Shown here: positions 1 through 64,000 of the stretch, in pieces
Layout: each line of letters starts with the position of its first letter
Numbering within the stretch: position 1 is the first letter of the stretch
Source: a virus
Virus record (IMG/VR): IMGVR_UViG_3300030329_006012
Coordinates: 62,001 to 126,000 of that record
Strand: one strand, 5' to 3'
DNA length: 64,000 bases
Notes under the pieces: generated by a model
What the model was told of the DNA's origin: nothing
Databases searched by the model: none
Seen by the model: only the letters and a program-made list of their open reading frames with translations
Program-made: the position numbers and the translations under genes

Positions 1-9
1 TTTTACAAC

Positions 10-18
10 ACTATTTAT
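10..18 (+). promoter_or_regulatory. candidate late promoter motif (ACTATTTAT)
   Basis: One of about ten copies of ACTAnTTAyT lying shortly upstream of virion genes. It follows TTTACAAC and is followed 4 nt later by GATAAT. The next gene is the prohead protease about 200 nt downstream. The function is inferred from recurrence only. Confidence 0.4.
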
Positions 19-28
19 CTTTGATAAT

Positions 29-59
29 AGCATCCTAACAGGGTTTTTGCTGGGATGCT
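29..59 (+). other. stem-loop in leader of the head operon
   Basis: AGCATCC (29-35) pairs with GGATGCT (53-59), and CAG (39-41) with CTG (50-52), around a T-rich loop. It lies just downstream of the candidate late promoter and would sit near the 5' end of the transcript. No strong T-run follows, so it is not an obvious terminator. Apart from this and the hairpin at 184-207 I see no gene in positions 1-219. Confidence 0.4.
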
Positions 60-183
60 TGTCTTCAGGTACTAGCTATATATTATGCCAGGTGGTTGGA
101 GATGAGGGAGTAAAGTATGAACGGCTGGACAAAAAAGTGGATGCTTCAACCAGTAAGACGTTGTTGCAAGGGTAACTGACTCG

Positions 184-207
184 GACGGGTAATGCCCGTC
201 TTTTGAT
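184..207 (+). terminator. rho-independent terminator-like hairpin before prohead protease
   Basis: GACGGG (184-189) pairs with CCCGTC (195-200), followed by TTTTGATTT. The same stem is used after the SSB gene (37060-37090). It lies directly upstream of the ribosome binding site of the protease gene, so it could terminate upstream transcription or attenuate the operon. Confidence 0.5.
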
Positions 208-219
208 TTGGAGAAATTG

Positions 220-834
220 ATGTCAAAGTATTTATTAACCGAGTATTACGAGCTTTGCCCAAATGGGACATGCGAAGACCTGCTTACTGAGGCAGAGAAG
301 CAATTGGTCAAGAACGGAGCAATGTTTTTGACTGGAGTTATGCAACGAGCTAACGCCAAAAACGGCAACGGCCGTCGCTATCCAAGGCCCGTGCTTGAGC
401 GCGAGATGGAAAACTACAAGAAGCTCGTCCGAGATAGACGCGCCGTCGGCGAACTCGACCACCCGGACTCTGATGTTGTTAATTTAAAAAACGCATCTCA
501 TATTGTTACAGAGGTTTGGTGGGACGGTGACGATGTTAAGGGGAAGGTTCAATTACTAGACACTCCTTCCGGACAGATTTTGAGATCACTGGTGAATGGT
601 GGCGTTAAGTTGGGAATCTCTTCTCGTGGACTTGGCTCTGTTGCCCAGTCCGGCAACGACACCATTGTTCAGGAGGATTTTCAGCTGATATGTTTTGACT
701 TTGTTTCAGAGCCCAGCACCACCGGTGCCTTTATGGTAAAGGAAAGTAAGAGTCGAGCCAACAATATCACCACAAAGGCAGATAGAATAAACAGAGCTTT
801 GAACAACATTTTAAAGCCGTGGGAGAACAAATAA
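220..834 (+). CDS. prohead core maturation protease (T4 gp21-like)
   Basis: 204 aa. Predicted serine protease of the gp21/S80-type family that cleaves scaffold and capsid precursors inside the prohead. Visible family features are GELDHP (about residues 80-85, with the candidate catalytic His) and GISSRGLGS (about residues 126-134, with the candidate nucleophile Ser), followed by a D-F-V-S-E-P stretch. The ATG at 220 is chosen because GGAG (210-213) lies 6 nt before it; an upstream TTG at 208 is in frame but would bury the ribosome binding site. The gene heads a head-gene run that continues with overlapping starts (its TAA overlaps the next ATG). In T4 the portal gene gp20 lies just upstream; here that would be outside the window. 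Family assignment is confident; catalytic residues are inferred by pattern. Confidence 0.85.
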   Translation: MSKYLLTEYYELCPNGTCEDLLTEAEKQLVKNGAMFLTGVMQRANAKNGNGRRYPRPVLEREMENYKKLVRDRRAVGELDHPDSDVVNLKNASHIVTEVWWDGDDVKGKVQLLDTPSGQILRSLVNGGVKLGISSRGLGSVAQSGNDTIVQEDFQLICFDFVSEPSTTGAFMVKESKSRANNITTKADRINRALNNILKPWENK

Positions 835-1685
835 TGAAAATCCGCAAATCACTATTAAAAAAGATCATACAGGAAGAAGTTACTAACGCTAAGTTCATTA
901 ATGTCCGAGAAGATTCTGAAGAGCCAAGCATCATCGCCCCCGGCTTGGGAGACTTCGGCCAAGACGCCATCGCTGTATTAAAACAAACCAGAGAGTTTAT
1001 CGACAAAATGATCGAGGAAGATCAGGTTTATGGCAATCTAGTGGACAGTTCCATTGCAAGGCTGCAAGGAATTGCCAAGTTTCACAAAGAACTGCAAACT
1101 CGCATGAATGAGGATAACTTTTTTGACACCTCTACGGAGACTGCTGAGGCTGCCGAGCAAGAGGCCGAGGACGACACTGCGCCAGTAGACGAGTCAAGCC
1201 GTCTTCTCGACGAAATCATCGTTCAGGAGATTATTAAAATATTGGGCGAAGGACCACTTAGCCACACTCATCAAGCCAGAGCACTGCAGAAAAAGGCCAA
1301 GGAGCAAGGTGCACTCGGTCATAACGATGCCGCAGCCCTGAAATATCATTTGGCTCAGTCTGAAAAAGAAAAAGCCGCATTGGGAGAAAAAGCCAATTGG
1401 GGCGGAAACAAGGGCGATCAAAACCGATCCGCAAAGCGAGGAGAAAAGTCCCTTGACGGCGCCGAAGATTTCGAGCCAGTTTTTGAAGAAAAAGACGACG
1501 ACTGGATGGGCGATGTTAAATCGACTGGCGAGTGGACAGATTATACCGTAGCTGAATTAGAGAAAAAGAAGGCGACTCTCATGAAAAAAGAAAAGAGAAC
1601 TGCTGACGAAGTAAAGACAGTGCGTCAATTGAATTTTGCCATCAGAGCAAAGAAGGGTGAGTTGAGTGAAGAAGAGCGAACTTAA
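834..1685 (+). CDS. charged head-associated protein, candidate prohead core protein
   Basis: 283 aa, not recognised as a named family. The N-terminus (M-K-I-R-K-S-L-L-K-K-I-I-Q-E-E) is a short basic-amphipathic segment ending in Glu residues, much like the N-terminus of the following gene. The middle is acidic and Ala/Glu rich, and a helical Lys/Glu-rich tail follows (L-E-K-K-K-A-T-L-M-K-K-E-K-R). It starts at the ATG overlapping the stop of the protease gene (TAATG), implying translational coupling, and ends inside the next gene. Location next to the gp21-like protease, low complexity and the short helical leader suggest an internal head or core protein with a capsid-targeting leader cut by gp21. 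This is inference; no enzymatic motif is seen. Confidence 0.6.
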   Translation: MKIRKSLLKKIIQEEVTNAKFINVREDSEEPSIIAPGLGDFGQDAIAVLKQTREFIDKMIEEDQVYGNLVDSSIARLQGIAKFHKELQTRMNEDNFFDTSTETAEAAEQEAEDDTAPVDESSRLLDEIIVQEIIKILGEGPLSHTHQARALQKKAKEQGALGHNDAAALKYHLAQSEKEKAALGEKANWGGNKGDQNRSAKRGEKSLDGAEDFEPVFEEKDDDWMGDVKSTGEWTDYTVAELEKKKATLMKKEKRTADEVKTVRQLNFAIRAKKGELSEEERT

Positions 1686-2070
1686 AAAGATATTAAAACC
1701 CATCATTAAAGAATGTATTAAAGAATCTCTCTACGAAGAGGGTTTGCTTAAAAATATTGTCTCTCAAGTAGTTGAGGGCTATTCGGCTGGTACCCCAAAG
1801 ATCGTGGAAGAAAAGGTCGTAAGTCGCATCGATAGCGATGAACAAGATAAGCATGCCGCGAAGATAAAGGGAAAGCTTGAAGAGACTAAAAAGAAGATGT
1901 TGAATGCAATTGGTTCATCGGCTTACGGCGGCGTAAATGTATTCGAGGGAACCACTCCAGCGCCCAGTGAGGGCGTTGCACACGCTAATCCGATGGAAGG
2001 GGTTGAGCCGACAGACTCTGGCGTGGACATATCGTCCATTCTCAATCCTTCTTGGGGAAAGATGATTTAG
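1666..2070 (+). CDS. small head-associated protein with targeting-like N-terminus
   Basis: 134 aa, GTG start at 1666 preceded by GGTGAG and overlapping the end of the previous gene by 20 nt. The N-terminal 40 residues (starting K-K-S-E-L-K-K-I-L-K-P-I-I-K-E) resemble the leader of the preceding protein and end in V-V-E-G-Y, similar to the I-I-E-G-Y of the 619-aa protein at 53905. The C-terminal half is Gly/Pro/Ser rich and ends in L-N-P-S-W-G-K-M-I. No known domain is recognised. Its place in the head cluster and the shared leader suggest a protein packed into or processed in the prohead. Confidence 0.6.
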   Translation: MKKSELKKILKPIIKECIKESLYEEGLLKNIVSQVVEGYSAGTPKIVEEKVVSRIDSDEQDKHAAKIKGKLEETKKKMLNAIGSSAYGGVNVFEGTTPAPSEGVAHANPMEGVEPTDSGVDISSILNPSWGKMI

Positions 2071-2083
2071 AAAGGTATTTATT

Positions 2084-2305
2084 ATGGCAACCAACGTAAC
2101 CGTTAAGCAGAGATCAGGAGAGTCATCAGAGAAGCTGATAAAGAGATTTATGAAGCAGGTGAAGAAGTTTAAAATCATCGAACAAGTTCGTGATAGAAGG
2201 TATTACAAGAAGAAGTCAGATGTGGAAAGATTGGCCCGACAAAAAGCCCACCGTGACATGCAAAAAAAGAATGCTAAGAAAAAGGCACTGGAGAAGAACG
2301 TATGA
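2084..2305 (+). CDS. rpsU: phage-encoded ribosomal protein bS21
   Basis: 73 aa, very basic. It matches the bS21 pattern end to end: a short beta start (V-T-V-K-Q-R), then E-K-L-I-K-R-F-M-K-Q-V, then I-I-E-Q-V-R-D-R-R-Y-Y-K-K-K, then a Lys/Arg helix (A-R-Q-K-A-H-R). Cellular bS21 is about 70 aa and sits on the 30S platform near the anti-Shine-Dalgarno end of 16S rRNA, where it influences initiation. Viral bS21 copies are known from environmental phages. Here the gene sits in the head-protein operon, suggesting late expression, and its stop overlaps the next ATG (ATGA). It could replace host bS21 to favour phage mRNA; that role is inference. Confidence 0.85.
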   Translation: MATNVTVKQRSGESSEKLIKRFMKQVKKFKIIEQVRDRRYYKKKSDVERLARQKAHRDMQKKNAKKKALEKNV

Positions 2306-2661
2306 GCAACTATTATATAAGAAAGCCGGGGATTAATGAAACTTCCCCGTATCAAGTTAGCGGAAAGCCATTTGCCACAGGCTCTTTTGGCACCGACGGA
2401 TCCACTGGCACCCCAACGGTGATTGAGTTTCCTACCGTTACGAGATGGATTTATATTGTCAACGCCGGCGCCCGCCCTATTAAATACGCCTTTCATGCGG
2501 ACGACTTGGCTAGTGATTATGCTGTAGTAGACACCGGCAAGCAGAGTGAGGTACTAGAAGTTAGGGCTAAAGAAATTCATTTGATTGGCGCAGGAGTTTC
2601 TGCCACCACGGATATTTCAATCTGTGCTGGCCTAACGTCCATTGCGACAGGATCACTTTAG
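2302..2661 (+). CDS. small virion protein, paralogue of next gene
   Basis: 119 aa, ATG at 2302 overlapping the bS21 stop by 4 nt with GGAG upstream. It begins S-N-Y-Y-I-R-K-P-G and contains S-P-Y-Q-V-S-G-K-P-F. A beta-rich body follows (R-W-I-Y-I-V-N-A-G-A-R-P-I-K-Y-A-F), ending C-A-G-L-T-S-I-A-T-G-S-L. The next protein shares the start (A-N-Y-Y-I-Y-K-S), the Y-Q-V-S-G-T-P box, an N-W-I-Q-I-T-N-N-S segment and the A-S-L-T-S-I-S-S-G-S end, so the two are tandem paralogues. All-beta character and location between head genes and appendage genes suggest a capsid decoration or other virion surface protein. No database family is recognised. Confidence 0.65.
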   Translation: MSNYYIRKPGINETSPYQVSGKPFATGSFGTDGSTGTPTVIEFPTVTRWIYIVNAGARPIKYAFHADDLASDYAVVDTGKQSEVLEVRAKEIHLIGAGVSATTDISICAGLTSIATGSL

Positions 2662-2669
2662 GAGTTATT

Positions 2670-3086
2670 ATGGCAAACTACTACATCTATAAAAGCAGCC
2701 TCGGCTCAGTAGCCGCATACCAAGTTAGCGGAACACCGCAACTTAAGACAGATGCTCCACTTGCGATGCCCCTCGTTGGAGATGCTGATGTTACGTCCAT
2801 AGACTTCAATTCGGTCACAAACTGGATTCAAATTACAAACAATAGTCTTGCAGATGTTCGAATTGGTTTTTCTGCCAATGGCACGAAACCTGCCACTGCA
2901 GTGGCAAACTACTTTATAGTCCCATCTTTTACCCAAACACCAAAACTTCCGCTAAAGGTCAGGCAGATATGGACAACCTCAGATACAACGATATTGGCCA
3001 AAACAATTTCTGTTGTTGCTTCGTTAACTTCCATATCTTCTGGATCGATAGAGAGCAATTGGTCGGGATCTGTAGGCGTTGGCTAA
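2670..3086 (+). CDS. small virion protein, paralogue of previous gene
   Basis: 138 aa with a good AGGAG 6-8 nt before the ATG. It has the same layout as the 119-aa neighbour: N-Y-Y-I start, Y-Q-V-S-G-T-P, a central N-W-I-Q-I-T-N strand and an A-S-L-T-S-I end, here with a Ser/Gly tail. It is somewhat longer through an insertion after the Y-Q-V-S-G box. Tandem duplication followed by divergence is the simplest explanation. Probably a virion surface or decoration protein; no enzymatic motif is seen. The 138 nt that follow hold a small GTTCG/CGAAC hairpin (3183-3196) and the ribosome binding site of the next gene, and no further gene. Confidence 0.6.
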   Translation: MANYYIYKSSLGSVAAYQVSGTPQLKTDAPLAMPLVGDADVTSIDFNSVTNWIQITNNSLADVRIGFSANGTKPATAVANYFIVPSFTQTPKLPLKVRQIWTTSDTTILAKTISVVASLTSISSGSIESNWSGSVGVG

Positions 3087-3224
3087 TTCTTTTGGATCTG
3101 TGAAAAATTTTCATTCTTCAAAGAAACTGGCCCCCGTAAATTAAATAAACCTTAGAATAACCCTTTTTTTTCGCATACTTAGGTTCGTGAGCGAACAAGT
3201 TTGCTTACAATGGAGGGTTAATTT

Positions 3225-3629
3225 ATGACTACGAAGAAAAAAGGCATTGCTGTCATAGCTGACAGCGGCGACGTCGCATTCAAATTCCTCGATGATGGTA
3301 CAAGTATTATAGGTAAAGATGAAAACAGTGTTCATTCTTTTACCGGGACTGTCAATGTAGAAGGCAAGATGGACATCAAAGGATCTCTATCTATGTCTGA
3401 GCGCATTGGCGGCTATAAATTTGGCCTACCATCCTTGAACGAAGACGGCACTGATGATTCAGTTGCACTTGAAGAATTACGTACTAACGAAAATGGAAAG
3501 TACAACGGTTTTATGTTTTATCTAAATGCTTCGTCGTCAGCCCCATTTGATCAGGAAAAGAAGATTTACTTTTGTGAGAACGGTGTTTGGTTTCCAAGCC
3601 CCTTTGTTGCTTTTAATAGTGAAGAATAA
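3225..3629 (+). CDS. minimal appendage-module protein
   Basis: 134 aa with a GGAGGG ribosome binding site. It looks like the smallest member of a family of appendage proteins in this window. The N-terminal part (K-K-K-G-I-A-V-I-A-D, then V-H-S-F-T-G-T and I-K-G-S-L-S-M-S) resembles the starts of the proteins at 3817 and 8029. The C-terminal part (G-F-M-F-Y-L-N, then I-Y-F-C-E-N-G-V-W-F-P-S-P-F) resembles modules in the proteins at 3817, 8029 and 16685. No central repeat domain is present. It could be a cap or adaptor that multimerises with the larger appendage proteins. The 187 nt after it contain a GGTACTTGTGGGTACC inverted repeat but no gene. Confidence 0.6.
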   Translation: MTTKKKGIAVIADSGDVAFKFLDDGTSIIGKDENSVHSFTGTVNVEGKMDIKGSLSMSERIGGYKFGLPSLNEDGTDDSVALEELRTNENGKYNGFMFYLNASSSAPFDQEKKIYFCENGVWFPSPFVAFNSEE

Positions 3630-3781
3630 TTTTCTGATTTTTGAAAATTAGGTGTTGGGTTTCGTGGCGTAGGGGAGGTACTTGTGGGTACCCACGCCCG
3701 GAGAGGCAGGAGAGTTGATGAGGTGAAAAAAAATTTAAATATATATTTGAAACATCAATTGGCCAATCCCGTACCGTGCCG

Positions 3782-3790
3782 ACTAATTAA
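3782..3790 (+). promoter_or_regulatory. candidate late promoter motif (ACTAATTAA)
   Basis: A variant of the recurring ACTAnTTAyT motif, 27 nt upstream of the ATG of the large appendage gene at 3817 and just before its AGGAGG ribosome binding site. Confidence 0.35.
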
Positions 3791-3816
3791 ATACACGAAT
3801 TCAGGAGGACCATATC

Positions 3817-6800
3817 ATGGCCATTAAAAAAGTAAAAGGAATAAAAGTATCCAAGTCCCTGTCGGACAAGTTTAAGTTTGACAAAGAGGGAGAATCTCAA
3901 ATAGGCTCCGGCGGCGAAGACGTGCATGTCATTGTCGGAGAGTCGGACATTGGTAATGATATGTCTCTAACCGGACAGGCCCATTTTGAAAAAAGAATAG
4001 CAGAAACACTCTTTGGAGTCCCGCAGCTCAACGGCGCCACACAAACCGCCGAATTACAAGATCTGATAGACAATGCTGCCGACCACGAGGGTTTTATTAT
4101 TTATTTAACGGCCCCATCGACGACTGCCCCTTTTACCCAGGGAGAGAAGTTTTATTTTTGCGAAAATGGTGTTTGGCACCAAAGCCCGTTCACTTCTAGT
4201 GATTCTGATGAGCCAGATCCCGACGACACCGACGGCGACGGAATAGATGATGTTGAAGATCCGCAGGTTACAGAAACGGTATCCACCACAGGAGCCACTG
4301 TTCAGGCCAGCGCCGCCGCACTGGAAATCCCCCCAAATGCATTGCCCGCCGCAGTGGACATATCAGTTGAAGTTGTTGATCCGGCCACAGTCTCAGACGC
4401 CGTTCTTGATGAGAAAACATTAACATCAGACGTGATCACCTTAACTCCTCACGGACAACAGTTCGCTGAACCAGTGAAGGTCACGATTAATGTTTCTAAA
4501 TTCATATGGAACCCAGACATTTATATACAAAGCTCGCCCGGTGCCACTTGGGAGCTTCACGAAACCCCAGTAGATGTGGACGGGAACAAGGTTTCTTTTG
4601 AGGTAACTTCATTCAGCTCTTATGCTGTTGTGGAGCCACCCCCCTCTCAGTACATTGTACTTGTTTACGAGGGCGACGGGAACTATTCTTTCAGGGCCAA
4701 TTTCGGCGAGGCCATCGGCGGCTTTCAATTCACGTTCGACGCCGGCTCTGCAGGAACCATTACACCTACCGCCGGCGCCCAAGTCGCCGAAGCAGGATGG
4801 TACTTTACCGCAAGCCCATCCTCAAAGACGGTATTGGCGTTCCCGTTTGACGGCAGGGAAATCGGGGCTGGTGAAGTCGAGCTCATTAGGTTCCATGCCT
4901 CGTCTAATTACTTGCCAACACCTCACTCCAATCTTCTTGAACCAATAGTACTCTCAAGGATCGACGGCACTCGAATTGATATGTCCGGTTTTGATTTTGA
5001 CGTTACACAATTGGACAATGCAGGTAGTTTCTCCGGAGTGGGAGATGCTGACGGCGACGGCGCGAATGATAATGTTGACGCATTCCCGAATGATCCATCT
5101 GAAACCCAAGACACCGACGGCGACGGAGTAGGCGATAATGCAGACGACCTCCCCAATGATCCCAGTGAGACTGTAGATAGCGATGGCGATGGTGTTGGAG
5201 ACAATTCAGATTGGAAACCAAACGATCCCGCTGAATCTGCTGACACCGACGGTGACGGAGTTGGTGACAATGCCGACGCCTTCCCAAATGATGCATCTGA
5301 AACAGTAGATTCCGACAATGACGGAGTTGGAGACAATTCAGATTGGAAACCAAACGATCCCGCTGAATCTGCTGATAGTGATGGTGACGGAGTTGGAGAC
5401 AACGCCGACGCTTTCCCGAATGATGCTTTGGAGACTGTTGACACCGATGGCGATGGCACAGGCGACAATGCCGATGTCTTCCCCAACGATGCCACCGAAG
5501 ACACCGACACCGATGGCGATGGAGTTGGCGATAATCTCGACTACGCTCCAAGCGATCCGGCAATCACAATACCCCCACAGCCCCCAGCCGGCTCAACGTT
5601 CGTTCTTAGAGTCTACACAGATGATGAAGTCCACGTTCCGGGCTCCACATCCTGGGATCGGTGGGGAGGACAACTTGTTGTTGACGGAACTGATTACAGC
5701 GACCTTCTTTCTACAGAAAGTGAGGAAACCATAACACTACCATATGATGCTAATCAGGTTGGGTATAGCACTGTTGATATCAATGACATAGGCGGCGACG
5801 GGGGGATAAAAGTAGAATTTCTTCACCCCGTATATGGCTGGCAATTCCCCGTTTACAGCATGGGCTCCATGAACCAGTCCGGCTGGCCAAATGGTGCTCC
5901 CGCCGGGGCACAAAACTTTTCTGATCCAGCACACTGGGAGGGCCCCCTGCCTGTCACGTTTCAATACTTAAGCACAGACGCAACGGACTTCGTGGTCAGG
6001 GATCAGCAGAATAACGTAATGGTCTCTACCGATGATCTCGGATCTGTTCCGGCCCCCCCGATGGTATTCTTTGATAATGCCGATCTAGTTGTAAACGAGA
6101 CTCACCCCCATAACTCCAATCAGGAGGCGTATGCCGGCTGGCGCCTGATGACAGCACTGGCAGGCGATGTTTTGTCCATTGATACATCAAAGTTCACTAT
6201 TGAAGATCTAGATGATCTTCCCGCTAACACTACTGTTAAATTCTACTGGCGGATGAGAGAGGACAACGAGTCAGGAGGCAAAGATGATAAATACATTACA
6301 CCCGATGGCGACACTTCGTGGGGTCGGAATTCCGGTACCGCTACGAACACCATTACAATTCCCCAAGAATTTGCAGCGGCGAGTTGGTATGAGAAGCCGG
6401 CGAGCTCCTTTATTTATCTGGAGATGGATTTGGAAGACGCGGATGGAAATATAAAACAGATCAAAAACAACTCCGTCGGTGACACTGTGATCTACGCTTT
6501 AAATGAGAACGAAGTTGAAATGTGGAGCCGCTTAAATGACGGCCTTACAGTAGATACTCCTGTTGATTCAAGCCACATATCCCTCAGTCGTGAAAAGAAG
6601 TATGATAGCGAAGGTAGACTGTTTGTTGTGGAAGGAGACACTGTAACATTCACTCCACCAGAGCCAGTTGCCACAGTCAAGGATCCTTACGGAAACGATA
6701 TTTCAGGGCCCTTTGAAGCACAGTGGAGATCACGCGCCATCGTCGACAATGAATATGTTTATCATCTTTCTTCTGCACCTTGGATTGCCAATTTTTATTC

Positions 6801-7755
6801 CGCCTCTGACAAGCCGTCGTTCTCCATACCGGAGCTCCCAAGCCCTTCTTCTTGGTATGAGTTCTTCTATATTCAACAAAAATGGTCGAATGGAGATCAT
6901 CTTTTCCCCACCTATGGCGCCGCGTACTCACAAATACTGCGGCAGACAAAGAATGAAATGGACTATATGTGGCTCACCGAGCCGTTAGCAAGCTTCGATG
7001 CCCTGTGGGAAACAACAGAACCATCTTGGTTCGACGATGAAGATAGCCTTACCAACTCGGCCAGCATGCACCTGCGCCAACTTTATGATCTGTATTACGT
7101 CGCTGCAGCCAACAATGGCTCACTCGACGTCAGCCATTACGATGTGCACTTTGAACACCGCATCGGAGACTTGAATTCTCAAATTGCTGTAGTAGATAAA
7201 TACTTTCCTGATACCTCGACAAGTGAGCATCACGAGAAATATCAGGAACTCGTGGCATGGGCATCGACATATGAAAATCCCCTCACCCCCATGATGGAAG
7301 TTCTTCACGATGCATCAATTATAAAAGAGGAGCTCGTCGCCGACTACACCATCCACGCCCTCAGAGACTACGGAATGTATTTCCCAGAAAACATCTATGG
7401 TCTGTGGCAACACGCTTTAGACGCTGAACCGAGCGATCAAGGCACTTGGCGCTGGTGGGCCCACAACGATGACGGCACAGACCCCACAAGGTTGAATGTT
7501 GATTTTTCTTCTGTGCTGTCTGAATATCCGAACCCTGCAGACTGGGCAACAGCACAACTTAACGCACTCAGCGAGATGAGAGAAGACATATCGAACGAGT
7601 TTGGTGGTTATGATGAGGCTGCCTTCGAGTCGGCAGATTATGGAGACTACTACTGCTACTCCGGGTGGAGTAACTATGAGCAAAAAAAACCTATCTCTTA
7701 CAATTCAGTCATTGATTTTCTCACTGAAGTGAGTGAGCTAACACCACCTGAGTAA
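3817..7755 (+). CDS. large appendage protein with ZU5-like domain and TSP3-type calcium repeats
   Basis: 1312 aa. Domains in order: a shared N-terminal module (residues 1-75); the Y-F-C-E-N-G-V-W module (about 90-130); a D-D-T-D-G-D-G-I-D-D linker; a ZU5-like beta domain (about 150-275, containing L-E-I-P-P-N-A-L-P); a cohesin-like beta region (about 285-400, G-G-F-Q-F-T-F); eight thrombospondin-3-like repeats of about 23 aa (about 410-585, D-x-D-G-D-G-V-G-D-N core, calcium ligands); and an aromatic-rich C-terminal half of about 720 aa that I do not recognise. Secreted-adhesin-like architecture together with phage modules suggests a tail or head fibre that binds the host surface, stiffened by calcium. 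The ATG has AGGAGG upstream. The next gene encodes a second appendage sharing the modules. Confidence 0.7.
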   Translation: MAIKKVKGIKVSKSLSDKFKFDKEGESQIGSGGEDVHVIVGESDIGNDMSLTGQAHFEKRIAETLFGVPQLNGATQTAELQDLIDNAADHEGFIIYLTAPSTTAPFTQGEKFYFCENGVWHQSPFTSSDSDEPDPDDTDGDGIDDVEDPQVTETVSTTGATVQASAAALEIPPNALPAAVDISVEVVDPATVSDAVLDEKTLTSDVITLTPHGQQFAEPVKVTINVSKFIWNPDIYIQSSPGATWELHETPVDVDGNKVSFEVTSFSSYAVVEPPPSQYIVLVYEGDGNYSFRANFGEAIGGFQFTFDAGSAGTITPTAGAQVAEAGWYFTASPSSKTVLAFPFDGREIGAGEVELIRFHASSNYLPTPHSNLLEPIVLSRIDGTRIDMSGFDFDVTQLDNAGSFSGVGDADGDGANDNVDAFPNDPSETQDTDGDGVGDNADDLPNDPSETVDSDGDGVGDNSDWKPNDPAESADTDGDGVGDNADAFPNDASETVDSDNDGVGDNSDWKPNDPAESADSDGDGVGDNADAFPNDALETVDTDGDGTGDNADVFPNDATEDTDTDGDGVGDNLDYAPSDPAITIPPQPPAGSTFVLRVYTDDEVHVPGSTSWDRWGGQLVVDGTDYSDLLSTESEETITLPYDANQVGYSTVDINDIGGDGGIKVEFLHPVYGWQFPVYSMGSMNQSGWPNGAPAGAQNFSDPAHWEGPLPVTFQYLSTDATDFVVRDQQNNVMVSTDDLGSVPAPPMVFFDNADLVVNETHPHNSNQEAYAGWRLMTALAGDVLSIDTSKFTIEDLDDLPANTTVKFYWRMREDNESGGKDDKYITPDGDTSWGRNSGTATNTITIPQEFAAASWYEKPASSFIYLEMDLEDADGNIKQIKNNSVGDTVIYALNENEVEMWSRLNDGLTVDTPVDSSHISLSREKKYDSEGRLFVVEGDTVTFTPPEPVATVKDPYGNDISGPFEAQWRSRAIVDNEYVYHLSSAPWIANFYSASDKPSFSIPELPSPSSWYEFFYIQQKWSNGDHLFPTYGAAYSQILRQTKNEMDYMWLTEPLASFDALWETTEPSWFDDEDSLTNSASMHLRQLYDLYYVAAANNGSLDVSHYDVHFEHRIGDLNSQIAVVDKYFPDTSTSEHHEKYQELVAWASTYENPLTPMMEVLHDASIIKEELVADYTIHALRDYGMYFPENIYGLWQHALDAEPSDQGTWRWWAHNDDGTDPTRLNVDFSSVLSEYPNPADWATAQLNALSEMREDISNEFGGYDEAAFESADYGDYYCYSGWSNYEQKKPISYNSVIDFLTEVSELTPPE
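5044..5550 (+). repeat. in-gene repeats encoding TSP3-like calcium-binding units
   Basis: About eight imperfect 69-nt units encoding D-x-D-G-D-G-V-G-D-N followed by x-P-N-D-P or D-W-K-P-N-D-P. Two longer blocks (around 5197-5270 and 5330-5400) are nearly the same, implying recent duplication. The acidic-loop pattern is that of thrombospondin type 3 repeats. Confidence 0.8.
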
Positions 7756-7767
7756 AGGTTTGCCTAC

Positions 7768-7787
7768 GGCGCCCCTTGAGGGGCGCC
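7768..7787 (+). other. perfect GGCGCCCC hairpin after the 3817 gene
   Basis: GGCGCCCC (7768-7775), loop TTGA, GGGGCGCC (7780-7787). Very stable but not followed by a T-run, so a classical terminator is uncertain; it may protect the mRNA 3' end. Confidence 0.45.
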
Positions 7788-7913
7788 AACAATCCGCCTA
7801 AGCGCCAAAATGCGGCCGCCTTTGCTAATTCTTTTGAGATCTAATTTATTATCGCCCCTTAAAAATCGGGAACAAAACAAATAAAATTAGATCAGATTTA
7901 CCCAACATTTACA

Positions 7914-7923
7914 GCTACTTACT
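7914..7923 (+). promoter_or_regulatory. candidate late promoter motif (GCTACTTACT)
   Basis: CTACTTACT is identical to the core at 15377, 57414 and 58880. It follows TTTACA and lies 105 nt before the ATG at 8029. A terminator hairpin overlaps its last base. Confidence 0.4.
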
Positions 7924-7946
7924 GGCACGAGAGTGTGCCATTTTTT
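7923..7946 (+). terminator. terminator or attenuator hairpin between appendage genes
   Basis: TGGCAC (7923-7928), loop GAGAGT, GTGCCA (7935-7940), then TTTTTT. A second small hairpin, ACTCCG/CGGAGT, is at 7969-7984. Placed directly after the promoter-like motif, this could either stop the upstream transcript or attenuate the downstream one. The 273-nt region 7756-8028 holds no gene. Confidence 0.6.
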
Positions 7947-8028
7947 ATAATGCATACTCTCTACTTGTACTCCGTAGGCGGAGTGCAGGTGTTAACTTAA
8001 AATTTAATTCCTTGGAGGGAAAAATATT

Positions 8029-10479
8029 ATGCCAGATAATAATAATAAAGTGAAGGGTTTGGCCGTTTTTAGCGGCACAAGCACCGTACACAAATTTACA
8101 GAAGACGGCAAAGCTAACCTTAATGATCTACTTGTTGTAGGTGAAGGTGAAACTAAGGACGTCGTTGAACTTAAAGGTCGTGTCTTTTTGAACGATCTTG
8201 ATAAAGATAAGCCACTGCACGAAGCCATTAACAAGATGGTCAGTGACGAGCAGAAAACACGTGGCGAAGAAGTTGCGAGATTAGACGCAGAAGATTCTCT
8301 GATCAAAGCCGAACTCGCAGGTGAAGCTAAAGCAATCCGACAAGAGCTCGCAGGTGAAGCTAAAGCAATCCGTGGAGAACTCGAAGGTGAAGCTAACGCA
8401 ATCCGTGGAGAACTCGCAGGTGAAGCTAAAGCAATCCGTGGAGAACTCGCAGGTGAAGCTAAAGCAATCCGCGAAGAACTGAAAGACGCTCGCGGCGAAC
8501 TCGGTGGCGAAGTTGCCGATGTTAGACGTGATCTCGTTGGCGAAATGGACTCAATGAAAAACGATATCGGTGGGGACATTGATCACGTCAAAGGTGAGTT
8601 GGAAACAAAGATCGACAATACCAAAAGTTCGTTGCAAACTAAAATTGATGAAAACAAAGATGCAGCCGCAAACGCTCGCTCTTTGTTGGCTCAAGACATT
8701 GCTGATAACACCGCCGCAATTGATTTTGTTAAAGATAATGCAAATCCAGACGCTATCGATTCCTTAACTGAAATCATTAAAGCGTATTCAGATGCTGACG
8801 GTGAATTGACCAATGCATTTGTTGCTTTGCTCGGTGAAGAGAAGAAAGCACGTGGCGAAGATTACATACGCCTGAAAGACAACCTTGCCAAAGAAGCCAG
8901 CATGCGCCAAGCCGACGTTCAGTACTTGGTGGGTGAAGATAACTTCTTTTTCCAAATGGGCATGGATGCTCTCAGCCAGGTTGATAAAAAGGTCGATGCC
9001 AACAACCAAATCATTGGCCAAAATGCCGTGAGTATCATCCAACAAAGCCAAAACTTTGATGGTTACGTGGTGGTTAACGACGCCAAGGTTGATGCGAATG
9101 CGACCGACATAGCCAGCCTCCAGCAATTCGCTGGTGCCGCAGTCGCGGATATCAATAATCAACAAGTGATTCAAGATAACGCCATCGCCGCTAACACCAC
9201 GTCGATTGGTCAAAATGCTCAAGATATTGCAAACAACACCGACAAAATCACTCTTGATGTTCAAACATTGGAAAATACCATCAACACCTCTTTTGGTGAA
9301 TTCAAAGATGAGATGAGTGCTGAACATGGTAAAATTCGCGATGATGTGAATGCTGAATTCGTCCGAGCGAGAGGTGAAGAAGACGCCATTCGCGCCGAAC
9401 TCGCAGGTGAAGCTAAAGCAATCCGTGGAGAACTCGCAGGTGAAGCTAACGCAATCCGCGATGAACTCAAAGGTGAAGCTAGTGCAATCCGCGAAGAACT
9501 CGCAGGTGAAGCTGATGCAATCCGTGGAGAGCTCGCAGGTGAATCTGCTTTTCTCCTTATGAGGCTCGAAGGTGAAGTAATGTCAGTCCGCGATGAACTC
9601 GCAGGTGAAACAGCATTGATTCACAGTCGCATGGGAGATCATCAGGCAACTGGTCATCCGACCCTCGCTGATGCTATCGTTGCTAATAAGAGCGCAATTG
9701 ATTTTGTTAAAGATAATGCAGATAAAGACGCTATCGATTCCTTAACTGAAATCATCAAGGCGTATTCGGATGCTGACGGTGAATTGAACAATGCATTTGT
9801 TGCTTTGCTCGGTGAAGAGACGAAAGCACGTGAAAAGGATGTCAAAAACCTGAAATCTGCACTCGAAGGTGAAACTAGAGCAATCCGCGAACAACTCGCA
9901 GGTGAAGCTAAAGCAATCCGTGGAGAACTCGCAGGTGAAGCTAAAGCAATCCGTGGAGAACTCAAAGGTGAAATCAACAACCTACAGGGTGAATTAAGCA
10001 GTGATCTTGGCGAGTTCAAAACAAAGACTGGTGAAGATCTCACATCTTTGATGAACTATTCAGACGGCCGCGATAATACTATCACGGATCATGTTAACAA
10101 CCTTACAGAAAAGACCTTTGATGGAAACAACATGAGTCTTTCTGGTTTTGCTCAATTGAATTCGGTTGAAGCAGCTTCAGTAGCTGTTACTTCTGCTTTT
10201 AGAATTCCACACATCACCACTGTTCAACAGTTGACTGATATGCAGGATACCTACACAAAAGCAAACGGTATGATGTTCTATTTGGACATGGCTGATGATG
10301 CTGGTCGTACTGGCTTCGAAGAAGGGTATAAATTATACTTCTGCGAAGGCAACGAGTGGTATCCTTCCCCGTTCCACAGTGAACCACAAAGTGAAGACTC
10401 TGAACGAACTGGCTCTACTTGGGGAGAAATCCTCACTGCTGCCGGCGAAGAACTGGAGTCCTTTGACCCTTTAGCGTAG
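8029..10479 (+). CDS. repeat-rich coiled-coil appendage protein; 0-frame product of a candidate frameshift
   Basis: 816 aa. It has the shared N-terminal module (V-K-G-L-A-V-F-S-G, V-H-K-F-T-E-D-G, then F-L-N-D). Three blocks of 11-residue units (A-I-R-G-E-L-A-G-E-A-K type, residues about 93-150, 455-505 and 615-650) predict a right-handed hendecad coiled coil. A duplicated segment (I-D-F-V-K-D-N-A, then I-D-S-L-T-E-I-I-K-A-Y-S-D-A-D-G-E-L) occurs twice. The Y-F-C-E-G-N-E-W module is near the C-terminus (about 750-785). It probably forms a long trimeric fibre shaft. The last codons are inside a CCCTTTA slip site followed by a long hairpin, so a fraction of ribosomes may continue into the ORF ending at 12329, giving about 1433 aa. 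The ribosome binding site is GGAGGG. Confidence 0.7.
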   Translation: MPDNNNKVKGLAVFSGTSTVHKFTEDGKANLNDLLVVGEGETKDVVELKGRVFLNDLDKDKPLHEAINKMVSDEQKTRGEEVARLDAEDSLIKAELAGEAKAIRQELAGEAKAIRGELEGEANAIRGELAGEAKAIRGELAGEAKAIREELKDARGELGGEVADVRRDLVGEMDSMKNDIGGDIDHVKGELETKIDNTKSSLQTKIDENKDAAANARSLLAQDIADNTAAIDFVKDNANPDAIDSLTEIIKAYSDADGELTNAFVALLGEEKKARGEDYIRLKDNLAKEASMRQADVQYLVGEDNFFFQMGMDALSQVDKKVDANNQIIGQNAVSIIQQSQNFDGYVVVNDAKVDANATDIASLQQFAGAAVADINNQQVIQDNAIAANTTSIGQNAQDIANNTDKITLDVQTLENTINTSFGEFKDEMSAEHGKIRDDVNAEFVRARGEEDAIRAELAGEAKAIRGELAGEANAIRDELKGEASAIREELAGEADAIRGELAGESAFLLMRLEGEVMSVRDELAGETALIHSRMGDHQATGHPTLADAIVANKSAIDFVKDNADKDAIDSLTEIIKAYSDADGELNNAFVALLGEETKAREKDVKNLKSALEGETRAIREQLAGEAKAIRGELAGEAKAIRGELKGEINNLQGELSSDLGEFKTKTGEDLTSLMNYSDGRDNTITDHVNNLTEKTFDGNNMSLSGFAQLNSVEAASVAVTSAFRIPHITTVQQLTDMQDTYTKANGMMFYLDMADDAGRTGFEEGYKLYFCEGNEWYPSPFHSEPQSEDSERTGSTWGEILTAAGEELESFDPLA
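8308..8481 (+). repeat. 33-bp tandem repeats, block 1
   Basis: About five in-frame copies of a 33-bp unit (core GAACTCGCAGGTGAAGC), each encoding 11 residues of hendecad coiled coil. Confidence 0.85.
8716..8854 (+). repeat. long direct repeat, copy 1 (139 bp)
   Basis: Nearly identical over 139 bp to 9694-9832 in the same reading frame, encoding I-D-F-V-K-D-N-A through V-A-L-L-G-E-E. It shows the fibre grew by internal duplication. Confidence 0.85.
9394..9548 (+). repeat. 33-bp tandem repeats, block 2
   Basis: Four to five further copies of the 33-bp hendecad-encoding unit, some with changes such as GCTAGTGCAATCC and GCTGATGCAATCC. Confidence 0.85.
9694..9832 (+). repeat. long direct repeat, copy 2 (139 bp)
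   Basis: Partner of 8716-8854; the two copies differ at only a handful of positions by eye. Confidence 0.85.
9861..9978 (+). repeat. 33-bp tandem repeats, block 3
   Basis: Three to four more copies of the same 33-bp unit as blocks 1 and 2, including CTCGAAGGTGAAACTAGAGC and two near-perfect consensus copies. Confidence 0.85.
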
Positions 10480-10529
10480 AGGGATCTAGTGGAAGTAAGC
10501 CTGATTTTTCAGGCAACTTCCCTGATCCC
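10467..10529 (+). promoter_or_regulatory. candidate -1 programmed ribosomal frameshift element
   Basis: C CCT TTA (10467-10473) is an X-XXY-YYZ heptamer in the reading frame of the 8029 ORF, two codons before its TAG (10477-10479). After a 7-nt spacer (10474-10480) comes a long stem-loop: GGGATC (10481-10486) with GATCCC (10524-10529), GGAAGT (10491-10496) with ACTTCC (10516-10521), and GCCTG (10499-10503) with CAGGC (10510-10514), 17 pairs with small interior loops. A -1 slip enters the frame of the ORF ending at 12329, which is open from 10467 with no stop. All parts of a classical -1 signal are present at standard spacing. Confidence 0.7.
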
Positions 10530-10577
10530 GGAGTAAATCCATTTGCTGGATACTCTTGGTCTGCCAGTGTTAGGAGC

Positions 10578-12329
10578 ATGGTTGAGCCCGACGGCTTTAT
10601 CTCTCCTTCTGCATGGGCTGCCCTTCCGGCTTCAAATGTTGAACCGTGGGACGCTATTAAGGACAATGCTGAATGGCTTGGCCTATGGAACACCTATGCA
10701 TCTGCCCAGATAGAGCATGCTCGCCAATATTGGGAGTGGCTCGCTCTTTGGGAGGGTGGCAAACCACCTTCTTCAGTAGAGGCACTGGCTGATGCTGCAA
10801 AAGATGCCCAAACCGCGCTGCAAAACGCCATCAATGATGGAGAAGTCGGCCGCGCTGTAGCTGGAGCATATTTAGCAGCAGGCGTCCAAGATAAGAGAGA
10901 TATAGACTCTTACTCTACTGATATGATGGATGAGGCGAAAAAATCATATGACGCGGAGCGAAAAGTCATGTTTGGTCAACTGAAAGACTTTGAAAGGCTT
11001 GTCGTGGATATGAGAAGAAAGTTCACTATTGGTGTCCGAGAAATGCTCATCGAAGCAGCTAAGTCTAGTTCCGGAGTAATTAATGATCATCCGGTCATTT
11101 CTTATACTGGAAGTTACACCATCAACGTGCTTCAGGGCGATGCCGCACCAGACCTTTTGGCTGGCGTGACTGCTACTGATGACCAAGACGGTGATTTGAC
11201 AGCTTCAATTGTCGTAGATGACGATGGCCTCGACATGAGTGAGGTTGGGTCATACACTATCGTTTATAGTGTTACAGATTCCAACGGCTCTGAGTCGTCC
11301 AATAATCGAATGGTTCAGGTTGAGCCAGATGTCAACTCTTTGTTGGCTTCTGATCTTCCGGTACCAACCCTTGACGGGTTTGATTCTGAAGGACGAGCTG
11401 TTATCTCAACAGGAGAAATAAGTCTCCCATTTAATCCTAATCATTTTTATTATGCGGATTCAAATGGAGATAGGTACTTCCTAGAGCTCAAGACCGGATG
11501 GTATCGCTTTGGCGACACTTCCAATGTTGTGTGGGGATCCAGTGTCCTTCTTAATGCAAATGCATCGCAATGGACAGAAGACGAGAATGGCAGATTTGTC
11601 AGTCCCGGCTGGACCTATGCGATGTCGTGTCAAGACGGTACTCCAGAGAACTACACGAATTCTTCGGCCTATGGCAAGAAAATATATGACGGTGACACCT
11701 ACTGGTACAAGTTAGATTGGAGGAAGTATAACCAGAACACATATCAATATACCGATGTGCACAATTCTGGTGATACACTTTCCGTCTCGCTTCCATCAAG
11801 GCCGGCTCCAACATTTCCTGCAATTGTGACAACGGATGTTTCATTTGTTCCTGACAACTTGCGAGACAATCCCCACAATGTAGCTGGAATTTTGGATTTT
11901 GAAATGCCTTGGAGGTTTACGCAAGATCCAAGTTCATACATGGACAGTGGCAACAGAGTAGTTCTGGATAATGGAGATACGCTATATGCTCAAGCCCACA
12001 CCAGAACCAAGGTTTTCCGCGATGGAGAGCAGATAGCGTGGTCTGGCTGGTCTCAGCGTTGGGGATCCGATTATACTTATGTCGATTTAGTCGATGACGG
12101 AAACGGATTGTATCAGATCACCAATGGTGGTACAGACACAAGAACACTTAACTTCTGGAATCACAGCACTCAAGAACTATCTTACGAAATGCAGTGGGGC
12201 GATACAGTACGCTTGACTCATGGTATGGTTCTTTATTTGTACGATGCCGATGGCAACTATGTTGCGTCGCTGGACAACTTTGGTGTAACACCAATGGTTA
12301 GCGAATTTGTTCTAGAAGAAGACGAATAA
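10578..12329 (+). CDS. appendage C-terminal extension with Ig-like (DUF5011-type) domain
   Basis: 583 aa counted from the first ATG. The frame is open back to 10467 and the intervening 35 codons look coding (Gly/Ser/Pro-rich linker). The ATG at 10578 has AGGAG only 1 nt away, too close for normal initiation. I therefore think this part is mainly made as a -1 frameshift extension of the coiled-coil fibre. Visible parts are a helical N-terminal third (about 1-150), an Ig-like domain (about 170-255, V-T-A-T-D-D-Q-D-G-D-L-T and Y-T-I-V-Y-S-V-T-D), and a beta- and aromatic-rich C-terminal region of unknown fold. It probably provides a host-binding head for the fibre. A strong terminator follows. 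Confidence 0.7.
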   Translation: MVEPDGFISPSAWAALPASNVEPWDAIKDNAEWLGLWNTYASAQIEHARQYWEWLALWEGGKPPSSVEALADAAKDAQTALQNAINDGEVGRAVAGAYLAAGVQDKRDIDSYSTDMMDEAKKSYDAERKVMFGQLKDFERLVVDMRRKFTIGVREMLIEAAKSSSGVINDHPVISYTGSYTINVLQGDAAPDLLAGVTATDDQDGDLTASIVVDDDGLDMSEVGSYTIVYSVTDSNGSESSNNRMVQVEPDVNSLLASDLPVPTLDGFDSEGRAVISTGEISLPFNPNHFYYADSNGDRYFLELKTGWYRFGDTSNVVWGSSVLLNANASQWTEDENGRFVSPGWTYAMSCQDGTPENYTNSSAYGKKIYDGDTYWYKLDWRKYNQNTYQYTDVHNSGDTLSVSLPSRPAPTFPAIVTTDVSFVPDNLRDNPHNVAGILDFEMPWRFTQDPSSYMDSGNRVVLDNGDTLYAQAHTRTKVFRDGEQIAWSGWSQRWGSDYTYVDLVDDGNGLYQITNGGTDTRTLNFWNHSTQELSYEMQWGDTVRLTHGMVLYLYDADGNYVASLDNFGVTPMVSEFVLEEDE

Positions 12330-12383
12330 TAATTTTACAAATGGGGCCCTCTCTGCGGAGAGCGAACCATAATAATAATTTCC

Positions 12384-12413
12384 AAAGCACCCCCCTTGCG
12401 GGGGTGCTTTTTT
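12384..12413 (+). terminator. strong rho-independent terminator
   Basis: AAAGCACCCCCC (12384-12395), loop TTGC, GGGGGTGCTTT (12400-12410), then T-run. It closes the appendage operon. A weaker CTCTC/GAGAG hairpin lies just upstream near 12350. The 217-nt region 12330-12546 has no gene. Confidence 0.9.
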
Positions 12414-12481
12414 ATGTAAACTGTAGTGGGGGCCCCAAAGTGATGTTTTTTTTGAAAAAATGGTGTTTACGGAATATAAGC

Positions 12482-12490
12482 ACTATTTAT
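12482..12490 (+). promoter_or_regulatory. candidate late promoter motif (ACTATTTAT)
   Basis: Directly after the strong terminator and 57 nt before the scaffold gene, preceded by TTTACGGAATATAAGC. Context (terminator, then motif, then head operon) is the best support in the window for promoter function. Confidence 0.5.
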
Positions 12491-12546
12491 ATTAGATAAA
12501 AGCCCCATTCTGGCTCTAAAATAAAGATTTTAACAGGAGTAATCAC

Positions 12547-13578
12547 ATGTCAAATATGTTCGAACAAGCAATCATCGATGCGACAGCCCTTAAAGAAGCG
12601 GCATTAAAGAATGCAGAAGCAGAAATTGTTGAAAAGTATGCACCCGAAGTAAAAAAGGTTATGGAAAGTATTCTTGAAGCAGAAGATGAAGATCTTGCTG
12701 ATGAGGACGCCCTTGATATGGGTATGCCAATGGACGCCTCCGTGGAAGATCCTACGGCTATGGAATTGCCACTGGGCGCTGCAGCCGGCGAGAACGCTTG
12801 CCCGTGCCCAGACGAAGATGAGGAGGTCGTATTAGACCTGCCTGGCTTGGCTGCCATCGTAGCGGCCGAAGAACCAGCAATCGATGATCTAGAAAACACC
12901 GAAACTGCACTGGATCTTGATAATGCCGAGGAAGAGCTTCCACTTGAAGAGGAAGACGTGCTGTCCACGGTAGTGGCAGAACTCCTTGGTGAAGAAGAAA
13001 TTGAAGAAAATACCGAAACCCTTGAAGAAGAGGAAACTGTAGAAGAAGTATCTCTCGAAGAAGGGTGCTCTGACGAAGAAAAAGTCTCAGAAGAAAAGCA
13101 GACGAACGAATCAGTCGATTTAAGTAAAATCGCGGGAAAAACAAAAGAACTTTTAGGAACTATCAAGGCCCTCCAAGAGCAGAATGATAATTTCAAAGAA
13201 GGTAACACGAAACTGTTATCTAAAATGAACGAGCAAAAGGATTCTATCCAGAAGCTCACCACGACGTTGGAAGAACTTAGTCTCCAAAATGCAAAACTAC
13301 TTTATGTTAACGAAGTATTAAAGACCGACTCCCTGAATGAGCGACAGAAGCAAATTGCTGTCGAGGCACTTCAAGAAGCAAAGTCAGTTGAGCATGCAAA
13401 GACTGTTTTCGACACACTTCAAAGCACAGTGGTGTCCACCAAGAGGCAAACCGGACGACCTGAATCACTAAGCGAAGTAGTTAGCAACAAGACGTCGATT
13501 AAAATGCCTCGACGCAAAGAACAAAAAATATCTAATCCTCATGAAAACCGTTGGAAACTTCTGGCGGGGATTAAATAA
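12547..13578 (+). CDS. prohead core scaffold protein (T4 gp22-like)
   Basis: 343 aa, strongly acidic. The N-terminal two thirds are Glu/Asp/Ala rich. The C-terminal third is a coiled coil (Q-E-Q-N-D-N-F-K-E-G and Q-N-A-K-L-L-Y-V-N-E-V-L) followed by L-N-E-R-Q-K-Q-I-A-V-E-A-L and a basic tail ending R-W-K-L-L-A-G-I-K. This arrangement, and the place directly before the gp23-like capsid gene, fit the main scaffold of T4-like proheads, which is degraded by gp21 during maturation. It is larger and more acidic than T4 gp22 (about 269 aa). GGAG precedes the ATG. Confidence 0.8.
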   Translation: MSNMFEQAIIDATALKEAALKNAEAEIVEKYAPEVKKVMESILEAEDEDLADEDALDMGMPMDASVEDPTAMELPLGAAAGENACPCPDEDEEVVLDLPGLAAIVAAEEPAIDDLENTETALDLDNAEEELPLEEEDVLSTVVAELLGEEEIEENTETLEEEETVEEVSLEEGCSDEEKVSEEKQTNESVDLSKIAGKTKELLGTIKALQEQNDNFKEGNTKLLSKMNEQKDSIQKLTTTLEELSLQNAKLLYVNEVLKTDSLNERQKQIAVEALQEAKSVEHAKTVFDTLQSTVVSTKRQTGRPESLSEVVSNKTSIKMPRRKEQKISNPHENRWKLLAGIK

Positions 13579-13608
13579 TCTAACTACAAGAAAAAGGAGA
13601 CTTTAAAA

Positions 13609-15297
13609 ATGTCTATTTTAGGAAAACTTACTGAAGGTATTGTTGACCGTGATCTCTCCAAAGAAGGAACAGCCCTCTTAAACAAGTGGGAACAAACTGG
13701 CCTATTGGAAGGTCTTGGCAGCGACCGAGATAAAAATTATATGAGCCGCTTACTCGAAAACCAAGCAAAAGAACTTCTTCGTGAAGCTTCATCTATGGCC
13801 GGTGGCGATGTCGAAGGTTTTGCAGCTGTTGCATTCCCTATCGTTCGTCGTGTATTCGGTGGATTGATTGCTAACGATTTAGTTTCAGTTCAGCCCATGA
13901 GCTTGCCTTCTGGTCTGATCTTCTTCATGGATTTTACTTTAGGTACAGATCGTGGAGAGCAAGACGACCTTAAGGGAACGTCCGTATATGGCGGTGGAAA
14001 AGTCGCTTCGGAAATCACCGGAGGCGTATCTTTGACTGGCGCAAACGCTGATGAGAGTTTTTATAACTTGAACAGTGGTTACAGCTCACCTACTGGTTCT
14101 GTTTCAGTCGCTTTGGGAACTTCCACTACTCAGCTATCCGCTGCAGTGGATAATGCCGACTTGAATGTACCCCAAAAAGCTGCATTGCGTTTCGACCCTG
14201 ATGCTATCGCCAATACTGGTGCCGCGTATATTCAGCTTACTGCCGCTCTCGGCGCAACGATGAACTCTGTTAACTTAGAGAACCTTATCGATGTTGCTTG
14301 TGATGGCTTGGGTACTGACCGAATGATTCGTCGCTTGACTACTCGTGATGGGAACAACCTTATCATTACTCTGATTGCAGACAATGGTACGATTGCCTTC
14401 ACACCAGGAACTTCTGTAAATCTCAGCTATCCCTTGAAGGATGCATTTACTGATAGTGGCATTGCTTTAGGTGCTGTTGCAGGTACTGACCCTTGGGGTC
14501 TTGAAGGTGCAGGCGACGCAGGTTCAGTATATGACGGTTTAGCTCGTGATGAGATTCCAGAAATCGACATCAAAGTTGACAGTGTTGCTGTGACCGCAGT
14601 TACCAAAAAGTTGAAAGCAAAGTGGAGCCCTGAATTGGGTCAAGACTTGAACGCTTATCACAACCTCGACGCCGAAGTTGAATTGACAAGTATTCTCTCT
14701 GAGCAAATTGCTTTAGAAATCGATCAGGAAATCCTGAACGACTTGGTAAAAGGCGCTACTGCCAGCACTTATTACTGGAGCCGACGTCCTGGCAACTTTG
14801 TTGACCGTGACTCTGGCTTGTCTGTAACTGCCGACTTTACCGGTACTGTTTCTGAATGGTACGAGACACTTCTCGAAGTTGTCAACGACGTATCAGCTCA
14901 GATTCACCGCAAAGTGCTTCGCGGCGGAGCTACCTTCTTGGTTTGTTCCCCTGAAGTTGCGAACATCCTCGAATTCACTGCTGGCTTCCGTGCCAAAGTG
15001 ACTCACGATGATGACAAAGGTACTGCCGGTACTGTTAATGTTGGTACTTTGAGTGGAAAATGGGACGTCATGGTTGATCCTTACTTCCCACGTAACGTAA
15101 TTTTGGTTGGCCGCAAGGGCACCAACTTTCTCGAAAGTGGTTACGTTTACTCCCCATATGTTCCGTTGCAAGTCACTCCTACCATTTTTGGTCCCGAAGA
15201 CTTCACCCCTCGCAAGGGCGTGATGACTCGCTATGCCAAGAAGATGGTGCGTCCTGACATGTACGGCTTGGTTATCGTCGAAGATTTACTCGGCTAA
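13609..15297 (+). CDS. major capsid protein (T4 gp23-like)
   Basis: 562 aa, close to the usual 520-560 of the family. The region around residues 70-105 (F-P-I-V-R-R-V-F-G-G, then S-V-Q-P-M-S-L-P-S-G-L-I-F) is the conserved gp23 signature, and the C-terminal Y-A-K-K-M-V-R-P-D-M-Y-G-L is also typical. The N-terminal 59 residues are probably a propeptide: A-K-E-L-L-R-E followed by A-S-S-M-A-G-G matches the L-x-E cleavage preference of gp21-type proteases, predicting mature Ala60. The mature protein would form the HK97-fold lattice. AAGGAG precedes the ATG, and a rho-independent terminator follows, consistent with strong separate expression. Confidence 0.93.
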   Translation: MSILGKLTEGIVDRDLSKEGTALLNKWEQTGLLEGLGSDRDKNYMSRLLENQAKELLREASSMAGGDVEGFAAVAFPIVRRVFGGLIANDLVSVQPMSLPSGLIFFMDFTLGTDRGEQDDLKGTSVYGGGKVASEITGGVSLTGANADESFYNLNSGYSSPTGSVSVALGTSTTQLSAAVDNADLNVPQKAALRFDPDAIANTGAAYIQLTAALGATMNSVNLENLIDVACDGLGTDRMIRRLTTRDGNNLIITLIADNGTIAFTPGTSVNLSYPLKDAFTDSGIALGAVAGTDPWGLEGAGDAGSVYDGLARDEIPEIDIKVDSVAVTAVTKKLKAKWSPELGQDLNAYHNLDAEVELTSILSEQIALEIDQEILNDLVKGATASTYYWSRRPGNFVDRDSGLSVTADFTGTVSEWYETLLEVVNDVSAQIHRKVLRGGATFLVCSPEVANILEFTAGFRAKVTHDDDKGTAGTVNVGTLSGKWDVMVDPYFPRNVILVGRKGTNFLESGYVYSPYVPLQVTPTIFGPEDFTPRKGVMTRYAKKMVRPDMYGLVIVEDLLG

Positions 15298-15323
15298 TCA
15301 AAACCAATACATAATATATGAAG

Positions 15324-15350
15324 AACCCGTCCTTGTGGCGGGTTTTTTAT
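15324..15350 (+). terminator. terminator after major capsid gene
   Basis: AACCCG (15324-15329) pairs with CGGGTT (15339-15344), followed by TTTTAT. Placed 27 nt after the capsid stop. Confidence 0.85.
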
Positions 15351-15376
15351 TTGTGCTTCCTTTACTTGGAAAATAT

Positions 15377-15386
15377 ACTACTTACT
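15377..15386 (+). promoter_or_regulatory. candidate late promoter motif (ACTACTTACT)
   Basis: Sits after the capsid terminator and 34 nt before the neck gene, with TATAAT at about 15395-15400. Same 10-mer as 57414 and 58880. Confidence 0.5.
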
Positions 15387-15419
15387 AAATGAATTATAAT
15401 ATCTTATGAGGTATCCCGC

Positions 15420-16673
15420 ATGGCAGCTCCCGTCTTAACTCCAAAAAGCAATTCCAGCGTCTCCGTTCTTCCTGTAACGGGAACACAAGGAAACGTCTTA
15501 CCGGCTCTTGCCACAAAAGTATACAAAACCAGCGATTTCGTCTCTGGCGCACTAGACCAGGTCACCTACACTTACCGCAAATTAGGCGGTGATGTACTTG
15601 ACCTTGAAATCAAAGAAGAGAGTGTCTATGCTGCGTATGAGGAAGCTTGCCTAGAGTATTCGTACCTCATCAACATCCATCAGTCGAAGAACATCCTCTC
15701 TGATGTCCTCGGCGCCCAGACCGGAACTTTCGATCACAAGGGCGAGATGAAAGCTGGCGTCCTGAGCTCATCTCTTGGCGGCGACCATGTTAGCTTAAAA
15801 TATCCACTGTTTGATTATGCATATGCTCGCCGAGTTGCAGACGGTATTTCACAAGAAGCTAATGTCGGCGGCAGCGCCACTGTGTATTCGGCATCTTTTG
15901 ACATTAAAAATCAAGTGCAGGATTATGATCTGCAGGAGATTATCATGGCTAGTGGCTCCTCATTTAGCGGCAGCGTAGATAATAAAAAGATCCTAATTAA
16001 GAAGGTGTTTTATAAGACTCCAAGGGTTATGTGGAGGTTCTTTGGGTATCAGGGCGGCCTAAATGTTATTGGCAATCTAACGTCTTATGGGCAGTATGCA
16101 GATGACAGTACATTCCAAGTCGTTCCGGTGTGGGAGAACAAACTTCAGGCAATGGCCTATGAGGATGCCCTTTATACCAGAACATCTCAGTGTTCTTATG
16201 AATTAAGAAACAATAAGTTAAGGATTTTTCCAAACCCATCTGCATACAACATTGAGAAGATGTGGTTTGAATTTACGATACCTGGAAACAACTGGGAAGC
16301 CGAAGGCGACACCGATATTGGTATAGATGGCATCAACAACATGAACACCCTTCCTCTGGATAATATCCCCTATGAGAACATCAACTCTATTGGTAAGCAG
16401 TGGATTCGAAGATTCGCATTGTCACTGAGCAAGGAAACACTCGGCCTTACGAGAAGCAAGTTTGCCACAATACCGATTCCTGGCGAGTCTGTTACATTAA
16501 ACGGTGAGCAACTGGCTTCGCAGGCAAGAGAAGAACAAGAAAAACTTCGAGAAGAGCTCAAGACGATCTTAGACGAAATGACCTATGGTCAGTTGATGTC
16601 TAGTGATGCTGAGTTGATTGAGAACGCAAACAAGATACAACAGAAAATCCCCTTACTTATCTTTGTGGGATAA
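15420..16673 (+). CDS. neck / head-completion protein (gp13-like)
   Basis: 417 aa. An N-terminal region (about 35-75) reads S-D-F-V-S-G-A-L-D-Q-V-T-Y-T-Y-R-K-L-G-G-D, then L-D-L-E-I-K-E-E-S-V-Y-A-A-Y-E-E-A. This is the pattern of gp13-type neck proteins of marine T4-like phages: a short helix, then a L-G-x-x-V-x-x-x-E-L segment and a helical D-A repeat. The rest is beta rich, with a helical C-terminus carrying Q-A-R-E-E-Q-E-K-L-R-E-E-L. It follows the capsid gene and precedes a gp14-like protein, as expected for the neck pair that closes the filled head and joins it to the tail. Family call is moderate; T4 gp13 is shorter (about 309 aa). Confidence 0.55.
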   Translation: MAAPVLTPKSNSSVSVLPVTGTQGNVLPALATKVYKTSDFVSGALDQVTYTYRKLGGDVLDLEIKEESVYAAYEEACLEYSYLINIHQSKNILSDVLGAQTGTFDHKGEMKAGVLSSSLGGDHVSLKYPLFDYAYARRVADGISQEANVGGSATVYSASFDIKNQVQDYDLQEIIMASGSSFSGSVDNKKILIKKVFYKTPRVMWRFFGYQGGLNVIGNLTSYGQYADDSTFQVVPVWENKLQAMAYEDALYTRTSQCSYELRNNKLRIFPNPSAYNIEKMWFEFTIPGNNWEAEGDTDIGIDGINNMNTLPLDNIPYENINSIGKQWIRRFALSLSKETLGLTRSKFATIPIPGESVTLNGEQLASQAREEQEKLREELKTILDEMTYGQLMSSDAELIENANKIQQKIPLLIFVG

Positions 16674-16684
16674 GGAGGCGATAA

Positions 16685-19600
16685 GTGTCAGATAACGACA
16701 ACAAATGGGAACAACCGGCAGCTCCTCCTCCCCCTCTGTTTACGGGTAAGAAAGAAAAAGACCTCGTAAAACAGGTGACTGATGAGGTCATTGAACGTGT
16801 TATTGGCACGTCCATACTTTACTACCCCATCAGCCTTGCACATTCAGATTACCATCCGCTCTATGGCGAGGCCATAAAGAAGACCTATCTGCCTCCCGTC
16901 CACGTAGAAGTGCTTGCAGAGTGGGAGGGCGAAGAGACAACCACTACGGGATTTGGCATAGATAAGAAATCTTCTGTGACCATTCACTTCCACAAGCGCC
17001 GCCTGACGGAAGATCAGAATTTATTCGTCCGAGAGGGAGATTTCATCCAATATGGCGAGCAGAAGTACGAGATCATCACCCTTGGGCAACCAAAGCAGCT
17101 ATTTGGCCAGCCAGACTCTAAGATAGAGATTTCGGCCAAGTGTATTCGCGCCAGAGACGGCACTTTCCCATCGGAAGCATACCCCAATCCGGAAGAAGAT
17201 GATCCGCGATTCACCGCACCACCAGCCTGCGATCCAGTTCATGAAATACGAGTTTTAACGGGAGATACCACATCTACTGGCGGCGCCGGAGAGCAGCCAT
17301 GCGAACAGGTCTACGAGAGACCCGGCACCCCGCCACCACCACTCTTTACAGGCAAGAAAGAGTCGAACTTGGTGAAGCAGGTCGGAGATGAACTACTAGA
17401 GAGGGTCATTGGCCAGCAAATAGTTTATTTTCCAATCTCTCTAGGAAACTCAGATTATCACGAGCTCTACGGAGAGTCAATAAATAAGACTTTTTTGCCA
17501 CCCATTAGGGTTTTCGCCGCCGTAGACTGGAAGGGCAGCGATACAACCACCACTAATTTTGGGATTGACAGGAAGTCCGAGATTGAGGTGAAGTTTCACA
17601 AGAGGCGCCTCACAGAAGACCAAAATCTCTTTGTCCGCGAAGGTGATTTTGTCCTCTATGGTAAAATATTGTATGAGATCGTTACAGTCGGCCAACCCAG
17701 ACTTCTTTTCGGAAAGATAGATGAGAAGTATGAGGTTGTTGCAAGCTGCATTAGGGCTAGAGAAGGAACTTTCAGGCTATCAGAGGTGCAGGGTACAGTT
17801 AGTGAGTTTGATCTTGATTCTGTAACGGCATGCGAAAATGCCAATCTCGTAATTCCCGACGGCGTTGATAATACCATGTCAAATGTTGGCGCTGGAGCAG
17901 GGGTATTTAAGAATAAGACAGGCATCAACTTTAACATGAAAACTTTGGTGGAGGGGGACAACATAACCCTCACTTCCACTGCAGATGAGATAACCATCAA
18001 TTCTGTTGGTGCAGGCGGTGATTGGGATGGACAGAGAGATGGCGACGCAGCGATTACGGGGTCTCTTGTAGTGACCGACTCCACCTTTTTTGGAGACGCC
18101 CTTAGCGACACTCACACGTTTACAGGCTCAATCCTCCAAACAGGCTCAGGTGGGACATCTATATTTAATGATGAAGTCCGCGTTGCGGGAAATTTTTCTG
18201 CATCGTATCTTTCTGGCGACGGCTCCGGCCTTACCGGAGTAACAGGAGATTGGGATGGTCAACACATTGGCAACGCAGCAATTACAGGTAGCTTAGAGGT
18301 CTTAAATTCAACCACTTTCGGGGCCCTCTCAACAGACGTACACAAATTCACAGGATCTCTTCAAATCGGTAGCGCATCGGCCCAACACGCATCTAACTTA
18401 TCTCACGGAGGCGTACCAGCCTTCGAGGTTAGAAACAATGGACAACTTAGAACTAAAAACGACGGCGCCAAAGGATTTGAATTCGTGTCCGAGAATACCC
18501 CCAACGGCGGCGGCGGCAATGTTGCCACATTTTATATGGGCGACACCGATCCCGAAAACCCGAAAGAGGTTATGCGATTGGACAGAGCCGGCGGCTTTTA
18601 TGGCAAAGAAGCTCTGCATCTTACGTCACAGGGCTCTGGAGACAACAGGGATGTCCGCATCGCCGGCGCCTTTGATGAGGCGGGCGGCCATGCCGGCATC
18701 TCTCCCTATTATGACGCTACTGACGACGGATTAACCGGCTCCATGCTTGGGAGAGCTCACAAGAGGTGGAAAGAGGTCCACGCGAGAACAGCGTCTTTTG
18801 AAGAAGCCCGAAAGGTGGTTCCAACCACCTCCATCAATCATCACGGCTACGAACCCTACCTGGCAAACCACAACTATCTAACAAACTTTACAGCATGGGG
18901 GAACCCTAGTGTCTATGACCCGCTTACCAACAACATACTGGCGCGAGGAGATATCAAATTTGATATAAGTAGAACAGTGTATGACTCGGCCGGAGTGGAG
19001 ATTGCAAGTGATGCCTCTGGCAATATTGCCTATCCCGCAGGTCCACTTAGCAATACTGGGCTTGGGCTCCCATTCGATGGGGTCTATCAACAGTTGTGCT
19101 GGAACCCGCTAACGGCGAGCACCGTCATTAAGACAAACATTGATTTCACTACTAACGAATACTATGGCCCGGCAACCTCATCTATAGTCTACTCTCTTGG
19201 GAAGGTGGTGGTCCACTATGCCTCTAACGCAACCGGATCGTCCGTATCGGGGAGAATAAGGAGATACGACAAGAACCTCAGCTCCTCATTTTGGCATCCA
19301 CTGGATAACCTGCAAGATATTTCCACAGATCCCAGATACACAATTCATATGCTGGATATCCCCAATTACAACTATATGGAGGAGCTAGAAATCTCTATAA
19401 CAGCATCTGAAAATGGCTACAATCTGGGCGGCGCCCCCTCTTATATGGCTATCTCGGAAATTGAGTGCTTCCTTGACAATCTCATTCCCTATAATCACAA
19501 TCTGCCCAAAATTGATGGATATAGCGACAATGCTATGTACGGCGACTTGGATATGCGAGGAGGGAATGATCAAAAGAATATCGTTTTAGATGCCAGCACC

Positions 19601-20464
19601 GGAGATATTACGATGTCTGGCACTCTTTCAACTCATGGGGTGACAATGAGGGGCCACATCCTGCCAGATGAGGACGACGTTTATGACATAGGATCGCCAT
19701 CTAAGCAGATTAGAGATATCTATGTGTCCACCGGATCGATCATTTTTGGCGGCACTCACGCGATAAGTATTGATCCCGAATCCAACGGCTTTTCCTTTGG
19801 TGTGGTGGACGGCGTAGATGTTCCAGCCGCTGGCTTTACTATACCGCAATTAACTAACGAAGAACTCTCCTCTTTGCAGCCCAAAAACGGAACAATGGTC
19901 TATGACACCACTCAGGAAAAATTCCTTTTTTGTCAAGGCGGAGAATGGCTCTCGCTGGGATCTCAATCCGGAGGAGGAGAACAACCTACGATTCCACGAG
20001 GATCGGGAATCCTCAGCCTGACGGATGATGGCGACGGCCCCAATCGTCAGCTGCTGGAGGAGTATGCGGAGAATTCTGTTAGTTATTCTGGGAAGAGTTT
20101 ATATTTGGCCAATGTATCGGGAATACCACTAGAAGCATTCAGCCAAGGTGCCAAGTTCTACTTTAATGAAGGTGGTGTGTGGCACCCATCCCACTTTTTC
20201 AGCAATGATAAGGTTGAGTATCAAGGCGATCCGATTTATCCTGATATGCAAGATATATTATCTCTCAATGGTGCATCCGCTGCAGATCGGGCAATTCTCA
20301 CCGGATTGGATCAAAATGCGTCATCTTACGGCGGCCGAGCTATTTACTTAGGTGCAACCGGAAGTGCTCCCATTGGAGTGTTTTCCCAAGAGAATAAATA
20401 CTACTTTAATGAAGGTGGGGTTTGGCATGCCAGCAGCTTCTATACACTGAAGGATGAGGATTAA
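16685..20464 (+). CDS. neck protein with duplicated gp14-like domain fused to appendage modules
   Basis: 1259 aa, GTG start with GGAGG upstream. Two copies of the same domain occupy residues about 12-165 and 215-370. Each has P-P-P-P-L-F-T-G-K-K-E, Y-Y-P-I-S-L or Y-F-P-I-S-L, F-H-K-R-R-L-T-E-D-Q-N-L-F-V-R-E-G-D-F and I-R-A-R-D/E-G-T-F. I relate it to gp14-type neck proteins. After these come fibre-like segments with T-H-T-F-T-G-S and V-H-K-F-T-G-S, a long beta region, and a C-terminal part with Y-F-N-E-G-G-V-W modules (two copies at about 1160 and 1240, plus F-L-F-C-Q-G-G-E-W at about 1080). The protein thus links the neck to the appendage family at 3225, 3817 and 8029. Whisker or collar fibre function is inferred. 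Confidence 0.65.
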   Translation: MSDNDNKWEQPAAPPPPLFTGKKEKDLVKQVTDEVIERVIGTSILYYPISLAHSDYHPLYGEAIKKTYLPPVHVEVLAEWEGEETTTTGFGIDKKSSVTIHFHKRRLTEDQNLFVREGDFIQYGEQKYEIITLGQPKQLFGQPDSKIEISAKCIRARDGTFPSEAYPNPEEDDPRFTAPPACDPVHEIRVLTGDTTSTGGAGEQPCEQVYERPGTPPPPLFTGKKESNLVKQVGDELLERVIGQQIVYFPISLGNSDYHELYGESINKTFLPPIRVFAAVDWKGSDTTTTNFGIDRKSEIEVKFHKRRLTEDQNLFVREGDFVLYGKILYEIVTVGQPRLLFGKIDEKYEVVASCIRAREGTFRLSEVQGTVSEFDLDSVTACENANLVIPDGVDNTMSNVGAGAGVFKNKTGINFNMKTLVEGDNITLTSTADEITINSVGAGGDWDGQRDGDAAITGSLVVTDSTFFGDALSDTHTFTGSILQTGSGGTSIFNDEVRVAGNFSASYLSGDGSGLTGVTGDWDGQHIGNAAITGSLEVLNSTTFGALSTDVHKFTGSLQIGSASAQHASNLSHGGVPAFEVRNNGQLRTKNDGAKGFEFVSENTPNGGGGNVATFYMGDTDPENPKEVMRLDRAGGFYGKEALHLTSQGSGDNRDVRIAGAFDEAGGHAGISPYYDATDDGLTGSMLGRAHKRWKEVHARTASFEEARKVVPTTSINHHGYEPYLANHNYLTNFTAWGNPSVYDPLTNNILARGDIKFDISRTVYDSAGVEIASDASGNIAYPAGPLSNTGLGLPFDGVYQQLCWNPLTASTVIKTNIDFTTNEYYGPATSSIVYSLGKVVVHYASNATGSSVSGRIRRYDKNLSSSFWHPLDNLQDISTDPRYTIHMLDIPNYNYMEELEISITASENGYNLGGAPSYMAISEIECFLDNLIPYNHNLPKIDGYSDNAMYGDLDMRGGNDQKNIVLDASTGDITMSGTLSTHGVTMRGHILPDEDDVYDIGSPSKQIRDIYVSTGSIIFGGTHAISIDPESNGFSFGVVDGVDVPAAGFTIPQLTNEELSSLQPKNGTMVYDTTQEKFLFCQGGEWLSLGSQSGGGEQPTIPRGSGILSLTDDGDGPNRQLLEEYAENSVSYSGKSLYLANVSGIPLEAFSQGAKFYFNEGGVWHPSHFFSNDKVEYQGDPIYPDMQDILSLNGASAADRAILTGLDQNASSYGGRAIYLGATGSAPIGVFSQENKYYFNEGGVWHASSFYTLKDED

Positions 20465-20466
20465 TA

Positions 20467-21288
20467 ATGGCAGAAGAAAAAGATAATAATAACGTTGTTG
20501 CTCTGGAGCCATCAACCATAGAGACTGTTGACTTGGCTATGTTTGAGTGGTTGAACGAGAACATGGATTTACATACCACTTCTAATCGCGGCTACAACAA
20601 GGTTCCGGTAATCTGGGTGTCTGCAGAGAGAGCCTTTCAGTCAAAGCGAAGCAGGGACATGAGGGACAAGGAAGGCGCCCTGATCCTGCCGCTGATCTCG
20701 CTAGAAAGAAACGGATTCCAGAAGGATCCGGCCATCAAAGGGGTTGCCTGGGCAAATGTGCCCCCAAATCCAGATGTTAAGGGCGGCGCCTTTACAATTA
20801 CTAGAGAAATTAAACAAAACAAAACGGCCAATTTTGCTAATGCCGACGCTAAAAAGCAAACTGGTCAAATAAATTTTCCGAGGAAGAACAAAAAAATTGT
20901 TTACGAAACCATTTCAATTCCTTTTCCCGTCTCTATTAATGTTAATTACGCCATTAAGATTCGTACAGAATACCAGCAGCAGATGAACGACTTGTTGCAA
21001 CCCTTTATGACTCGCACTGGAAATATCGACTATTTTAAGATCAAAAAAGACGGCCATGTTTATGAGGCGTTTATAGATGGAGATTTCACCTCCGAGAGCA
21101 ATGTTGAGGATATGGGCGAGGACGAGAGAATGTATGAGGCCGAAGTGGGGGTCCGAGTTTTAGCATATCTCGTCGGAGAAGGCTCTAATCAGGAGAAACC
21201 CTTTGTGGTTCGTCGAGAAAACGCTGTTGAGATCAAAATTCCTCGTGAAAGAGCCATGCTTGGTGAAGACGATTTTGATCTTTTGTAG
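20467..21288 (+). CDS. proximal tail sheath stabiliser / tail terminator (T4 gp15-like)
   Basis: 273 aa, 2 nt after the previous stop. Features shared with gp15-type proteins are an N-terminal K-V-P-V-I-W-V-S-A-E-R-A-F segment, a central Y-E-T-I-S-I-P-F-P-V-S-I-N-V-N-Y strand, I-R-T-E-Y-Q-Q-Q-M-N-D-L-L-Q-P-F and an R-M-Y-E-A-E-V-G-V-R-V-L-A-Y-L segment. In T4 the hexameric gp15 caps the tail tube and sheath and joins the head. Length is the same as T4 gp15 (about 272 aa). Gene order neck-terminator-sheath-tube supports the call. Confidence 0.75.
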   Translation: MAEEKDNNNVVALEPSTIETVDLAMFEWLNENMDLHTTSNRGYNKVPVIWVSAERAFQSKRSRDMRDKEGALILPLISLERNGFQKDPAIKGVAWANVPPNPDVKGGAFTITREIKQNKTANFANADAKKQTGQINFPRKNKKIVYETISIPFPVSINVNYAIKIRTEYQQQMNDLLQPFMTRTGNIDYFKIKKDGHVYEAFIDGDFTSESNVEDMGEDERMYEAEVGVRVLAYLVGEGSNQEKPFVVRRENAVEIKIPRERAMLGEDDFDLL

Positions 21289-21345
21289 AAAAAACCCACC
21301 TAATACTCATAAAAAACACTTTTTCGGCTTTTGAAACTATTAAAC

Positions 21346-21355
21346 ACTAATTAAT
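21346..21355 (+). promoter_or_regulatory. candidate late promoter motif (ACTAATTAAT)
   Basis: 61 nt before the sheath ATG, with TATAAT at 21360-21365 only 4 nt downstream. No -35 box is visible at the normal distance. Confidence 0.45.
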
Positions 21356-21415
21356 ATGGTATATAATAGTGTCATGGTTGTATCTGCAATCAGACCCAAA
21401 GAGGAGAACTCAAAG

Positions 21416-24229
21416 ATGTCAGCAAAAAAGTTTAGATTCGTATCCCCTGGAATTTTCTTGAATGAGATTGATAAATCTCTTTTACCAAAAGAGGGAGCCC
21501 CAGTTGGGCCCGTCGTTATTGGACGTACTGAGCGAGGTCCTGGCCTCCGACCCGTCACCGTTAACTCATTTTTGGAATTTACCCAGATTTTTGGAAACCC
21601 AATCCCCGGTGGCAACACCAGCGATGTTTGGAGAAATGGCAACCGGACGAGTCCGACTTATGCTTCCTATGCCGCACGTGCATGGTTGAAGAACGGCACC
21701 CCCCTGACTGTTGTTCGGGTTCTCGGAGCAGCCAGTCCAGATGCCGACCCGACCACTGGAGTAGCCGGCTGGAAAACAGAGAATTCACCAAACGTATTAG
21801 CTTCCGACAACGGAGGCGCCTTCGGCCTTTTCGTTTCCCCGCAAGTCCCATCAGGCGCAGACCCCATCAACGGAACATTGGCAGCCATCTGGTATCTTGA
21901 TCAAGGATCAATCAGGCTCGCTGGCGAAGGACAGAGCGGTAGCACTGTCGGTGCCTCCGGCTCCGGCGCTGGCCAACTGGTCAAGTGCAACGGTTCAGAT
22001 TTCCAGTTTAAGGCGATTATCACAAATGCTGAAGATAATTCAGTCTTAACCTCATCTTTTAATTTCGATGCATCTTCCGACAAGTATATCAGAAAAGTGT
22101 TTAGCACGAACCCAACTCTTTTGGGCTCAGATAATGGCTCTCCGATTGAATATTTTCTTGGAGAGAGCTTCGACTCTAGTTTGAAAAAGACCCTTCCTGC
22201 CAGCGCCGCTGGAGCAGAAGGATCAATGGCGTTTATTGTCGCCCTTAAAGGTGCAGACGACCGCCAAAAGGATTCCCAACCCGCAGAGAGCGGGATGGTG
22301 ATTTCCCAAACGACAGGAGATCCAGGCGAGGCTCTTGAGCCAAAAGACCTTTTTAAATTTGTCGCCTTAGACAGCGGAGAGTGGATTAACTCTAACGTGA
22401 AGGTTTCGATTCGAGACATCGCCCCCTCGACAAACCCCGACTTCTCCCCCTTCGGGACTTTTACTGTCGAGGTGAGAGACGCAAGAGACACTGATGCAAA
22501 GAAGGTTGTACTGGAGACATTTTCCGGATGTAATCTTGATCCTGATTCCACGAACTATATCGGCGCCAAGATTGGCAACAAATATGCTACTTGGAATTCC
22601 ACTGATCGCCGCTTCACTGAGTTTGGAGATTACGACAACAAATCCGCCTATATTTATGTTGATACATCCATTCTAGACAACAAGCATCCGGGCGAAACAC
22701 TTTTGCCTTTCGGATTTAAAGGTCCGTCGACCTACGCTGACTTAACGGGCGTCATCAACACAAGTCTTGGGGATTTCGGCGAAGTAGATATTCCACACGC
22801 ACCGAGCAACACTTTTGTGTCCGGCGGTGGTGGAGCAAACAATCCACTTACCATGTCAGGCCCTCAGATGTCGCTTCGATTAAGCAGTTCAACGGGCGGC
22901 TTTTCCGATCCTACGGACGCTTATTGGGGTGTCACCACCGATGCCCCAGGTACTACAGTGTTTGACGGCTCCTACGCAGACATGGCAGGAATGCTGCCGA
23001 GCGTTAATGATGACTACATAAAAGCGGATACTTTTACGTTTTCGCTGGACAATGTTACATATGTTTCTAGTTCAACTACTGGTATTGTAGAGTGGCAGGC
23101 TCGGTATGGTTCCGATCTCTATGAAAATGACCTCTCTATTAATGCAGGGGGCGACACACCAGACGGACCACTCAGTGCCAGTTACGAGAATGTTCTTAAC
23201 GCCGGCCTGAATCGCTTTACGATGCCAATGGTTGGCGGATTCGATGGTCTCGACATCAAACACCGCGACCCACTTTCCAATGCTATCCTCAGCGAGAAGG
23301 ACGAATTAACGAGCTATGCCTTTAACTCGATTAAGAGATCTATTGACAGCGTTTCAGACCCAGAGGTGGTAGAGATGAATGTTGCCACCGTTCCTGGTGT
23401 CACCAACGAGTCACTAACCAACCATCTTGTGCAGGTTTGTGAAACCAGAGCAGATTGCTTAGCCATCATTGACCTACCAGGAGGCTACGAGACAGAATAT
23501 GAGTCATCCGCAGAAGCCTCAGAAAGAGTAGGCAGTGTTGATGCTACTGTCACAGCCCTCAAAAACAGAGCCATGAATAGCAGTTATGCATGCTCTTACT
23601 ATCCTTGGGTACAGTCAAAGGATGAATTCGGCTCAGGAAAGGTACTGTGGCTTCCACCGTCAGTGGCAGCTTTGGGTACTTTCGCCAGCAATGACCGAAA
23701 GTCAGCCCCTTGGTTTGCTCCCGCAGGATTCACTCGCGGCGGACTTTCCGACGGTGCAGCAGGTATTCCGGTAATTGGAGTACGTGAACACTTAACTCGC
23801 AAAATGCGAGATAAACTGTATGACAACAATGTTAACCCAATTGCTAAATTTCCAGCAGAAGGGATTGTTATTTTTGGACAAAAGACGATGCAGGCAGTTC
23901 CATCTGCCCTTGATCGCGTGAATGTTCGACGTATGCTCTTGCACGTCAAGAAGGGAATCTCAAACATTTCCTCTACCCTATTATTTGACCAGAACGTTAA
24001 AACAACCTGGGCAAGATTCTTGGGCGAAGCAGAGCCTTTCTTGAGAGATGTTCAGGCCCAACTGGGTTTGACTGAATACAAGATTGTTTTGGATGAAACC
24101 ACTACCACTCCAGACTTAATAGATCGCAACATTATGTATGCAAAAATCTTCTTGAAGCCTGCACGATCAATCGAGTTTATCGCAATTGATTTTGTAATTC
24201 AAAGAACTGGAGCATCTTTTGAAGATTAA
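21416..24229 (+). CDS. tail sheath protein (T4 gp18-like)
   Basis: 937 aa from the ATG at 21416, which follows GAGGAG; an in-frame ATG 60 nt upstream lacks a ribosome binding site and overlaps the promoter region. It begins K-K-F-R-F-V-S-P-G-I-F-L-N-E-I-D, the usual sheath start. The conserved C-terminal region (about 730-930) contains P-W-F-A-P-A-G-F-T-R-G, V-N-V-R-R-M-L-L-H-V-K-K-G-I and A-R-S-I-E-F-I-A-I-D-F. It is larger than T4 gp18 (659 aa), with an expanded variable middle domain that would face outward. The contractile sheath shows that this is a myovirus. Confidence 0.93.
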   Translation: MSAKKFRFVSPGIFLNEIDKSLLPKEGAPVGPVVIGRTERGPGLRPVTVNSFLEFTQIFGNPIPGGNTSDVWRNGNRTSPTYASYAARAWLKNGTPLTVVRVLGAASPDADPTTGVAGWKTENSPNVLASDNGGAFGLFVSPQVPSGADPINGTLAAIWYLDQGSIRLAGEGQSGSTVGASGSGAGQLVKCNGSDFQFKAIITNAEDNSVLTSSFNFDASSDKYIRKVFSTNPTLLGSDNGSPIEYFLGESFDSSLKKTLPASAAGAEGSMAFIVALKGADDRQKDSQPAESGMVISQTTGDPGEALEPKDLFKFVALDSGEWINSNVKVSIRDIAPSTNPDFSPFGTFTVEVRDARDTDAKKVVLETFSGCNLDPDSTNYIGAKIGNKYATWNSTDRRFTEFGDYDNKSAYIYVDTSILDNKHPGETLLPFGFKGPSTYADLTGVINTSLGDFGEVDIPHAPSNTFVSGGGGANNPLTMSGPQMSLRLSSSTGGFSDPTDAYWGVTTDAPGTTVFDGSYADMAGMLPSVNDDYIKADTFTFSLDNVTYVSSSTTGIVEWQARYGSDLYENDLSINAGGDTPDGPLSASYENVLNAGLNRFTMPMVGGFDGLDIKHRDPLSNAILSEKDELTSYAFNSIKRSIDSVSDPEVVEMNVATVPGVTNESLTNHLVQVCETRADCLAIIDLPGGYETEYESSAEASERVGSVDATVTALKNRAMNSSYACSYYPWVQSKDEFGSGKVLWLPPSVAALGTFASNDRKSAPWFAPAGFTRGGLSDGAAGIPVIGVREHLTRKMRDKLYDNNVNPIAKFPAEGIVIFGQKTMQAVPSALDRVNVRRMLLHVKKGISNISSTLLFDQNVKTTWARFLGEAEPFLRDVQAQLGLTEYKIVLDETTTTPDLIDRNIMYAKIFLKPARSIEFIAIDFVIQRTGASFED

Positions 24230-24241
24230 AGGTTAAATGGT

Positions 24242-24251
24242 ACTATTTATT
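24242..24251 (+). promoter_or_regulatory. candidate late promoter motif (ACTATTTATT)
   Basis: 34 nt before the tail tube ATG, between the sheath stop and the tube ribosome binding site (AAGGAG). Confidence 0.45.
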
Positions 24252-24284
24252 TGTGAAGAATAATTCATAAGGAGAACTTAAAAA

Positions 24285-24854
24285 ATGGCAAACTTTTGGA
24301 CAAGCCCCAACCGAGACCCGAAAAGGGCATATAGATTTTTAGTCAACTTGGCAGCATTTGACGGAGGCGCACAGTGGTACGCTAAGTCAGCAACGAAGCC
24401 AAAGTTCACCGTTACGAATCAAGAGCACAAATACATCAATCATACGTTTAATTATCCTGGCCGAGTAACGTGGGAGCCGATCACCATTACAATTGTTGAT
24501 CCTGTCGATCCCAACGCCGCTCGCCAAGCCGCAGAAATCCTCCAAGCATCCGGCTATTATATTCCGGGTAATGAAAACGCACCTATTACAACCATTAATA
24601 AGAAAGACGCCACCGAAGCCATGAAGCGTGTAGAAATCATGCAGATTGGAGAAAATGGCGACGATATTTTGGAAAAATGGGTGTTAAACAATGCTTGGAT
24701 TGAGACAATCAATTTCAGCGACTTGGACTATGAGTCTGATGAACTGACCACTATTGAGCTCACTATCCGCTATGACTGGGCAGAGTTAGAAGTTACCGAC
24801 GCAGACGGCACCACGACTCCTTATTTTACGACCAACAATAATCCCGGCGCATAA
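24285..24854 (+). CDS. tail tube protein (T4 gp19-like)
   Basis: 189 aa, near the 163 of T4 gp19. It starts with F-W-T-S-P-N-R-D-P-K-R-A-Y-R-F-L-V. The rest is an even beta pattern with N-H-T-F-N-Y-P-G-R-V-T-W-E-P-I and W-V-L-N-N-A-W-I. These are standard tube features (the P-G-x-x-x-W-E-P-I box is typical). It polymerises as stacked hexameric rings inside the sheath. It has its own promoter motif and a good ribosome binding site, as expected for an abundant protein. Confidence 0.9.
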   Translation: MANFWTSPNRDPKRAYRFLVNLAAFDGGAQWYAKSATKPKFTVTNQEHKYINHTFNYPGRVTWEPITITIVDPVDPNAARQAAEILQASGYYIPGNENAPITTINKKDATEAMKRVEIMQIGENGDDILEKWVLNNAWIETINFSDLDYESDELTTIELTIRYDWAELEVTDADGTTTPYFTTNNNPGA

Positions 24855-24870
24855 GAGAAAGGGGTGACTA

Positions 24871-25770
24871 ATGTCATCAACTAGAAATAACCAAGCGAGG
24901 CTCGACACTACTTCAGTGGACGAGGCTCCGCAACCCGCTAAAGAAACGAAAAAAGAACAGGCAGCATCGTTGAGCTTTGCTGTACCTACTGAATTTGTTG
25001 ACTTACCATCTCGCGGCCTGTACTATCCGGAAGGCCACCCACTTCACGGTGTGGAGAGTATTGAGATCAAACATATGACTGCCAAAGAAGAAGATATCCT
25101 GTCTTCTGAGACGCTGATCAAAAAAGGCGTCGCAATAGACAGGATGTTACAAAGTGTAATGATTGATAAGGCCATTAAAATTTCCGACATGTTGATCGGT
25201 GATAAGAACGCCCTCACAGTCGCCGCTCGCGTTACTGGCTATGGTGCCGAGTATGAAACTCGCCTTGCATGCCCATCTTGCGATTCTGAGCAGGAGTTCG
25301 AATTTGACTTGGGCGATCTTGAATTTGTTGGGGCATCTTTTGACGATAGAAGTGAATTAAACAATCTTCTCGACGGGGTGGAAATCACCGACGACAACAC
25401 ATTCATTATCACGCTACCAAAAAGTAATCACAGTGTGGAATTAAAAATGCTCACAGGAGCAGACGAAGATAAACTTAATAAATTCCAAAATAAAAAGATT
25501 AAATCCCAGAAGGACAAGCTTCTTCCGACTACCTTGTTGACAGATACCTTAAAAATGGTCATCATCAGTGTCTCCGGGGTTAAGAGCCGAGATCAGATCA
25601 ACCAGTTTGTTGATAATATGCCGGCGATGGACTCTCGGTATCTGAGAGGGGTATACCAGAAGTTGGCGCCAAACATTGACATGACCCAGACGTTTGTCTG
25701 TGGAGATTGTGGACACGAGCAGGACCTGGAGGTTCCTGTTACTACGGACTTTTTTTGGCCTAGACAGTGA
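24871..25770 (+). CDS. baseplate / tail assembly protein (T4 gp26-like) with zinc-binding Cys pairs
   Basis: 299 aa. Residues about 40-100 carry V-D-L-P-S-R-G-L-Y-Y-P, I-E-I-K-H-M-T-A-K-E-E-D-I-L and V-A-R-V-T-G-Y-G, the core pattern of T4 gp26-type baseplate proteins. C-P-S-C (about 134-137) and C-G-D-C (about 275-278) may bind zinc. T4 gp26 is a baseplate hub component. It lies between tube and tape measure, where other tailed phages carry frameshifted tail-assembly chaperones. Its last codons contain a seven-T run where a +1 shift would continue into the overlapping 25694-25945 frame. Confidence 0.75.
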   Translation: MSSTRNNQARLDTTSVDEAPQPAKETKKEQAASLSFAVPTEFVDLPSRGLYYPEGHPLHGVESIEIKHMTAKEEDILSSETLIKKGVAIDRMLQSVMIDKAIKISDMLIGDKNALTVAARVTGYGAEYETRLACPSCDSEQEFEFDLGDLEFVGASFDDRSELNNLLDGVEITDDNTFIITLPKSNHSVELKMLTGADEDKLNKFQNKKIKSQKDKLLPTTLLTDTLKMVIISVSGVKSRDQINQFVDNMPAMDSRYLRGVYQKLAPNIDMTQTFVCGDCGHEQDLEVPVTTDFFWPRQ

Positions 25771-25945
25771 GTATATTGAATCTGTTTATGAGGAAATTTT
25801 CGCTCTAAAGTATCACGGTAATTGGGCATTTGCTGAAGCTTACACACTTCCTGTCCAGATCCGCCGATGGTTCCTCAGAAGACTTCAGAAGCAAAAAGTT
25901 ATGGAAAACGAGGCCGCTGAGAATGCGTCCAGGGGAAGAAGATAG
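25694..25945 (+). CDS. gp51-like baseplate assembly protein or frameshift extension of gp26-like gene
   Basis: This frame overlaps the gp26-like gene by 77 nt. The conserved-looking part starts at F-F-G-L-D-S-E-Y-I-E-S-V-Y-E-E-I-F, right at the T7 run (25750-25756), and continues with Y-H-G-N-W-A-F-A-E-A-Y-T-L-P and I-R-R-W-F-L-R-R-L. There is no ATG; TTG 25694 or GTG 25700/25709 are the only possible starts and all lie inside the gp26-like coding region. Either a weak internal start makes a small gp51-like protein (T4 gp51 helps hub assembly), or ribosomes enter by +1 slippage on TTT-T. The product after a shift would be about 357 aa. Confidence 0.6.
   Translation: MSVEIVDTSRTWRFLLLRTFFGLDSEYIESVYEEIFALKYHGNWAFAEAYTLPVQIRRWFLRRLQKQKVMENEAAENASRGRR
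25750..25756 (+). promoter_or_regulatory. seven-T run, candidate +1 slippage site
   Basis: In the gp26-like frame the codons are GAC TTT TTT TGG. A tRNA-Phe on the second TTT (25753-25755) can re-pair one base forward (25754-25756) with perfect match, after which GGC CTA GAC continues the overlapping frame. A Shine-Dalgarno-like GGAGG (25728-25732) lies 17 nt upstream. A homopolymer sequencing error would give the same picture. Confidence 0.4.
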
Positions 25946-25983
25946 AGAGAGATTTTATAAGTCCTCTCTATTTTGCTTTATAT

Positions 25984-25993
25984 ACTAATTATT
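25984..25993 (+). promoter_or_regulatory. candidate late promoter motif (ACTAATTATT)
   Basis: 31 nt before the ATG at 26024, with TATAAT at 26000-26005 and GGAGG next to the start. Confidence 0.45.
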
Positions 25994-26023
25994 AAGTGTT
26001 ATAATACCATTGGAGGTTTTACA

Positions 26024-26350
26024 ATGGACAAGGAACTACAAGAATATACAATCGATTTGGGCGCCGCAAAGCGAGGAGAGGTAAATGAGAGTTATCTAAC
26101 CATGTTTGGGTGGGCCATTAAATCTATTATGGGCGCTATGTTTGGGGGCTCCAAAATCCCCGTCACTGTCAAAGGATCTCAGAGCCAAGTGCGCGATTTC
26201 GCCAAAGTCTTGGGGAAAGAGAAAAAATATCTCAATAACTATAAGAAGTTTGGGCTGGACAACCCACAGACGTACAAGAGCAGATATGCGCTAGACTCGG
26301 CTGTCAAGAAGTTCGAGAGAACCACTGGCTTAAAGTGGCCCTTCAAATAA
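26024..26350 (+). CDS. small tail-region protein of unknown function
   Basis: 108 aa from the ATG at 26024 (GGAGG 8 nt upstream). It is basic, with a helical hydrophobic patch (F-G-W-A-I-K-S-I-M-G-A-M-F-G-G) and a C-terminal F-E-R-T-T-G-L-K-W-P-F. No family recognised. Its place immediately before the tape measure, with its own promoter motif, suggests a role in tail assembly or a membrane-contacting tail-tip component. The next gene follows after 14 nt. Confidence 0.6.
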   Translation: MDKELQEYTIDLGAAKRGEVNESYLTMFGWAIKSIMGAMFGGSKIPVTVKGSQSQVRDFAKVLGKEKKYLNNYKKFGLDNPQTYKSRYALDSAVKKFERTTGLKWPFK

Positions 26351-26364
26351 TCGGAGGATAGCGA

Positions 26365-28554
26365 GTGGCAGACCGCCTAATAAATGCACAAATAACCAAC
26401 TTAGCAAAGGCCATCAATGCCCTCAAGGAACAGCTGCATGTCGATTCAGACACGAACAAGTCGAACTTGACGGAGTTGACGGAGATCGTCTCAGATCTCA
26501 ATGCGGAATACAAAGAGCTTGTCGACACTCAGGCTGATGCAAAAGATATACAGGCCGCTGAAACAAAGGTGAAAGAGGCATATCTTGAGCAAGAGAGGGA
26601 ACACCTCAGAGTACTTGAACGCACCAAAGATGCAAAAAAAGAGGATATAGAGGCCAGCAGGGAAATTATTGCAGGCTTAAAGAAAGATCTCAGAGCCAGA
26701 AAGAAGGCCACCAAAGCTCAAGAGGACTACGCCGATGCGGTAGCGAGTACAACAGATAACTTAGGCGAAATGCTCGGTATTACGAACCGCACGAATACGG
26801 GCCTAATCAAGAACATCAAGGCCATCACCAAAAGTGCTGAAGCAACAAAGTCTTTTGGAGAAAGCTTGCAAAAGACCTTTTCAGGTGCGAATATAGCCAT
26901 CGGAACGGGCCTGAAGTCCATTCAAGCCCTCGCCGTGGGTTTTGGAGCAGCCTTTTCAGAAACTGACGAGGGCCTAGCCTCTCTCAGTAAATTAACGGGG
27001 ATGAGCGCAAAACTTGGCTCAGCAATCACCACCGCCGCCGCCGGCGTTCGTGAGTATGGCGTCACAGTGACAGATATTGCCCATGCCCAGAATGAGCTCA
27101 TGAGGAGCATCCCTCTCAGTGAGCTTAAAGATCAGGGGGTGGAGGTCTCCAAGCAGTTTGCCACGTGGCAGAAGTTTGGTGTAGGCGTTGGCGCCTCAAC
27201 ACAGGCTTTTACAGCATTGGTGAGATCTTTTAAAAGATCAGATGAAGACGCGCTCAGCCTCCAGAAGAGGATAATGAACCTTGGCGATGAACTGGGCATC
27301 GGTGCCCCAAAGATGATGGAATCTTTTGCCCAAGCAGCACCCAGATTGTCGATTTACGGAAACCAGGTGGAAAAGGTATTTGCAAATATGGCGACTGCCT
27401 CGGCCAAGCTCGGTCTGGAGGTCGAGGACGTGATGTCTCTCGCGGAAGGCTTTCAAACTTTTGAAGGCTCAGCTAAAGCTGCAGGCCAACTAAATTCTAT
27501 TTTAGGAAGCGGCCTCATTGACAATATAGAGTTGATGAACGCTTCATTCGAAGACCCAGCTAAAGCCGCTCTTATGATTAAGAACGCATTTAAAGATGCA
27601 GGACAGACAGTTCAAACTCTCGGACCAGCCGGAGTCAAAGCCGCAGCCGCTGCTGCTGGTTTTAGTGATGTTGGTAAATTTACAGCATTTTTGAACGGAA
27701 CATTATCTGCCGCTGAGCTCACTGGCAAAGAGCAGCTCGATAACGAAAAGGAAACCCTGAAGGCAGCCCAAGAAAGCATGAGTTTTCTGGATGACTTGAA
27801 GGCAGCCTCTGTTAAGTATTTCCATGAGATGACAGAAAAATGGCTGCCGAAGGTCATAAATGGTTTTAAATCACTTAGCACAGGGTTCAAGGCCGCCGTT
27901 ATGCTTGTTGGGCCGATATTGGGCACCGCCATCGTGGGCGGCATCATGAACGCCATCGGCGGCCGCTTCGCCACAAACGTCGGCCGCACGATTGCATCGC
28001 AAATGAGGATGGGCCAATCTATTTCGGGACAGGCCAACCCATTGGCACCCCGCCGTCAATTTAATTCTAATAATGCTGGCCAATTTAGCAATTTAACTCT
28101 TCAAAACAATAGCAGCCGGGCACCTAGAATGTCTAATATGAAAGTCGCCGGCATGGGACTCGGTGGTGCCCTTGTTGGAGGTGCCATCGGCGCAGCAACA
28201 TCGGGTTCTGCTGCAGCAGCCGGCAGTGCCTTTGGCGGAGCTATTGGATCATTAGGATATCTCGCTGGTCCCTGGGCGATGGTTCTGGGCCCACTCGGTC
28301 AAGCGGCCGGAGCCGCCATCGGCGGAATCGCTGGAAAATGGATCGGAGAAACATTCAAGGACGAGAAAAAGAAAGTAGATTCGTCAATGCCAACTAAAAA
28401 GACGCCCACCGACGTGAGGCTCGATACACTTACTGATAACATCGCAGCCCTTGCCAAAAAGTCGCAAGACATGAAGGTCAAACTTGAGGTTGATGAATAC
28501 GCATACAAGAAGGGCTTTAAGCTCTCCACTGCAGAGGTGGTGAGCGGTGGATAG
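26365..28554 (+). CDS. tape measure protein
   Basis: 729 aa, GTG start after GGAGG. The first 120 residues are a long charged coiled coil. The middle is an Ala/Gly-rich helical region typical of tape measures (S-A-I-T-T-A-A-A-G-V and G-P-A-G-V-K-A-A-A-A-A-A-G-F). Hydrophobic segments follow at about 512-535 and 592-650 (G-G-A-L-V-G-G-A-I-G-A-A repeats) that could insert in a membrane during DNA ejection. The C-terminus is charged. It follows the tube and assembly genes as expected. It is the likely functional equivalent of T4 gp29. No lytic domain is visible. Confidence 0.75.
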   Translation: MADRLINAQITNLAKAINALKEQLHVDSDTNKSNLTELTEIVSDLNAEYKELVDTQADAKDIQAAETKVKEAYLEQEREHLRVLERTKDAKKEDIEASREIIAGLKKDLRARKKATKAQEDYADAVASTTDNLGEMLGITNRTNTGLIKNIKAITKSAEATKSFGESLQKTFSGANIAIGTGLKSIQALAVGFGAAFSETDEGLASLSKLTGMSAKLGSAITTAAAGVREYGVTVTDIAHAQNELMRSIPLSELKDQGVEVSKQFATWQKFGVGVGASTQAFTALVRSFKRSDEDALSLQKRIMNLGDELGIGAPKMMESFAQAAPRLSIYGNQVEKVFANMATASAKLGLEVEDVMSLAEGFQTFEGSAKAAGQLNSILGSGLIDNIELMNASFEDPAKAALMIKNAFKDAGQTVQTLGPAGVKAAAAAAGFSDVGKFTAFLNGTLSAAELTGKEQLDNEKETLKAAQESMSFLDDLKAASVKYFHEMTEKWLPKVINGFKSLSTGFKAAVMLVGPILGTAIVGGIMNAIGGRFATNVGRTIASQMRMGQSISGQANPLAPRRQFNSNNAGQFSNLTLQNNSSRAPRMSNMKVAGMGLGGALVGGAIGAATSGSAAAAGSAFGGAIGSLGYLAGPWAMVLGPLGQAAGAAIGGIAGKWIGETFKDEKKKVDSSMPTKKTPTDVRLDTLTDNIAALAKKSQDMKVKLEVDEYAYKKGFKLSTAEVVSGG

Positions 28555-28565
28555 GAGATTGAAAA

Positions 28566-29315
28566 ATGGTAAAACCTAAAACTATTCCAGACATATCATC
28601 AGCAGAGGCCGCACTCTATAACAAGTTTCATATACAGCTGCAACACCTGCCCAGCGAAAAAAGCGTTTACTTTAAGGCGATGGTTACTCAGTTCGAAGAT
28701 CAATATACTTCTGATTGGGCGCTGGAGCATGTTTTTGGGAGAATGGATCCTGTTCGCACCTTCAGGGGAACACAGAGGATAATAACTCTTGGTTGGGACG
28801 TTGTAGCCGGCAGTCTAGAAGAGGCTCGTCATAATCTGGCAGAATGTTCCACTCTACTCTCTATGCTTTATCCATCTTATGAAGGCGGCGCTCCAAATGT
28901 AGCCGACGCCACAGCGCCGGAACCCGGTACCCCGACCCAAGAGGCCAATGAAGCCGCCACCACTGAGCCACAGCAGGGCCCAACCACCACCGGTGGTAAC
29001 GCAGCAACTATCAAATCAGCACCACTTTTCAGGATAAAGTTTGCCAATCTCATTCAAGACACAAAAAATCCCACCCCGACGCTCGCCATTAACGATGGCT
29101 TGATTGGTAGCATCGATGGGCTAACTTATGCACCAGATGTGGAGCAAGGGTTTTTCGACCCAAAGGACGAAAAGGGAGTCCTATACCCCCAGACTATAAA
29201 ACTTTCTTTTGGGTTCTATGTTGCACACGATCACCCACTTGGTTGGAGTAGCGAAAACAAAGGCGCCCTCCGATCAGGTACGGTATTCCCGTATCCAAAA
29301 AAGGGAGGCAGCTAG
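28566..29315 (+). CDS. tail/baseplate structural protein, possible tube initiator
   Basis: 249 aa. The N-terminal domain (F-E-D-Q-Y-T-S-D-W, V-F-G-R-M-D-P-V-R-T-F-R-G-T-Q-R, then W-D-V-V-A) and the C-terminal domain (G-S-I-D-G-L-T-Y-A-P-D and L-Y-P-Q-T-I-K-L-S-F-G-F) are separated by a Pro/Thr/Ala linker at about 115-150. The pattern recurs in marine myoviruses next to the tape measure, but I cannot assign a T4 number. Two beta domains and position suggest a tube-like adaptor between tube and baseplate (the role of gp48/gp54). Call by context and pattern. Confidence 0.55.
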   Translation: MVKPKTIPDISSAEAALYNKFHIQLQHLPSEKSVYFKAMVTQFEDQYTSDWALEHVFGRMDPVRTFRGTQRIITLGWDVVAGSLEEARHNLAECSTLLSMLYPSYEGGAPNVADATAPEPGTPTQEANEAATTEPQQGPTTTGGNAATIKSAPLFRIKFANLIQDTKNPTPTLAINDGLIGSIDGLTYAPDVEQGFFDPKDEKGVLYPQTIKLSFGFYVAHDHPLGWSSENKGALRSGTVFPYPKKGGS

Positions 29316-29318
29316 TAA

Positions 29319-29657
29319 ATGTCGAGATATAAAAACACAACCATCAAAGTGAACAATTGGGAACTATATAAGAAACTGCGGAAGGAAAGAGGGATCCCAG
29401 GCGGAATCACTCAATACAACTTAACAAAACTTCCCAAACTCACCGTAGAGGACGTCTCCACCGTCAATTCTGTTGGCCACGTATGGTCAACTGGAGACAG
29501 ACTATATAAACTTGCATCTCAGCACTATGGGGATCCTAAGCTCTGGTGGATTATCGCCTGGTACAACAACAAGCCCACAGAGGGGCATCTGGCCATCGGA
29601 GAGATCATTCAAATACCGCTCCCTCTTGAGCATATTTATAGCTTCTTGAGGATGTAA
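29319..29657 (+). CDS. LysM-containing baseplate wedge protein (T4 gp53-like)
   Basis: 112 aa. The C-terminal half is a LysM-type unit (T-G-D-R-L-Y-K-L-A-S-Q-H-Y-G-D-P-K-L-W-W, then A-I-G-E-I-I-Q-I-P), as found in gp53 wedge proteins and related baseplate LysM proteins of other myoviruses. The N-terminus is basic. It lies 3 nt after the previous gene and 2 nt before the next, in a tight baseplate operon. In the virion the LysM fold is structural and contacts other wedge or hub proteins rather than peptidoglycan. Confidence 0.75.
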   Translation: MSRYKNTTIKVNNWELYKKLRKERGIPGGITQYNLTKLPKLTVEDVSTVNSVGHVWSTGDRLYKLASQHYGDPKLWWIIAWYNNKPTEGHLAIGEIIQIPLPLEHIYSFLRM

Positions 29658-29659
29658 CG

Positions 29660-32600
29660 ATGCGCTTTGTAACAGCCAGAGACAGCAGTTCTTCCTATTA
29701 TCTGTTTGCTTTCAAGGAAGTTGATCAAGACCCGAACTCTTGGGCGGTTGAAGTTAGCCACATAATAACAACCTACGGCTCCGTCGACGACACTGGTGCC
29801 AACATAGACGGCGCAAGCGAGATCATACAGGTCATGACGTCAGATGCGTATGTGACCGACACCGCCGGAACCGATGCCATCGAGTTTCTTTATACTAAAA
29901 ACTTCCTTGAACAGTGGCTCACAGCACCACAAGCTCAGCTCGTGAACACTCTTCAGGGCGCAGATACACCAGATGCATTTGTAGAGTTTTTTATACCAAA
30001 AAACATTACGGTTCAGATGAGTCCGTATATAGAGTCGCCCACTACCCCCAAGTTGAAAGATGACCTTGATATCGGCGCAGAGATGATAGGATATGAACTT
30101 AAGCAGATTGATACACTTGGGATCAACGTACCACTGAGCGACGTTAATAAGAATTCCCACGTCTACTATCACCAAGGAGAGACAGATGAGGTAGTAGAGA
30201 GCCCCTATGCTGATGAGTTCATGCCAGATGAGATAACTGTTAAAAGGGCCGCAATCATCGGCGCCAACATTCCAAGGATATTTGTAGGGCCAAACCAGAC
30301 TCTAGACCCCAGCATTGACAATTTCGACCCCGAAGAGGATGTATTGGAAGGCGGCCTCACTGACGAACAGCGCAAAAACTCTCTTCCACTGAATGAGCAG
30401 GCCATTTTATTGTATCGTCTCGGCGAATTGATGCCCCGAAATAGGAAAAAGAGGAATTCTAAAGATTATGATCGCTTTGCATGTCTGGAGTGTAAGACTG
30501 CCGACGAAATCGCTAACCTAGTCAACTCGGTCACATCACCGCCAAACCGCGCACCTCTTTTTGATCTGGTGAGACCAATCCACCTTAGTGCTGTCATCCC
30601 CAGAGTTAGGTTATTTAAGATGTATGACCCATCCGCGAAGAGAATGAAGAATACCAAGAAGCCTGCGAACACACCAAAGATACCAGTGGAATATGAGTTC
30701 GAAGAATTCTCAAACAGGGATTTGTTGAAGGAGACTCTCAGCACAAACACTGGTGTTGGTATCGAGTCATTTAACTTTGATTTCAACGGAACAAATAAAT
30801 TTTCTGCTGAGAGGCTCATAAGTGCTGAATTGAAGATACGGGCAAGAAGCATTGATGAGCTTGAACGCCTGCGCGTAAGTTCAGCAACAAAGCGGCCATA
30901 CAGGTTTTCGGATCTTTTTATACCCGAAATGATCCAGCAAGACAATGCCAACAAGCGCCCCAATAACCTCAATTATATTGAATATAAGGCAAAGCACTTT
31001 GAGAGCCGAATGGTGGTGGAGTATGGCATCGACACCGAAAGTGCCGTTTTCACCAGCCGAGAGGGAAAACAAATTGCAGATGCATTTTATGAATCGAAAC
31101 TCGAAATCAACCTTAGTGTCACAAGTCACTCAATAGATCTAAAAGATGATGGGTCTATGGTGGTCACTATCAACTTCGTCGGACGCCTCGATGCACTTGC
31201 CAAGGATCCAAATAGTGGCAACATCCTCATGGACACGAACTTGAGTGATAAAATGCGCTTAGAACTTCTCACGGAGAGGAATGCGGCACAAGAGGCGGTG
31301 GATCTGGCAAGAGAAACGAAGGACGAGGCCGAAATAGACAACGTGACAGAAGATGATAGAGTGCGCGATGGCCAAACGCGGCAGACGAAAGAGGAGACAA
31401 ACGCTATTGCAGACGAAACTATCGCTACGAACACCGAAACATACAACCTTGGCCAAAAAGATGGCGAAAGAAAATTTCTTGAAAAGAACGGTGACAACTT
31501 GTCTAAGTTGAGACTTTACCGCTCCATCCTTAATGGTCTCATTCGCAAAGAAGCAGTCAATATCGTGGAGATTGATCCCTCCAACATTGCCCTGACAACT
31601 CAATCAACTGAGGAGCAGGCACTTTCCGCATCTGAAGATGGTGGAAAAGCCGGCAAAGAAATAGCCAATATCGAGACGCTGAATACAAAAGAGCAAATTG
31701 ACGAACAATTTAAAATCCTATCAGACCGCATGAAGAAGGGCATTGTTCCCATGTTCACATCCAATGCTTATTACATAAGATTCTTTTATTTTGGCGATCT
31801 CATGGACGTGGTTCTTGATCACATGTATGAAGGCCGTGAAGATGCGGCACTTGATATAAGAACGGTTTTGGGCCCAATCGAGATCAGGAGAAATTTGTTT
31901 GACTCATACCAATTCTCAGGAGAGGGTGTAAGTTTTCAACATAACGGCGCCATCGTCGTTACCGATAAATATGGGACTTTCGATCCCAAGGCCACAAGAA
32001 GGCGCAAAGCAGCAGTAGAGCAGGTTGAGGAGGGACTCAATAATGGAAAAAAGGCACCCTCTGCAGGCATTGAAGAGCAGACTCTGCTTGCATCCCTAGC
32101 AGATGTGCCGATCTCCCTCAATCTATTTTTGAGGTGGTTTGCAGACAACATCTCCAACAAGGGAGCTTTTGGGTACTCCTTTAAGCAGTTTTTGGTCGAC
32201 GCGACACAGGGCTTGATTGTTGCATCTTTAGAGGCGGATAGTTCTCGAATCTTGCTTCCGAAGCAACAGAGGATTGTAAGAACTGTTACTTGGGATTCTG
32301 CCACAGACCTGTCCACACCGGACGTTTTTGGCTTTACACACAAAGATGGCCAAGAATTGAAGATCGAGCTCCCCACTCAACAACGAAATTTGGTAGCAAA
32401 AGAGGGGCTTCAGATCTCTCGCCTTAGAGATGAATTCAACATAGCTCACACCCTCTCAACGGCTCCATACATGAGTGACTACCTTATGGTATACGCAGAG
32501 GCCCCTCGATATAATAGGGCGTTCGAAGGAACGCCCACGCAGTATAAAAGGGATCTGAAAGACGGTATCTATCACTTGAGCGTCGGAAGGGATGTTGGCA

Positions 32601-32905
32601 TGGTGAAAGATGTTAAGCTTTCCGCTGTCACTGTTCCCTATTACGAGGAGATGCAGATTCAGAGGGCAGCCAAAAATGGTGTGCGCCCAACAAAGAGGAT
32701 CTATGAAGCCACAGTAACACTTTTTGGGGTTACGTTCTTTCGACCGGGCCAAACAGTATATCTTAACGCAGCTGCTTTCGGCAGCCGCGAGAACTTGAAG
32801 GCCCACGGCTTGTGCGGGTATTATTCTATTCGAACAGTGTCCACAAACTTTTCGTCTGGCAATTTCGAAACCACATTGATATGTGACTTTAAGCATGCGG
32901 GGTAA
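29660..32905 (+). CDS. large baseplate hub-like protein
   Basis: 1081 aa. The extreme C-terminus (H-G-L-C-G-Y-Y-S-I-R-T-V, then F-S-S-G-N-F-E-T-T-L) is the G-G-Y-Y-x-V-x-x-V...G-x-F-x-T-x-L ending typical of hub proteins of the gp27/gpD type, with F-R-P-G-Q-T-V-Y-L-N just before it. The remainder is long and charged, including a predicted coiled coil at about 530-600 (E-A-V-D-L-A-R-E-T-K-D-E-A-E). No lysozyme motif is seen. It is much larger than T4 gp27 (391 aa), so it may combine several hub functions. Tight spacing with the LysM gene and the following gene supports a baseplate role. Confidence 0.55.
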   Translation: MRFVTARDSSSSYYLFAFKEVDQDPNSWAVEVSHIITTYGSVDDTGANIDGASEIIQVMTSDAYVTDTAGTDAIEFLYTKNFLEQWLTAPQAQLVNTLQGADTPDAFVEFFIPKNITVQMSPYIESPTTPKLKDDLDIGAEMIGYELKQIDTLGINVPLSDVNKNSHVYYHQGETDEVVESPYADEFMPDEITVKRAAIIGANIPRIFVGPNQTLDPSIDNFDPEEDVLEGGLTDEQRKNSLPLNEQAILLYRLGELMPRNRKKRNSKDYDRFACLECKTADEIANLVNSVTSPPNRAPLFDLVRPIHLSAVIPRVRLFKMYDPSAKRMKNTKKPANTPKIPVEYEFEEFSNRDLLKETLSTNTGVGIESFNFDFNGTNKFSAERLISAELKIRARSIDELERLRVSSATKRPYRFSDLFIPEMIQQDNANKRPNNLNYIEYKAKHFESRMVVEYGIDTESAVFTSREGKQIADAFYESKLEINLSVTSHSIDLKDDGSMVVTINFVGRLDALAKDPNSGNILMDTNLSDKMRLELLTERNAAQEAVDLARETKDEAEIDNVTEDDRVRDGQTRQTKEETNAIADETIATNTETYNLGQKDGERKFLEKNGDNLSKLRLYRSILNGLIRKEAVNIVEIDPSNIALTTQSTEEQALSASEDGGKAGKEIANIETLNTKEQIDEQFKILSDRMKKGIVPMFTSNAYYIRFFYFGDLMDVVLDHMYEGREDAALDIRTVLGPIEIRRNLFDSYQFSGEGVSFQHNGAIVVTDKYGTFDPKATRRRKAAVEQVEEGLNNGKKAPSAGIEEQTLLASLADVPISLNLFLRWFADNISNKGAFGYSFKQFLVDATQGLIVASLEADSSRILLPKQQRIVRTVTWDSATDLSTPDVFGFTHKDGQELKIELPTQQRNLVAKEGLQISRLRDEFNIAHTLSTAPYMSDYLMVYAEAPRYNRAFEGTPTQYKRDLKDGIYHLSVGRDVGMVKDVKLSAVTVPYYEEMQIQRAAKNGVRPTKRIYEATVTLFGVTFFRPGQTVYLNAAAFGSRENLKAHGLCGYYSIRTVSTNFSSGNFETTLICDFKHAG

Positions 32906-32908
32906 AAT

Positions 32909-34093
32909 ATGAAACCAACAAGAGGCAACAACAGTTTAAGTTCAAAATATTCATACATACAGAGAGAGATGTACGAGGGAGAGGTAGATAAACTACTGGA
33001 GGCCAAGGAAGGGCTTACGCTTATCGACCTCAGAAAGAAAAGTCTGTATGGGAAAATAGATCTCAAGAACAAGGTGGTGGTTCCAAGACTGGAGAACCTG
33101 TCCTCCTTTCAGGGCGTCGCAAATGTGTTTCCCTTTGTCCGAGATGCCCTTGACGACCTCTCCTCCAAATTAAAAAAGAGGTCAGATCGGGGAACGATCA
33201 AAAAACGCGGCCCATACTCCACCCTCAGTGCAACCCCGCGCCCGAAGACGTGGCAAGATGAGTACGCCAACTATTTGAAGGATATCAAGGAATCATATCA
33301 GGATAGAATTCGCTCAACACCTGGCCTTAAAGATAGTGTGGCAGATTTCAAGCAGTATGTTTTTAATTTTCTTGAGTTCTCTACAATAGCTAATCCCCGC
33401 TACCCGCTTACTTTCTCGAAATTTTACCTATCATCTCACAGCTCTACTTTCGCCACAGGTATTACAGTGGACTTGAATTCAGAAGAGTACGGCGATGATT
33501 ATGTTTCTTTTTCAAAATATTTTGGAGATGTAAATTTTGACATTTTCTACCAAGAGGCCCAAAACCACGGCTTTCTTCTTGACCGCTATGCTCCTTGGCG
33601 CCTTGTGGCCAACCTAACATCGCAGCCGATGATTAGTTATATGAAAAAGTCTGGATATGCCAATATGCAGGACGTGTTCTCTGAACTAACCTTTAACCCC
33701 CTCTCGCCAGAGTTCTATGAACTCGTGAAAATGATAAACTTCTCTTACAGCGAGGTGTTTAAGCCCAATTCAACTGTGGCCGATGTGTGTTACCGAGAGG
33801 GCAAGACTTCTTATTCCCTCAAGCCGAGGGAAATGTTTGATCCTTCCCAATTTAAATCTCTAGAAGAAATGGTGGATTACATGGGATATGCGTTCTGGCT
33901 CCGAGCATACGCTTTTATCAAAGCGCGGGAGATAAATAAGAACTTGACACAGAAAGAGTTTGATGATATAGTAAAAGAATCTATAGCTATACAAAAACAT
34001 GTTGACACGGAGGCATCTTTGAGTTATATTAATGATAAATTTAATCCACTGATGAATTCTGATTTTAACAGGAAACCAACTTTTACTTTTTAG
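32909..34093 (+). CDS. virion-associated protein of unknown function
   Basis: 394 aa. The N-terminal 100 residues are basic and charged (S-S-K-L-K-K-R-S-D-R). The middle contains N-P-R-Y-P-L-T-F-S-K-F-Y-L-S-S-H-S-S-T-F-A and an aromatic-rich stretch L-D-R-Y-A-P-W-R-L. It contains no enzymatic motif known to me. It is the last gene of the tail and baseplate operon (3 nt after the hub-like gene, 7 nt before the polymerase). That placement suggests a baseplate or tail component; no T4 counterpart could be assigned. Confidence 0.55.
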   Translation: MKPTRGNNSLSSKYSYIQREMYEGEVDKLLEAKEGLTLIDLRKKSLYGKIDLKNKVVVPRLENLSSFQGVANVFPFVRDALDDLSSKLKKRSDRGTIKKRGPYSTLSATPRPKTWQDEYANYLKDIKESYQDRIRSTPGLKDSVADFKQYVFNFLEFSTIANPRYPLTFSKFYLSSHSSTFATGITVDLNSEEYGDDYVSFSKYFGDVNFDIFYQEAQNHGFLLDRYAPWRLVANLTSQPMISYMKKSGYANMQDVFSELTFNPLSPEFYELVKMINFSYSEVFKPNSTVADVCYREGKTSYSLKPREMFDPSQFKSLEEMVDYMGYAFWLRAYAFIKAREINKNLTQKEFDDIVKESIAIQKHVDTEASLSYINDKFNPLMNSDFNRKPTFTF

Positions 34094-34100
34094 GTGATAC

Positions 34101-35309
34101 ATGAAGTGTTTCGTTACACTGGACGACAAAGAAGAATGCGTAGGCGTATTCAGCAACGGTGAACTTTCTTTTTCGCATATTCCCGCTGGGTTAACTCACA
34201 CTTGGGAGTACAGCCGCTCTCTGCTATCTGCTGACGTTAATGATGCCGAGCTGGCCATCATATACGCCAACGGTGCAACGCTGACTGATGTCTGCCCACC
34301 GCACCTTCAAAAAGAGTGGTCAGCGATAATGAAGCGCATGAAGGCTTATCAAAATTCCTTTATAGAGGCAAAGGTTGATTTGGGAGAGAACTGCATCTTT
34401 GATCTTATTCCGCTGAGCTACTTGACCAAGTTTTGCCACCTGAAAACGGAGATCACTAAGCACGTTTTTAAAACGGCAGATAAGCCGGAAAATTATGATT
34501 TCATGAAAGGGTTGGTGCACCTGTTGGCCGAGATATCTCAAAGGAAAATTAAGCTCAATCTCGACTCCATAGAACGGAATATTTTAACCAAAAGGGCCAG
34601 AGACTTTTGCGCCGACATTCGCTCTGGGAAAAAGGACTCTTTTGTCAGGTACGATCCCTTTAAGACGAGGACTGGTAGACTTTCGGTTAAAAAGGGATCC
34701 TTCCCGATACTTAACTTAGACAAGGAATTCCGCTGCGCCGTGGAACCAACGAACGACTGGATAATGGAGCTGGATTATAATGCAGCTGAACTGAGAACAC
34801 TTCTGGCTCTCGCAGGAAAGGAGCAGCCCACAGAGGATATTCATAAATGGAATTCAGACATTCTGAGCGTATCAAGAGACGAAGCGAAAAAGTCCGTCAT
34901 ATCTTGGCTGTATGGCTCGAAGACATCCGATATTGGCGAAAAGCTTTCGCAGATGTACGCAAAAGAGGAAGTTCTAAATAAATTTTATGATCCCGAAAAA
35001 GGGATCGTCACAACCCCTTTCGGGAGAAAGATCTCAGCAGACGATCACCACGCACTGAATTATCTGGTTCAGAGCACCACTGCAGATCTGGTGTTTGACC
35101 GAATGTTGGAGATCCGGGATCTATTAAAGGACAAAAAAAGCTTCATCAAATTCTGTCTCCACGATTCAGTGGTGATCGATTTGGCCCACGAGGAGAGGGA
35201 TGTAATTAAAGAGGTTTTTAATATTTTTGCAGACACCAAGCTGGGGGCATTCAAGCCCTCGATTAGTGCGGGAACCAATTTCGGCTCCTTAAAGGATTTT
35301 AACATTTAG
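34101..35309 (+). CDS. A-family DNA polymerase lacking 3'-5' exonuclease
   Basis: 402 aa. Pol I motifs are all present: T-R-T-G-R-L-S (about 191-197), motif A E-L-D-Y-N-A-A-E-L-R (about 223-232, Asp catalytic), the O-helix R-D-E-A-K-K-S-V-I-S-W-L-Y-G (about 260-273, Arg/Lys/Tyr dNTP contacts), N-Y-L-V-Q-S-T-T-A-D (about 317-326) and motif C L-H-D-S-V-V-I-D (about 353-360, catalytic Asp). The N-terminal 160 residues show no exonuclease motifs. The protein is unusually short for a Pol I-type enzyme, so it may be a gap-filling or specialised polymerase. It sits at the junction between tail genes and replication genes. A separate DnaE-type polymerase is encoded at 46119. Confidence 0.85.
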   Translation: MKCFVTLDDKEECVGVFSNGELSFSHIPAGLTHTWEYSRSLLSADVNDAELAIIYANGATLTDVCPPHLQKEWSAIMKRMKAYQNSFIEAKVDLGENCIFDLIPLSYLTKFCHLKTEITKHVFKTADKPENYDFMKGLVHLLAEISQRKIKLNLDSIERNILTKRARDFCADIRSGKKDSFVRYDPFKTRTGRLSVKKGSFPILNLDKEFRCAVEPTNDWIMELDYNAAELRTLLALAGKEQPTEDIHKWNSDILSVSRDEAKKSVISWLYGSKTSDIGEKLSQMYAKEEVLNKFYDPEKGIVTTPFGRKISADDHHALNYLVQSTTADLVFDRMLEIRDLLKDKKSFIKFCLHDSVVIDLAHEERDVIKEVFNIFADTKLGAFKPSISAGTNFGSLKDFNI

Positions 35310-35326
35310 GTGATCTGTGCTATAAT
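35299..35326 (+). promoter_or_regulatory. sigma-70-like promoter
   Basis: TTAACA (35299-35304), 16-nt spacer, TATAAT (35321-35326). It overlaps the polymerase stop and precedes the FtsZ-like gene. Confidence 0.6.
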
Positions 35327-35344
35327 AGATCTTCAGGAGAATGT

Positions 35345-36190
35345 ATGATTAACATTATTGGACTTGGCAAAACAGGCTGTAGTTTAGCTGACGAATTTTC
35401 CAAACATGGTCAATATGACATCTATCGTATTGGCATTGACTTACCAAAGAATAAAAGGTCCAGGGGTATGAAAAAACAAAAGACGCCTGAAGCCTATGAA
35501 GAGAAGTGTCCAACAATGAGGCATTTTTTCAAGGAGCTGACGGGCCGAAGTATCTTGTTGGTGAACGGTGGAGAACCCATTGCAGCTGCTACGCTGAGGG
35601 TTCTGGAGCATTGCCGCCCGTGGTCAACCTCTGTTGTCTACATCCAGCCAGATGAGTCCTCTCTCAATGAGACCCTGCAGGCTTCCGAGAAAGTCATCTT
35701 CAATGTTTTGCAAGAATATGCTCGTTCCGGCGCCATTTCAAAAATGATTCTTGTAGACACCAAAAATGTTGAAGAGGCGATGGGAGACGTTCCAATTATC
35801 GGCTACGAAGAAGTCTTTAATCAATATATCGCATCTTCTCTTAATTTAATAAATTATTTTGAACATTCGGAGCCTGTTTTGAGTGTCGATTCTGAAGGCG
35901 TTGATTGGTCGAGAATCATGACCATAAGTATGATCTCTCTGGAGGAAAAGAAGGAGCACCTTTTCTTCAACCTGGACAACATTCGAGAGAAAATGTATTT
36001 TTGCGGAATTAACGAAGATCAGCTTAGAAACGACAATAAGCTGCTTTCCAAATTAAAGAGCTTTATAGATTCCCAGCGTGAAGGGGATCAAAGAACTTCA
36101 TATAGGGTGTACTCTACAACCTATGAAGAGCCACACGTTTTCTGTGTTCAATCATCGGCGATGATACAGAAGAGATCAAAAGGTGCTTGA
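35345..36190 (+). CDS. divergent FtsZ/tubulin-like protein
   Basis: 281 aa, AGGAGA before the ATG. It aligns by eye to the FtsZ GTPase core. The start I-N-I-I-G-L-G-K-T-G-C-S-L-A-D-E-F matches the first G-x-G-G-x-G-x-N strand and helix. Then L-L-V-N-G-G-E-P-I-A-A-A-T-L-R-V-L-E occupies the place of the tubulin signature loop. S-T-S-V-V-Y-I-Q-P-D corresponds to V-A-V-V-T-K-P, and S-K-M-I-L-V-D-T-K-N-V-E-E to the D-x-L-I-x-I-x-N strand. G-Y-E-E-V-F-N-Q-Y-I-A-S-S-L-N-L-I corresponds to the L-L-D-A-F core helix. The strict G-G-G-T-G-S-G is missing, so nucleotide use may be altered. An NAD-binding Rossmann protein is the main alternative. It has its own sigma-70 promoter and lies next to SSB. Confidence 0.55.
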   Translation: MINIIGLGKTGCSLADEFSKHGQYDIYRIGIDLPKNKRSRGMKKQKTPEAYEEKCPTMRHFFKELTGRSILLVNGGEPIAAATLRVLEHCRPWSTSVVYIQPDESSLNETLQASEKVIFNVLQEYARSGAISKMILVDTKNVEEAMGDVPIIGYEEVFNQYIASSLNLINYFEHSEPVLSVDSEGVDWSRIMTISMISLEEKKEHLFFNLDNIREKMYFCGINEDQLRNDNKLLSKLKSFIDSQREGDQRTSYRVYSTTYEEPHVFCVQSSAMIQKRSKGA

Positions 36191-36215
36191 CACCAAAGTG
36201 ATCCCGTGGTATAAT
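36187..36215 (+). promoter_or_regulatory. perfect sigma-70 promoter for SSB operon
   Basis: TTGACA (36187-36192), 17-nt spacer, TATAAT (36210-36215). Both boxes are exact consensus. It overlaps the stop codon of the previous gene. Confidence 0.9.
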
Positions 36216-36276
36216 AATAACAACGAACCAGCACTAGGGGAGATTTGCCCTGGTGACTTTAACAGGAGATAATAAT

Positions 36277-37038
36277 ATGGCAATTGATATGAGCAAAATG
36301 CGGGATAGACTAAATACCCTGCAAGCTAAGGGCAACGGTGGCGGATCTTCCGCTTTTTGGCGCCCAAGCGATGGTAGTCAAACTATTCGAATTGTGACAC
36401 CGAAAGACGGAGATCCTTTCAAGGATTTTTATTTCCACTATAATGTGGGCAATAACTCTGGCTTTCTCTGTCCGAAGAAGAACTTTGGCGAAGAGTGTGC
36501 AGTCTGCGATTTCTCTCGCAAATTGTATAAGGCCGGCGATGATGACAGTGTGAAGTCCGCTAAGGAATTGACTGCTCGTCAGCGTTTCTTTTCACCCGTA
36601 ATAGTTCGCGGTGAGGAGAATTTGGGAGTCAAGATTTGGGGCTATGGAAAAATGGCTTACGAAACCTTGTTGAACCTTGTTTTAAACCCAGAGTATGGAG
36701 ATATTACAGATGTGGAGTCGGGAACAGACTTAGACTTACACTACGGTAAGGCTCCAGGCCAATCCTTCCCTCAGACCAAGTTGACGCCAAAGCGTTCTAC
36801 ATCACCGGTCTGTGTAGAGGCTACTCCAGAAGCATGCCAAGAAATCTTGGATTCGGTCCCTGATATTGATTCTCTTTTTGAGAAGAAATCATCCAAGGAA
36901 GTTGCTGGATATCTTGCGGAGTTCATGGAGAGTGGATCTTCGGCCGAAGAAGCCTCTAGGGAGGCGACTAAGTTTGCGCCACCAGCCGGTGCCGAGTCTG
37001 TTGACAAGTCTTTCACTGACTTGTTGGGCAGTGCCTAA
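36277..37038 (+). CDS. single-stranded DNA-binding protein (T4 gp32-like)
   Basis: 253 aa from the ATG at 36277 (AGGAGA upstream). The N-terminus is basic and Gly rich, followed by F-W-R-P-S-D-G-S-Q-T-I-R-I-V, an OB-fold start seen in gp32-like SSBs. A zinc-binding set C-P-K-K-N-F-G-E-E-C-A-V-C is at about 62-74. The C-terminus is acidic and ends S-F-T-D-L-L-G-S-A, as expected for the partner-docking tail. It binds and protects ssDNA and recruits replication and recombination proteins. It is preceded by the strongest sigma-70 promoter in the window and followed by a terminator, so it is likely made in large amounts. Confidence 0.85.
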   Translation: MAIDMSKMRDRLNTLQAKGNGGGSSAFWRPSDGSQTIRIVTPKDGDPFKDFYFHYNVGNNSGFLCPKKNFGEECAVCDFSRKLYKAGDDDSVKSAKELTARQRFFSPVIVRGEENLGVKIWGYGKMAYETLLNLVLNPEYGDITDVESGTDLDLHYGKAPGQSFPQTKLTPKRSTSPVCVEATPEACQEILDSVPDIDSLFEKKSSKEVAGYLAEFMESGSSAEEASREATKFAPPAGAESVDKSFTDLLGSA

Positions 37039-37059
37039 TAAAAACATAACCCCAATAGG

Positions 37060-37090
37060 CGACGGGCATTTGCCCGTCGTCTTTATTTTC
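37060..37090 (+). terminator. terminator after SSB gene
   Basis: CGACGGGC (37060-37067), loop ATTT, GCCCGTCG (37072-37079), then TCTTTATTTT. It lies 21 nt after the SSB stop and resembles the hairpin at 184-200. Confidence 0.85.
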
Positions 37091-37109
37091 TATTTACAGG
37101 AGGTGTCCT

Positions 37110-38240
37110 TTGGCCACAAATTTGAAAAGTAATAAGAGCAAGCTTGGCATCAAGGGCATCGCTGCAGCTTTGAATAAAAAGAGCGGCATGACCGTTGCAC
37201 ATACAATGGGGGACGATAACCCATCGGCCGTCACTGATTGGATACCTACTGGGTGTACATGGCTCGACGGCATCATTTGTCGAGGAAAAATTGCCGGCAT
37301 CCCCGTCGGCCGCGTAACAGAAATAGCTGGTCTTGAGGGTTCTGGAAAATCGTATATGGCCGCACAAATTGCAGCAGGAGCTACGCAAAAGGGCTTCGAG
37401 GTTGTCTATTTTGATTCGGAAGCTGCATTGGACTTTGACTTCTTAAAAGATGCCGGCGTAATTGAGTCCCTATTCTTGAGGGTCACACCACAATCGGTTG
37501 AAGATATGTTCGAGACAATAGATCTTATTCTTTCTCAGGGCGCAGAGAACACTTTATTTATTTGGGATAGTCTGGCCAATACGCCAACTAAATCTGACAA
37601 TGCAGGTACGTTTAATCCTCAAGAAACAATGGCTTTAAAGGCTAGGATCATCTCCAAGGCGATGCAAAAGTTAACCGTTCCACTGAATGAGTCAAACAGT
37701 ACATTTTTGGTCTTAAACCAGTTAAAAGTACACATCCCAAAGCCCGGAGATCACATCTCTGCGATGATCGACCCTTATGTAACTCCCGGCGGCAAGAGTA
37801 TGCAATATGCGTCATCACTGAGAATTTATTTAACGGGCAGGAAATCTAAAGCCTCTTACATAACCGATGAAAAGGGATTCCGAATCGGCTCAGAGGTTAA
37901 GGCTCGCATTAAGAAATCTCGCTTCGCATCCGAGGGCCGAGAGTGTATTTTTAAGATTCTGTGGGGTGATGAAGTCCGCATCCAAAATGATGAGAGCATC
38001 TTTGAGGCCATCAAGGGCTCCGAGAGGTTAAAAAACGCTGGAGCATGGTATACCCTCATCCACTCAGATGGCTCCGAAGAGAAGTTCCAGTCAAAAATGT
38101 GGCTGGACAAGATGCAAGAAGAGAAGTTTCGTGCTTCGGCAATGGAGGTTTTTGAAAACGAGATTGTCCTAAAGTTCGCGAACAGAGAAGGCGCGGCTTC
38201 TGATTTTTATGACATTGAAGCCGAATCGGACAAGCAGTAG
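37110..38240 (+). CDS. uvsX: RecA/UvsX-like recombinase
   Basis: 376 aa, TTG start 6 nt after AGGAGGTG. Walker A G-L-E-G-S-G-K-S is at about 73-80. A Walker B-type strand is N-T-L-F-I-W-D-S-L-A-N-T-P. The second half contains L-V-L-N-Q-L-K-V and G-G-K-S-M-Q-Y-A-S-S-L-R-I, matching the RecA/UvsX core. The length fits UvsX (about 390 aa). It forms ATP-dependent filaments on ssDNA with the gp32-like SSB encoded just upstream and drives strand exchange and recombination-dependent replication. The SSB terminator lies between the two genes, so it may depend on read-through; no separate promoter was found. Confidence 0.88.
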   Translation: MATNLKSNKSKLGIKGIAAALNKKSGMTVAHTMGDDNPSAVTDWIPTGCTWLDGIICRGKIAGIPVGRVTEIAGLEGSGKSYMAAQIAAGATQKGFEVVYFDSEAALDFDFLKDAGVIESLFLRVTPQSVEDMFETIDLILSQGAENTLFIWDSLANTPTKSDNAGTFNPQETMALKARIISKAMQKLTVPLNESNSTFLVLNQLKVHIPKPGDHISAMIDPYVTPGGKSMQYASSLRIYLTGRKSKASYITDEKGFRIGSEVKARIKKSRFASEGRECIFKILWGDEVRIQNDESIFEAIKGSERLKNAGAWYTLIHSDGSEEKFQSKMWLDKMQEEKFRASAMEVFENEIVLKFANREGAASDFYDIEAESDKQ

Positions 38241-38251
38241 CGGAGATTCCC

Positions 38252-39259
38252 TTGGAAAAGAAAAAAAGATTATTAATAGTAGATGGCATGAACATCTACA
38301 TGCGGAACTATAACGCAAACCCCAGCATCTCGACAAATGGTGATCCAATTGGCGGATGCAAAGGATTCCTGATGTCCTTGCAAAAGATCTGTCGGGAGAT
38401 CGACGAGGATATAAGTGCGATTGGGAAAATCGTAGTGGTTTGGGATGGCGTGGATGGAAGTGTCCGCAAGAGAAAGATGAATCCAGCCTACAAAGACGGC
38501 CGCAAACCAGTTCGCCTTAATCGAATGGTGCGAGGTCTTCTCACTGAGGAGCAGGAGATAGCCAACAGAGCGTGGCAGTTCGACAATGTTGTTCATTATT
38601 TGGACTTTTTATCGGTGCACCAGATAAGGATCGATGGGTTCGAGGCTGATGACATTATCTCTTATGTAAACAACCTCCCTCAGTTTGAGGACTGGGATAG
38701 AATAATTGTCTCGACAGACAAGGACTTCTACCAATGTACTTTTTCGTGCGGACATGGGAAGACTGTTATTTATAGGCCCAAAGAAAAAGGTGCCTTTGAG
38801 CTTATTGGGGAAAAGACAATACTTGACTCCTTTGGGATCCACCCCCTAAACTTTGCTATAGCGAGAGCCATCGAGGGAGATAAATCAGACAACCTCAAGG
38901 GCGTCCCCGGAGTTGGCCTAAAGACACTCGCGAAGAGGTTCCCTTGGCTGGCTAACAGCGAGGAATATATGGTTCAGGACATTTTGGCAGATTGCGAGAA
39001 GAACGCTGGCAAATTAAAGATGTACGATAACATAATAGAGAATAAAGAATTGATTTTAAAAAATTACCAGATTATGCAACTCTCTATGCCGAACCTATCC
39101 CCGCAAGCCACTCGACAAATAAGATCACAATTGGAAGACGAGCCGCTATTTAATAAGACGGCCATCACTACCATGATGATCAAGGATGGCTTTGGAAGCG
39201 GAAATTGGGACGTCCTATTTCAGATCATGAAACGACTTACGGCTAATTCTTTATTCTAG
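38252..39259 (+). CDS. 5'-3' exonuclease / flap nuclease (Pol I N-terminal domain type)
   Basis: 335 aa, TTG start with GGAG upstream. Metal-binding motifs of the family are present: L-L-I-V-D-G-M-N (about 7-14), V-V-W-D-G-V-D-G-S with N-P-A-Y-K-D-G-R, G-F-E-A-D-D-I-I (about 129-136), I-V-S-T-D-K-D-F-Y-Q (about 151-160) and E-G-D-K-S-D-N-L-K-G-V-P-G-V-G, the H3TH DNA-binding segment. Counterpart of T4 RNase H, which removes RNA primers and trims flaps. It works with the separately encoded polymerases. It lies 11 nt after uvsX and 8 nt before the helicase gene. Confidence 0.88.
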   Translation: MEKKKRLLIVDGMNIYMRNYNANPSISTNGDPIGGCKGFLMSLQKICREIDEDISAIGKIVVVWDGVDGSVRKRKMNPAYKDGRKPVRLNRMVRGLLTEEQEIANRAWQFDNVVHYLDFLSVHQIRIDGFEADDIISYVNNLPQFEDWDRIIVSTDKDFYQCTFSCGHGKTVIYRPKEKGAFELIGEKTILDSFGIHPLNFAIARAIEGDKSDNLKGVPGVGLKTLAKRFPWLANSEEYMVQDILADCEKNAGKLKMYDNIIENKELILKNYQIMQLSMPNLSPQATRQIRSQLEDEPLFNKTAITTMMIKDGFGSGNWDVLFQIMKRLTANSLF

Positions 39260-39267
39260 GAGAGACG

Positions 39268-40644
39268 ATGAAGAGAGAGACACCAACTTTCGCCCACTTT
39301 GGAAAGACCTTTCAGGAAGGTCTGGCTCGGCTCATCATGGATGAAAGAGTTTTTTCGGATCAGATCAGTGATGTGCTGGATGTGGAATTTTTCGAACACC
39401 AGTATCTGAGAGTGTTCACGCGCCAAATCCTGCAGTATAAAGAAAAGTATGATTCCCATCCTACCCGATCCACAATTGCCTCTGTCCTCAATATAGACCT
39501 GAAGGATGAGCCCGAAGTGGTGGTAGAACAGGTCAAGAGCTTTTTTGCAAGAGCGACTGCCACTCACGATGAGGTGGAAAATTCACAGTTCATTAAGGAC
39601 CACTCTTTGGACTTCTGCAAGAGGCAGAAAGTCAAAGAAGCAATGTTGAAGAGCGTTAGTCTTGTAGATAAGTGCAGTTTTGAGGAAGTTGAAAAGACCC
39701 TTACGGATGCCCTTAAACTTGGGGTGGACAATGATCACGGCCACGACTACAAGAGGGACAAGGAAGATAGATATGTTGTTCGGTCAAGAAACCCAGTTTC
39801 AACTGGCTGGTCAGAAATCGACTCTCTCCTTCGCGGCGGACTTGGGAGGGGAGAATTGGGTGTCATAATTGCCCCAACTGGCGTTGGTAAGTCAATGGCC
39901 CTCGTTCACCTTGGAGCACAAGCAGTTCAGCAGGGACTTAGTGTGATTCACTATACACTAGAAATGCCAGCCGAAGATATTGGCCTCCGCTATGATGCGT
40001 GTATAACCCAGACACCGCTGCGCTCTCTGCATGGACTGAAGGATGATATTCTAGAGGAGGTAGATAAGGTTCCTGGAAGTTTGGTTGTCAAAGAATATCC
40101 CACTAAGTCGGCCTCTTCCCTGACCTTGAAGGCCCACCTTGATAAGCTCCGACGCAGAGAAGTTCCGATTGATATGATTATTGTAGACTACGGAGACCTT
40201 CTGAGAGCAAAATCTACCCAGCGTGAAAAGAGGCATGAGTTAGAATCAATATACGAAGAGATCAGGGCCCTTGGGATGGAGCATAAGTGTCCGGTATGGA
40301 CGGCATCTCAGACCAACAGGTCGGGAGTAGAGGCAGATCTCGTTGGAACCGAAACAATTGCAGAGGCTTTTAGCAAGTGCCACGTGGCAGACTTCATTTG
40401 CGGCCTGTCTCGCACCACCACCCAAAAGAACAACAATCAGGCGACCATGAATGTTTGCAAGAATCGCGGCGGCCAAGACGGTCGCATTTTTCCAATGCTT
40501 ATGGATACCTCTCGCGTCCGGCTAGAAGTGCTCCCATACCAGGGCGACACCCCAGAAGGAATCAGGGCCATCAACGCAAAAGAACAACACGAACACCTTC
40601 AGTCTCAATACAAAGAGTTGATGGGAAGTCAAAAAAGGTCTTAA
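39268..40644 (+). CDS. replicative DNA helicase (DnaB / T4 gp41-like)
   Basis: 458 aa. The N-terminal 170 residues are helical, as in DnaB. The RecA-like motor domain has S-T-G-W-S-E-I-D-S-L-L-R-G-G-L, Walker A A-P-T-G-V-G-K-S (about 202-209), Y-T-L-E-M-P-A-E, Walker B D-M-I-I-V-D-Y-G-D-L-L and W-T-A-S-Q-T-N-R-S (sensor region). The hexamer unwinds DNA 5' to 3' ahead of the fork. No primase gene is recognised in the window. It is the last gene of the uvsX-exonuclease-helicase run. Confidence 0.88.
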   Translation: MKRETPTFAHFGKTFQEGLARLIMDERVFSDQISDVLDVEFFEHQYLRVFTRQILQYKEKYDSHPTRSTIASVLNIDLKDEPEVVVEQVKSFFARATATHDEVENSQFIKDHSLDFCKRQKVKEAMLKSVSLVDKCSFEEVEKTLTDALKLGVDNDHGHDYKRDKEDRYVVRSRNPVSTGWSEIDSLLRGGLGRGELGVIIAPTGVGKSMALVHLGAQAVQQGLSVIHYTLEMPAEDIGLRYDACITQTPLRSLHGLKDDILEEVDKVPGSLVVKEYPTKSASSLTLKAHLDKLRRREVPIDMIIVDYGDLLRAKSTQREKRHELESIYEEIRALGMEHKCPVWTASQTNRSGVEADLVGTETIAEAFSKCHVADFICGLSRTTTQKNNNQATMNVCKNRGGQDGRIFPMLMDTSRVRLEVLPYQGDTPEGIRAINAKEQHEHLQSQYKELMGSQKRS

Positions 40645-40709
40645 TTAAATTTTAAAAGTGAGATATGATGAACGTAGAAGCAACTGACATAACTAAAGAG
40701 GAGAACAAT

Positions 40710-43136
40710 ATGTCTAAGGTCGAAACAGCAACGAGAGAGACTAGAGAATATTTCAATGGAGACGATTTAGCTACCAATGTGTTTATCACCAAGTACGCTC
40801 TACGTGACAAGGAGGGAAATTTCCGTGAAACAAATCCAAACGATATGCACATAAGGCTTGCTACTGAGTTCGCTAGGGTTGAAGATAAGTTTGGCGGCAA
40901 AAAGATGTCGAAGGAGACCATCTTCGATAGTATAAAGGGATTCAAGAAAGTGGTGCCGCAGGGTTCGCCCATGTATGGTATCGGAAATAACTTTGTCAAT
41001 GTTTCTCTCTCGAACTGCGTTGTGGTTGACTCCCCCAAAGATAATATCTCCTCCATTATGGACTCCGGAAAAGACCTCGCAAACCTCTTTAAGCGCAGAT
41101 GCGGGGTCGGCCTAGACATCTCAGGCTTACGCCCCGAAGGGGCTCCTGTAAGCAATAGCGCAGGCACCACCACCGGAGCGTGGTCTTTCTCTGACTTCTA
41201 CTCCTATGTGTGTCGAATGGTCGGCCAGAATGGAAGACGCGGTGCGCTCATGATCACGATGGATGTGCGACACCCCGATATTGAAAAATTTATCACAATG
41301 AAGCACGACTTGACCAAAGTGACGGGAGCCAATGTCTCAGTGAAGATTAGTGATGATTTCATGCAGGCGGTGGAGAATGATGAGGAATTCACGTTGACCT
41401 ACCCCATCGGCCGTGCACGACCTAAGATCTCCAAGACAGTTCGTGCGACGGAGGTTTGGAGTCGGATTGTTGAGTCAGCAACAACGACTGCCGAGCCTGG
41501 TATTTTGATGTGGGACAACATCACCAAGAGCCTGCCAGCCCATGAATATCCGGCATACAAGACTATTTGCACCAACCCATGCGCCGAAATCCCACTCTCA
41601 GCTTATGATAGTTGCCGACTGATCTCAATTAATCTCAAGAACTTTGTGACAGACCCTTTTACTGGTTCTGCATCTTTTGATTTTGACGATTTTAGTGCCA
41701 CTGTCCGCGAGGCCATGCGTATGTCTGACGACTTGGTGGAGCTAGAGATTGAAAAGATTGAGTCCATCATTGGTTCGTGCGATACCAAAGACGAGAAGGA
41801 ACTATGGCGCAAGCTGCGAGATGCTGCAAAGAATGGCAGACGCACTGGCCTTGGCACTCACGGACTGGCCGACACTCTTGCATGTCTGCGCCTGCGATAT
41901 GACAGCGACGAAGCACTGGGTGTCATTGATATGATTTACAATACCCTCAAGGTGGAAGCATACCGCGAGTCTTGCAATCTTGCAAAAGAGCGAGGAGCTT
42001 TCCCGCACTTCTCTTGGCAGCTGGAGAAGGACAACGCCTTCATTAAATCCCTCCCAGAAGAAATCAGGGAGATGATAAAAAAACATGGAAGAAGAAACAT
42101 TTCCATCCTCACCAACGCTCCCACTGGCTCGGTCTCAATCATGAGCCAGACAAGCTCAGGACTCGAACCAGTTTTTAGAAACTTCTACACCCGTCGCCGC
42201 AAAATTAGTCACAATGACACCCACACCAAGGTTGACTTTGTGGACGACGTAGGCGACAAGTGGCAGGAATATAAAGTGTTCCACCACAATGTTCAAGACT
42301 GGCGCGAAGAGAATGACTTCCACACAGGAGAAATGTCCGACGATATTCCAGACTTTTTTGTGGAATCAGATCAAATAGACTGGATGCGACGAGTAGAAAT
42401 TCAAGAGACAATCCAGAAACACATTGATCACGCAATTTCTTCCACGATTAACCTTCCAGCTGGCACCAAGCCTGAAGTGGTTGGCGAACTTTATAAAGAG
42501 GGTTGGAAACGTGGCCTCAAAGGAATTACCGTTTACGTGGATGGCTCTCGAACCGGCGTCTTGGTCTCGGATGCTCCCGAAGAAGATGCTTTTGTTCAGA
42601 GAGATGCCGCCCAGCGCCCGGAGCTTGTGGAGTGCGAGATCCATCGCCCCACCATCAAGGGCGAGAAGTGGGTTGCCCTGATTGGCCTTGTTGAAGGAAA
42701 ACCTTATGAGTTGTTCGCTGGCCTTTCTTCAAAAATAACCTTGCCAAACAAGTATACTCATGGTATAATAGTAAAGCACCCCCGCAAAACAACCAGATCA
42801 ATTTATGATTTGGTTCTTGGCGAGGGCGACGATCAGTTGGTTATTAATGATATTATTAACATCTTCGATAACCCAAACAATGCGATTATGACTCGCATGA
42901 TCTCTCTTTCGTTGCGCCACGGTGCAAATGTGAAGTTTGTGGTTGAGCAGATGCAAAAGGATCAGGACACCGACTTCACCTCCTTCAACAAGGTTTTGTC
43001 GAGGGTGTTAAAGAAATACATTTCTGACGGTGAAAGAGCGTCAGATAAGAGGTGCCCAAGCTGTGAATCAGAAGGGTTAATTTACCAAGATGGGTGTGTA
43101 ACTTGCACTCATTGCGGTTATGCCAAGTGTGGTTAA
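40710..43136 (+). CDS. nrdJ: class II (B12-dependent) ribonucleotide reductase
   Basis: 808 aa. The ATG at 40710 follows AGAGGAG; upstream in-frame codons have no ribosome binding site. The active-site block T-N-P-C-A-E-I-P-L-S-A-Y-D-S-C-R-L (about 288-304) has the Asn, thiyl-radical Cys, Glu and, 11 residues on, the second redox Cys at the spacing known for Thermotoga NrdJ; the first redox Cys is probably in L-S-N-C-V-V-V-D (about 98-105). P-T-G-S-V-S-I-M matches the phosphate-binding loop. The C-terminal region has a TSCPD-type domain and a Cys-rich tail (C-P-S-C, C-T-H-C) that probably relays electrons. It makes dNTPs without oxygen or a second subunit, but needs host adenosylcobalamin. 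Confidence 0.92.
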   Translation: MSKVETATRETREYFNGDDLATNVFITKYALRDKEGNFRETNPNDMHIRLATEFARVEDKFGGKKMSKETIFDSIKGFKKVVPQGSPMYGIGNNFVNVSLSNCVVVDSPKDNISSIMDSGKDLANLFKRRCGVGLDISGLRPEGAPVSNSAGTTTGAWSFSDFYSYVCRMVGQNGRRGALMITMDVRHPDIEKFITMKHDLTKVTGANVSVKISDDFMQAVENDEEFTLTYPIGRARPKISKTVRATEVWSRIVESATTTAEPGILMWDNITKSLPAHEYPAYKTICTNPCAEIPLSAYDSCRLISINLKNFVTDPFTGSASFDFDDFSATVREAMRMSDDLVELEIEKIESIIGSCDTKDEKELWRKLRDAAKNGRRTGLGTHGLADTLACLRLRYDSDEALGVIDMIYNTLKVEAYRESCNLAKERGAFPHFSWQLEKDNAFIKSLPEEIREMIKKHGRRNISILTNAPTGSVSIMSQTSSGLEPVFRNFYTRRRKISHNDTHTKVDFVDDVGDKWQEYKVFHHNVQDWREENDFHTGEMSDDIPDFFVESDQIDWMRRVEIQETIQKHIDHAISSTINLPAGTKPEVVGELYKEGWKRGLKGITVYVDGSRTGVLVSDAPEEDAFVQRDAAQRPELVECEIHRPTIKGEKWVALIGLVEGKPYELFAGLSSKITLPNKYTHGIIVKHPRKTTRSIYDLVLGEGDDQLVINDIINIFDNPNNAIMTRMISLSLRHGANVKFVVEQMQKDQDTDFTSFNKVLSRVLKKYISDGERASDKRCPSCESEGLIYQDGCVTCTHCGYAKCG

Positions 43137-43146
43137 AGGAGAAAAC

Positions 43147-43404
43147 ATGACTACAGATAATAATGAACCAAAAGTAACCAAAGAAGAGCGCATCGTCGAT
43201 TACATTAAGTCGGTCGCTGCTATTGACGAGGCCCTTGAGCCATTTAAGGAGCAAAAGAAAGCCTTGAAGACCAACTATGTTGAAAACAACTGGCTTGATA
43301 AAGAAGAGATTAAGATGGCCATGAAAGCGTACAAGATGATTAAGGACGATGTTGACTTAGACCAGCTTATGGATTTTTATGAAACTGTTGGAAGGAGCGT
43401 CTAA
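43147..43404 (+). CDS. GapR-like small DNA-binding protein (DUF2312 type)
   Basis: 85 aa, ATG at 43147 with AAGGAG. An acidic N-terminal stretch is followed by helices I-D-E-A-L-E-P-F-K-E-Q-K-K-A-L-K, then an N-N-W-L-D-K-E-E-I-K-M-A-M-K-A-Y motif and a C-terminal D-L-D-Q-L-M-D-F-Y-E-T-V-G. The order (Glu/Lys helix, then a K-x-x-R-or-K-rich helix, then L-D-x-Y-x-x-A-L-G-like end) follows alphaproteobacterial GapR, which binds overtwisted DNA ahead of forks. Identity is low, so this is tentative. Its stop overlaps the next ATG (TAATG), linking it to the GroES-like gene. Confidence 0.45.
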   Translation: MTTDNNEPKVTKEERIVDYIKSVAAIDEALEPFKEQKKALKTNYVENNWLDKEEIKMAMKAYKMIKDDVDLDQLMDFYETVGRSV

Positions 43405-43676
43405 TGGAGGTTCTCCCAAAGAATAAAAACATACTGGTGGCACCACTGGATACAAAACCAGAAGATCCTCCTGCAGTCTTACTGCCCGTCGACTACCAAA
43501 AGAAGGGTAAGTACGTTGTGGCGAGGGTTCTAAAGGTCCATGAATCAGTTAAAAGCGAGATCTCCGAAGGGTCTCTCGTTGTTGCAGAGCCGAATATGGT
43601 GAGGGAAGTTTCCATTGAGGGGAACACTCACTATTTAATTCAAGCAAATTATATACTTTGCGAAGTAAAGCTCTGA
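43404..43676 (+). CDS. GroES-like co-chaperonin
   Basis: 90 aa, the usual GroES length. It begins L-P-K-N-K-N-I-L-V-A-P-L-D, the first strand of GroES folds. The mobile-loop region D-P-P-A-V-L-L-P-V-D carries a hydrophobic V-L-L tripeptide in place of I-V-L. Then Y-V-V-A-R-V-L-K-V (the G-x-V-x-x-V-G-like strand), G-S-L-V-V-A-E-P-N and a final Y-I-L-C-E-V match the C-terminal strands. It probably caps a chaperonin for capsid folding, as gp31 does in T4. The phage also encodes a GroEL at 55831, which is the likely partner. Sequence is divergent, so moderate confidence. Confidence 0.65.
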   Translation: MEVLPKNKNILVAPLDTKPEDPPAVLLPVDYQKKGKYVVARVLKVHESVKSEISEGSLVVAEPNMVREVSIEGNTHYLIQANYILCEVKL

Positions 43677-43768
43677 AACTGTGGAGGTTATGCCAATGGC
43701 AGCAGAGCTTTATGACGATGTAATAAGGGTCGTCAGCAATTCCCAAATGTCTTTTGGGAGCTGTTGTA

Positions 43769-43999
43769 ATGAGTCAGGCAAACCCAACCATAAGTCAATT
43801 CGTGAAACAGGTGTTCAGGGAATATGTGCTTCCACTTTTCTGGTTAGCTGTACTCCCGGCGTTTTTGATGCTGGTTTGCATCTCATCGGAATCCGTTAGC
43901 AACTTTATATATGAGAGCTTTCACATAATTGTTTCGACCGGAACCACTCTTTTTGAATCCGCCGCAACCTGTATTGTTTTTTTACTTCACAGGGCATAG
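43769..43999 (+). CDS. small two-helix membrane protein
   Basis: 76 aa, ATG at 43769 with GGGAG 8 nt upstream. Hydrophobic segments L-P-L-F-W-L-A-V-L-P-A-F-L-M-L-V (about 26-41) and a second one near the C-terminus (A-A-T-C-I-V-F-L-L) predict two membrane helices with a charged N-terminus. The last codons GTT TTT TTA contain a TTTTTTA heptamer in frame, and the following frame is open through the stop. The protein may therefore be made alone or as an N-terminal membrane anchor for the 44197 ORF. Holin-like size, but not near the endolysin. Confidence 0.55.
   Translation: MSQANPTISQFVKQVFREYVLPLFWLAVLPAFLMLVCISSESVSNFIYESFHIIVSTGTTLFESAATCIVFLLHRA
43978..43984 (+). promoter_or_regulatory. candidate -1 slip site T TTT TTA
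   Basis: In the reading frame of the small membrane protein the codons are T TTT TTA, the same heptamer as the HIV-1 gag-pol site. A -1 slip continues in the frame of the 44197-44778 ORF, which is open from here and otherwise lacks an ATG for its likely N-terminus. No strong downstream hairpin is visible, so the case is weaker than the one at 10467. Confidence 0.4.
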
Positions 44000-44196
44000 A
44001 AAGGGATCTAGACATCAGATATGAAGGAATCATTATTGGCGGCACTCTTGCTGCTTTAGAGAGGGCCTTTAGTTCTGGGCTCCCCCTGATCGGGATCCCA
44101 GAGGAGCCCCCCTTTATATTCCCTGAAGAACTTGAGAGATATCGTGAGCTATCATTTTCCCTCTCTCTTTCTGGGCAGCTGCCGTTTTATAACAAT

Positions 44197-44778
44197 TTGG
44201 TGGGCATCCGGATCGACGAGGAGAAGAGGGAGCTCCTTTGCTTCACTCGCAACTCCAAAATAGTTAAGGTAGCCTTCTCCTCCCTCATTGTTGTGGACGA
44301 TCTTGAAGTTTCAGGTCTCCCCGTCGCCACATCTTCCGTGGCTACAGAATATCTTGTGTTGGACTGGATAAACGTCCGACGAGGAGGGAGCCACCCCTAT
44401 AACTATATTGAAGATGAAGATAGCGATTTTGTTAAGAAGATTGTCTTTTACCCTAGCGAGAGGATTATGGGGCGCCGAACAACCGTCAAGGATGCGTGTG
44501 CAGTCTCGATCCTGACGGAGAAACAACTAAAGAACAAAGACTATTCAGAGTCATATTCTTTCTTAAAGGCGCGAGACATGATGACCAACGCTGGCATCGT
44601 GGGGAGCAAAAATGGAACACAAGCATACAACGGCAAGCCGGCCTATCTGTCTTTGAAGATAGAGGTTTCACATCGACAGACCTTTAAAATACACAAGAGC
44701 ACATATGAAGACACAGCTTGTGTTGAGTTTGATACTCTTTCGCGCAATGAATACCTAAGCAGATTTTCGGGACTATAG
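44197..44778 (+). CDS. conserved-looking phage protein, start uncertain
   Basis: 193 aa counted from the first GTG. The frame is open back to about 43984, and the upstream codons encode D-L-D-I-R-Y-E-G-I-I-I-G-G-T-L-A-A-L, which looks like a genuine N-terminus of a marine-phage protein family I know only as unnamed. Either translation starts at a non-standard codon (ATA at 43996 is just ahead of that segment), or a -1 shift from the membrane protein supplies the start. The remainder (W-I-N-V-R-R-G-G-S-H and Y-P-S-E-R-I-M-G-R-R) has no known motif. The gene is followed 2 nt later by the nucleotidyltransferase-like gene. Confidence 0.5.
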   Translation: MVGIRIDEEKRELLCFTRNSKIVKVAFSSLIVVDDLEVSGLPVATSSVATEYLVLDWINVRRGGSHPYNYIEDEDSDFVKKIVFYPSERIMGRRTTVKDACAVSILTEKQLKNKDYSESYSFLKARDMMTNAGIVGSKNGTQAYNGKPAYLSLKIEVSHRQTFKIHKSTYEDTACVEFDTLSRNEYLSRFSGL

Positions 44779-44780
44779 GA

Positions 44781-45674
44781 ATGGAAAAAGAACTAGAAGG
44801 AGTGAGAATCCTTCGTGAAAAAAGAAAGTCAAAGAAGGGAAAGTACGCAGTTGGCGACTTTCACCTTGCCGGCATTGTGCCTGTAACTGGCGAGAAGCTA
44901 GATTTCAATTTGCCGTGGCACGATTCTCTCTTACCCTTGGCCAAGGATTACTTGGCGGTGGAGCATGCTGTCTATGAGTGTGCCTGTGCAGGTGTTAGTA
45001 CCATATGGGTAGTATGCAAAGAGGGGACGACGCCCCTAATTCGACACCGGCTAGGAGACTGGATTCACGATCCAGTAGAGATTGACCGGATCGCAAAGAA
45101 CCCAAGATCTATTCAGCGCGACAATATTCGACGAATACCCATTTACTATGTCAAGATAAAGCCCATTGATTTCGAACGCCGCGAAAGCCTTGGCTGGAGT
45201 ACTCTTGTCGGAGCTATCACCTCTTTCCGCATGTCCTTCAGGATCAGCAAGTGGCTTGTCCCGGACAAGTATTTTGTGTCCTTTCCTTATGGCGTTTATG
45301 ATGCAAATATTCTCCGTAAGAAGAGGAATGTGCTGCGCTCTAGCAGCTCTTATGTTATCACCCATCATGGGCAGAGCGTTGCAGACGGCTTGCACACTGC
45401 GTTCACTTTTGATAGGGATGTATTTGTCTACGCCCGTCGGGAAGTAAGGAAGTACAAAACCGGCCTTGACGAAATTTTTAAATCTGTTATAATGGATGAG
45501 CCAAAGCAGATTGAAGTTCCCTGGTATCACCAAGTCGATACATGGGATAACTACAGGGGGTATTTAGCCTCCGACAATGAGGTGCAAAAGCACGTGGAGA
45601 GCGCAAATGGCATCGTCACCTTCCAGAAAAAAGAAGGCCAAAGATCTTATAGACTCGTTGGAGCAGAAAATTGA
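44781..45674 (+). CDS. nucleotidyltransferase-like protein
   Basis: 297 aa. The N-terminal part contains L-A-G-I-V-P-V-T-G-E-K-L-D-F-N-L-P-W-H-D-S-L-L-P and Y-L-A-V-E-H-A-V-Y-E-C-A-C-A-G, then T-I-W-V-V-C-K. This resembles sugar-nucleotide or GT-A-type nucleotidyltransferases (a substrate-loading first strand, a D or E for metal, and an I-W-I-V-C strand). The C-terminal part has no recognised domain. It could modify a nucleotide or a sugar on DNA or the host surface. The call rests on N-terminal pattern only. Confidence 0.45.
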   Translation: MEKELEGVRILREKRKSKKGKYAVGDFHLAGIVPVTGEKLDFNLPWHDSLLPLAKDYLAVEHAVYECACAGVSTIWVVCKEGTTPLIRHRLGDWIHDPVEIDRIAKNPRSIQRDNIRRIPIYYVKIKPIDFERRESLGWSTLVGAITSFRMSFRISKWLVPDKYFVSFPYGVYDANILRKKRNVLRSSSSYVITHHGQSVADGLHTAFTFDRDVFVYARREVRKYKTGLDEIFKSVIMDEPKQIEVPWYHQVDTWDNYRGYLASDNEVQKHVESANGIVTFQKKEGQRSYRLVGAEN

Positions 45675-45888
45675 GCTCGCCAATTATGAGCTGAAGGTGG
45701 GAGATTTAGTGAAGGTCAACATCCCAGTTGATTTCGAAGATCCCGACACCACGTTCACTACTTATCCCGGCATCGTTCTCAAAGACAGCGACGGCATAGC
45801 ATGTTTTGTCCACGTCTTTTACGATAACCAGAGCTACTATGTTCACTGGCAGCAGGTGGAGAAGATAAGCAATGCCGCAGAGATTTAG
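45607..45888 (+). CDS. small SH3/KOW-like beta-barrel protein
   Basis: 93 aa from the ATG at 45607 (GGAG upstream), overlapping the previous gene. The N-terminal 20 residues are a charged helix, and the rest is a small beta barrel starting L-K-V-G-D-L-V-K-V with Y-P-G-I-V-L-K and Y-Y-V-H-W-Q-Q-V. At least three other small proteins here (45872, 61408, 63239) share a G-D-L-V strand and a single-barrel size. Function unknown; protein-protein or nucleic-acid binding is possible. Confidence 0.55.
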   Translation: MASSPSRKKKAKDLIDSLEQKIELANYELKVGDLVKVNIPVDFEDPDTTFTTYPGIVLKDSDGIACFVHVFYDNQSYYVHWQQVEKISNAAEI

Positions 45889-46060
45889 CGTTGGCGATCT
45901 TGTGGAGTTAAGAACTCCAGTCGAGTACTCCCTACCAGACGTTGAGATAGGGATTGTTGTGCAGGTGATCGAATCAGAGCCCAATCAAGCACTAAGGGTT
46001 GGTCTCTGTTCCGGCGTAAAAGTTTGGGTGGTAGCCTACCGGCTGAAGAAAATAGGTTGA
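45872..46060 (+). CDS. small SH3-like barrel protein
   Basis: 62 aa. F-S-V-G-D-L-V-E-L-R-T-P, then I-G-I-V-V-Q-V-I-E and V-K-V-W-V-V-A-Y-R-L make a short beta barrel related to the protein just upstream, which it overlaps by 17 nt. It may have arisen by duplication. The strong promoter for dnaE starts within its last codons. Confidence 0.5.
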   Translation: MPQRFSVGDLVELRTPVEYSLPDVEIGIVVQVIESEPNQALRVGLCSGVKVWVVAYRLKKIG

Positions 46061-46085
46061 CAACTAGATGGTTTTCGATTATAAT
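46057..46085 (+). promoter_or_regulatory. perfect sigma-70 promoter for dnaE
   Basis: TTGACA (46057-46062), 17-nt spacer, TATAAT (46080-46085), exact in both boxes. It fixes the dnaE start: an in-frame codon at 46068 would lie within the promoter. Confidence 0.9.
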
Positions 46086-46118
46086 AAGAAGATGCTACAA
46101 AAAACCCCAGGAGAAAAA

Positions 46119-49100
46119 ATGACAGAAGTTAAGCGAGAAACACCGAAAGTAAAATACGTGGGACTCCACGCACACAGCGTGGCAGGCTCACCCTTCGATG
46201 CATTGGGCTACCCCAACGAGCACATGGAGTCTGCCTATAATAATGGCATGGACGCGCTCGCGCTGACAGACCACGGCAACATGAATGGTCTCGCCTATCA
46301 GGTCCTCCACGCAAAAAAGATGCACTCCCAAGGGAAGGATTTTAAGCCGATCTATGGTTGTGAGGCATATTTTGTACCTAGTTTGAAGGAATGGCATGAA
46401 GAAAAGGAAGCGGCGGTACTAGATAAGAAAAGGGCCAAAAAAGATGCCGAAGCAACAGGGACAACCGTCGAAGACGAAGAAGCTAGTAAGAGTGCTGTTA
46501 AAGACATTCTTTCTCGGCGTAGTCATCTTGTTCTTGTTGCCGCTAATCAGACGGGCCTAAATAACTTATTCGAGATGATTTCGAAGTCTTATACGCCCGA
46601 AAATTTTTATAGATACCCTCGCATTGATTTCGATACACTAGCAGAGCATAGCGAGGGTATTATTGTATCAAGTGCATGTATGGGCGGCGTTTTCGCCAGT
46701 GACTATTGGAAGAACCGAGAAGAAGGTGAAGAGGCAGTTTTGGAAGCCATGCGGAAAACCGCAACCCGATTCAAAGAAATCTTCGGAGGCAACTTCTACG
46801 GAGAGATTCAGTGGAACGCAATCCCCGATCAACATGCCATTAACAAATTTGTGATTAAGGTCTGTGGCGAGTTGGGAATCGAGCTTGTCTCCACTTCTGA
46901 CAGCCACTACCCTAATAAGGAAGTGTGGAAAGACAGAGAACTCTATAGAAAACTTGGCTGGCTCCGCACAGGACTCGAAGAGGCCACGCTTCCCGAAACC
47001 ATCGATGAGACCCGATGCGAACTCTACCCCAAGAATGGCGATGAGATGGTGGAGGCAATTCGCAAATACTCCAATCCAGACAATTGGATTTACCGCGAAC
47101 GAGATACGCCTGTATTTCCTAGCGACGTCGAGTATGACGAGCAGCTCATGATAGAGAGTGTTGAGCGCACATACGAGATCGCACATGAGAAGATAGATTC
47201 CTTTTTCCCAGACAACACTGTACGACTACCAGAATTTGTTGTGCCAGAAAACATGAACGAGGATGATGCCCTCTATATATATGCCAAGAATGGCATGAAG
47301 GCCCGTGGCCTTGTGGGGAACAAACAATACGAAGAGAGGATGGAGAAAGAGTTCGATGTCATTTCTTCTCGCGGCTTTAGTAAATACTTTCTGACCATGA
47401 AGGCCATCTCTGACAAGGCTCAAGAGGTCCAGCTCGTCGGTGCCGGACGTGGCTCTGCTGCAGGGTCTCTCATCGCCTATTGCCTTAACATCACTCAGAT
47501 TGATCCCATCAAGTATAATCTTCAGTTCGAGAGATTCCTCCGCAAAGACGCCGTGGATTATCCCGATATCGATTATGATGTCGCTGATCCGATGGAGCTC
47601 AAGGATATGCTTATCGATGAGTGGGGAGACAACGTGGTGGTCCCAATTTCGAACTGGAACACACTACAGCTTCGCTCACTCATCAAGGACATTTCCAAGT
47701 TCTACAACATCGACTTCTCAGAGGTGAACACGGTCACAGGCCGCATGCTCAGCGAGGCAACGCCAAGGGCGAAGGAGGCCAATGGCATCGCAGCTGGTGT
47801 CTACACCCCCACCTTCGAGGAGGTGATGGAGTATTCAGATAGTCTAAAGAATTTTCTAATCAAATACCCGCACGTCAAGACGCATGTTATGCGTATCTTT
47901 GGCAGTGTTCGGTCGTGCTCTCGACACGCAGGCGGAGTCTTGGTCGGCGAGGACTTGGACAAATATATGCCCCTCATCGCTTCCGGTGGTGTGCGTCAAA
48001 CACCGTGGAGCGAGGGCCAGAACGTGCGGCACTTAGAGCCAATGGGTTTTATTAAGTTTGATATCCTTGGTCTCGCTTCTTTGCGAATGATCGAAGGCGC
48101 CATACGCCACATCTTAAAGCGCAAGTATAAGGTGGAAGAGCCAAGCTTTGACGATGTAAAGGAATATTACAATAAACACCTTGACCCAAGTGTGATTGAT
48201 TTTGATGATCAGTCGATCTGGGAGGGAATATTCCACAAGGGCAAATGGGCCGGCGTATTTCAGTTCACGCAGCAAGGCGCACAGAAATTCTGTACGGAAG
48301 TCAAGCCAACGAACTTGGTCGACCTCGCAGCCATTACTGCAATCTACCGTCCGGGGCCCTTATCTGCAGGCGTCGCAAAGGACTATACGGCAGCAAAGCG
48401 AAGTCCAGAAAATATTGAGTACGGCCACCCCGTTATCAAGGAGTGCCTTGAGGAGACTTGCGGGTTTATTGTTTTTCAGGAGCAACTGGCTCTTCTGGCA
48501 CACAAGCTCGGTCGCGACGTCTCTCTTGATGAGGGCAACATGCTTCGTAAGCTTCTAACCAAGAAGGGTACCGGCAAAGGAGCCGAGACTCTTGAGGTGA
48601 TTCGCCTTAAGTTTGTCGATGGTTGTGTGGACAAGGGAATAACCGAACAACAGGCAATGGAAATATGGGAAAAGATGGAGTACTTCTCTGGGTATGGCTT
48701 TAACGCCTCTCATGCGGTTTCCTATGCGACCCTATCTTATCAGTGCGCGTGGCTTCTCCACTACTACCCAGTGGAGTGGGTTGCAGCCTTCTTGGACAAG
48801 GAACCCGAAGGCCGCAAAGAGGCGGCCATCAATATGGCCAAGAGTCTAGGATTTAGAATCGAGGCACTGAACGTCAACACTTCGGGAAAGGTTTGGGAAA
48901 TCTCAGAAGATGGCCAAGCCCTAATTCAGCCACTCACTTCGGTGAAGGGTTTGGGTGATGCAGCAATTGACCAAATCTTCAATGGCAGACCTTTTAACAA
49001 GATTGAGGATTTCCTTTTCAATGAGGAAATTACATACAGCAAGCTGAACAAAAAGGCGCTGGATGTATTGGTTAGGAGTCAGGCTCTCAACTCCCTTATG

Positions 49101-49586
49101 GATAGCAGGTTCTCAGGCTTGAAGCACTATTGGTCGTGTGTTGCCGTTAACAGACCTCGCAAGGAGAAGGACCTGGAGGACAACATTGCTGTTTATACGC
49201 CGGAGGGAGACTTCTCCATCGAGGAAAAGATAGAGTATCTAACGGACCTGACAGGCGTGTTTCCAATGCACTTGGTGATGGACGACGTGATCAAAGAGAG
49301 ATTAGGCGACCACTGCGTTCCGCCCATCTCTGAGTATGATCCGGATCTTGGCCTTGTTTGGTTCATCCCTCGAAAGGTCATCCCTCGAAAAACCAAAAAT
49401 GGCAAGACGTACTGGGTAGTTGAGGTGATTGATGATAATAGTGTTTTGACAAAGATAAAGTGTTGGGGCGTGAAGCCAAGGGATACTTTACAACTCAACA
49501 GGCCATACATGGCCAAGCTTGATCACAGCGATCAGTGGGGATTTTCATCGCGCAGCATTTACCACAACTTTAGGATTCTTGGATGA
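46119..49586 (+). CDS. dnaE: C-family DNA polymerase III alpha-like (DnaE)
   Basis: 1155 aa, close to bacterial DnaE (about 1160). The ATG at 46119 follows AGGAG and the upstream promoter. The PHP domain (about 10-260) has H-A-H-S and L-A-L-T-D-H-G-N-M-N-G. The palm has G-R-G-S-A-A-G-S-L, the catalytic pair Y-P-D-I-D-Y-D (about 481-487), S-R-H-A-G-G-V-L-V and the third catalytic Asp in I-K-F-D-I-L-G-L (about 645-652). The fingers end with Y-G-F-N-A-S-H-A-V-S-Y, and an HhH and OB-like C-terminus follow. A DnaE in a T4-like phage that also carries an A-family polymerase is unusual. It probably replicates the genome with the SSB and DnaB-type helicase. A recognisable sliding clamp or loader is not in the window. 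Confidence 0.92.
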   Translation: MTEVKRETPKVKYVGLHAHSVAGSPFDALGYPNEHMESAYNNGMDALALTDHGNMNGLAYQVLHAKKMHSQGKDFKPIYGCEAYFVPSLKEWHEEKEAAVLDKKRAKKDAEATGTTVEDEEASKSAVKDILSRRSHLVLVAANQTGLNNLFEMISKSYTPENFYRYPRIDFDTLAEHSEGIIVSSACMGGVFASDYWKNREEGEEAVLEAMRKTATRFKEIFGGNFYGEIQWNAIPDQHAINKFVIKVCGELGIELVSTSDSHYPNKEVWKDRELYRKLGWLRTGLEEATLPETIDETRCELYPKNGDEMVEAIRKYSNPDNWIYRERDTPVFPSDVEYDEQLMIESVERTYEIAHEKIDSFFPDNTVRLPEFVVPENMNEDDALYIYAKNGMKARGLVGNKQYEERMEKEFDVISSRGFSKYFLTMKAISDKAQEVQLVGAGRGSAAGSLIAYCLNITQIDPIKYNLQFERFLRKDAVDYPDIDYDVADPMELKDMLIDEWGDNVVVPISNWNTLQLRSLIKDISKFYNIDFSEVNTVTGRMLSEATPRAKEANGIAAGVYTPTFEEVMEYSDSLKNFLIKYPHVKTHVMRIFGSVRSCSRHAGGVLVGEDLDKYMPLIASGGVRQTPWSEGQNVRHLEPMGFIKFDILGLASLRMIEGAIRHILKRKYKVEEPSFDDVKEYYNKHLDPSVIDFDDQSIWEGIFHKGKWAGVFQFTQQGAQKFCTEVKPTNLVDLAAITAIYRPGPLSAGVAKDYTAAKRSPENIEYGHPVIKECLEETCGFIVFQEQLALLAHKLGRDVSLDEGNMLRKLLTKKGTGKGAETLEVIRLKFVDGCVDKGITEQQAMEIWEKMEYFSGYGFNASHAVSYATLSYQCAWLLHYYPVEWVAAFLDKEPEGRKEAAINMAKSLGFRIEALNVNTSGKVWEISEDGQALIQPLTSVKGLGDAAIDQIFNGRPFNKIEDFLFNEEITYSKLNKKALDVLVRSQALNSLMDSRFSGLKHYWSCVAVNRPRKEKDLEDNIAVYTPEGDFSIEEKIEYLTDLTGVFPMHLVMDDVIKERLGDHCVPPISEYDPDLGLVWFIPRKVIPRKTKNGKTYWVVEVIDDNSVLTKIKCWGVKPRDTLQLNRPYMAKLDHSDQWGFSSRSIYHNFRILG

Positions 49587-49804
49587 CAAAAAGATTCAAT
49601 TCTCTTGTGGTGATCCACAAGAACAAATTGAAGATTACGGAGAGGAGAACTCTGCGAGGCAGAGAGGAGACGGAGGCAGCTCGTGAGGAGCTGTGCAAGA
49701 AGTACGAAGATAGCGAATACGATGTTTTTGTTACCTATGGTGGCCCATTCGATGTATTAGGGTGGATGCTTCTTAGGGGACTAGAAAAAACAGAACTTAA
49801 CTAA
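49583..49804 (+). CDS. small protein coupled to dnaE
   Basis: 73 aa, starting at an ATG that overlaps the dnaE stop (ATGA). Basic N-terminal half (K-N-K-L-K-I-T-E-R-R-T-L-R-G-R-E-E), helical middle, then V-F-V-T-Y-G-G-P-F-D-V-L-G-W. No family recognised. Tight coupling with dnaE suggests a replication-related role. Confidence 0.55.
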   Translation: MTKRFNSLVVIHKNKLKITERRTLRGREETEAAREELCKKYEDSEYDVFVTYGGPFDVLGWMLLRGLEKTELN

Positions 49805-49814
49805 GGAGAACAAT

Positions 49815-50291
49815 ATGATGTTAGAATATGCTAGAGTTAGAAAGGGTGCTCACCCACCAGAAAGAGCAAACCCATCCGATGCCGGATTGGATTTATACTT
49901 TAACCCAGAGGACGCAAAGGATGTCACAATTGAACCGGGAACCAGCGCGGTTTTGGCAACGGGTTGTCGCTTTGGCGTCCCTCACGGATATATGCTTGAG
50001 ATAAAGAATCGAAGCTCGGTTGCTGCTAAGAGAAGTCTTATCGTAGGCGCCTGTGTGGTCGACTCCGGTTACGATGGTGAGGTTTTTGTGAATCTCCACA
50101 ACATTGGACGAGAGCCTCAAACATTAAGCCCTCAAGATAAAATCGCCCAAGCCGTGATGGTTCCGGTGGTGCATTTCCGAGCACTGGAAACACACAGCGG
50201 CGATCTTTATGGCTGGTATCCCATCACAATGAGTGGTCGAGGCGATGGTGCCTTGGGCTCCACTGACGGAGGAAAAAATGAAAAAGCATGA
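49815..50291 (+). CDS. dut: dUTPase
   Basis: 158 aa. All five trimeric dUTPase motifs are visible: A-N-P-S-D-A-G-L-D-L (motif 1), K-N-R-S-S-V-A-A-K-R (motif 2), V-V-D-S-G-Y-D-G-E-V (motif 3, catalytic Asp), K-I-A-Q-A-V-M (motif 4) and R-G-D-G-A-L-G-S-T-D (motif 5, uracil loop). It hydrolyses dUTP to dUMP, lowering uracil in DNA and feeding dTMP synthesis, alongside the NrdJ reductase. A good AAGGAG precedes the ATG; its end overlaps the methylase start by 14 nt. Confidence 0.93.
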   Translation: MMLEYARVRKGAHPPERANPSDAGLDLYFNPEDAKDVTIEPGTSAVLATGCRFGVPHGYMLEIKNRSSVAAKRSLIVGACVVDSGYDGEVFVNLHNIGREPQTLSPQDKIAQAVMVPVVHFRALETHSGDLYGWYPITMSGRGDGALGSTDGGKNEKA

Positions 50292-50757
50292 TATGAATAC
50301 GCTCTTCAGCAGCAAAAGCATGGAGTGGGCAACCCCTAGAGACTTTTTTCGTAAACTAGACAAGGAATTCGGATTCGATCTAGACCCTTGTGCACAAAGC
50401 CACAACGCAGTGTGTTCTGCATTTTTTACACCAGAAGAAGATGGCCTCCTTCAGAGTTGGGAGGGGAAGACAGTTTTCGTCAACCCTCCTTATGGTCGGT
50501 CCATTGGCAAGTGGATCAAAAAGGCATACGAAGAGGGGTGCAAGGAAAACACTACTGTCGTGATGCTTATCCCAAGCCGTACCGATACTAAGTATTGGCA
50601 TGATTATGTGATGAGGGCATCAGAAGTTCGCTTGATTAAGGGGCGCCTCAAATTTGGCGGAGGCAACAATTCTGCCCCATTCCCATCAGCCGTTGTTATC
50701 TTTAGAGATGAGACCGGGAACGCAATTGAGAACCCACCCAGCTTGACGGTGATGTAA
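50278..50757 (+). CDS. phage N6-adenine DNA methyltransferase (Dam-type)
   Basis: 159 aa, ATG 50278 with GGAGG upstream and overlapping dut. W-A-T-P-R-D-F-F (about 17-24), D-L-D-P-C-A (about 34-39) and V-N-P-P-Y-G-R (about 64-70, the N-P-P-Y adenine-binding motif IV), then L-I-P-S-R-T-D-T, define the small phage adenine methylase family. It probably protects phage DNA from restriction or marks it. Size fits the family (about 160-180 aa). Site specificity cannot be predicted. Confidence 0.9.
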   Translation: MKKHDMNTLFSSKSMEWATPRDFFRKLDKEFGFDLDPCAQSHNAVCSAFFTPEEDGLLQSWEGKTVFVNPPYGRSIGKWIKKAYEEGCKENTTVVMLIPSRTDTKYWHDYVMRASEVRLIKGRLKFGGGNNSAPFPSAVVIFRDETGNAIENPPSLTVM

Positions 50758-51029
50758 TGGTGAGAAAAGTTAAGAACAAAAAGAAGCACAAGGACATTCA
50801 AAAGGACTTGAAGCAGAAAATGGGCCTCTTTGATCAGTTGCCAACTGAGTGTCTGGCATGTCAGGAGCCATTTGATCGAAGCGACCGAGAGCAGGTCATG
50901 TCTTGGAATGTGGTTGTTAAGAGGGAGCCAGACTTGGTTCGCCTTTATTGCCCCGTGTGCTGGACAAAGGCACAGGAGGTGGTGAGGGACTTTGAAAAGA
51001 GGCTGAGGGATCGAGATGTCGGACAGTAA
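50757..51029 (+). CDS. small zinc-ribbon protein
   Basis: 90 aa, ATG overlapping the methylase stop (TAATG). A basic N-terminus (K-N-K-K-K-H-K-D) precedes M-G-L-F-D-Q-L-P-T-E-C-L-A-C-Q-E-P-F-D. Later L-Y-C-P-V-C-W supplies the second Cys pair, so C-x-x-C twice fits one zinc site. The pattern occurs in marine phages; function unknown, possibly nucleic-acid binding. The next gene starts inside its last codons. Confidence 0.6.
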   Translation: MVRKVKNKKKHKDIQKDLKQKMGLFDQLPTECLACQEPFDRSDREQVMSWNVVVKREPDLVRLYCPVCWTKAQEVVRDFEKRLRDRDVGQ

Positions 51030-51372
51030 GATAGAAGAGTATGGTTGGTTGAACAGGAGGGTCTATCCTAGTCTCTACTATGACAGTACCGATACGGTGT
51101 ACGTGAATCTGATCATGAAGCTTGAATATGAAAAGCTAACTAAGACGGAGTTTTTCCGTGCCATTGTCGACGGGTTTGTGGGCGATGATGAAAACATTAA
51201 TAATTTTATTAAAGAATATAAGGAGAAGAAGTTGGTGGATAGTAAAAGAGGGCGCCGCCTGATGGCAAAAGAAAGGCAAGAGGCTGAAGAAATAAATAGA
51301 AAGTTTGCGCTATCTCCGGAGGACATTGAGAACATTTTCGATCTCATTGGCGATGGTGACGCCGATGTTTAA
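51016..51372 (+). CDS. small helical protein of unknown function
   Basis: 118 aa, ATG with an upstream GAGG. Residues 17-60 (Y-P-S-L-Y-Y-D-S-T-D-T-V-Y, then K-L-E-Y-E-K-L-T-K-T-E-F-F-R-A-I-V-D-G-F) could be a ribbon-helix-helix-like strand and two helices. The C-terminal half is strongly charged (R-R-L-M-A-K-E-R-Q-E-A-E-E). It immediately precedes and overlaps a sigma-4-like regulator, so a regulatory role is possible. Uncertain. Confidence 0.5.
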   Translation: MSDSKIEEYGWLNRRVYPSLYYDSTDTVYVNLIMKLEYEKLTKTEFFRAIVDGFVGDDENINNFIKEYKEKKLVDSKRGRRLMAKERQEAEEINRKFALSPEDIENIFDLIGDGDADV

Positions 51373-51685
51373 AGACCCTCTCAGCATATATACCGAACAG
51401 GATGCTGCTACGGCCCACATCGATGGCGATCCTCACAAGAGAGAGTGCGTGGCTGCTTGTGAGTCGGCACAAGTTTCTTGCCCCAACAAGGAGTGCAGGT
51501 ATTGGATAGATTATGCCGATGACCTGAATTGCACTTTCGTAACAGTTGATAAAAATGAGGGCGGCCTAACTTTGCGGGAGATAGGAGAGCGCCTCGGAGT
51601 CAGCTTTGTCCGGGTTTGTCAGATTGAAAAGGGTGTTTTGGAGAAGTTGAAAAAGAAAATCCAAAATACCGTTTTAGGCAAATAA
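51365..51685 (+). CDS. Cys-rich protein with sigma region 4 helix-turn-helix
   Basis: 106 aa from the ATG at 51365 (GGTGA upstream), overlapping the previous gene. The C-terminal part L-T-L-R-E-I-G-E-R-L-G-V-S-F-V-R-V-C-Q-I-E-K-G (about 66-88) is a near-standard sigma-70 region 4.2 helix-turn-helix (bacterial consensus L-T-L-R-E-I-G-x-x-L-G-V-S-x-E-R-V-R-Q-I-E). The N-terminal part has four to five Cys (C-V-A-A-C, C-P-N-K-E-C) that could bind zinc, and no region 2. It may bind the -35 or late motif as an accessory sigma fragment, or anchor to core polymerase, similar in idea to T4 gp55/gp33. It is followed by a head-type gene with a late motif. Confidence 0.6.
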   Translation: MFKDPLSIYTEQDAATAHIDGDPHKRECVAACESAQVSCPNKECRYWIDYADDLNCTFVTVDKNEGGLTLREIGERLGVSFVRVCQIEKGVLEKLKKKIQNTVLGK

Positions 51686-51708
51686 AAGGGGTTTTTACAA
51701 ATAACCAC

Positions 51709-51717
51709 ACTAATTAT
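51709..51717 (+). promoter_or_regulatory. candidate late promoter motif (ACTAATTAT)
   Basis: 82 nt before the acidic head-type gene, after TTTACAAATAACC. Between it and the gene lies a CTGC/GCAG hairpin (about 51728-51740) that would sit in the 5' leader. Confidence 0.45.
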
Positions 51718-51790
51718 AGGAGTTATTCTGCATTTCGCAGAGTATATCTTGAAAAAATCGATTTAAACTACATCAAGAGGAGATAGTACT

Positions 51791-52594
51791 ATGAGTAAGA
51801 AACTTTTAAACGAATCAACAGTTCGTCGTTTCATGGGATTAGCTAACCTCGCTCCACTTTCGGAATCCTTCCTGGATAACCAAGTGAACGAGGAAGAAGA
51901 GATTGCCGAAAACGAAGAAGTAGTTGAAGAAGCAATTGAAGAAGGTGGCGCAGCCGCTCGAACCGGAAACGAGGGCCACGACGTGGGCAAAGGTCGCATG
52001 ACTGCTGATCGCATCCACGAAGACGAAGCTGTCGAAGAAGAAGTTAAAGCCGAAGGCTTGGTAAACATCCAAGAAGACGAGCTTGAAGACGAAGAAGAAG
52101 CCGCAATGGACGATGAGGTCGCTATGGACGCAGCTGTCGACTTAGGCGCTGAAGAAGATGAGCTTGAAGCTGAAGCCGGAGATGACTTGGCCTCAAAAGC
52201 ACAGGCAATTTTAGCTGATTTAGCTGACTTGCTGACTCAAGCTGGCATCGAAACAACTGTTACTTCTGACGAAGAAGAAGCAGCTGCAGACGACATGGCA
52301 GACGCATCCGACGATATGATGGACGCTGCTGACGACATGGAAGACGCCGAAGAAGACTTGATGCAAGAGACTGGTGCTAAAGACACCGGCGCCTCTGCAG
52401 GCGACGACTCTAAAACTCATCCTGGCGAAAAAGACTACACCACCAAAAAGGGTAGTGATCTTAAGCACGATGATGACGACGGAACATGGGGAGACAAGAA
52501 GGGTGAAAAAGCCTACAATGAATCCCAAACTACAGCAGTTGACGCTTTAGTTGCTGAAATTACTTCCAAAGTAATCAGCCGCTTAAACAAGTAA
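51791..52594 (+). CDS. acidic prohead/virion protein
   Basis: 267 aa, very acidic (Glu/Asp/Ala). The start S-K-K-L-L-N-E-S-T-V-R-R-F-M-G-L-A-N-L-A-P-L-S-E-S-F-L is a short helix followed by acidic sequence, as seen in several T4-like marine phages. The middle is low complexity with two helical Ala/Asp stretches, and the C-terminus is a helix (A-L-V-A-E-I-T-S-K-V-I-S-R-L). It resembles scaffold or internal head proteins: charged, Ala/Glu rich, short leader. Not in the main head operon, but with a late-type motif. A palindromic terminator-promoter follows. Confidence 0.55.
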   Translation: MSKKLLNESTVRRFMGLANLAPLSESFLDNQVNEEEEIAENEEVVEEAIEEGGAAARTGNEGHDVGKGRMTADRIHEDEAVEEEVKAEGLVNIQEDELEDEEEAAMDDEVAMDAAVDLGAEEDELEAEAGDDLASKAQAILADLADLLTQAGIETTVTSDEEEAAADDMADASDDMMDAADDMEDAEEDLMQETGAKDTGASAGDDSKTHPGEKDYTTKKGSDLKHDDDDGTWGDKKGEKAYNESQTTAVDALVAEITSKVISRLNK

Positions 52595-52608
52595 TCTTGT
52601 TTTAATAC

Positions 52609-52637
52609 TTTACAAAAGCACTGTAATGTTATATAAT
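52609..52637 (+). promoter_or_regulatory. sigma-70-like promoter inside a palindrome
   Basis: TTTACA (52609-52614), 17-nt spacer, TATAAT (52632-52637). The -10 box lies in the loop of the inverted repeat 52614-52656. Confidence 0.65.
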
Positions 52638-52656
52638 GTAACAAAGCAGTGCTTTT
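52614..52656 (+). terminator. terminator hairpin with promoter in the loop
   Basis: AAAAGCACTG (52614-52623) pairs with CAGTGCTTTT (52647-52656), followed by TTG. The 23-nt loop holds a further TGTTA/TAACA stem and the TATAAT of the next promoter. It could end the upstream transcript or act as an operator. Confidence 0.6.
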
Positions 52657-52672
52657 TTGTATGGAGTAGAAA

Positions 52673-53083
52673 ATGACAATACTATATGTTATCGGAGCCT
52701 TTATTGCTGGAATGCTTTTTTACAAAGTATGCAGCGCCTTGGCAATTATCTTTGGCTTAAAGAGCCAGCTTTTGCATGTGGTGGAAAACGAAATCATCGA
52801 GTTTGCCTTGACTGTCTACAGTCGCCTAATCATGTCCCTCGAAACTGGTTACATCACAATGCGAACTTCCGGCGTTTCGGAGGAAGCAATAAAAAGAATC
52901 AGAAACGAAGACGAGCACGATTTGCGAGAGTGGAAAAAAGAGGTAATGGAGAAGTTCGTCGACTCGTACCCCAATGTCTACAAGGACATGTTGTCGGTAA
53001 GGACATGGGAAGACGCAATGAAGCAGCTCACCGCGTATAAAGAATTCCCAGAGGAGGCATCCCGTGATGAAAATTCTGCTTGA
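52673..53083 (+). CDS. membrane-anchored small protein before endolysin
   Basis: 136 aa. A hydrophobic start (I-L-Y-V-I-G-A-F-I-A-G-M-L-F, about 3-16, and A-L-A-I-I-F-G-L) gives one membrane segment, followed by a long charged helical part (E-E-A-I-K-R-I-R-N-E-D-E-H-D-L-R-E-W-K-K-E-V-M). Its end overlaps the amidase start. Position next to an endolysin suggests a lysis role (holin, anti-holin or i-spanin), but topology alone does not decide this. It has its own promoter. Confidence 0.55.
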   Translation: MTILYVIGAFIAGMLFYKVCSALAIIFGLKSQLLHVVENEIIEFALTVYSRLIMSLETGYITMRTSGVSEEAIKRIRNEDEHDLREWKKEVMEKFVDSYPNVYKDMLSVRTWEDAMKQLTAYKEFPEEASRDENSA

Positions 53084-53918
53084 AATTGTTGAGGCCATCT
53101 TTTCTCTTTTCAGGGGCGTAACTAAGAAAAAAGTATTGACGACTAATCTGGACTACCAGAAGCTTGGTGTTGACATCAACGGACACGAGATGGGCACAAC
53201 TGCCGATTTAAGCGAGGAGGATCTGGAACACGCAAGACATCAGTTTCAGATAGACTTTCAGCCAGAGAAGAATATAATCTGCAATAATCACGAAGTCTCT
53301 ATCGATTGGGAAGATACGCTACTTTGGACGGAGCCTGGTGCGCTGATGTGCAAGTCTAACCAATACAAAACCATCTCCGGAAATCGTGGACAGTCCATTG
53401 ACAAGATTGTGGTTCACTGGGATGGTTGCCTCAACTCCGCACAATGTGCCAAGGTGCTTGGACAGAGAGGGCTCTCGGCGCATTTCTGCATCGACAACGA
53501 CGGCACGATCCACCAGCTGATGGACACAAACCACGTCGGCTGGCATGCCAGAGGTGTCAATTCGAAGAGTATTGGAATCGAGATCTCTAATGCAGTCTTC
53601 ATGAAATATGCCGAAAAATATGATCCACCACGGCCCGTTACACCCGCCAGCACTCTGCACGGAAAACCATTTCCAGAGCATCTCGGCTTCTATGATGTTC
53701 AGGTCGACGCACTCAAGGCGCTATTAAAAACCCTTTGTGGGTTCTATAATGTGCCTTTAGAGTGTCCAAACCAAAATGGCGAACTAATTAAGGGTGTCAT
53801 TAAGGCATCTTCGTTCAAAGGCATCATCTGCCACTATCATGTAACGGAGAACAAGAGCGATCCTGCGTGTCTGGACTTGGCAAAGGTTATCGAGGAGATT
53901 AAAGATGAAACAGATTGA
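53067..53918 (+). CDS. endolysin, N-acetylmuramoyl-L-alanine amidase (Amidase_2)
   Basis: 283 aa, ATG 53067 with GAGGAGG 9 nt upstream. The N-terminal 110 residues start with a hydrophobic segment (L-L-E-I-V-E-A-I-F-S-L-F) and have no recognised domain. The amidase domain (about 110-270) has I-V-V-H-W-D-G (first zinc His), R-G-L-S-A-H-F-C-I-D, W-H-A-R-G-V-N-S, I-G-I-E-I-S-N, and I-I-C-H-Y-H-V-T with N-K-S-D-P for the second zinc ligand group. It cleaves the amide link between muramic acid and the stem peptide at lysis. The hydrophobic start may be a signal-arrest or membrane helix. Confidence 0.85.
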   Translation: MKILLEIVEAIFSLFRGVTKKKVLTTNLDYQKLGVDINGHEMGTTADLSEEDLEHARHQFQIDFQPEKNIICNNHEVSIDWEDTLLWTEPGALMCKSNQYKTISGNRGQSIDKIVVHWDGCLNSAQCAKVLGQRGLSAHFCIDNDGTIHQLMDTNHVGWHARGVNSKSIGIEISNAVFMKYAEKYDPPRPVTPASTLHGKPFPEHLGFYDVQVDALKALLKTLCGFYNVPLECPNQNGELIKGVIKASSFKGIICHYHVTENKSDPACLDLAKVIEEIKDETD

Positions 53919-55764
53919 TGAATTGGTAGAAGAAGTGATGAATGAAATCATAGAGGGATACAGTCCAGCCGGCTCGGTAGGACACCCCATCGGCGCATCT
54001 GCATCCGCAAATGGACCCTACACTCCTGATTCCCAGAAATTTAAAGGCATCGATCCCGACGAAGAGGGGATGGAGCGATTCTTGGCCGAGGTAAAGAAAG
54101 ATTTAAAAGTTACCTGGGAAACCCTCCCGCAACCAAGCGTAACAGAATTGCAGTGGGCAGATCCCACAAGTGCTGAGCGAGCCGAACTGGAGGCATTTCT
54201 TAACAAGGTTGCCCCCGGAAAGAATCTTGGCGAAAAGCTAGGAAAGATACAGGACGTCATAGAAAAGGGGTTCACTAAAAAAACGGCCATGTCGACGGTG
54301 CTATCTTACTTGGTGTTCCTGAAGACGCTCACCTACATTATTACTTCCTTTAACAGTGCGAGCGCCGGATTTACTTTTGAATCCTTTCTTGGCGTCTTGC
54401 TCGGAGGAAAGCAGATTCCTGCTGGCGGCAACACCATCGCCGACTACATTGACGGAGAAGGTGAGTTCGTCTCCCTTAAGTTACTAGGAGTCAGAGGTTC
54501 CGAAGGAACGGACAGCGCCTCCACAATTGATGGTTCGTTTACACAACTTATTGACGACCTCTCTGGGAGCAGTGTTCCTGCAGGCGGTAAGATGAAATAT
54601 ATTATTGCCCTCAAGGACTTGCAAGGAGAGGGAGATAAGCTCGGTGGCGTTATAACTGTTTATGAGTTTACATTTAGTCGCGACAATCTTGCTGACTTGA
54701 TGGAGCTTACTCCAAAATCACGAGCAGCTTTTTCCCTGATCAAGCCTGAATACCGCGACCGCTGGAGCGAAGAAGATTACAAGATGGAGTTTGAAGATTG
54801 GCTAGAAAGGGCAGTTGTACAGGATGAGGGCGATGCTCCCGATGAGACAATTGTAGCTGCCGCAATGAGCCGCCTTCTAAACGCCCCCATTGATACCATC
54901 GTCGCTCATCTAGGAGCCCTTGGCCTCGAACTTTCGGATGACATCACGCGCACTCCACCAGAAGGCAAAAGCCTCTACAGTAACGCCAAAAGCAGCAACA
55001 CTGGTGTAAGAGAGACAGCACTAGGCCAAATCCGCAAAGAGTTGGCAGAGGACGATGACTTTATCACAGCGGTCTCTAAATATATCTACGAGAAGGCATA
55101 TACCACCGTGAAGGCCAAGAGAGATTTCGAAGATTGGAAAGGGCTTTCGGCACAAAAGAGGGAGGATCCAAAAACAAACAAGCCAGATCCAAGCTCTGGC
55201 GACTGGTCGCGAGGCAAAAAGCTCGACAAAACGGGCAAGGCAATAAAGGGCGCCCTTACAAGTCTGTGGGACAAGCAAACAGCAGATCTTCCAACTCGCA
55301 AAGATTCAACCGATGCCAAGAAGGGAGAACTAAAGAAAGCCAAAGAAGAGATGATTATGTCTTTTGACGATTCTGTCGCTGAACTAAGTAAATTCCCCAA
55401 AGGCAAAAAAGGCGATGCAGAATACTATGACCATATCAAGAAGTATTCTATGGGCTACGGAGGAAAGGGAGAGCCACAGTTCCAGCTAACGCAGAATGAC
55501 GTGATGACTGGCAGGGCCGGCTCCGGCGTACCAATCGGGAAGCTAACCGTTGGCCGAGAAGCAGTTGAACGCGCCCTCAAGCAATCTGTAAACGATATCA
55601 ACGAGAAAATGTTTGCAGCTTTCAACAAGATGAGTGAGCTCTCCAAGAGCTTGCAAAACTTCTTCTTGAAGGGGCTTCGAAGCAAAGAAGGCACAGACGC
55701 TATCTCCGCCTCAAGGGGAATTGCCAAAGATACCGGCGACCTCATGAAGCAAAAAAACAAATAA
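53905..55764 (+). CDS. large protein with targeting-like start and nuclease-like motif
   Basis: 619 aa, GAGGAG before the ATG, overlapping the amidase end by 14 nt. The start K-Q-I-D-E-L-V-E-E-V-M-N-E-I-I-E-G-Y-S-P resembles the leader-like starts of head proteins at 834 and 1666, with a possible I-I-E cut site. Residues about 150-195 contain F-E-S-F-L-G-V-L-L-G-G, then A-D-Y-I-D, then F-V-S-L-K-L-L. The spacing of Glu, Asp and S-L-K recalls PD-(D/E)xK-type nucleases, but this is weak evidence. The C-terminal third is Lys/Glu rich and helical. A head-packed internal protein, possibly a nuclease injected with DNA, is one model. Confidence 0.5.
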   Translation: MKQIDELVEEVMNEIIEGYSPAGSVGHPIGASASANGPYTPDSQKFKGIDPDEEGMERFLAEVKKDLKVTWETLPQPSVTELQWADPTSAERAELEAFLNKVAPGKNLGEKLGKIQDVIEKGFTKKTAMSTVLSYLVFLKTLTYIITSFNSASAGFTFESFLGVLLGGKQIPAGGNTIADYIDGEGEFVSLKLLGVRGSEGTDSASTIDGSFTQLIDDLSGSSVPAGGKMKYIIALKDLQGEGDKLGGVITVYEFTFSRDNLADLMELTPKSRAAFSLIKPEYRDRWSEEDYKMEFEDWLERAVVQDEGDAPDETIVAAAMSRLLNAPIDTIVAHLGALGLELSDDITRTPPEGKSLYSNAKSSNTGVRETALGQIRKELAEDDDFITAVSKYIYEKAYTTVKAKRDFEDWKGLSAQKREDPKTNKPDPSSGDWSRGKKLDKTGKAIKGALTSLWDKQTADLPTRKDSTDAKKGELKKAKEEMIMSFDDSVAELSKFPKGKKGDAEYYDHIKKYSMGYGGKGEPQFQLTQNDVMTGRAGSGVPIGKLTVGREAVERALKQSVNDINEKMFAAFNKMSELSKSLQNFFLKGLRSKEGTDAISASRGIAKDTGDLMKQKNK

Positions 55765-55769
55765 AACAC

Positions 55770-55797
55770 TTTACAAATTCCGATAATTGGTTATAAT
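55770..55797 (+). promoter_or_regulatory. sigma-70-like promoter for groEL
   Basis: TTTACA (55770-55775), 16-nt spacer, TATAAT (55792-55797), then the groEL ribosome binding site. Confidence 0.7.
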
Positions 55798-55830
55798 ATA
55801 TATAGGTAACAATTTTTAGCGGGAGTTTCA

Positions 55831-57402
55831 ATGAAGAAATACAATAATGGCAACGACTTAGCCGAAAGAATTCTTTCTGGCGTGAACAAGCTTGCGGACA
55901 ACGTGGCATCAACAATGGGCCCCGGAGGTCGTAATGTTATTTTGCACCAAAAGGGTGGCAACCCCATTATCACCAAAGACGGTGTAACGGTCGCCAAGTT
56001 CGTGGAGTTTGAAGATCCCTTTGAGAACGCGGCCGCGCAAATTATTAAGCAAGCATCCGAAAAAACGAATTCACTCGCCGGCGATGGCACCACCACCGCC
56101 ACTGTTCTGGCACGTGCCATTCTCACTAACGCACAAAAATACTTAAAGGCCGGTTCTAACCCCGTTGACCTTAAGCGAGGCATAGACCAAGCGGTTGAGT
56201 CCGTAGTTGACTCTGTGTCTGAGCAGTCAAGGCCCATCTCCAGCGAGGAAGACATTGCAAACATTGCGACCATTTCTGCCAATGGAGATACTTCCATTGG
56301 AGACTTGGTAGCCAAGGCAGTAGACTTGGTTGGGAAAGATGGGGCCATCACTATACAAGAGGCTCGCTCTCATGAGACCACGCTGGATGTGGTCGAGGGC
56401 TTTAGATTCGACAGCGGGATCTGTGCCAATGCTCTTATCACCGACGAGCGTCGAGGGATATCTAAGCATGAGGATGCACTGGTTCTTGTTACCGACTCTT
56501 CGATTGAAACTGTAGAACAAATTTTCCCACTTCTTGAGGTCGCGGCCAGAGAGAGTCGGCCACTCGTGATTGTTGCAGAGAACGTAGAGGGGCAGGCCCT
56601 TGCCGCACTTATCATGAACGCCGTCCGTGGCACCATGAAGGTGTGTGCAATAAAAGCCCCACGTTATGGCGAAGAGCGCAGAAACATATTGAGCGACTTG
56701 GCCCTGTCCGTCGGTGCCACCTTTGTATGCCGGGAAAGCGGCATGAGACTGCAGGATGCAAACCTTGAACATTTGGGGAGAGCCAAGACCGTAGAGGCAA
56801 GTAAGTATAACACTACGATTGTCGGTGGGAACGGAAACCAAGAAGATATTGATCACCGCATCGGAACCCTAAAATCATCCATGACTGAAGTTGAGGATTT
56901 GCGAGAGTGTGAAAAAATACAAGAAAGAATCACGAGACTCTCCAGCGGCATCGCCATAATCAACGTCGGTGGCGCCACAGAAGTAGAGATGATCGAGAAG
57001 AGGCATCGTATCGAGGATGCCCTATCCGCAGTAGACTCAGCGCAGGTTGAAGGCATCGTTGCCGGCGGCGGAACTGCTTTAGTAAATGCCTCCAGATCTC
57101 TTGACCGCTTGTCATCTCGCAACGAGGATCAGGGACTTGGAATTGAGATAGTCCGCAAAGCTTTAGAGGAGCCATTGCGACAAATGGTCAAGAACTCAGG
57201 CAAGTCTGCAGATGTAGTACTCGAAAAGGTGAAGTCTTTCAAATCTCCCCACAAGGGTTACAACGTCGCCACCTCCAGGTACGAAGATCTGGTATCTACT
57301 GGTGTTCTAGATCCAGCCAAGGTCACAAAAACCGCCCTTCGGAACGCAGCTTCAGCCTCCTCAGTTTTGCTGACAGCCGACTTCGCTATTATCGAAAGTT
57401 AG
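55831..57402 (+). CDS. groEL: phage-encoded chaperonin GroEL (Hsp60)
   Basis: 523 aa, slightly shorter than bacterial GroEL (about 547). Family landmarks: S-T-M-G-P-G-G-R-N-V-I-L (about 29-40), K-D-G-V-T-V-A-K, the ATP-site motif G-D-G-T-T-T-A-T-V-L-A (about 84-94), the apical-domain I-V-A-E-N-V-E-G-Q-A-L-A and K-A-P-R-Y-G, V-G-G-A-T-E-V-E, and V-A-G-G-G-T-A-L (the C-terminal nucleotide loop). It lacks the Gly-Gly-Met tail. It likely folds phage capsid or polymerase proteins. A GroES-like protein is encoded at 43404. It has its own sigma-70 promoter. Chaperonins are common in cells but rare in phages. Confidence 0.95.
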   Translation: MKKYNNGNDLAERILSGVNKLADNVASTMGPGGRNVILHQKGGNPIITKDGVTVAKFVEFEDPFENAAAQIIKQASEKTNSLAGDGTTTATVLARAILTNAQKYLKAGSNPVDLKRGIDQAVESVVDSVSEQSRPISSEEDIANIATISANGDTSIGDLVAKAVDLVGKDGAITIQEARSHETTLDVVEGFRFDSGICANALITDERRGISKHEDALVLVTDSSIETVEQIFPLLEVAARESRPLVIVAENVEGQALAALIMNAVRGTMKVCAIKAPRYGEERRNILSDLALSVGATFVCRESGMRLQDANLEHLGRAKTVEASKYNTTIVGGNGNQEDIDHRIGTLKSSMTEVEDLRECEKIQERITRLSSGIAIINVGGATEVEMIEKRHRIEDALSAVDSAQVEGIVAGGGTALVNASRSLDRLSSRNEDQGLGIEIVRKALEEPLRQMVKNSGKSADVVLEKVKSFKSPHKGYNVATSRYEDLVSTGVLDPAKVTKTALRNAASASSVLLTADFAIIES

Positions 57403-57413
57403 GCATACAAAAT

Positions 57414-57423
57414 ACTACTTACT
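57414..57423 (+). promoter_or_regulatory. candidate late promoter motif (ACTACTTACT)
   Basis: The exact ACTACTTACT seen at 15377 and 58880, 23 nt before the ATG at 57446. Confidence 0.45.
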
Positions 57424-57445
57424 GTTATGGGTGAGGAAATATATT

Positions 57446-57730
57446 ATGGATGAAAACCAATATCAACTTTTGGCTACCGAAGTTAAAGCTTCTCTTGATG
57501 TCCTTTCTGTAAAGATGGATGATCTAAAAGAAAAACAAGAAGAGGTCGCGGCCATTGTCAATCGAGTAGAGAAGTCCCTCTATGAACCGGATCAGGGATT
57601 ATATGCTCGCGTCCGAGATCTGGAGCAGTGGAAGAAAAACCAATCCAAGATGATGGCAATGGTGGGTACCGCAACTTTATCGATGGTTGTTTATTTTATA
57701 AAAACGGCTATTGAGTATATCGTATCGTAG
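57446..57730 (+). CDS. coiled-coil membrane protein (XhlA/holin-like)
   Basis: 94 aa from the ATG at 57446 with GTGAGG upstream. It is a charged coiled coil (V-K-A-S-L-D-V-L-S-V-K-M-D-D-L-K-E-K-Q-E) followed by one hydrophobic helix near the C-terminus (M-A-M-V-G-T-A-T-L-S-M-V-V-Y-F-I). This is the shape of XhlA-type phage lysis-associated membrane proteins, so a holin or lysis accessory role is possible. The late-type motif and distance from the endolysin leave this open. Confidence 0.5.
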   Translation: MDENQYQLLATEVKASLDVLSVKMDDLKEKQEEVAAIVNRVEKSLYEPDQGLYARVRDLEQWKKNQSKMMAMVGTATLSMVVYFIKTAIEYIVS

Positions 57731-57741
57731 GAGAAGATAGA

Positions 57742-58095
57742 GTGGCCGAAGAGACACAGAGAGTATCAATTCGCTATAGTGTAGATCTGGCGGAGGTCCC
57801 CACAAGGGTAAAGATTATGCTTGTGGAGCTGGCCCAGGCTTGCGGTGGACTTTCCAAGTCTATTAGGGAGACCGGCAATATGGCCGAAGAGGATCCACAC
57901 ACGTGCAACCAAAGAATGACGAAGTTGATTAGCGTTTTAGAGAAAATGATAGTGCGCGTAGAAGACTGTCTTGAGATTTCAAACGGATTTCTTCAGTTGA
58001 CAGAGGAGCCAGAGGAAGAGCCCCAGCCTAGTGGTTCGGGCGATTCACCGCCCGTGACTCCATACAAGCAAGTGACGACGCTTGTTAGAAAGTAA
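57742..58095 (+). CDS. small helical protein of unknown function
   Basis: 117 aa, GTG start with GGAG upstream, 11 nt after the membrane protein. It is helical (P-T-R-V-K-I-M-L-V-E-L-A-Q-A-C-G-G-L), then acidic and Pro/Ser-rich near the end (E-E-P-E-E-E-P-Q-P-S-G-S-G). Two Cys are spaced for possible metal or disulfide use. Nothing recognised. Probably part of the same late unit as the preceding gene. Confidence 0.5.
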   Translation: MAEETQRVSIRYSVDLAEVPTRVKIMLVELAQACGGLSKSIRETGNMAEEDPHTCNQRMTKLISVLEKMIVRVEDCLEISNGFLQLTEEPEEEPQPSGSGDSPPVTPYKQVTTLVRK

Positions 58096-58099
58096 TCTT

Positions 58100-58528
58100 A
58101 TGCAAATAGAGTGTAATTTTCGAAGTATCCCAAAAACATCTTTTGGAAAGAGCGGCGCCCCTCTCAAGCAGGGAAGATATCTATCCTCGGTATTCAAGGT
58201 AAGTGGCTATGGGGAGAGTAAATGGATTGTGGGGTGTTATTTAGACATTGACTATGAGCCATATCTTAGGAAAATGTCAGAACAAGAATTTATGCAGGGA
58301 TGCGTAGAGTTTTTGAATCAGCCGCCCAAGAGAAAAAGATATGAGAAGAGGAGAAAAACACCCCTCTACGGGACTCTGGAACTCTATGACTACACCTTTC
58401 GTACTAGCGGAGAGGATCGTTTTGTAGAGATTATGCTAATTACTGACGACCCCAATAATGAGAACTTCTGGGGAAAGGGAATTAGCTATGGAGTCCAGAA
58501 GAGAAGCCGCCGCAAAAGAAGGGCTTGA
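58100..58528 (+). CDS. small basic protein of unknown function
   Basis: 142 aa from the ATG at 58100, the first reasonable start after the previous stop; ribosome binding is weak. Beta-type N-terminal half (W-I-V-G-C-Y-L-D-I-D-Y), a basic middle (P-P-K-R-K-R-Y-E-K-R-R) and a very basic tail ending R-S-R-R-K-R-R-A. The tail could bind nucleic acid. Its end overlaps the metallopeptidase gene. Confidence 0.5.
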   Translation: MQIECNFRSIPKTSFGKSGAPLKQGRYLSSVFKVSGYGESKWIVGCYLDIDYEPYLRKMSEQEFMQGCVEFLNQPPKRKRYEKRRKTPLYGTLELYDYTFRTSGEDRFVEIMLITDDPNNENFWGKGISYGVQKRSRRKRRA

Positions 58529-58853
58529 GAAAATAAAAACATTCCTCCGCGATAACGGAATTAAGCTCACAATGTCTTCGGGCGAGGAGAACTACCTCGA
58601 TCACGCCGAGGGAGAAATTGTAGTTTCCAGCGCACAATCATCTGAGAACGTCCTCTATACCATACTCCACGAGGTGGGCCACTATTTTCTGGAAACGGAA
58701 TTTTATAGCAATACGCGCATCGGCCTGTTGGTTGCCGAGGTCTTGGCCTGGGATCGGGGGCATGATGTGGCAGCTGTACTACAGATAGATATCCACCATG
58801 AGGCGTGGCAAGCTCTGATGGAGTCTTGCTTGAGCGAATACCTCCAGCAATAA
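58488..58853 (+). CDS. HExxH zinc metallopeptidase-like protein
   Basis: 121 aa from the ATG at 58488 (AAGGGA upstream). The motif I-L-H-E-V-G-H-Y-F (about 63-71) is a clear H-E-x-x-H zinc site. Further His and Glu residues (I-H-H-E-A-W-Q-A-L) could give the third ligand. No signal peptide. Small HExxH proteins are seen in phages but their targets are unknown; processing of host or phage proteins inside the cell is possible. A second, secreted HExxH protein is encoded at 61995. Confidence 0.65.
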   Translation: MESRREAAAKEGLEKIKTFLRDNGIKLTMSSGEENYLDHAEGEIVVSSAQSSENVLYTILHEVGHYFLETEFYSNTRIGLLVAEVLAWDRGHDVAAVLQIDIHHEAWQALMESCLSEYLQQ

Positions 58854-58879
58854 ACATCCTCCTTTATATAAAATAATCC

Positions 58880-58889
58880 ACTACTTACT
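58880..58889 (+). promoter_or_regulatory. candidate late promoter motif (ACTACTTACT)
   Basis: Exact copy of the 10-mer, only 8 nt before the ATG at 58898. If this is a promoter, the transcript would be nearly leaderless, or the real start codon is elsewhere. Confidence 0.35.
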
Positions 58890-58897
58890 TATGTTAA

Positions 58898-59095
58898 ATG
58901 GAAAACAAGCTATACATCAAGGTGAAGTGCTCCATCTGTCGAGGGCAGAAGCCTCTTTCCTGTGTGTATTGTGATACTTTGGGAGAAACATATATTCAGG
59001 CTTCTGATAAAACCATTATGAGAATATCTAAGGCCATAATACCAGATTATGAAATAGAGAGTTTTTTTAAAGAGGAGCCAGACGACGATGTTTGA
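58898..59095 (+). CDS. small CxxCxG zinc-finger protein
   Basis: 65 aa. C-S-I-C-R-G and C-V-Y-C-D-T-L-G give two C-x-x-C-x-G-like knuckles, as in DnaJ-type zinc ribbons, followed by a helical tail ending in acidic D-D-D. No Shine-Dalgarno is obvious. It overlaps the next gene by 8 nt. May be a chaperone-like or regulatory zinc protein. Confidence 0.5.
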   Translation: MENKLYIKVKCSICRGQKPLSCVYCDTLGETYIQASDKTIMRISKAIIPDYEIESFFKEEPDDDV

Positions 59096-59381
59096 TGATA
59101 AATATGAAAAAGATGCGCTAATGGATGAAGCCTACAAGGTTTATTCCCAGATCTTATCTTCCGCAATAAGGGATGGATACATCGATGACCCTTTTAAGAT
59201 GGTGAGCCTCTTCCTTGGACTCAACATCGCAGAAAATATCATGTACCAAAAACTTCTGGACAGTGGGTGCACAATTGAGAGCGTTGAACTTTCAAAAAAG
59301 AAAATAACAGATATTAGTCAGAAAATAATCTCTCAAGTGAAGGGAAAAATGATGATTCCGGACCAAGACGGCGACATTTAA
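59088..59381 (+). CDS. small helical protein of unknown function
   Basis: 97 aa, starting inside the end of the previous gene. All-helical pattern (Y-K-V-Y-S-Q-I-L-S-S-A-I-R, L-F-L-G-L-N-I-A-E-N-I-M), no motif recognised. The 45 nt after it contain a TGTACA-17-TATAGT promoter. Confidence 0.45.
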   Translation: MFDDKYEKDALMDEAYKVYSQILSSAIRDGYIDDPFKMVSLFLGLNIAENIMYQKLLDSGCTIESVELSKKKITDISQKIISQVKGKMMIPDQDGDI

Positions 59382-59390
59382 ACAAATCGC

Positions 59391-59419
59391 TGTACAAACT
59401 TTTGAATTTGTGATATAGT
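59391..59419 (+). promoter_or_regulatory. sigma-70-like promoter for MopE/vWA lipoprotein
   Basis: TGTACA (59391-59396), 17-nt spacer, TATAGT (59414-59419), 8 nt before the start at 59427. A nearly leaderless mRNA is possible. Confidence 0.6.
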
Positions 59420-59426
59420 TATATAT

Positions 59427-61358
59427 ATGGCAAGAATTAAATTTTTATTTATTTTATTACTTCTTCCTGCCACAATTTCCTGTCAGGGGTGTGATGAGGA
59501 GTTGGTGCGCGTTTGTCCACCACCTGTTGATTGCATCGTTGACGAAGACGGGAACGTAGAGACCCTCACCTCCATCGTCAAGATGCACACTGACGTTGGC
59601 GAGTGCAACATCGGCCGCACCGAATGTGATGAGGACACCAACCTCGTTTGCGTCGGCTATGTCACTCCCGCACTGGAAGAGTGCAACTCCAAAGACGACG
59701 ACTGTGATGGCCTCATCGACAATGGTATTTCTTGGGACAAAGATGGCGATGGTTTTAATTCTCTCACATCCTGTCTCAATCCTTCTGATTGTGATGACGA
59801 CAATGCGTACATCAATCCAGGACATAATGAGATCTGTGATGGGCTCGACAACAACTGCGACAGCGTGGTAGATGACATCAGCCCCGTGGAGTGCTGGACA
59901 GGCAGCGTAGATGCTATCCTTGACGGAACAACCCCTTGCGAGACTGGCACGATGGAGTGTACCAATGGCACATGGACCAACTGCCAGAACCAAACCCTTG
60001 ACGAACTAGAGCACTGTGATGGCTTAGATAATGATTGCGATGGCACCATTGATGAAGACCCCGTTGAATTATCGACAGCCATCCAGAGGATGTGCGGCTA
60101 TAATGATGTGGGTATCTGTGCTTATGGCACCAAGTATTGTGTCGAGGGAGATGTCAAGTGCTTCGATGCGATTATGCCAGAGAACGAAATCTGCAACAAC
60201 ATCGATGATGACTGCGATGGCTCCAAAGATGAGAATTTATATCAACCATGTGAAAGCATATGCGGAGAAGGCATGGAAGTTTGCCATGCAGGAAGCTGGG
60301 AAAACTGTACAGCACCACTCCCTCAAGTTGAGTTGTGCGATAACATCGACAACGATTGCGACGGAGAGATTGACGAGGGGTGTTTGTGCATCAAGGACGA
60401 TGTTCAGGTATGCCGCGAAGACATTTACGACGCTGACGGCAACCTTGTGAACTGCGGCTATGGCATGCAGGTCTGTGATGAGTGGGGAATCTGGGGGCCA
60501 TGCATCTACCAAGGCATTGAGCCAGAAATTTGCGACAACTGGGACAACGACTGCGATGGCAACATCGATGGTATCGTTTCCATGTGTGGCAACAACCCGA
60601 ACCTCCACGGAATTGGGCAGTGTCAGATGGGCACAACCACCTGCGAAGAAGGTACATGGGGCAACTGCGAAGGCGAAGTTCTCCCCGAAGAAGAGATCTG
60701 TGATCAAATCGATAATGATTGTGACGGAGAGATTGATGAGGAGCTTAACGCTCACGAGAAAGTGGATATGGTTTTTATCATCGACACCTCTGGCTCTATG
60801 TGTCCGTACATCGAGGCACTCCATCAGGGCATCGCTGCATACGTTGCCGACTTCGAGGAAACCGAACACCGCTTCGGACTCATTATACATCCCAGTCAGT
60901 GGCACTCAAATATCCACGGAAACGCCGTACTCATGACATCAGCAGGTATGGTAGACGCTGCAGGACTCTCAAGCCTTCTGGCCGCCCTTGGCTGCAATGG
61001 CGGAGGATGGGAGAGGACGACAGATGTTGTGATGGCAGTTGTTGATCCTGCAAACCCACTTGGAATTCCCTGGAGAAGCGACGCTTATCCTTATGTTATC
61101 AGCATTAGTGACGAAGGTCCACAAACATCTTACAGCAATTACCCTTATGACGTTGGCGCGTTTGCATCTAGTTGTCAAATCGCCGGATGCCAATCAGGAG
61201 ATGAGGTGGAGATTTACTTTATTGACCAGTTGAGCTCGCTTACCTCTTGGATGGATGCAGCGTTTTTTGATCCCGCAAGAACAATAGATATTCACCCGCC
61301 TTCTGGGTCTCGCTATACAGAAATTTTAAGAAATATTTTTCAAGATGTTTGCTTTTAA
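59427..61358 (+). CDS. secreted lipoprotein with MopE-type Cys/Asp repeats and vWA domain
   Basis: 643 aa. The start R-I-K-F-L-F-I-L-L-L-L-P-A-T-I-S-C-Q-G is a signal peptide with a lipobox-like Cys at about 20. Then follow at least eight MopE-type units (D-D-D-C-D-G-L-I-D, D-G-L-D-N-N-C-D-S, D-N-D-C-D-G-E-I-D and similar), Cys-rich and Asp-rich and probably metal binding. After about 430 residues comes a vWA-like domain with F-I-I-D-T-S-G-S-M (MIDAS D-x-S-x-S). Such architecture is typical of surface proteins of deltaproteobacteria and related bacteria and is very unusual in a phage. It may be a host-derived gene used in surface change or superinfection control. The next small gene overlaps its end. 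Confidence 0.75.
   Translation: MARIKFLFILLLLPATISCQGCDEELVRVCPPPVDCIVDEDGNVETLTSIVKMHTDVGECNIGRTECDEDTNLVCVGYVTPALEECNSKDDDCDGLIDNGISWDKDGDGFNSLTSCLNPSDCDDDNAYINPGHNEICDGLDNNCDSVVDDISPVECWTGSVDAILDGTTPCETGTMECTNGTWTNCQNQTLDELEHCDGLDNDCDGTIDEDPVELSTAIQRMCGYNDVGICAYGTKYCVEGDVKCFDAIMPENEICNNIDDDCDGSKDENLYQPCESICGEGMEVCHAGSWENCTAPLPQVELCDNIDNDCDGEIDEGCLCIKDDVQVCREDIYDADGNLVNCGYGMQVCDEWGIWGPCIYQGIEPEICDNWDNDCDGNIDGIVSMCGNNPNLHGIGQCQMGTTTCEEGTWGNCEGEVLPEEEICDQIDNDCDGEIDEELNAHEKVDMVFIIDTSGSMCPYIEALHQGIAAYVADFEETEHRFGLIIHPSQWHSNIHGNAVLMTSAGMVDAAGLSSLLAALGCNGGGWERTTDVVMAVVDPANPLGIPWRSDAYPYVISISDEGPQTSYSNYPYDVGAFASSCQIAGCQSGDEVEIYFIDQLSSLTSWMDAAFFDPARTIDIHPPSGSRYTEILRNIFQDVCF
59680..60750 (+). repeat. 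MopE-type repeat region
   Basis: Repeated C-x-x-x-D-N-D-C-D-G-x-I-D-E/G units at irregular spacing, with Cys-containing linkers of about 30-55 residues. Repeats are clear at protein level but only partial at DNA level. Confidence 0.75.
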
Positions 61359-61407
61359 TATTCAGACAAACCAATACTTTACAGGTTATTCTACTCTAGT
61401 TAGTGAT

Positions 61408-61737
61408 ATGACTAAATTGACCAAAGGAGACCTTGTTTGTTTTGATGGTGATGAGGAGGATTTGCTTCTTGGAGTGGGCCTTGTCATGCAAACAAAGGGT
61501 GATGTGGAGGACTTGGAGTACTTTGAAGACTCAATAAGGGACTTTTATGACGAGGAGGAGTATTGGAAGATATCCCACATTCTCCCGGATGCCCCGATGG
61601 TGCTGGTTTTATGGAGCCGCTCGGCCCCTCAAGAAGAGAGTGATTTTGATCTTTACAATATGGAAAAATTGGGTTATTCTTTTATGTGGGTGTATCCCAC
61701 TGAGGTCAAGGTGATCTCTCGAAGCAAGAAGGATTAG
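61408..61737 (+). CDS. small acidic GDLV-type protein
   Basis: 109 aa from the ATG at 61408, chosen because T-K-L-T-K-G-D-L-V-C-F-D matches the S-V-G-D-L-V start of the small barrels at 45872 and 63239; an ATG at 61345 is also in frame but overlaps the lipoprotein gene and has a weak ribosome binding site. It is acidic (E-D-L-E-Y-F-E-D-S) and aromatic near the end (Y-S-F-M-W-V-Y-P-T-E-V). Function unknown. Confidence 0.5.
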   Translation: MTKLTKGDLVCFDGDEEDLLLGVGLVMQTKGDVEDLEYFEDSIRDFYDEEEYWKISHILPDAPMVLVLWSRSAPQEESDFDLYNMEKLGYSFMWVYPTEVKVISRSKKD

Positions 61738-61739
61738 AG

Positions 61740-61979
61740 ATGGAAGAGAAGGAACAACAACCGATCATCGAAAGAAAAATGATGAATACTTTACAGCTCA
61801 TGGCCCTCGTGGCTATGTTGTTGACGCTGCTGACGGGCGAAAGCCGCGCTTTTGCAGTGGCAACAGCCATGATGTGCTCTCTTAAGTTGGTATCGATGGT
61901 TATCTATGAAGACTCTAAGGAGGCCATTTTTGCAACCATCTACGCTGGTTTCGCAATTATGTTCTTTTTTAATCTTTGA
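61740..61979 (+). CDS. small membrane protein
   Basis: 79 aa, starting 2 nt after the previous stop. Two hydrophobic segments (L-Q-L-M-A-L-V-A-M-L-L-T-L-L and I-F-A-T-I-Y-A-G-F-A-I-M-F-F-F) with a charged N-terminus. It precedes the secreted metallopeptidase gene. Not close to the endolysin; holin-like size only. Confidence 0.5.
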   Translation: MEEKEQQPIIERKMMNTLQLMALVAMLLTLLTGESRAFAVATAMMCSLKLVSMVIYEDSKEAIFATIYAGFAIMFFFNL

Positions 61980-61994
61980 GGAGTAATTATCAGT

Positions 61995-62630
61995 ATGATT
62001 AGATCTTTTATTAGAGTTGCGGCATTGTTGTGTATACCGTTTTCTATTCCCGCAAGCAGCACCGAGGTTGGTTCCTTGTGGCAGCCAACCGCAATTTTTC
62101 ACAAACAGATAACCAACAAGACCTGTGCCACCATCCCAGCTAATAAGCTCCACAGGGTGCCCGGATATAAATTTACATATCAGCAGACAGATGATTGTGA
62201 TTATTTCTATCCTTCGCACACTTCTTTGGCAATGCACGTCTTTTATGTGGAGTGGATGAATAAGTTTGGGGACAATGATGGGCTCCTCTTATCAGCCCTC
62301 AACGAACTCATCATTGAGTATGGCACGTATCAGAGGCTGGTTGCTCGCATTTATGGCATGGATGGGGATTTCCGTGCCGGCCAGAGTGTGGTCAACGGTC
62401 TCACCGGCAACCGGGGGAAATATATTTTTGTCTGGATTGGCAAAGGAAGTCATCCTAAGTTGGCTAAAACTTCGTTCGTCCACGAGCTCGTTCACGTCGC
62501 CATCTATGCGGCCAACTTTGGCGAGCATGGGGATCCCGATCATCTTGGAGACAAGTACAAGGGCTGGACACACATGCACACTAAATTTATTGAAGATACT
62601 AACGAAATCCTAAAAAGCATGGATTTATAA
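61995..62630 (+). CDS. secreted HExxH metallopeptidase-like protein
   Basis: 211 aa. The N-terminus R-S-F-I-R-V-A-A-L-L-C-I-P-F-S-I-P-A-S-S is a likely signal peptide cut near residue 22. The motif S-F-V-H-E-L-V-H-V-A (about 163-172) is H-E-x-x-H; nearby G-E-H-G-D-P-D-H-L-G can supply further ligands. Two Cys pairs may form disulfides in the periplasm. Together with the lipoprotein at 59427 it forms part of a block of envelope-directed genes. Substrate unknown; a host surface protein or a phage appendage are both possible. Confidence 0.65.
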   Translation: MIRSFIRVAALLCIPFSIPASSTEVGSLWQPTAIFHKQITNKTCATIPANKLHRVPGYKFTYQQTDDCDYFYPSHTSLAMHVFYVEWMNKFGDNDGLLLSALNELIIEYGTYQRLVARIYGMDGDFRAGQSVVNGLTGNRGKYIFVWIGKGSHPKLAKTSFVHELVHVAIYAANFGEHGDPDHLGDKYKGWTHMHTKFIEDTNEILKSMDL

Positions 62631-62647
62631 ACTAAGGAGACGAGAAA

Positions 62648-62911
62648 ATGCAGAAAAATATTGTCATGGGAGTCAATGCGGCAATGGCGGCTGAAAACTC
62701 ATCTGAAGAAAAGATTACCGTAAGTGCCCATCTTAGAGAGGCATTTAATGCAATGAAGAGCGATATTGAGGCCCTAAAGAGGGAGAACAGCCTGTTTGCT
62801 GCCAAGGTAGAGGAAATGAGGGCCGAAAGCGAAGATCTTAAGGCTAAAATCAATGCCCTCCTTTCAAAGCCGGCCAAGAAATCGAAGGCCAAGAAGAAGG
62901 CAACTAAATAA
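62648..62911 (+). CDS. small coiled-coil protein with Lys-rich tail
   Basis: 87 aa, GGAG before the ATG. Residues 30-70 form a charged coiled coil (S-D-I-E-A-L-K-R-E-N-S-L-F-A-A-K-V), and the end is K-P-A-K-K-S-K-A-K-K-K-A-T-K, a histone-tail-like basic stretch that may bind DNA. Nothing else recognised. Confidence 0.5.
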   Translation: MQKNIVMGVNAAMAAENSSEEKITVSAHLREAFNAMKSDIEALKRENSLFAAKVEEMRAESEDLKAKINALLSKPAKKSKAKKKATK

Positions 62912-62914
62912 ATA

Positions 62915-63229
62915 ATGAATAATGTGGGTGTGGAAATGAGTATTAAAAAACAATTGTTTGATAAGGCGCAGGACTCCTTAAAGCGTCAGCGCGAAGCAGA
63001 GGGTCATTCGGGCGATGTGCCAGCAGAATGCGAGGCTCTCGCCGAGGAGTACTGCAGCGACGTTTTTGCACGTGCTTCTCGTGGTGAGCTGAAGGTGTCT
63101 TTTGAGATGCAGGGCCACAGCATGGAGACGATTAAGGTTGTTTCTATTTTGATGAAAGAGAAGCTGGGCGATGTGCTCATATCCTTTTCTCCTCGCGGCA
63201 TCGAAGCAAACTGGAAGATGAATGATTAG
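62915..63229 (+). CDS. small protein of unknown function
   Basis: 104 aa; start at 62915 or the in-frame ATG at 62936. Mixed alpha/beta, Arg- and Glu-rich N-terminal half (A-Q-D-S-L-K-R-Q-R-E-A-E). The second half (V-S-I-L-M-K-E-K-L-G-D-V-L-I-S-F-S-P-R-G) has no known motif. Confidence 0.45.
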   Translation: MNNVGVEMSIKKQLFDKAQDSLKRQREAEGHSGDVPAECEALAEEYCSDVFARASRGELKVSFEMQGHSMETIKVVSILMKEKLGDVLISFSPRGIEANWKMND

Positions 63230-63238
63230 GTTCGTTTT

Positions 63239-63445
63239 ATGAATTTGAGTGTTGGTGATTTGGTGCAGGGTCTTAGGCCCTGGAATAGAGATGCGCTACT
63301 AGGGGTTGTTATAGCTGAAGGCACAGAGGAGACCCATACCTTTCAGGTCCACTGGGTTAATTCGGGGAAGAGCTCCTTTGGTTCAGCCATGCCGGTGACG
63401 TGGGAAGTGAAAGACTCCCTTGTGAGATTGAACAATGAACAGTAA
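63239..63445 (+). CDS. small GDLV-type beta-barrel protein
   Basis: 68 aa. L-S-V-G-D-L-V-Q-G-L-R-P-W, then L-L-G-V-V-I-A-E and F-Q-V-H-W-V-N-S, ending W-E-V-K-D-S-L-V-R-L. It belongs with the small barrels at 45607 and 45872 (G-D-L-V strand, V-H-W strand). Its stop overlaps the next gene. Confidence 0.5.
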   Translation: MNLSVGDLVQGLRPWNRDALLGVVIAEGTEETHTFQVHWVNSGKSSFGSAMPVTWEVKDSLVRLNNEQ

Positions 63446-63731
63446 GAAGAGATACGACGAGATTTTGAGACTAAATGTTGAGAGTGTTGCAAATGAGCCA
63501 GGTGACTGGATCTCTCCACCGGAGAACGACCTCCTTATTTTACAAAATGCCATTTTCCAATCACTTTTCAGCTACTTCAGCATTTGTGCTGAGGACTCCA
63601 AGCTAGATCTGCAGTACGAAATAGGCCCAGAGAGGATCATTAATGCAATGCTAAAGAGGACAGAGATCGAGATCGTGGATGCCCTCATAAAGTCCTATAA
63701 TAAAAGGATTTATGGCGACAGCGCAGAATAG
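63435..63731 (+). CDS. small protein of unknown function
   Basis: 98 aa, start overlapping the previous gene by 11 nt. Amphipathic helices (L-L-I-L-Q-N-A-I-F-Q-S-L-F-S-Y-F) and a helical C-terminus (I-V-D-A-L-I-K-S-Y-N-K-R). Nothing recognised. A strong promoter starts 3 nt after its stop. Confidence 0.45.
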   Translation: MNSKKRYDEILRLNVESVANEPGDWISPPENDLLILQNAIFQSLFSYFSICAEDSKLDLQYEIGPERIINAMLKRTEIEIVDALIKSYNKRIYGDSAE

Positions 63732-63733
63732 AC

Positions 63734-63762
63734 TTGACAAATGATCCCACCTGTGATAGAAT
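63734..63762 (+). promoter_or_regulatory. sigma-70-like promoter
   Basis: TTGACA (63734-63739), 17-nt spacer, TAGAAT (63757-63762), with AGGAG and the ATG at 63782 downstream. Confidence 0.8.
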
Positions 63763-63781
63763 AGCTTTTTTAGGAGTTTAT

Positions 63782-64000
63782 ATGACAAAAGACCGGCTAG
63801 ACAGTCTGATTGAGAAAAAACAAGAAGAAGAGGATGGGGACACCATCTCTTTCCTTGAGTCCCTTAAAGCTAATCTTGAGAAATGGGGGCGCCTTACTGA
63901 AAAACAAATGGCCGCATTTGAAAGGATCGAGTATCTTGCTTCTGATGAGGGAAAAAAATATGTTGAGGATTGGCGAAAAGAGTATGTAGAAAATCTAATG
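63782..64000 (+). CDS. partial gene running off the window end
   Basis: At least 73 codons, open to the window edge. It starts T-K-D-R-L-D-S-L-I-E-K-K-Q-E-E-E-D-G and continues L-E-K-W-G-R-L-T-E-K-Q-M-A-A-F-E-R-I-E, a charged helical sequence. AGGAG precedes the ATG and a sigma-70 promoter drives it. The L-T-E-K-Q-x-x-A-x-x-x-I pattern is found in several phage proteins of replication modules, but the visible part is too short to name. Confidence 0.55.
   Translation, partial: MTKDRLDSLIEKKQEEEDGDTISFLESLKANLEKWGRLTEKQMAAFERIEYLASDEGKKYVEDWRKEYVENLM

Follow-up and report, generated by a model that had tools for sequence, protein, structure and literature searches.

Through programmed ribosomal frameshifting (PRF), a variety of phage proteins gain an Ig-like domain at the C-terminus, as in T3, A2, A118, A500 and PSA (Atkins et al., 2016, PMC5009743), and domain shuffling has been proposed to place such domains sometimes in frame and sometimes not (PMC5009743). 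In T3 (gp10B), Lactobacillus A2 and Listeria A118/A500/PSA, as proposed for the locus described here, one gene gives two products, with the Ig-like domain of the longer one encoded in a shifted frame close to the 3' end; the shift is -1 in T3 and A2, as we propose here, and the same kind of domain is found in frame elsewhere (PMC5009743). The carriers in those phages are major capsid or major tail proteins, whereas here the carrier is a coiled-coil fibre, one of a tandem family in an uncultured T4-like phage, with a multidomain extension of 618 aa that would be reached through C_CCU_UUA.

Extensions of FN3 or carbohydrate-binding type are added via +1 shifts in SPP1 (PMC9022992) and in lactococcal 936 phages (PMC4759559, PMC6669499). 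The 936 MTP-TpeX protein likewise has a large frameshift extension on a fraction of a virion protein; there the extension sits after an Ig-fold adhesin domain, and TpeX binds host cells, as was shown with GFP fusions (PMC4759559, PMC6669499). That shift is +1, affects the major tail protein at CCC.UAG and was seen in virions by Western blot, whereas the one predicted here would be -1 and on a fibre. SPP1 gp17.1/gp17.1* similarly includes a second form with a C-terminal FN3 domain (Ig-like fold), located on the tail surface, but involves a +1 shift, a tail tube protein and a short extension (PMC9022992). The layout of the signal is that of the E. coli dnaX and IS911-type -1 cassettes (SD-like element, in-frame heptamer, stem-loop at 5-8 nt), which differ in their heptamer and have unrelated gene products; the SD-like element here could also be due to chance.

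Frameshift-added Ig-like or carbohydrate-binding extensions of virion proteins were thus already described (PMC5009743, PMC9022992, PMC6669499), which does not support the view, taken in a sequence-only reading of this DNA, that the locus represents a new way to set the ratio of tips. The mechanism is known, as are frameshift-metered adhesive extensions. What is new is the carrier, an apparent coiled-coil fibre from a tandem family of T4-like phages, together with the pairing of this heptamer and this hairpin and the fact that sister phages have in-frame counterparts. Our literature search, which covered open-licence papers, retrieved no earlier case of PRF on such a fibre.

We analyzed a stretch of 64,000 nucleotides (hereafter the window) that belongs to a 190-kb uncultured virus record with a gp23-type capsid, a T4-type head protease and a DNA polymerase. 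The following features of the window are used below:

7923-7940, + strand: terminator-like site upstream of the unit (terminator prediction)
8029-10479, + strand: fibre gene, zero frame, 816 aa, 88 kDa, comprising an anchor, a coiled-coil-like middle, a cap module and a 34-aa tail
about 8044-8160, + strand: N-terminal anchor of the 8029 fibre, motif K.KGIAV....HKL.DDG...G
about 10210-10374, + strand: cap module of the 8029 fibre (..KLYFCEGNEWYPSPF), common to the paralogs 3225-3629, 3817-7755 and 16685-20464 and to 59 IMG/VR loci
10455-10458, + strand: GGAG, a possible SD-like stimulator, 8 nt 5' of the heptamer and 9 nt before its second base
10467-10473, + strand: slippery heptamer C CCT TTA, of the X_XXY_YYZ type and in frame with ORF 8029
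10473-12329, + strand: -1 frame extension of 618 aa, with 35 start-less coding-like codons, a helical region, an Ig-like domain and a beta-rich end
10474-10480, + strand: 7-nt spacer GCGTAGA, with the zero-frame TAG inside it at 10477-10479
10481-10529, + strand: hairpin of 20 bp with a 4-nt UUUU loop, a predicted stimulator (fold computation)
12384-12410, + strand: intrinsic terminator ending the unit (terminator prediction)

ORF 8029-10479 ends with the codons GAC CCT TTA GCG TAG, and the region across the heptamer reads CCCTTTAGCGTAG in the assembled sequence (one metagenomic assembly). The hairpin is made of four stacked segments of 6+2+6+6 pairs, with an MFE of about -29 to -31 kcal/mol (-30.6 kcal/mol for the 51-nt segment), and its distance of 7 nt from the heptamer lies within the range of 5-8 nt given in the literature for -1 PRF. 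The locus has a zero-frame X_XXY_YYZ heptamer, a stable structure 5-8 nt downstream and a long -1 ORF devoid of a good start, three of the features by which -1 PRF sites are recognized. The sequence-only reading had pointed out the in-frame heptamer, the spacer that encloses the zero-frame stop, a -1 frame open for about 618 codons and a sole nearby ATG (10578) with its Shine-Dalgarno 1 nt away, and each of these was confirmed; it was also right about the presence and position of the hairpin, which it had described as 17 bp in three stacked stems rather than 20 bp in four segments.

SD-like elements stimulate -1 shifting when located 6-17 nt before the slippery motif (PMC4066793), a window that the spacing of GGAG 10455-10458 fits. 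Such words occur by chance at ~10% of in-frame positions, so this element is weak evidence. In E. coli, C_CCU_UUA gives more than 0.1% frameshifting even when no stimulator is present and falls outside the most efficient class, and E. coli may not resemble the host of this phage. A search of the 190-kb genome with ARAGORN returned no tRNA genes, hence none that could bias the slip, and an Rfam search of the hairpin gave no match.

We assessed the hairpin against several backgrounds. The 51-nt segment had a z-score of -8.3, with 0/200 dinucleotide shuffles as good, and is the strongest 51-nt fold on the + strand of the whole 190-kb genome. To survey ORF ends, we considered 1078 distinct ends of ORFs of at least 150 codons from this genome and the relative loci: in 44, a slippery heptamer lay no more than about 36 nt from the stop, and a single one, that of ORF 8029, combined a heptamer with a downstream fold of -20 kcal/mol or below (next best, -11.5). 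We then rewrote the -1 peptide over the hairpin 5000 times using the synonymous codons of the genome. None of these 5000 recodings was as stable as the hairpin (mean -13.6, minimum -28.0, observed -30.6), and the hairpin is therefore not a by-product of the encoded peptide.

After the shift, the -1 frame stays open for 618 codons, up to 12329, giving a fusion of 815+618 = 1433 aa with a computed mass of 156 kDa; the short form has 816 aa and a mass of 88 kDa. The Ig-like domain PF16403 matches the extension at residues 212-283 (48.6 bits for a cut-off of 27), and a structure of the extension predicted from the single sequence was of low confidence (pLDDT 38.7). Codon usage over the -1 codons at 10473-10577 is coding-like, with 1.5% of off-frame windows scoring higher and 19% of true coding windows scoring lower. 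The -1 frame has no in-frame ATG, GTG, TTG, CTG, ATT, ATC or ATA before ATG 10578, so near-cognate starts are absent as well, and at this first possible start AGGAG is only 1 nt away, compared with several nt for most other listed genes. Because these codons look coding and have no start, and because the SD of ATG 10578 is so close, a shift from the upstream ORF appears to be the simplest route to their translation. The terminator-like site at 7923-7940 and the terminator at 12384-12410 bracket both ORFs, with none at the hairpin; two weaker + strand matches within the first ORF (9535 and 10170) are at the level expected by chance.

Taken from the sequence, these observations make it very probable that the gene of a putative virion fibre ends in a -1 programmed ribosomal frameshift site. 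Were one base missing near CCCTTTA through a sequencing or assembly error, the real gene would be a single in-frame long fibre, and exactly this frame relation is expected if CCC or TTT is undercalled by one base; some relatives also have in-frame extensions after the cap. We nevertheless hold this to be very improbable, since the runs are only 3 bases long and not error-prone, and an error would neither place the strongest + strand fold of the genome 7 nt past a perfect in-frame heptamer nor produce synonymous-site structure beyond what the peptide dictates (0/5000). The chances are similarly slim that the two ORFs are separate genes, or a recently split gene, with the second translated from ATG 10578, for instance by ribosomes that reinitiate once they have terminated at the TAG, 98 nt upstream. 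Although AGGAG directly precedes this ATG and translational coupling is frequent in phage late genes, the SD spacing is 1 nt where most other listed genes have several, the 35 upstream -1 codons look coding with no start of any kind, the isolated C-terminal part would be devoid of an anchor, and heptamer and hairpin would be a coincidence. We give even less credence to a hairpin with another purpose (a terminator, an RNase site or a regulatory stem) beside an incidental heptamer: strong hairpins are common between cistrons, but this one has a U-tract on neither strand, was not flagged as a terminator, has no Rfam match and lies inside coding-like -1 sequence at the exact spacing of PRF.

Of another order is the possibility, compatible with PRF, that the ratio of products is not functionally tuned: the cassette would have landed out of frame by recombination, and a real shift would merely rescue some of its expression. 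This explanation has a substantial chance of being right, somewhat short of even, as relatives use in-frame Ig-like extensions or none, and the same view has been put forward for phage Ig-like domains (PMC5009743). On the other side, the hairpin far exceeds the needs of the encoded peptide, which suggests selection for a strong stimulator.

To place the fibre in its family, we examined its locus and its relatives. Genes 3225, 3817 and 8029 are tandem paralogs, flanked by the head protease gene on one side and the scaffold/capsid genes on the other, with anchor and cap in common, and comparable tandem fibres are found at the same place, upstream of gp22/gp23, in many IMG/VR contigs of uncultured T4-like phages. 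The fibre locus is thus within the gp21/gp22/gp23 head cluster, and the architecture of its products is fibre-like; judging from gene position, the products of the 8029 family may be head or neck fibres. That the tip binds the host, as the sequence-only reading had it, is not supported by this setting, nor by the extension, in which only the Ig-like domain is recognizable. The cap carries the motif K.YFCE...W.PSPF; in an AlphaFold2 model it is confident (block mean pLDDT about 82-93), and the 34-aa tail that follows is disordered. A search with the cap fold against PDB and BFVD gave no significant match, and no Pfam or named PHROG family was found for the anchor or the cap.

Arrays of 2-5 paralogous fibre genes lie in tandem beside scaffold/capsid genes both in the window (3225-3629, 3817-7755, 8029-10479) and at the relative loci L090, L109, L119 and L127; anchor and cap are common to the members, and the middles and extensions are unrelated, making this a mosaic appendage locus. 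In the paralog at 3817-7755, the cap is near the N-terminus, and weak ZU5 and thrombospondin type 3-like repeats (DTDGDGVGDN) lie between it and a long extension. Another conserved protein, encoded immediately downstream of the capsid genes (16685-20464 in the window; also L008, L121 and L118), has the cap at its end as well; in the window it shows a weak N-terminal match to a head-closure protein (Hc2), two copies of the cap and about 1000 residues of inserted sequence, and many of its relatives are 263 aa long. One or two copies of small proteins of 119-140 aa (YY.YKPGIG..G.Y..SG.PF) are encoded between the head protease and the fibres in many relatives (window 2302-3086, L108 3640-4038, L109 1078-1886) and are perhaps decoration proteins. 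The head protease ORF itself (208-834) overlaps ORF 819-1685, in its -1 frame, with an in-frame TTTAAAG near 810-834; the downstream fold is only -1.6 kcal/mol, and this is probably an ordinary overlap with a GTG start.

We compared what follows the cap in 52 distinct cap-bearing ORFs. A tail of 2-8 aa was present in 41, and 9 had 95 aa or more added in frame; the remaining two were an ORF with a 20-aa tail and ORF 8029, alone in having a 34-aa tail that ends at a frameshift element. L119 (MCP 76% identical) has an in-frame Ig-like domain after the cap at the equivalent place (PF16403, E-value 8e-5, below the curated cut-off), and in-frame Ig-like stretches were also detected in L109 (weak matches) and L108 (above the cut-off), while the fibre of L101/L102 (MCP 73-74% identical) ends at the cap. 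Both product types are thus found as normal genes in relatives, and this phage seems to derive the two from a single gene. The products of 816 aa and about 1433 aa, the longer one Ig-like, that had been predicted from the sequence follow from the -1 PRF reading, and relatives encode both kinds as ordinary in-frame genes.

Searches for closer kin were negative. Viral and genome contigs contained no full-length relative of the extension, of which the Ig domain was the only part matched among phages; a comparison with phages gave no DNA similarity and no protein relative of the fibre, and a search with the middle region of the fibre yielded no relatives. A scaffold-based search retrieved only relatives devoid of the frameshift element, and one with the N-terminal anchor led mostly to loci that were part of the comparison anyway. 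No relative sharing the element or the extension was therefore found for a check of conservation or covariation, the loci compared being in frame or having no extension. The sequence-only reading had proposed that missing conservation of hairpin and heptamer would count against the frameshift in relatives whose two frames are still separate; the relatives found here do not bear on it in this way, because their frames are not separate.

On the -1 frameshift model, a ribosome with CCU in the P site and UUA in the A site would be delayed when the 20-bp hairpin reaches the mRNA channel, and the SD-like GGAG upstream might assist slippage. A fraction of ribosomes would re-pair to CCC and UUU and go on in the -1 frame, and the others would terminate at the UAG one codon further. 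One mRNA would in this manner give a short fibre of 816 aa, ending in the cap and a flexible 34-aa tail, and, at a lower level, a long fibre of 1433 aa whose 618-aa extension includes the Ig-like domain; having the same anchor, short and long fibres could mix in one particle. We infer from sequence the slippage itself, its rate, the co-assembly of the two forms and any contact of the extension with the host or another surface. The extension probably derives from a cassette with an Ig-like domain that was inserted in the wrong frame, a route suggested for phage Ig-like domains in general (PMC5009743). We advance tentatively, at slightly less than even chances, that frameshifting sets the length and the Ig-bearing tip of one array member, so that short and long fibres would occur in a set proportion on each particle, where sister phages hard-wire either form; a tuning of host-binding tips by frameshifting is speculative.

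This candidate carries a warning for annotation, as standard gene callers divide the fibre gene and assign a false start to its second half. It would extend frameshift-made virion-protein mosaics from capsid and tail-tube proteins to an apparent coiled-coil fibre in widespread uncultured T4-like phages. The relatives provide a natural comparison of three arrangements downstream of the same cap (a stop, an in-frame Ig-like domain and the probable frameshift), and selection on the ratio of Ig-bearing to plain appendages is therefore testable.

Follow-up and report, generated by a model that had tools for sequence, protein, structure and literature searches.

FtsZL, a 281-amino acid (aa) protein encoded in the 64,000-nucleotide stretch of viral DNA analyzed here (the window), is predicted to be a member of the tubulin/FtsZ fold superfamily, with two domains and a central helix H7. 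Its gene is conserved in a large phage family, occupies a constant position between the genes of a small family A DNA polymerase (PolA) and a gp32-like single-strand DNA-binding protein, and has lost the GTPase signatures of tubulins. We suggest, with a probability of about 45%, that FtsZL is a highly diverged tubulin-fold protein that serves as a core structural, adaptor, or scaffold subunit of the phage replication machinery and probably does not hydrolyze GTP.

The FtsZL family and its operon

All motifs quoted in a preliminary description of this DNA were present in the translated open reading frame (ORF): GLGKTGC and VNGGEPIAAA (Table 1) as well as DTKN (residues 138 to 141) and GYEEVFNQY (residues 153 to 161). 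FtsZL is a real gene, since it has relatives at 27 to 76% identity and since synonymous change is far above nonsynonymous change. For the window gene and its close relatives, pS was 0.77 to 0.90 and pN was 0.16 to 0.20; for one pair of members (L003/L004), dN/dS was ~0.07. The gene is thus under purifying selection. The lowest identity to the window protein within the family was 27%, and the most diverged member was L105. Single-sequence patterns revealed 18 loci, while alignment revealed at least 583 viral-contig stretches encoding a relative (583 of the 599 pattern-matching stretches among the matches listed).

Sequence-only searches of Pfam, PHROGs, Protein Data Bank (PDB) sequences, and phage isolates yielded nothing convincing. 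The window protein had no significant match, and the family no consistent match, in Pfam or PHROGs; no match was found among phage isolates. We found no mention of the family in the open-licence PMC literature searched. The FtsZL clade is a large group of uncultured phages; our impression from the context of isolates and contigs is that most of them may be marine. We do not assign a host to them, as the sole match in a bacterial genome sits in phage-like synteny inside a WOR-3 metagenome-assembled genome (MAG). The MAG “chromosome” carries FtsZL together with the phage operon at this locus (L115, CP070664.1:2243228-2260046), which may be a binned or an integrated phage and provides a weak host lead. 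No tRNA genes were found in pieces spanning a whole 190-kb record (G000).

Table 1. Features of the FtsZL locus and of the second tubulin, T2. Positions are those of the window unless a locus is named.
Feature	Position	Strand	Remarks
Small PolA, 402 aa, directly upstream of FtsZL	34101..35309	+	PF00476 E 2.4e-11
FtsZL, 281 aa, predicted tubulin/FtsZ-fold protein with degenerate GTPase motifs	35345..36190	+	ATG start; ORF and predicted model
T1-like glycine loop GLGKTGC, residues 6-12	35360..35380	+	G6 76/77, G8 77/77, G11 71/77, C12 63/77
Place of T4 (tubulin signature), VNGGEPIAAA, residues 73-82	35561..35590	+	Family form ~[SN]G[SGA][GE]x[IV]S[GA]A
H5 motif VLQEYARSG, residues 121-129	35705..35731	+	Q123, R127, S128 invariant in 77 sequences (a set partly recruited with the motif)
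Core helix H7, residues 154-173	35804..35863	+	DSSP of model
Place of T7/H8, residues 178-190	35876..35914	+	No NxDxxD, no helix in model
gp32-like single-strand DNA-binding protein, downstream of FtsZL	36253..37038	+	PF08804 E 9.8e-13
UvsX/RecA recombinase	37110..38240	+	
5'-3' exonuclease	38252..39259	+	
DnaB-like replicative helicase	39268..40644	+	
T2 examples	L117:1399-2448 (G002:C1:117210-118247); L118:988-2028		

The location beside replication genes, pointed out in the preliminary description, was confirmed: PolA is encoded upstream, and gp32, UvsX, the exonuclease, the helicase, and also NrdA are encoded downstream. The label “T4-like” given there fits the gp32/UvsX-type genes but not the polymerases, which are of family A and PolIII-alpha-like. 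The latter, which carries a PHP domain, is encoded at 46068-49586 alongside the 402-aa family A enzyme. The window also encodes a GroEL-type chaperonin (55831-57402; PF00118 E 4.9e-71) and a 643-aa protein with MopE-type metal-binding motifs (59427-61358; PF11617 E 4.5e-29). In the same phage record, a 784-aa Lon protease with all domains (L113:10428-12782) is followed by a gene with a QueC-like segment (L113:12840-15374).

The gene order is PolA (~400 aa)–FtsZL–gp32–UvsX–exonuclease–DnaB, occasionally interspersed with further ORFs. By script, polA lay directly upstream of FtsZL in 70 of 78 distinct loci, and the downstream gene was gp32 in 77 of 83; after manual correction, these numbers became 77 of 78 and 83 of 83, L048 being the single locus without a recognized polA. 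Four exceptions of each kind were minus-strand loci with the same order, and the other corrected loci had extra sequence or an ORF between the genes (L004, L071, and L075; L005 and L021). The commonest gaps between polA and FtsZL were −12 and −3, and overlaps of a few bases were frequent, which is consistent with translational coupling. All seven large records examined initially (167 to 203 kb) contain FtsZL, and two of the seven contain T2, a second tubulin considered below.

The operon (polA, gp32, RecA, exonuclease, and helicase) recurs in the nearest isolates, Flavobacterium Immutovirus (phage immuto) and Microcystis phage Mel-JY01, where other small ORFs fill the slot between polA and gp32. 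Neither the FtsZL profile nor PF00091 matched anywhere in the two records. Since these isolates manage without FtsZL, the protein is not a general requirement of a replisome of this type. The polA-gp32 gap of the isolates (L187:1346-1801 and L186:3867-4256) encodes a 129- to 151-aa protein with a shared VHRKKESNT.YTIN motif. Common ancestry of this ORF with FtsZL is unsupported (profile E values of 0.15 and 0.41 with filters off).

Predicted fold and GTPase motifs

An AlphaFold2 model of FtsZL built from an alignment of 64 sequences had a pLDDT of 92.8 and a pTM of 0.91. The elements, in our naming, follow the order S1-H1-S2 through H7 to a C-terminal beta/alpha domain. The top Foldseek matches of the model were Staphylococcus aureus FtsZ (E 7e-12) and Bacillus cereus TubZ (E 1e-11), with TMq of ~0.7. 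VIA-align Z scores were 23.7 for CetZ, 22.7 for FtsZ, 22.6 for TubZ, and ~21 for tubulin, the alignments extending from residue 1 up to residues 271 to 281 and including both H7 and the C-terminal domain. Among the matches listed, every solved structure belonged to the tubulin/FtsZ family; therefore, the resemblance to FtsZ goes beyond chance motifs. Viral structural matches included an FtsZ-like protein of an uncultured phage (E 5.6e-12) and PhuZ. The whole-length match (Z of 21 to 24) upholds the earlier proposal that the protein follows the FtsZ core.

The outcome that was to speak against this proposal, an NAD-binding Rossmann fold without a tubulin-like core helix, did not occur. Some family members do have weak Pfam NAD-binding matches (TrkA_N, best E 4.9e-5, and F420_oxidored), and the window protein matches an NAD-binding family over its first 27 residues only. 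Yet, with H7 and a C-terminal domain in a high-confidence model whose listed structural matches are all tubulin/FtsZ, it is most improbable that FtsZL is an unrelated dinucleotide-binding enzyme resembling FtsZ, and we reject an NAD-binding identity on the basis of the predicted fold.

Sequence profiles detect FtsZL only at the edge, so the fold call rests mainly on one predicted model. Profile comparison, proposed earlier as a check, was in register with FtsZ and with T2 but weak. When compared by hhalign, FtsZL scored 30.0 (E 0.002) with WOR-3 FtsZ. With the T2 profile it scored 23.8, and this alignment covered 161 columns in the correct register. Control scores reached 21.5 for 43 other ORFs, 19.9 for 60 column-shuffled T2 profiles, and 22.9, over 17 columns, for the reversed T2 profile. 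The curated cut-off of PF00091 was not reached by FtsZL (the best of 64 members had an E value of 0.053), the window's own genome gave no PF00091 match up to E 10, and FtsZL did not match the PHROG 4733 (PhuZ) profile.

GTPase motifs were assigned by secondary-structure order and weak profile alignment. At the place of T4, another loop, typically of the form GSGxISGA and apparently shorter, is present throughout the family. The GGGTG[ST]G signature was not found, and GGxTG was present in 0 of 92 distinct members. The altered tubulin signature noted in the preliminary description is thus borne out and is a trait of the whole family rather than a peculiarity of the window phage. At the place of T7, NxDxxD was present in 0 of 64 members; helix H8 is absent at residues 182 to 190 of the model, and the T7/H8 region is ~5 residues shorter than in FtsZ or T2 by hand count against E. 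coli FtsZ (L106) and T2. The best-conserved FtsZL motif is QEY[AT]RS on H5. Its invariance is partly biased, since part of the 77-sequence set was recruited with the motif itself; the motif is kept in the seven FtsZL proteins examined from contigs found with T2 and the full profile.

At the probable guanine-contact positions, which we placed by helix order and by the weak register of the profile alignment, the family consensus is N139 (57 of 77), an aromatic residue at 155 (Y in 45 and F in 8), and N159 (60 of 77); the window protein has T139, E155, and N159. Since T1 is largely kept and these residues are consensus, it is possible that nucleotide binding survives in many members. In several T2-bearing genomes, the T1 of FtsZL is eroded (e.g., IALGDTATK), yet QEYARS is kept. 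Judging from the motifs, canonical GTP hydrolysis by FtsZL is unlikely.

A second tubulin and the role of FtsZL

T2 was discovered when whole records were searched with PF00091, which revealed it in two FtsZL phage records. The protein is ~349 aa long, contains the motifs GVGGGGGK, GGGGGTGSA, and SFDSKDL, and matches PF00091 at the cut-off, PHROG 4733 (E 5e-4), and CetZ/FtsZ chains (best E 1.5e-8). By these sequence features, T2 is a canonical phage tubulin present in a subset of FtsZL phages. It was found in 47 viral loci with variable gene neighborhoods and had no match among phage isolates. FtsZL was present on 10 of 11 T2 contigs tested, the exception being a 59-kb record. The window's genome and a further four FtsZL records of 167 to 191 kb yielded no T2, although records may be incomplete.

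This co-occurrence, together with a conserved Arg before the presumed S8 in both proteins (R249 in T2 and R190 in FtsZL), would fit a role of FtsZL as a pseudo-tubulin partner, which might cap or nucleate T2 filaments or bring them to the site of replication. We consider such a role unlikely; the five FtsZL records in which T2 was undetected mean that the partnership cannot be the general role of FtsZL. Slightly less probable still is a host FtsZ antagonist or decoy that caps or poisons the Z-ring and halts division during infection. Capping of a filament is conceivable for a protein that has the FtsZ-like fold but a broken lower interface. However, FtsZL is very distant from FtsZ (about 10 to 15% identity), diverges down to 27% identity within its own family, and has its constant place in the replication operon, not among host-takeover genes. 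The loss of T4 and T7, the lack of H8 in the model, and the polA/gp32 linkage also argue against a co-polymer with FtsZ.

A more serious alternative, although we find it doubtful, is a true PhuZ/TubZ-like cytomotive filament that positions or segregates replicating DNA and handles nucleotide via T1 and unusual T4/T7 loops. Consistent with it are the full tubulin fold predicted for FtsZL, the conservation in most members of the T1 glycines and of the probable base-contact positions, and the occurrence of T2, from which it is clear that phage tubulins are tolerated in this clade. PhuZ-type tubulins are reported to position phage DNA (PMC4244570). However, the T4 signature and T7 motif are absent in the members examined, T1 is further decayed in several FtsZL proteins of T2-bearing genomes, and FtsZL is a core gene, in contrast to the accessory PhuZ. 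A standard GTP-driven filament of the PhuZ/TubZ type is made less likely by the loss of T4 and T7, by the absence of H8 from the model, and by the almost invariable association with polA and gp32.

Given the constant polymerase-gp32 position, the core status, and the lost GTPase hallmarks, we prefer, with modest confidence, a structural part in replication to a filament driven by GTP. FtsZL and the small PolA, whose genes are adjacent and often overlap, would be produced jointly. The conserved surface at the end of H5 (QEY[AT]RSG) and the remaining faces of FtsZL would bind one constant partner, the simplest candidates being PolA, gp32, and FtsZL itself. FtsZL, possibly in the form of a short oligomer insensitive to nucleotide, would hold or organize the replication complex. 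Against this reading, genes neighboring polA need not encode partners of PolA, the isolates that share the operon manage without FtsZL, and the largely kept T1 and the consensus base-contact residues may still support nucleotide binding. A more specific proposal, that FtsZL is a fixed GTPase-independent replisome subunit, a pseudo-tubulin at the replication fork, and that members which also encode a canonical tubulin are two-tubulin phages, is tentative.

Phage tubulins described so far (PhuZ and TubZ) form GTP-driven filaments and have intact signatures, and PhuZ is dispensable. FtsZL is a tubulin-fold core gene tied to a polymerase and gp32, devoid of GTPase hallmarks, and present on hundreds of uncultured phage contigs. 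If it acts in replication as suggested, the tubulin fold would be linked to DNA replication itself, and FtsZL would be a natural test of the role of this fold without GTP hydrolysis. A cytoskeleton-type protein may thus have become part of the DNA-copying machinery.

Comparison with known tubulin-like proteins

Since T4 and T7, two defining motifs, are both lacking, we do not file FtsZL as FtsZ, TubZ, or PhuZ. With CetZ and FtsZ, it shares the predicted whole-chain fold (N-terminal GTPase-type domain, H7, and C-terminal domain) and a T1-like glycine loop. It differs from them in falling below the PF00091 cut-off and in lacking GGGTG[ST]G, NxDxxD, and, in the model, H8; its 281 aa are about 9 to 14% identical to CetZ/FtsZ. 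TubZ, a plasmid and phage partition protein, matches the model with a Z score of 22.6 over 276 residues, but FtsZL is ~100 residues shorter, its GTPase motifs are degenerate, and its neighbors are PolA and gp32. The best viral structural match, A0A6J5RW92 from an uncultured Caudovirales phage (TMq 0.76), is annotated as FtsZ, is 452 aa long, and is 12% identical to FtsZL. T2, which shows a weak in-register profile match to FtsZL, differs in its canonical GGGGGTGS and SFDSKDL motifs, its PF00091 match, its length, and its variable neighborhood.

The phiKZ-type PhuZ (PHROG 4733) is likewise a phage-encoded tubulin-fold protein, and the FtsZL model matches PhuZ of phage Noxifer in BFVD (E 7.7e-6). 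PhuZ retains the T4 motif and the T7 Asp (PMC10299810, PMC3678025). It is accessory, being missing from a third of Chimalliviridae (PMC10299810), whereas FtsZL is a core gene of a replication operon.
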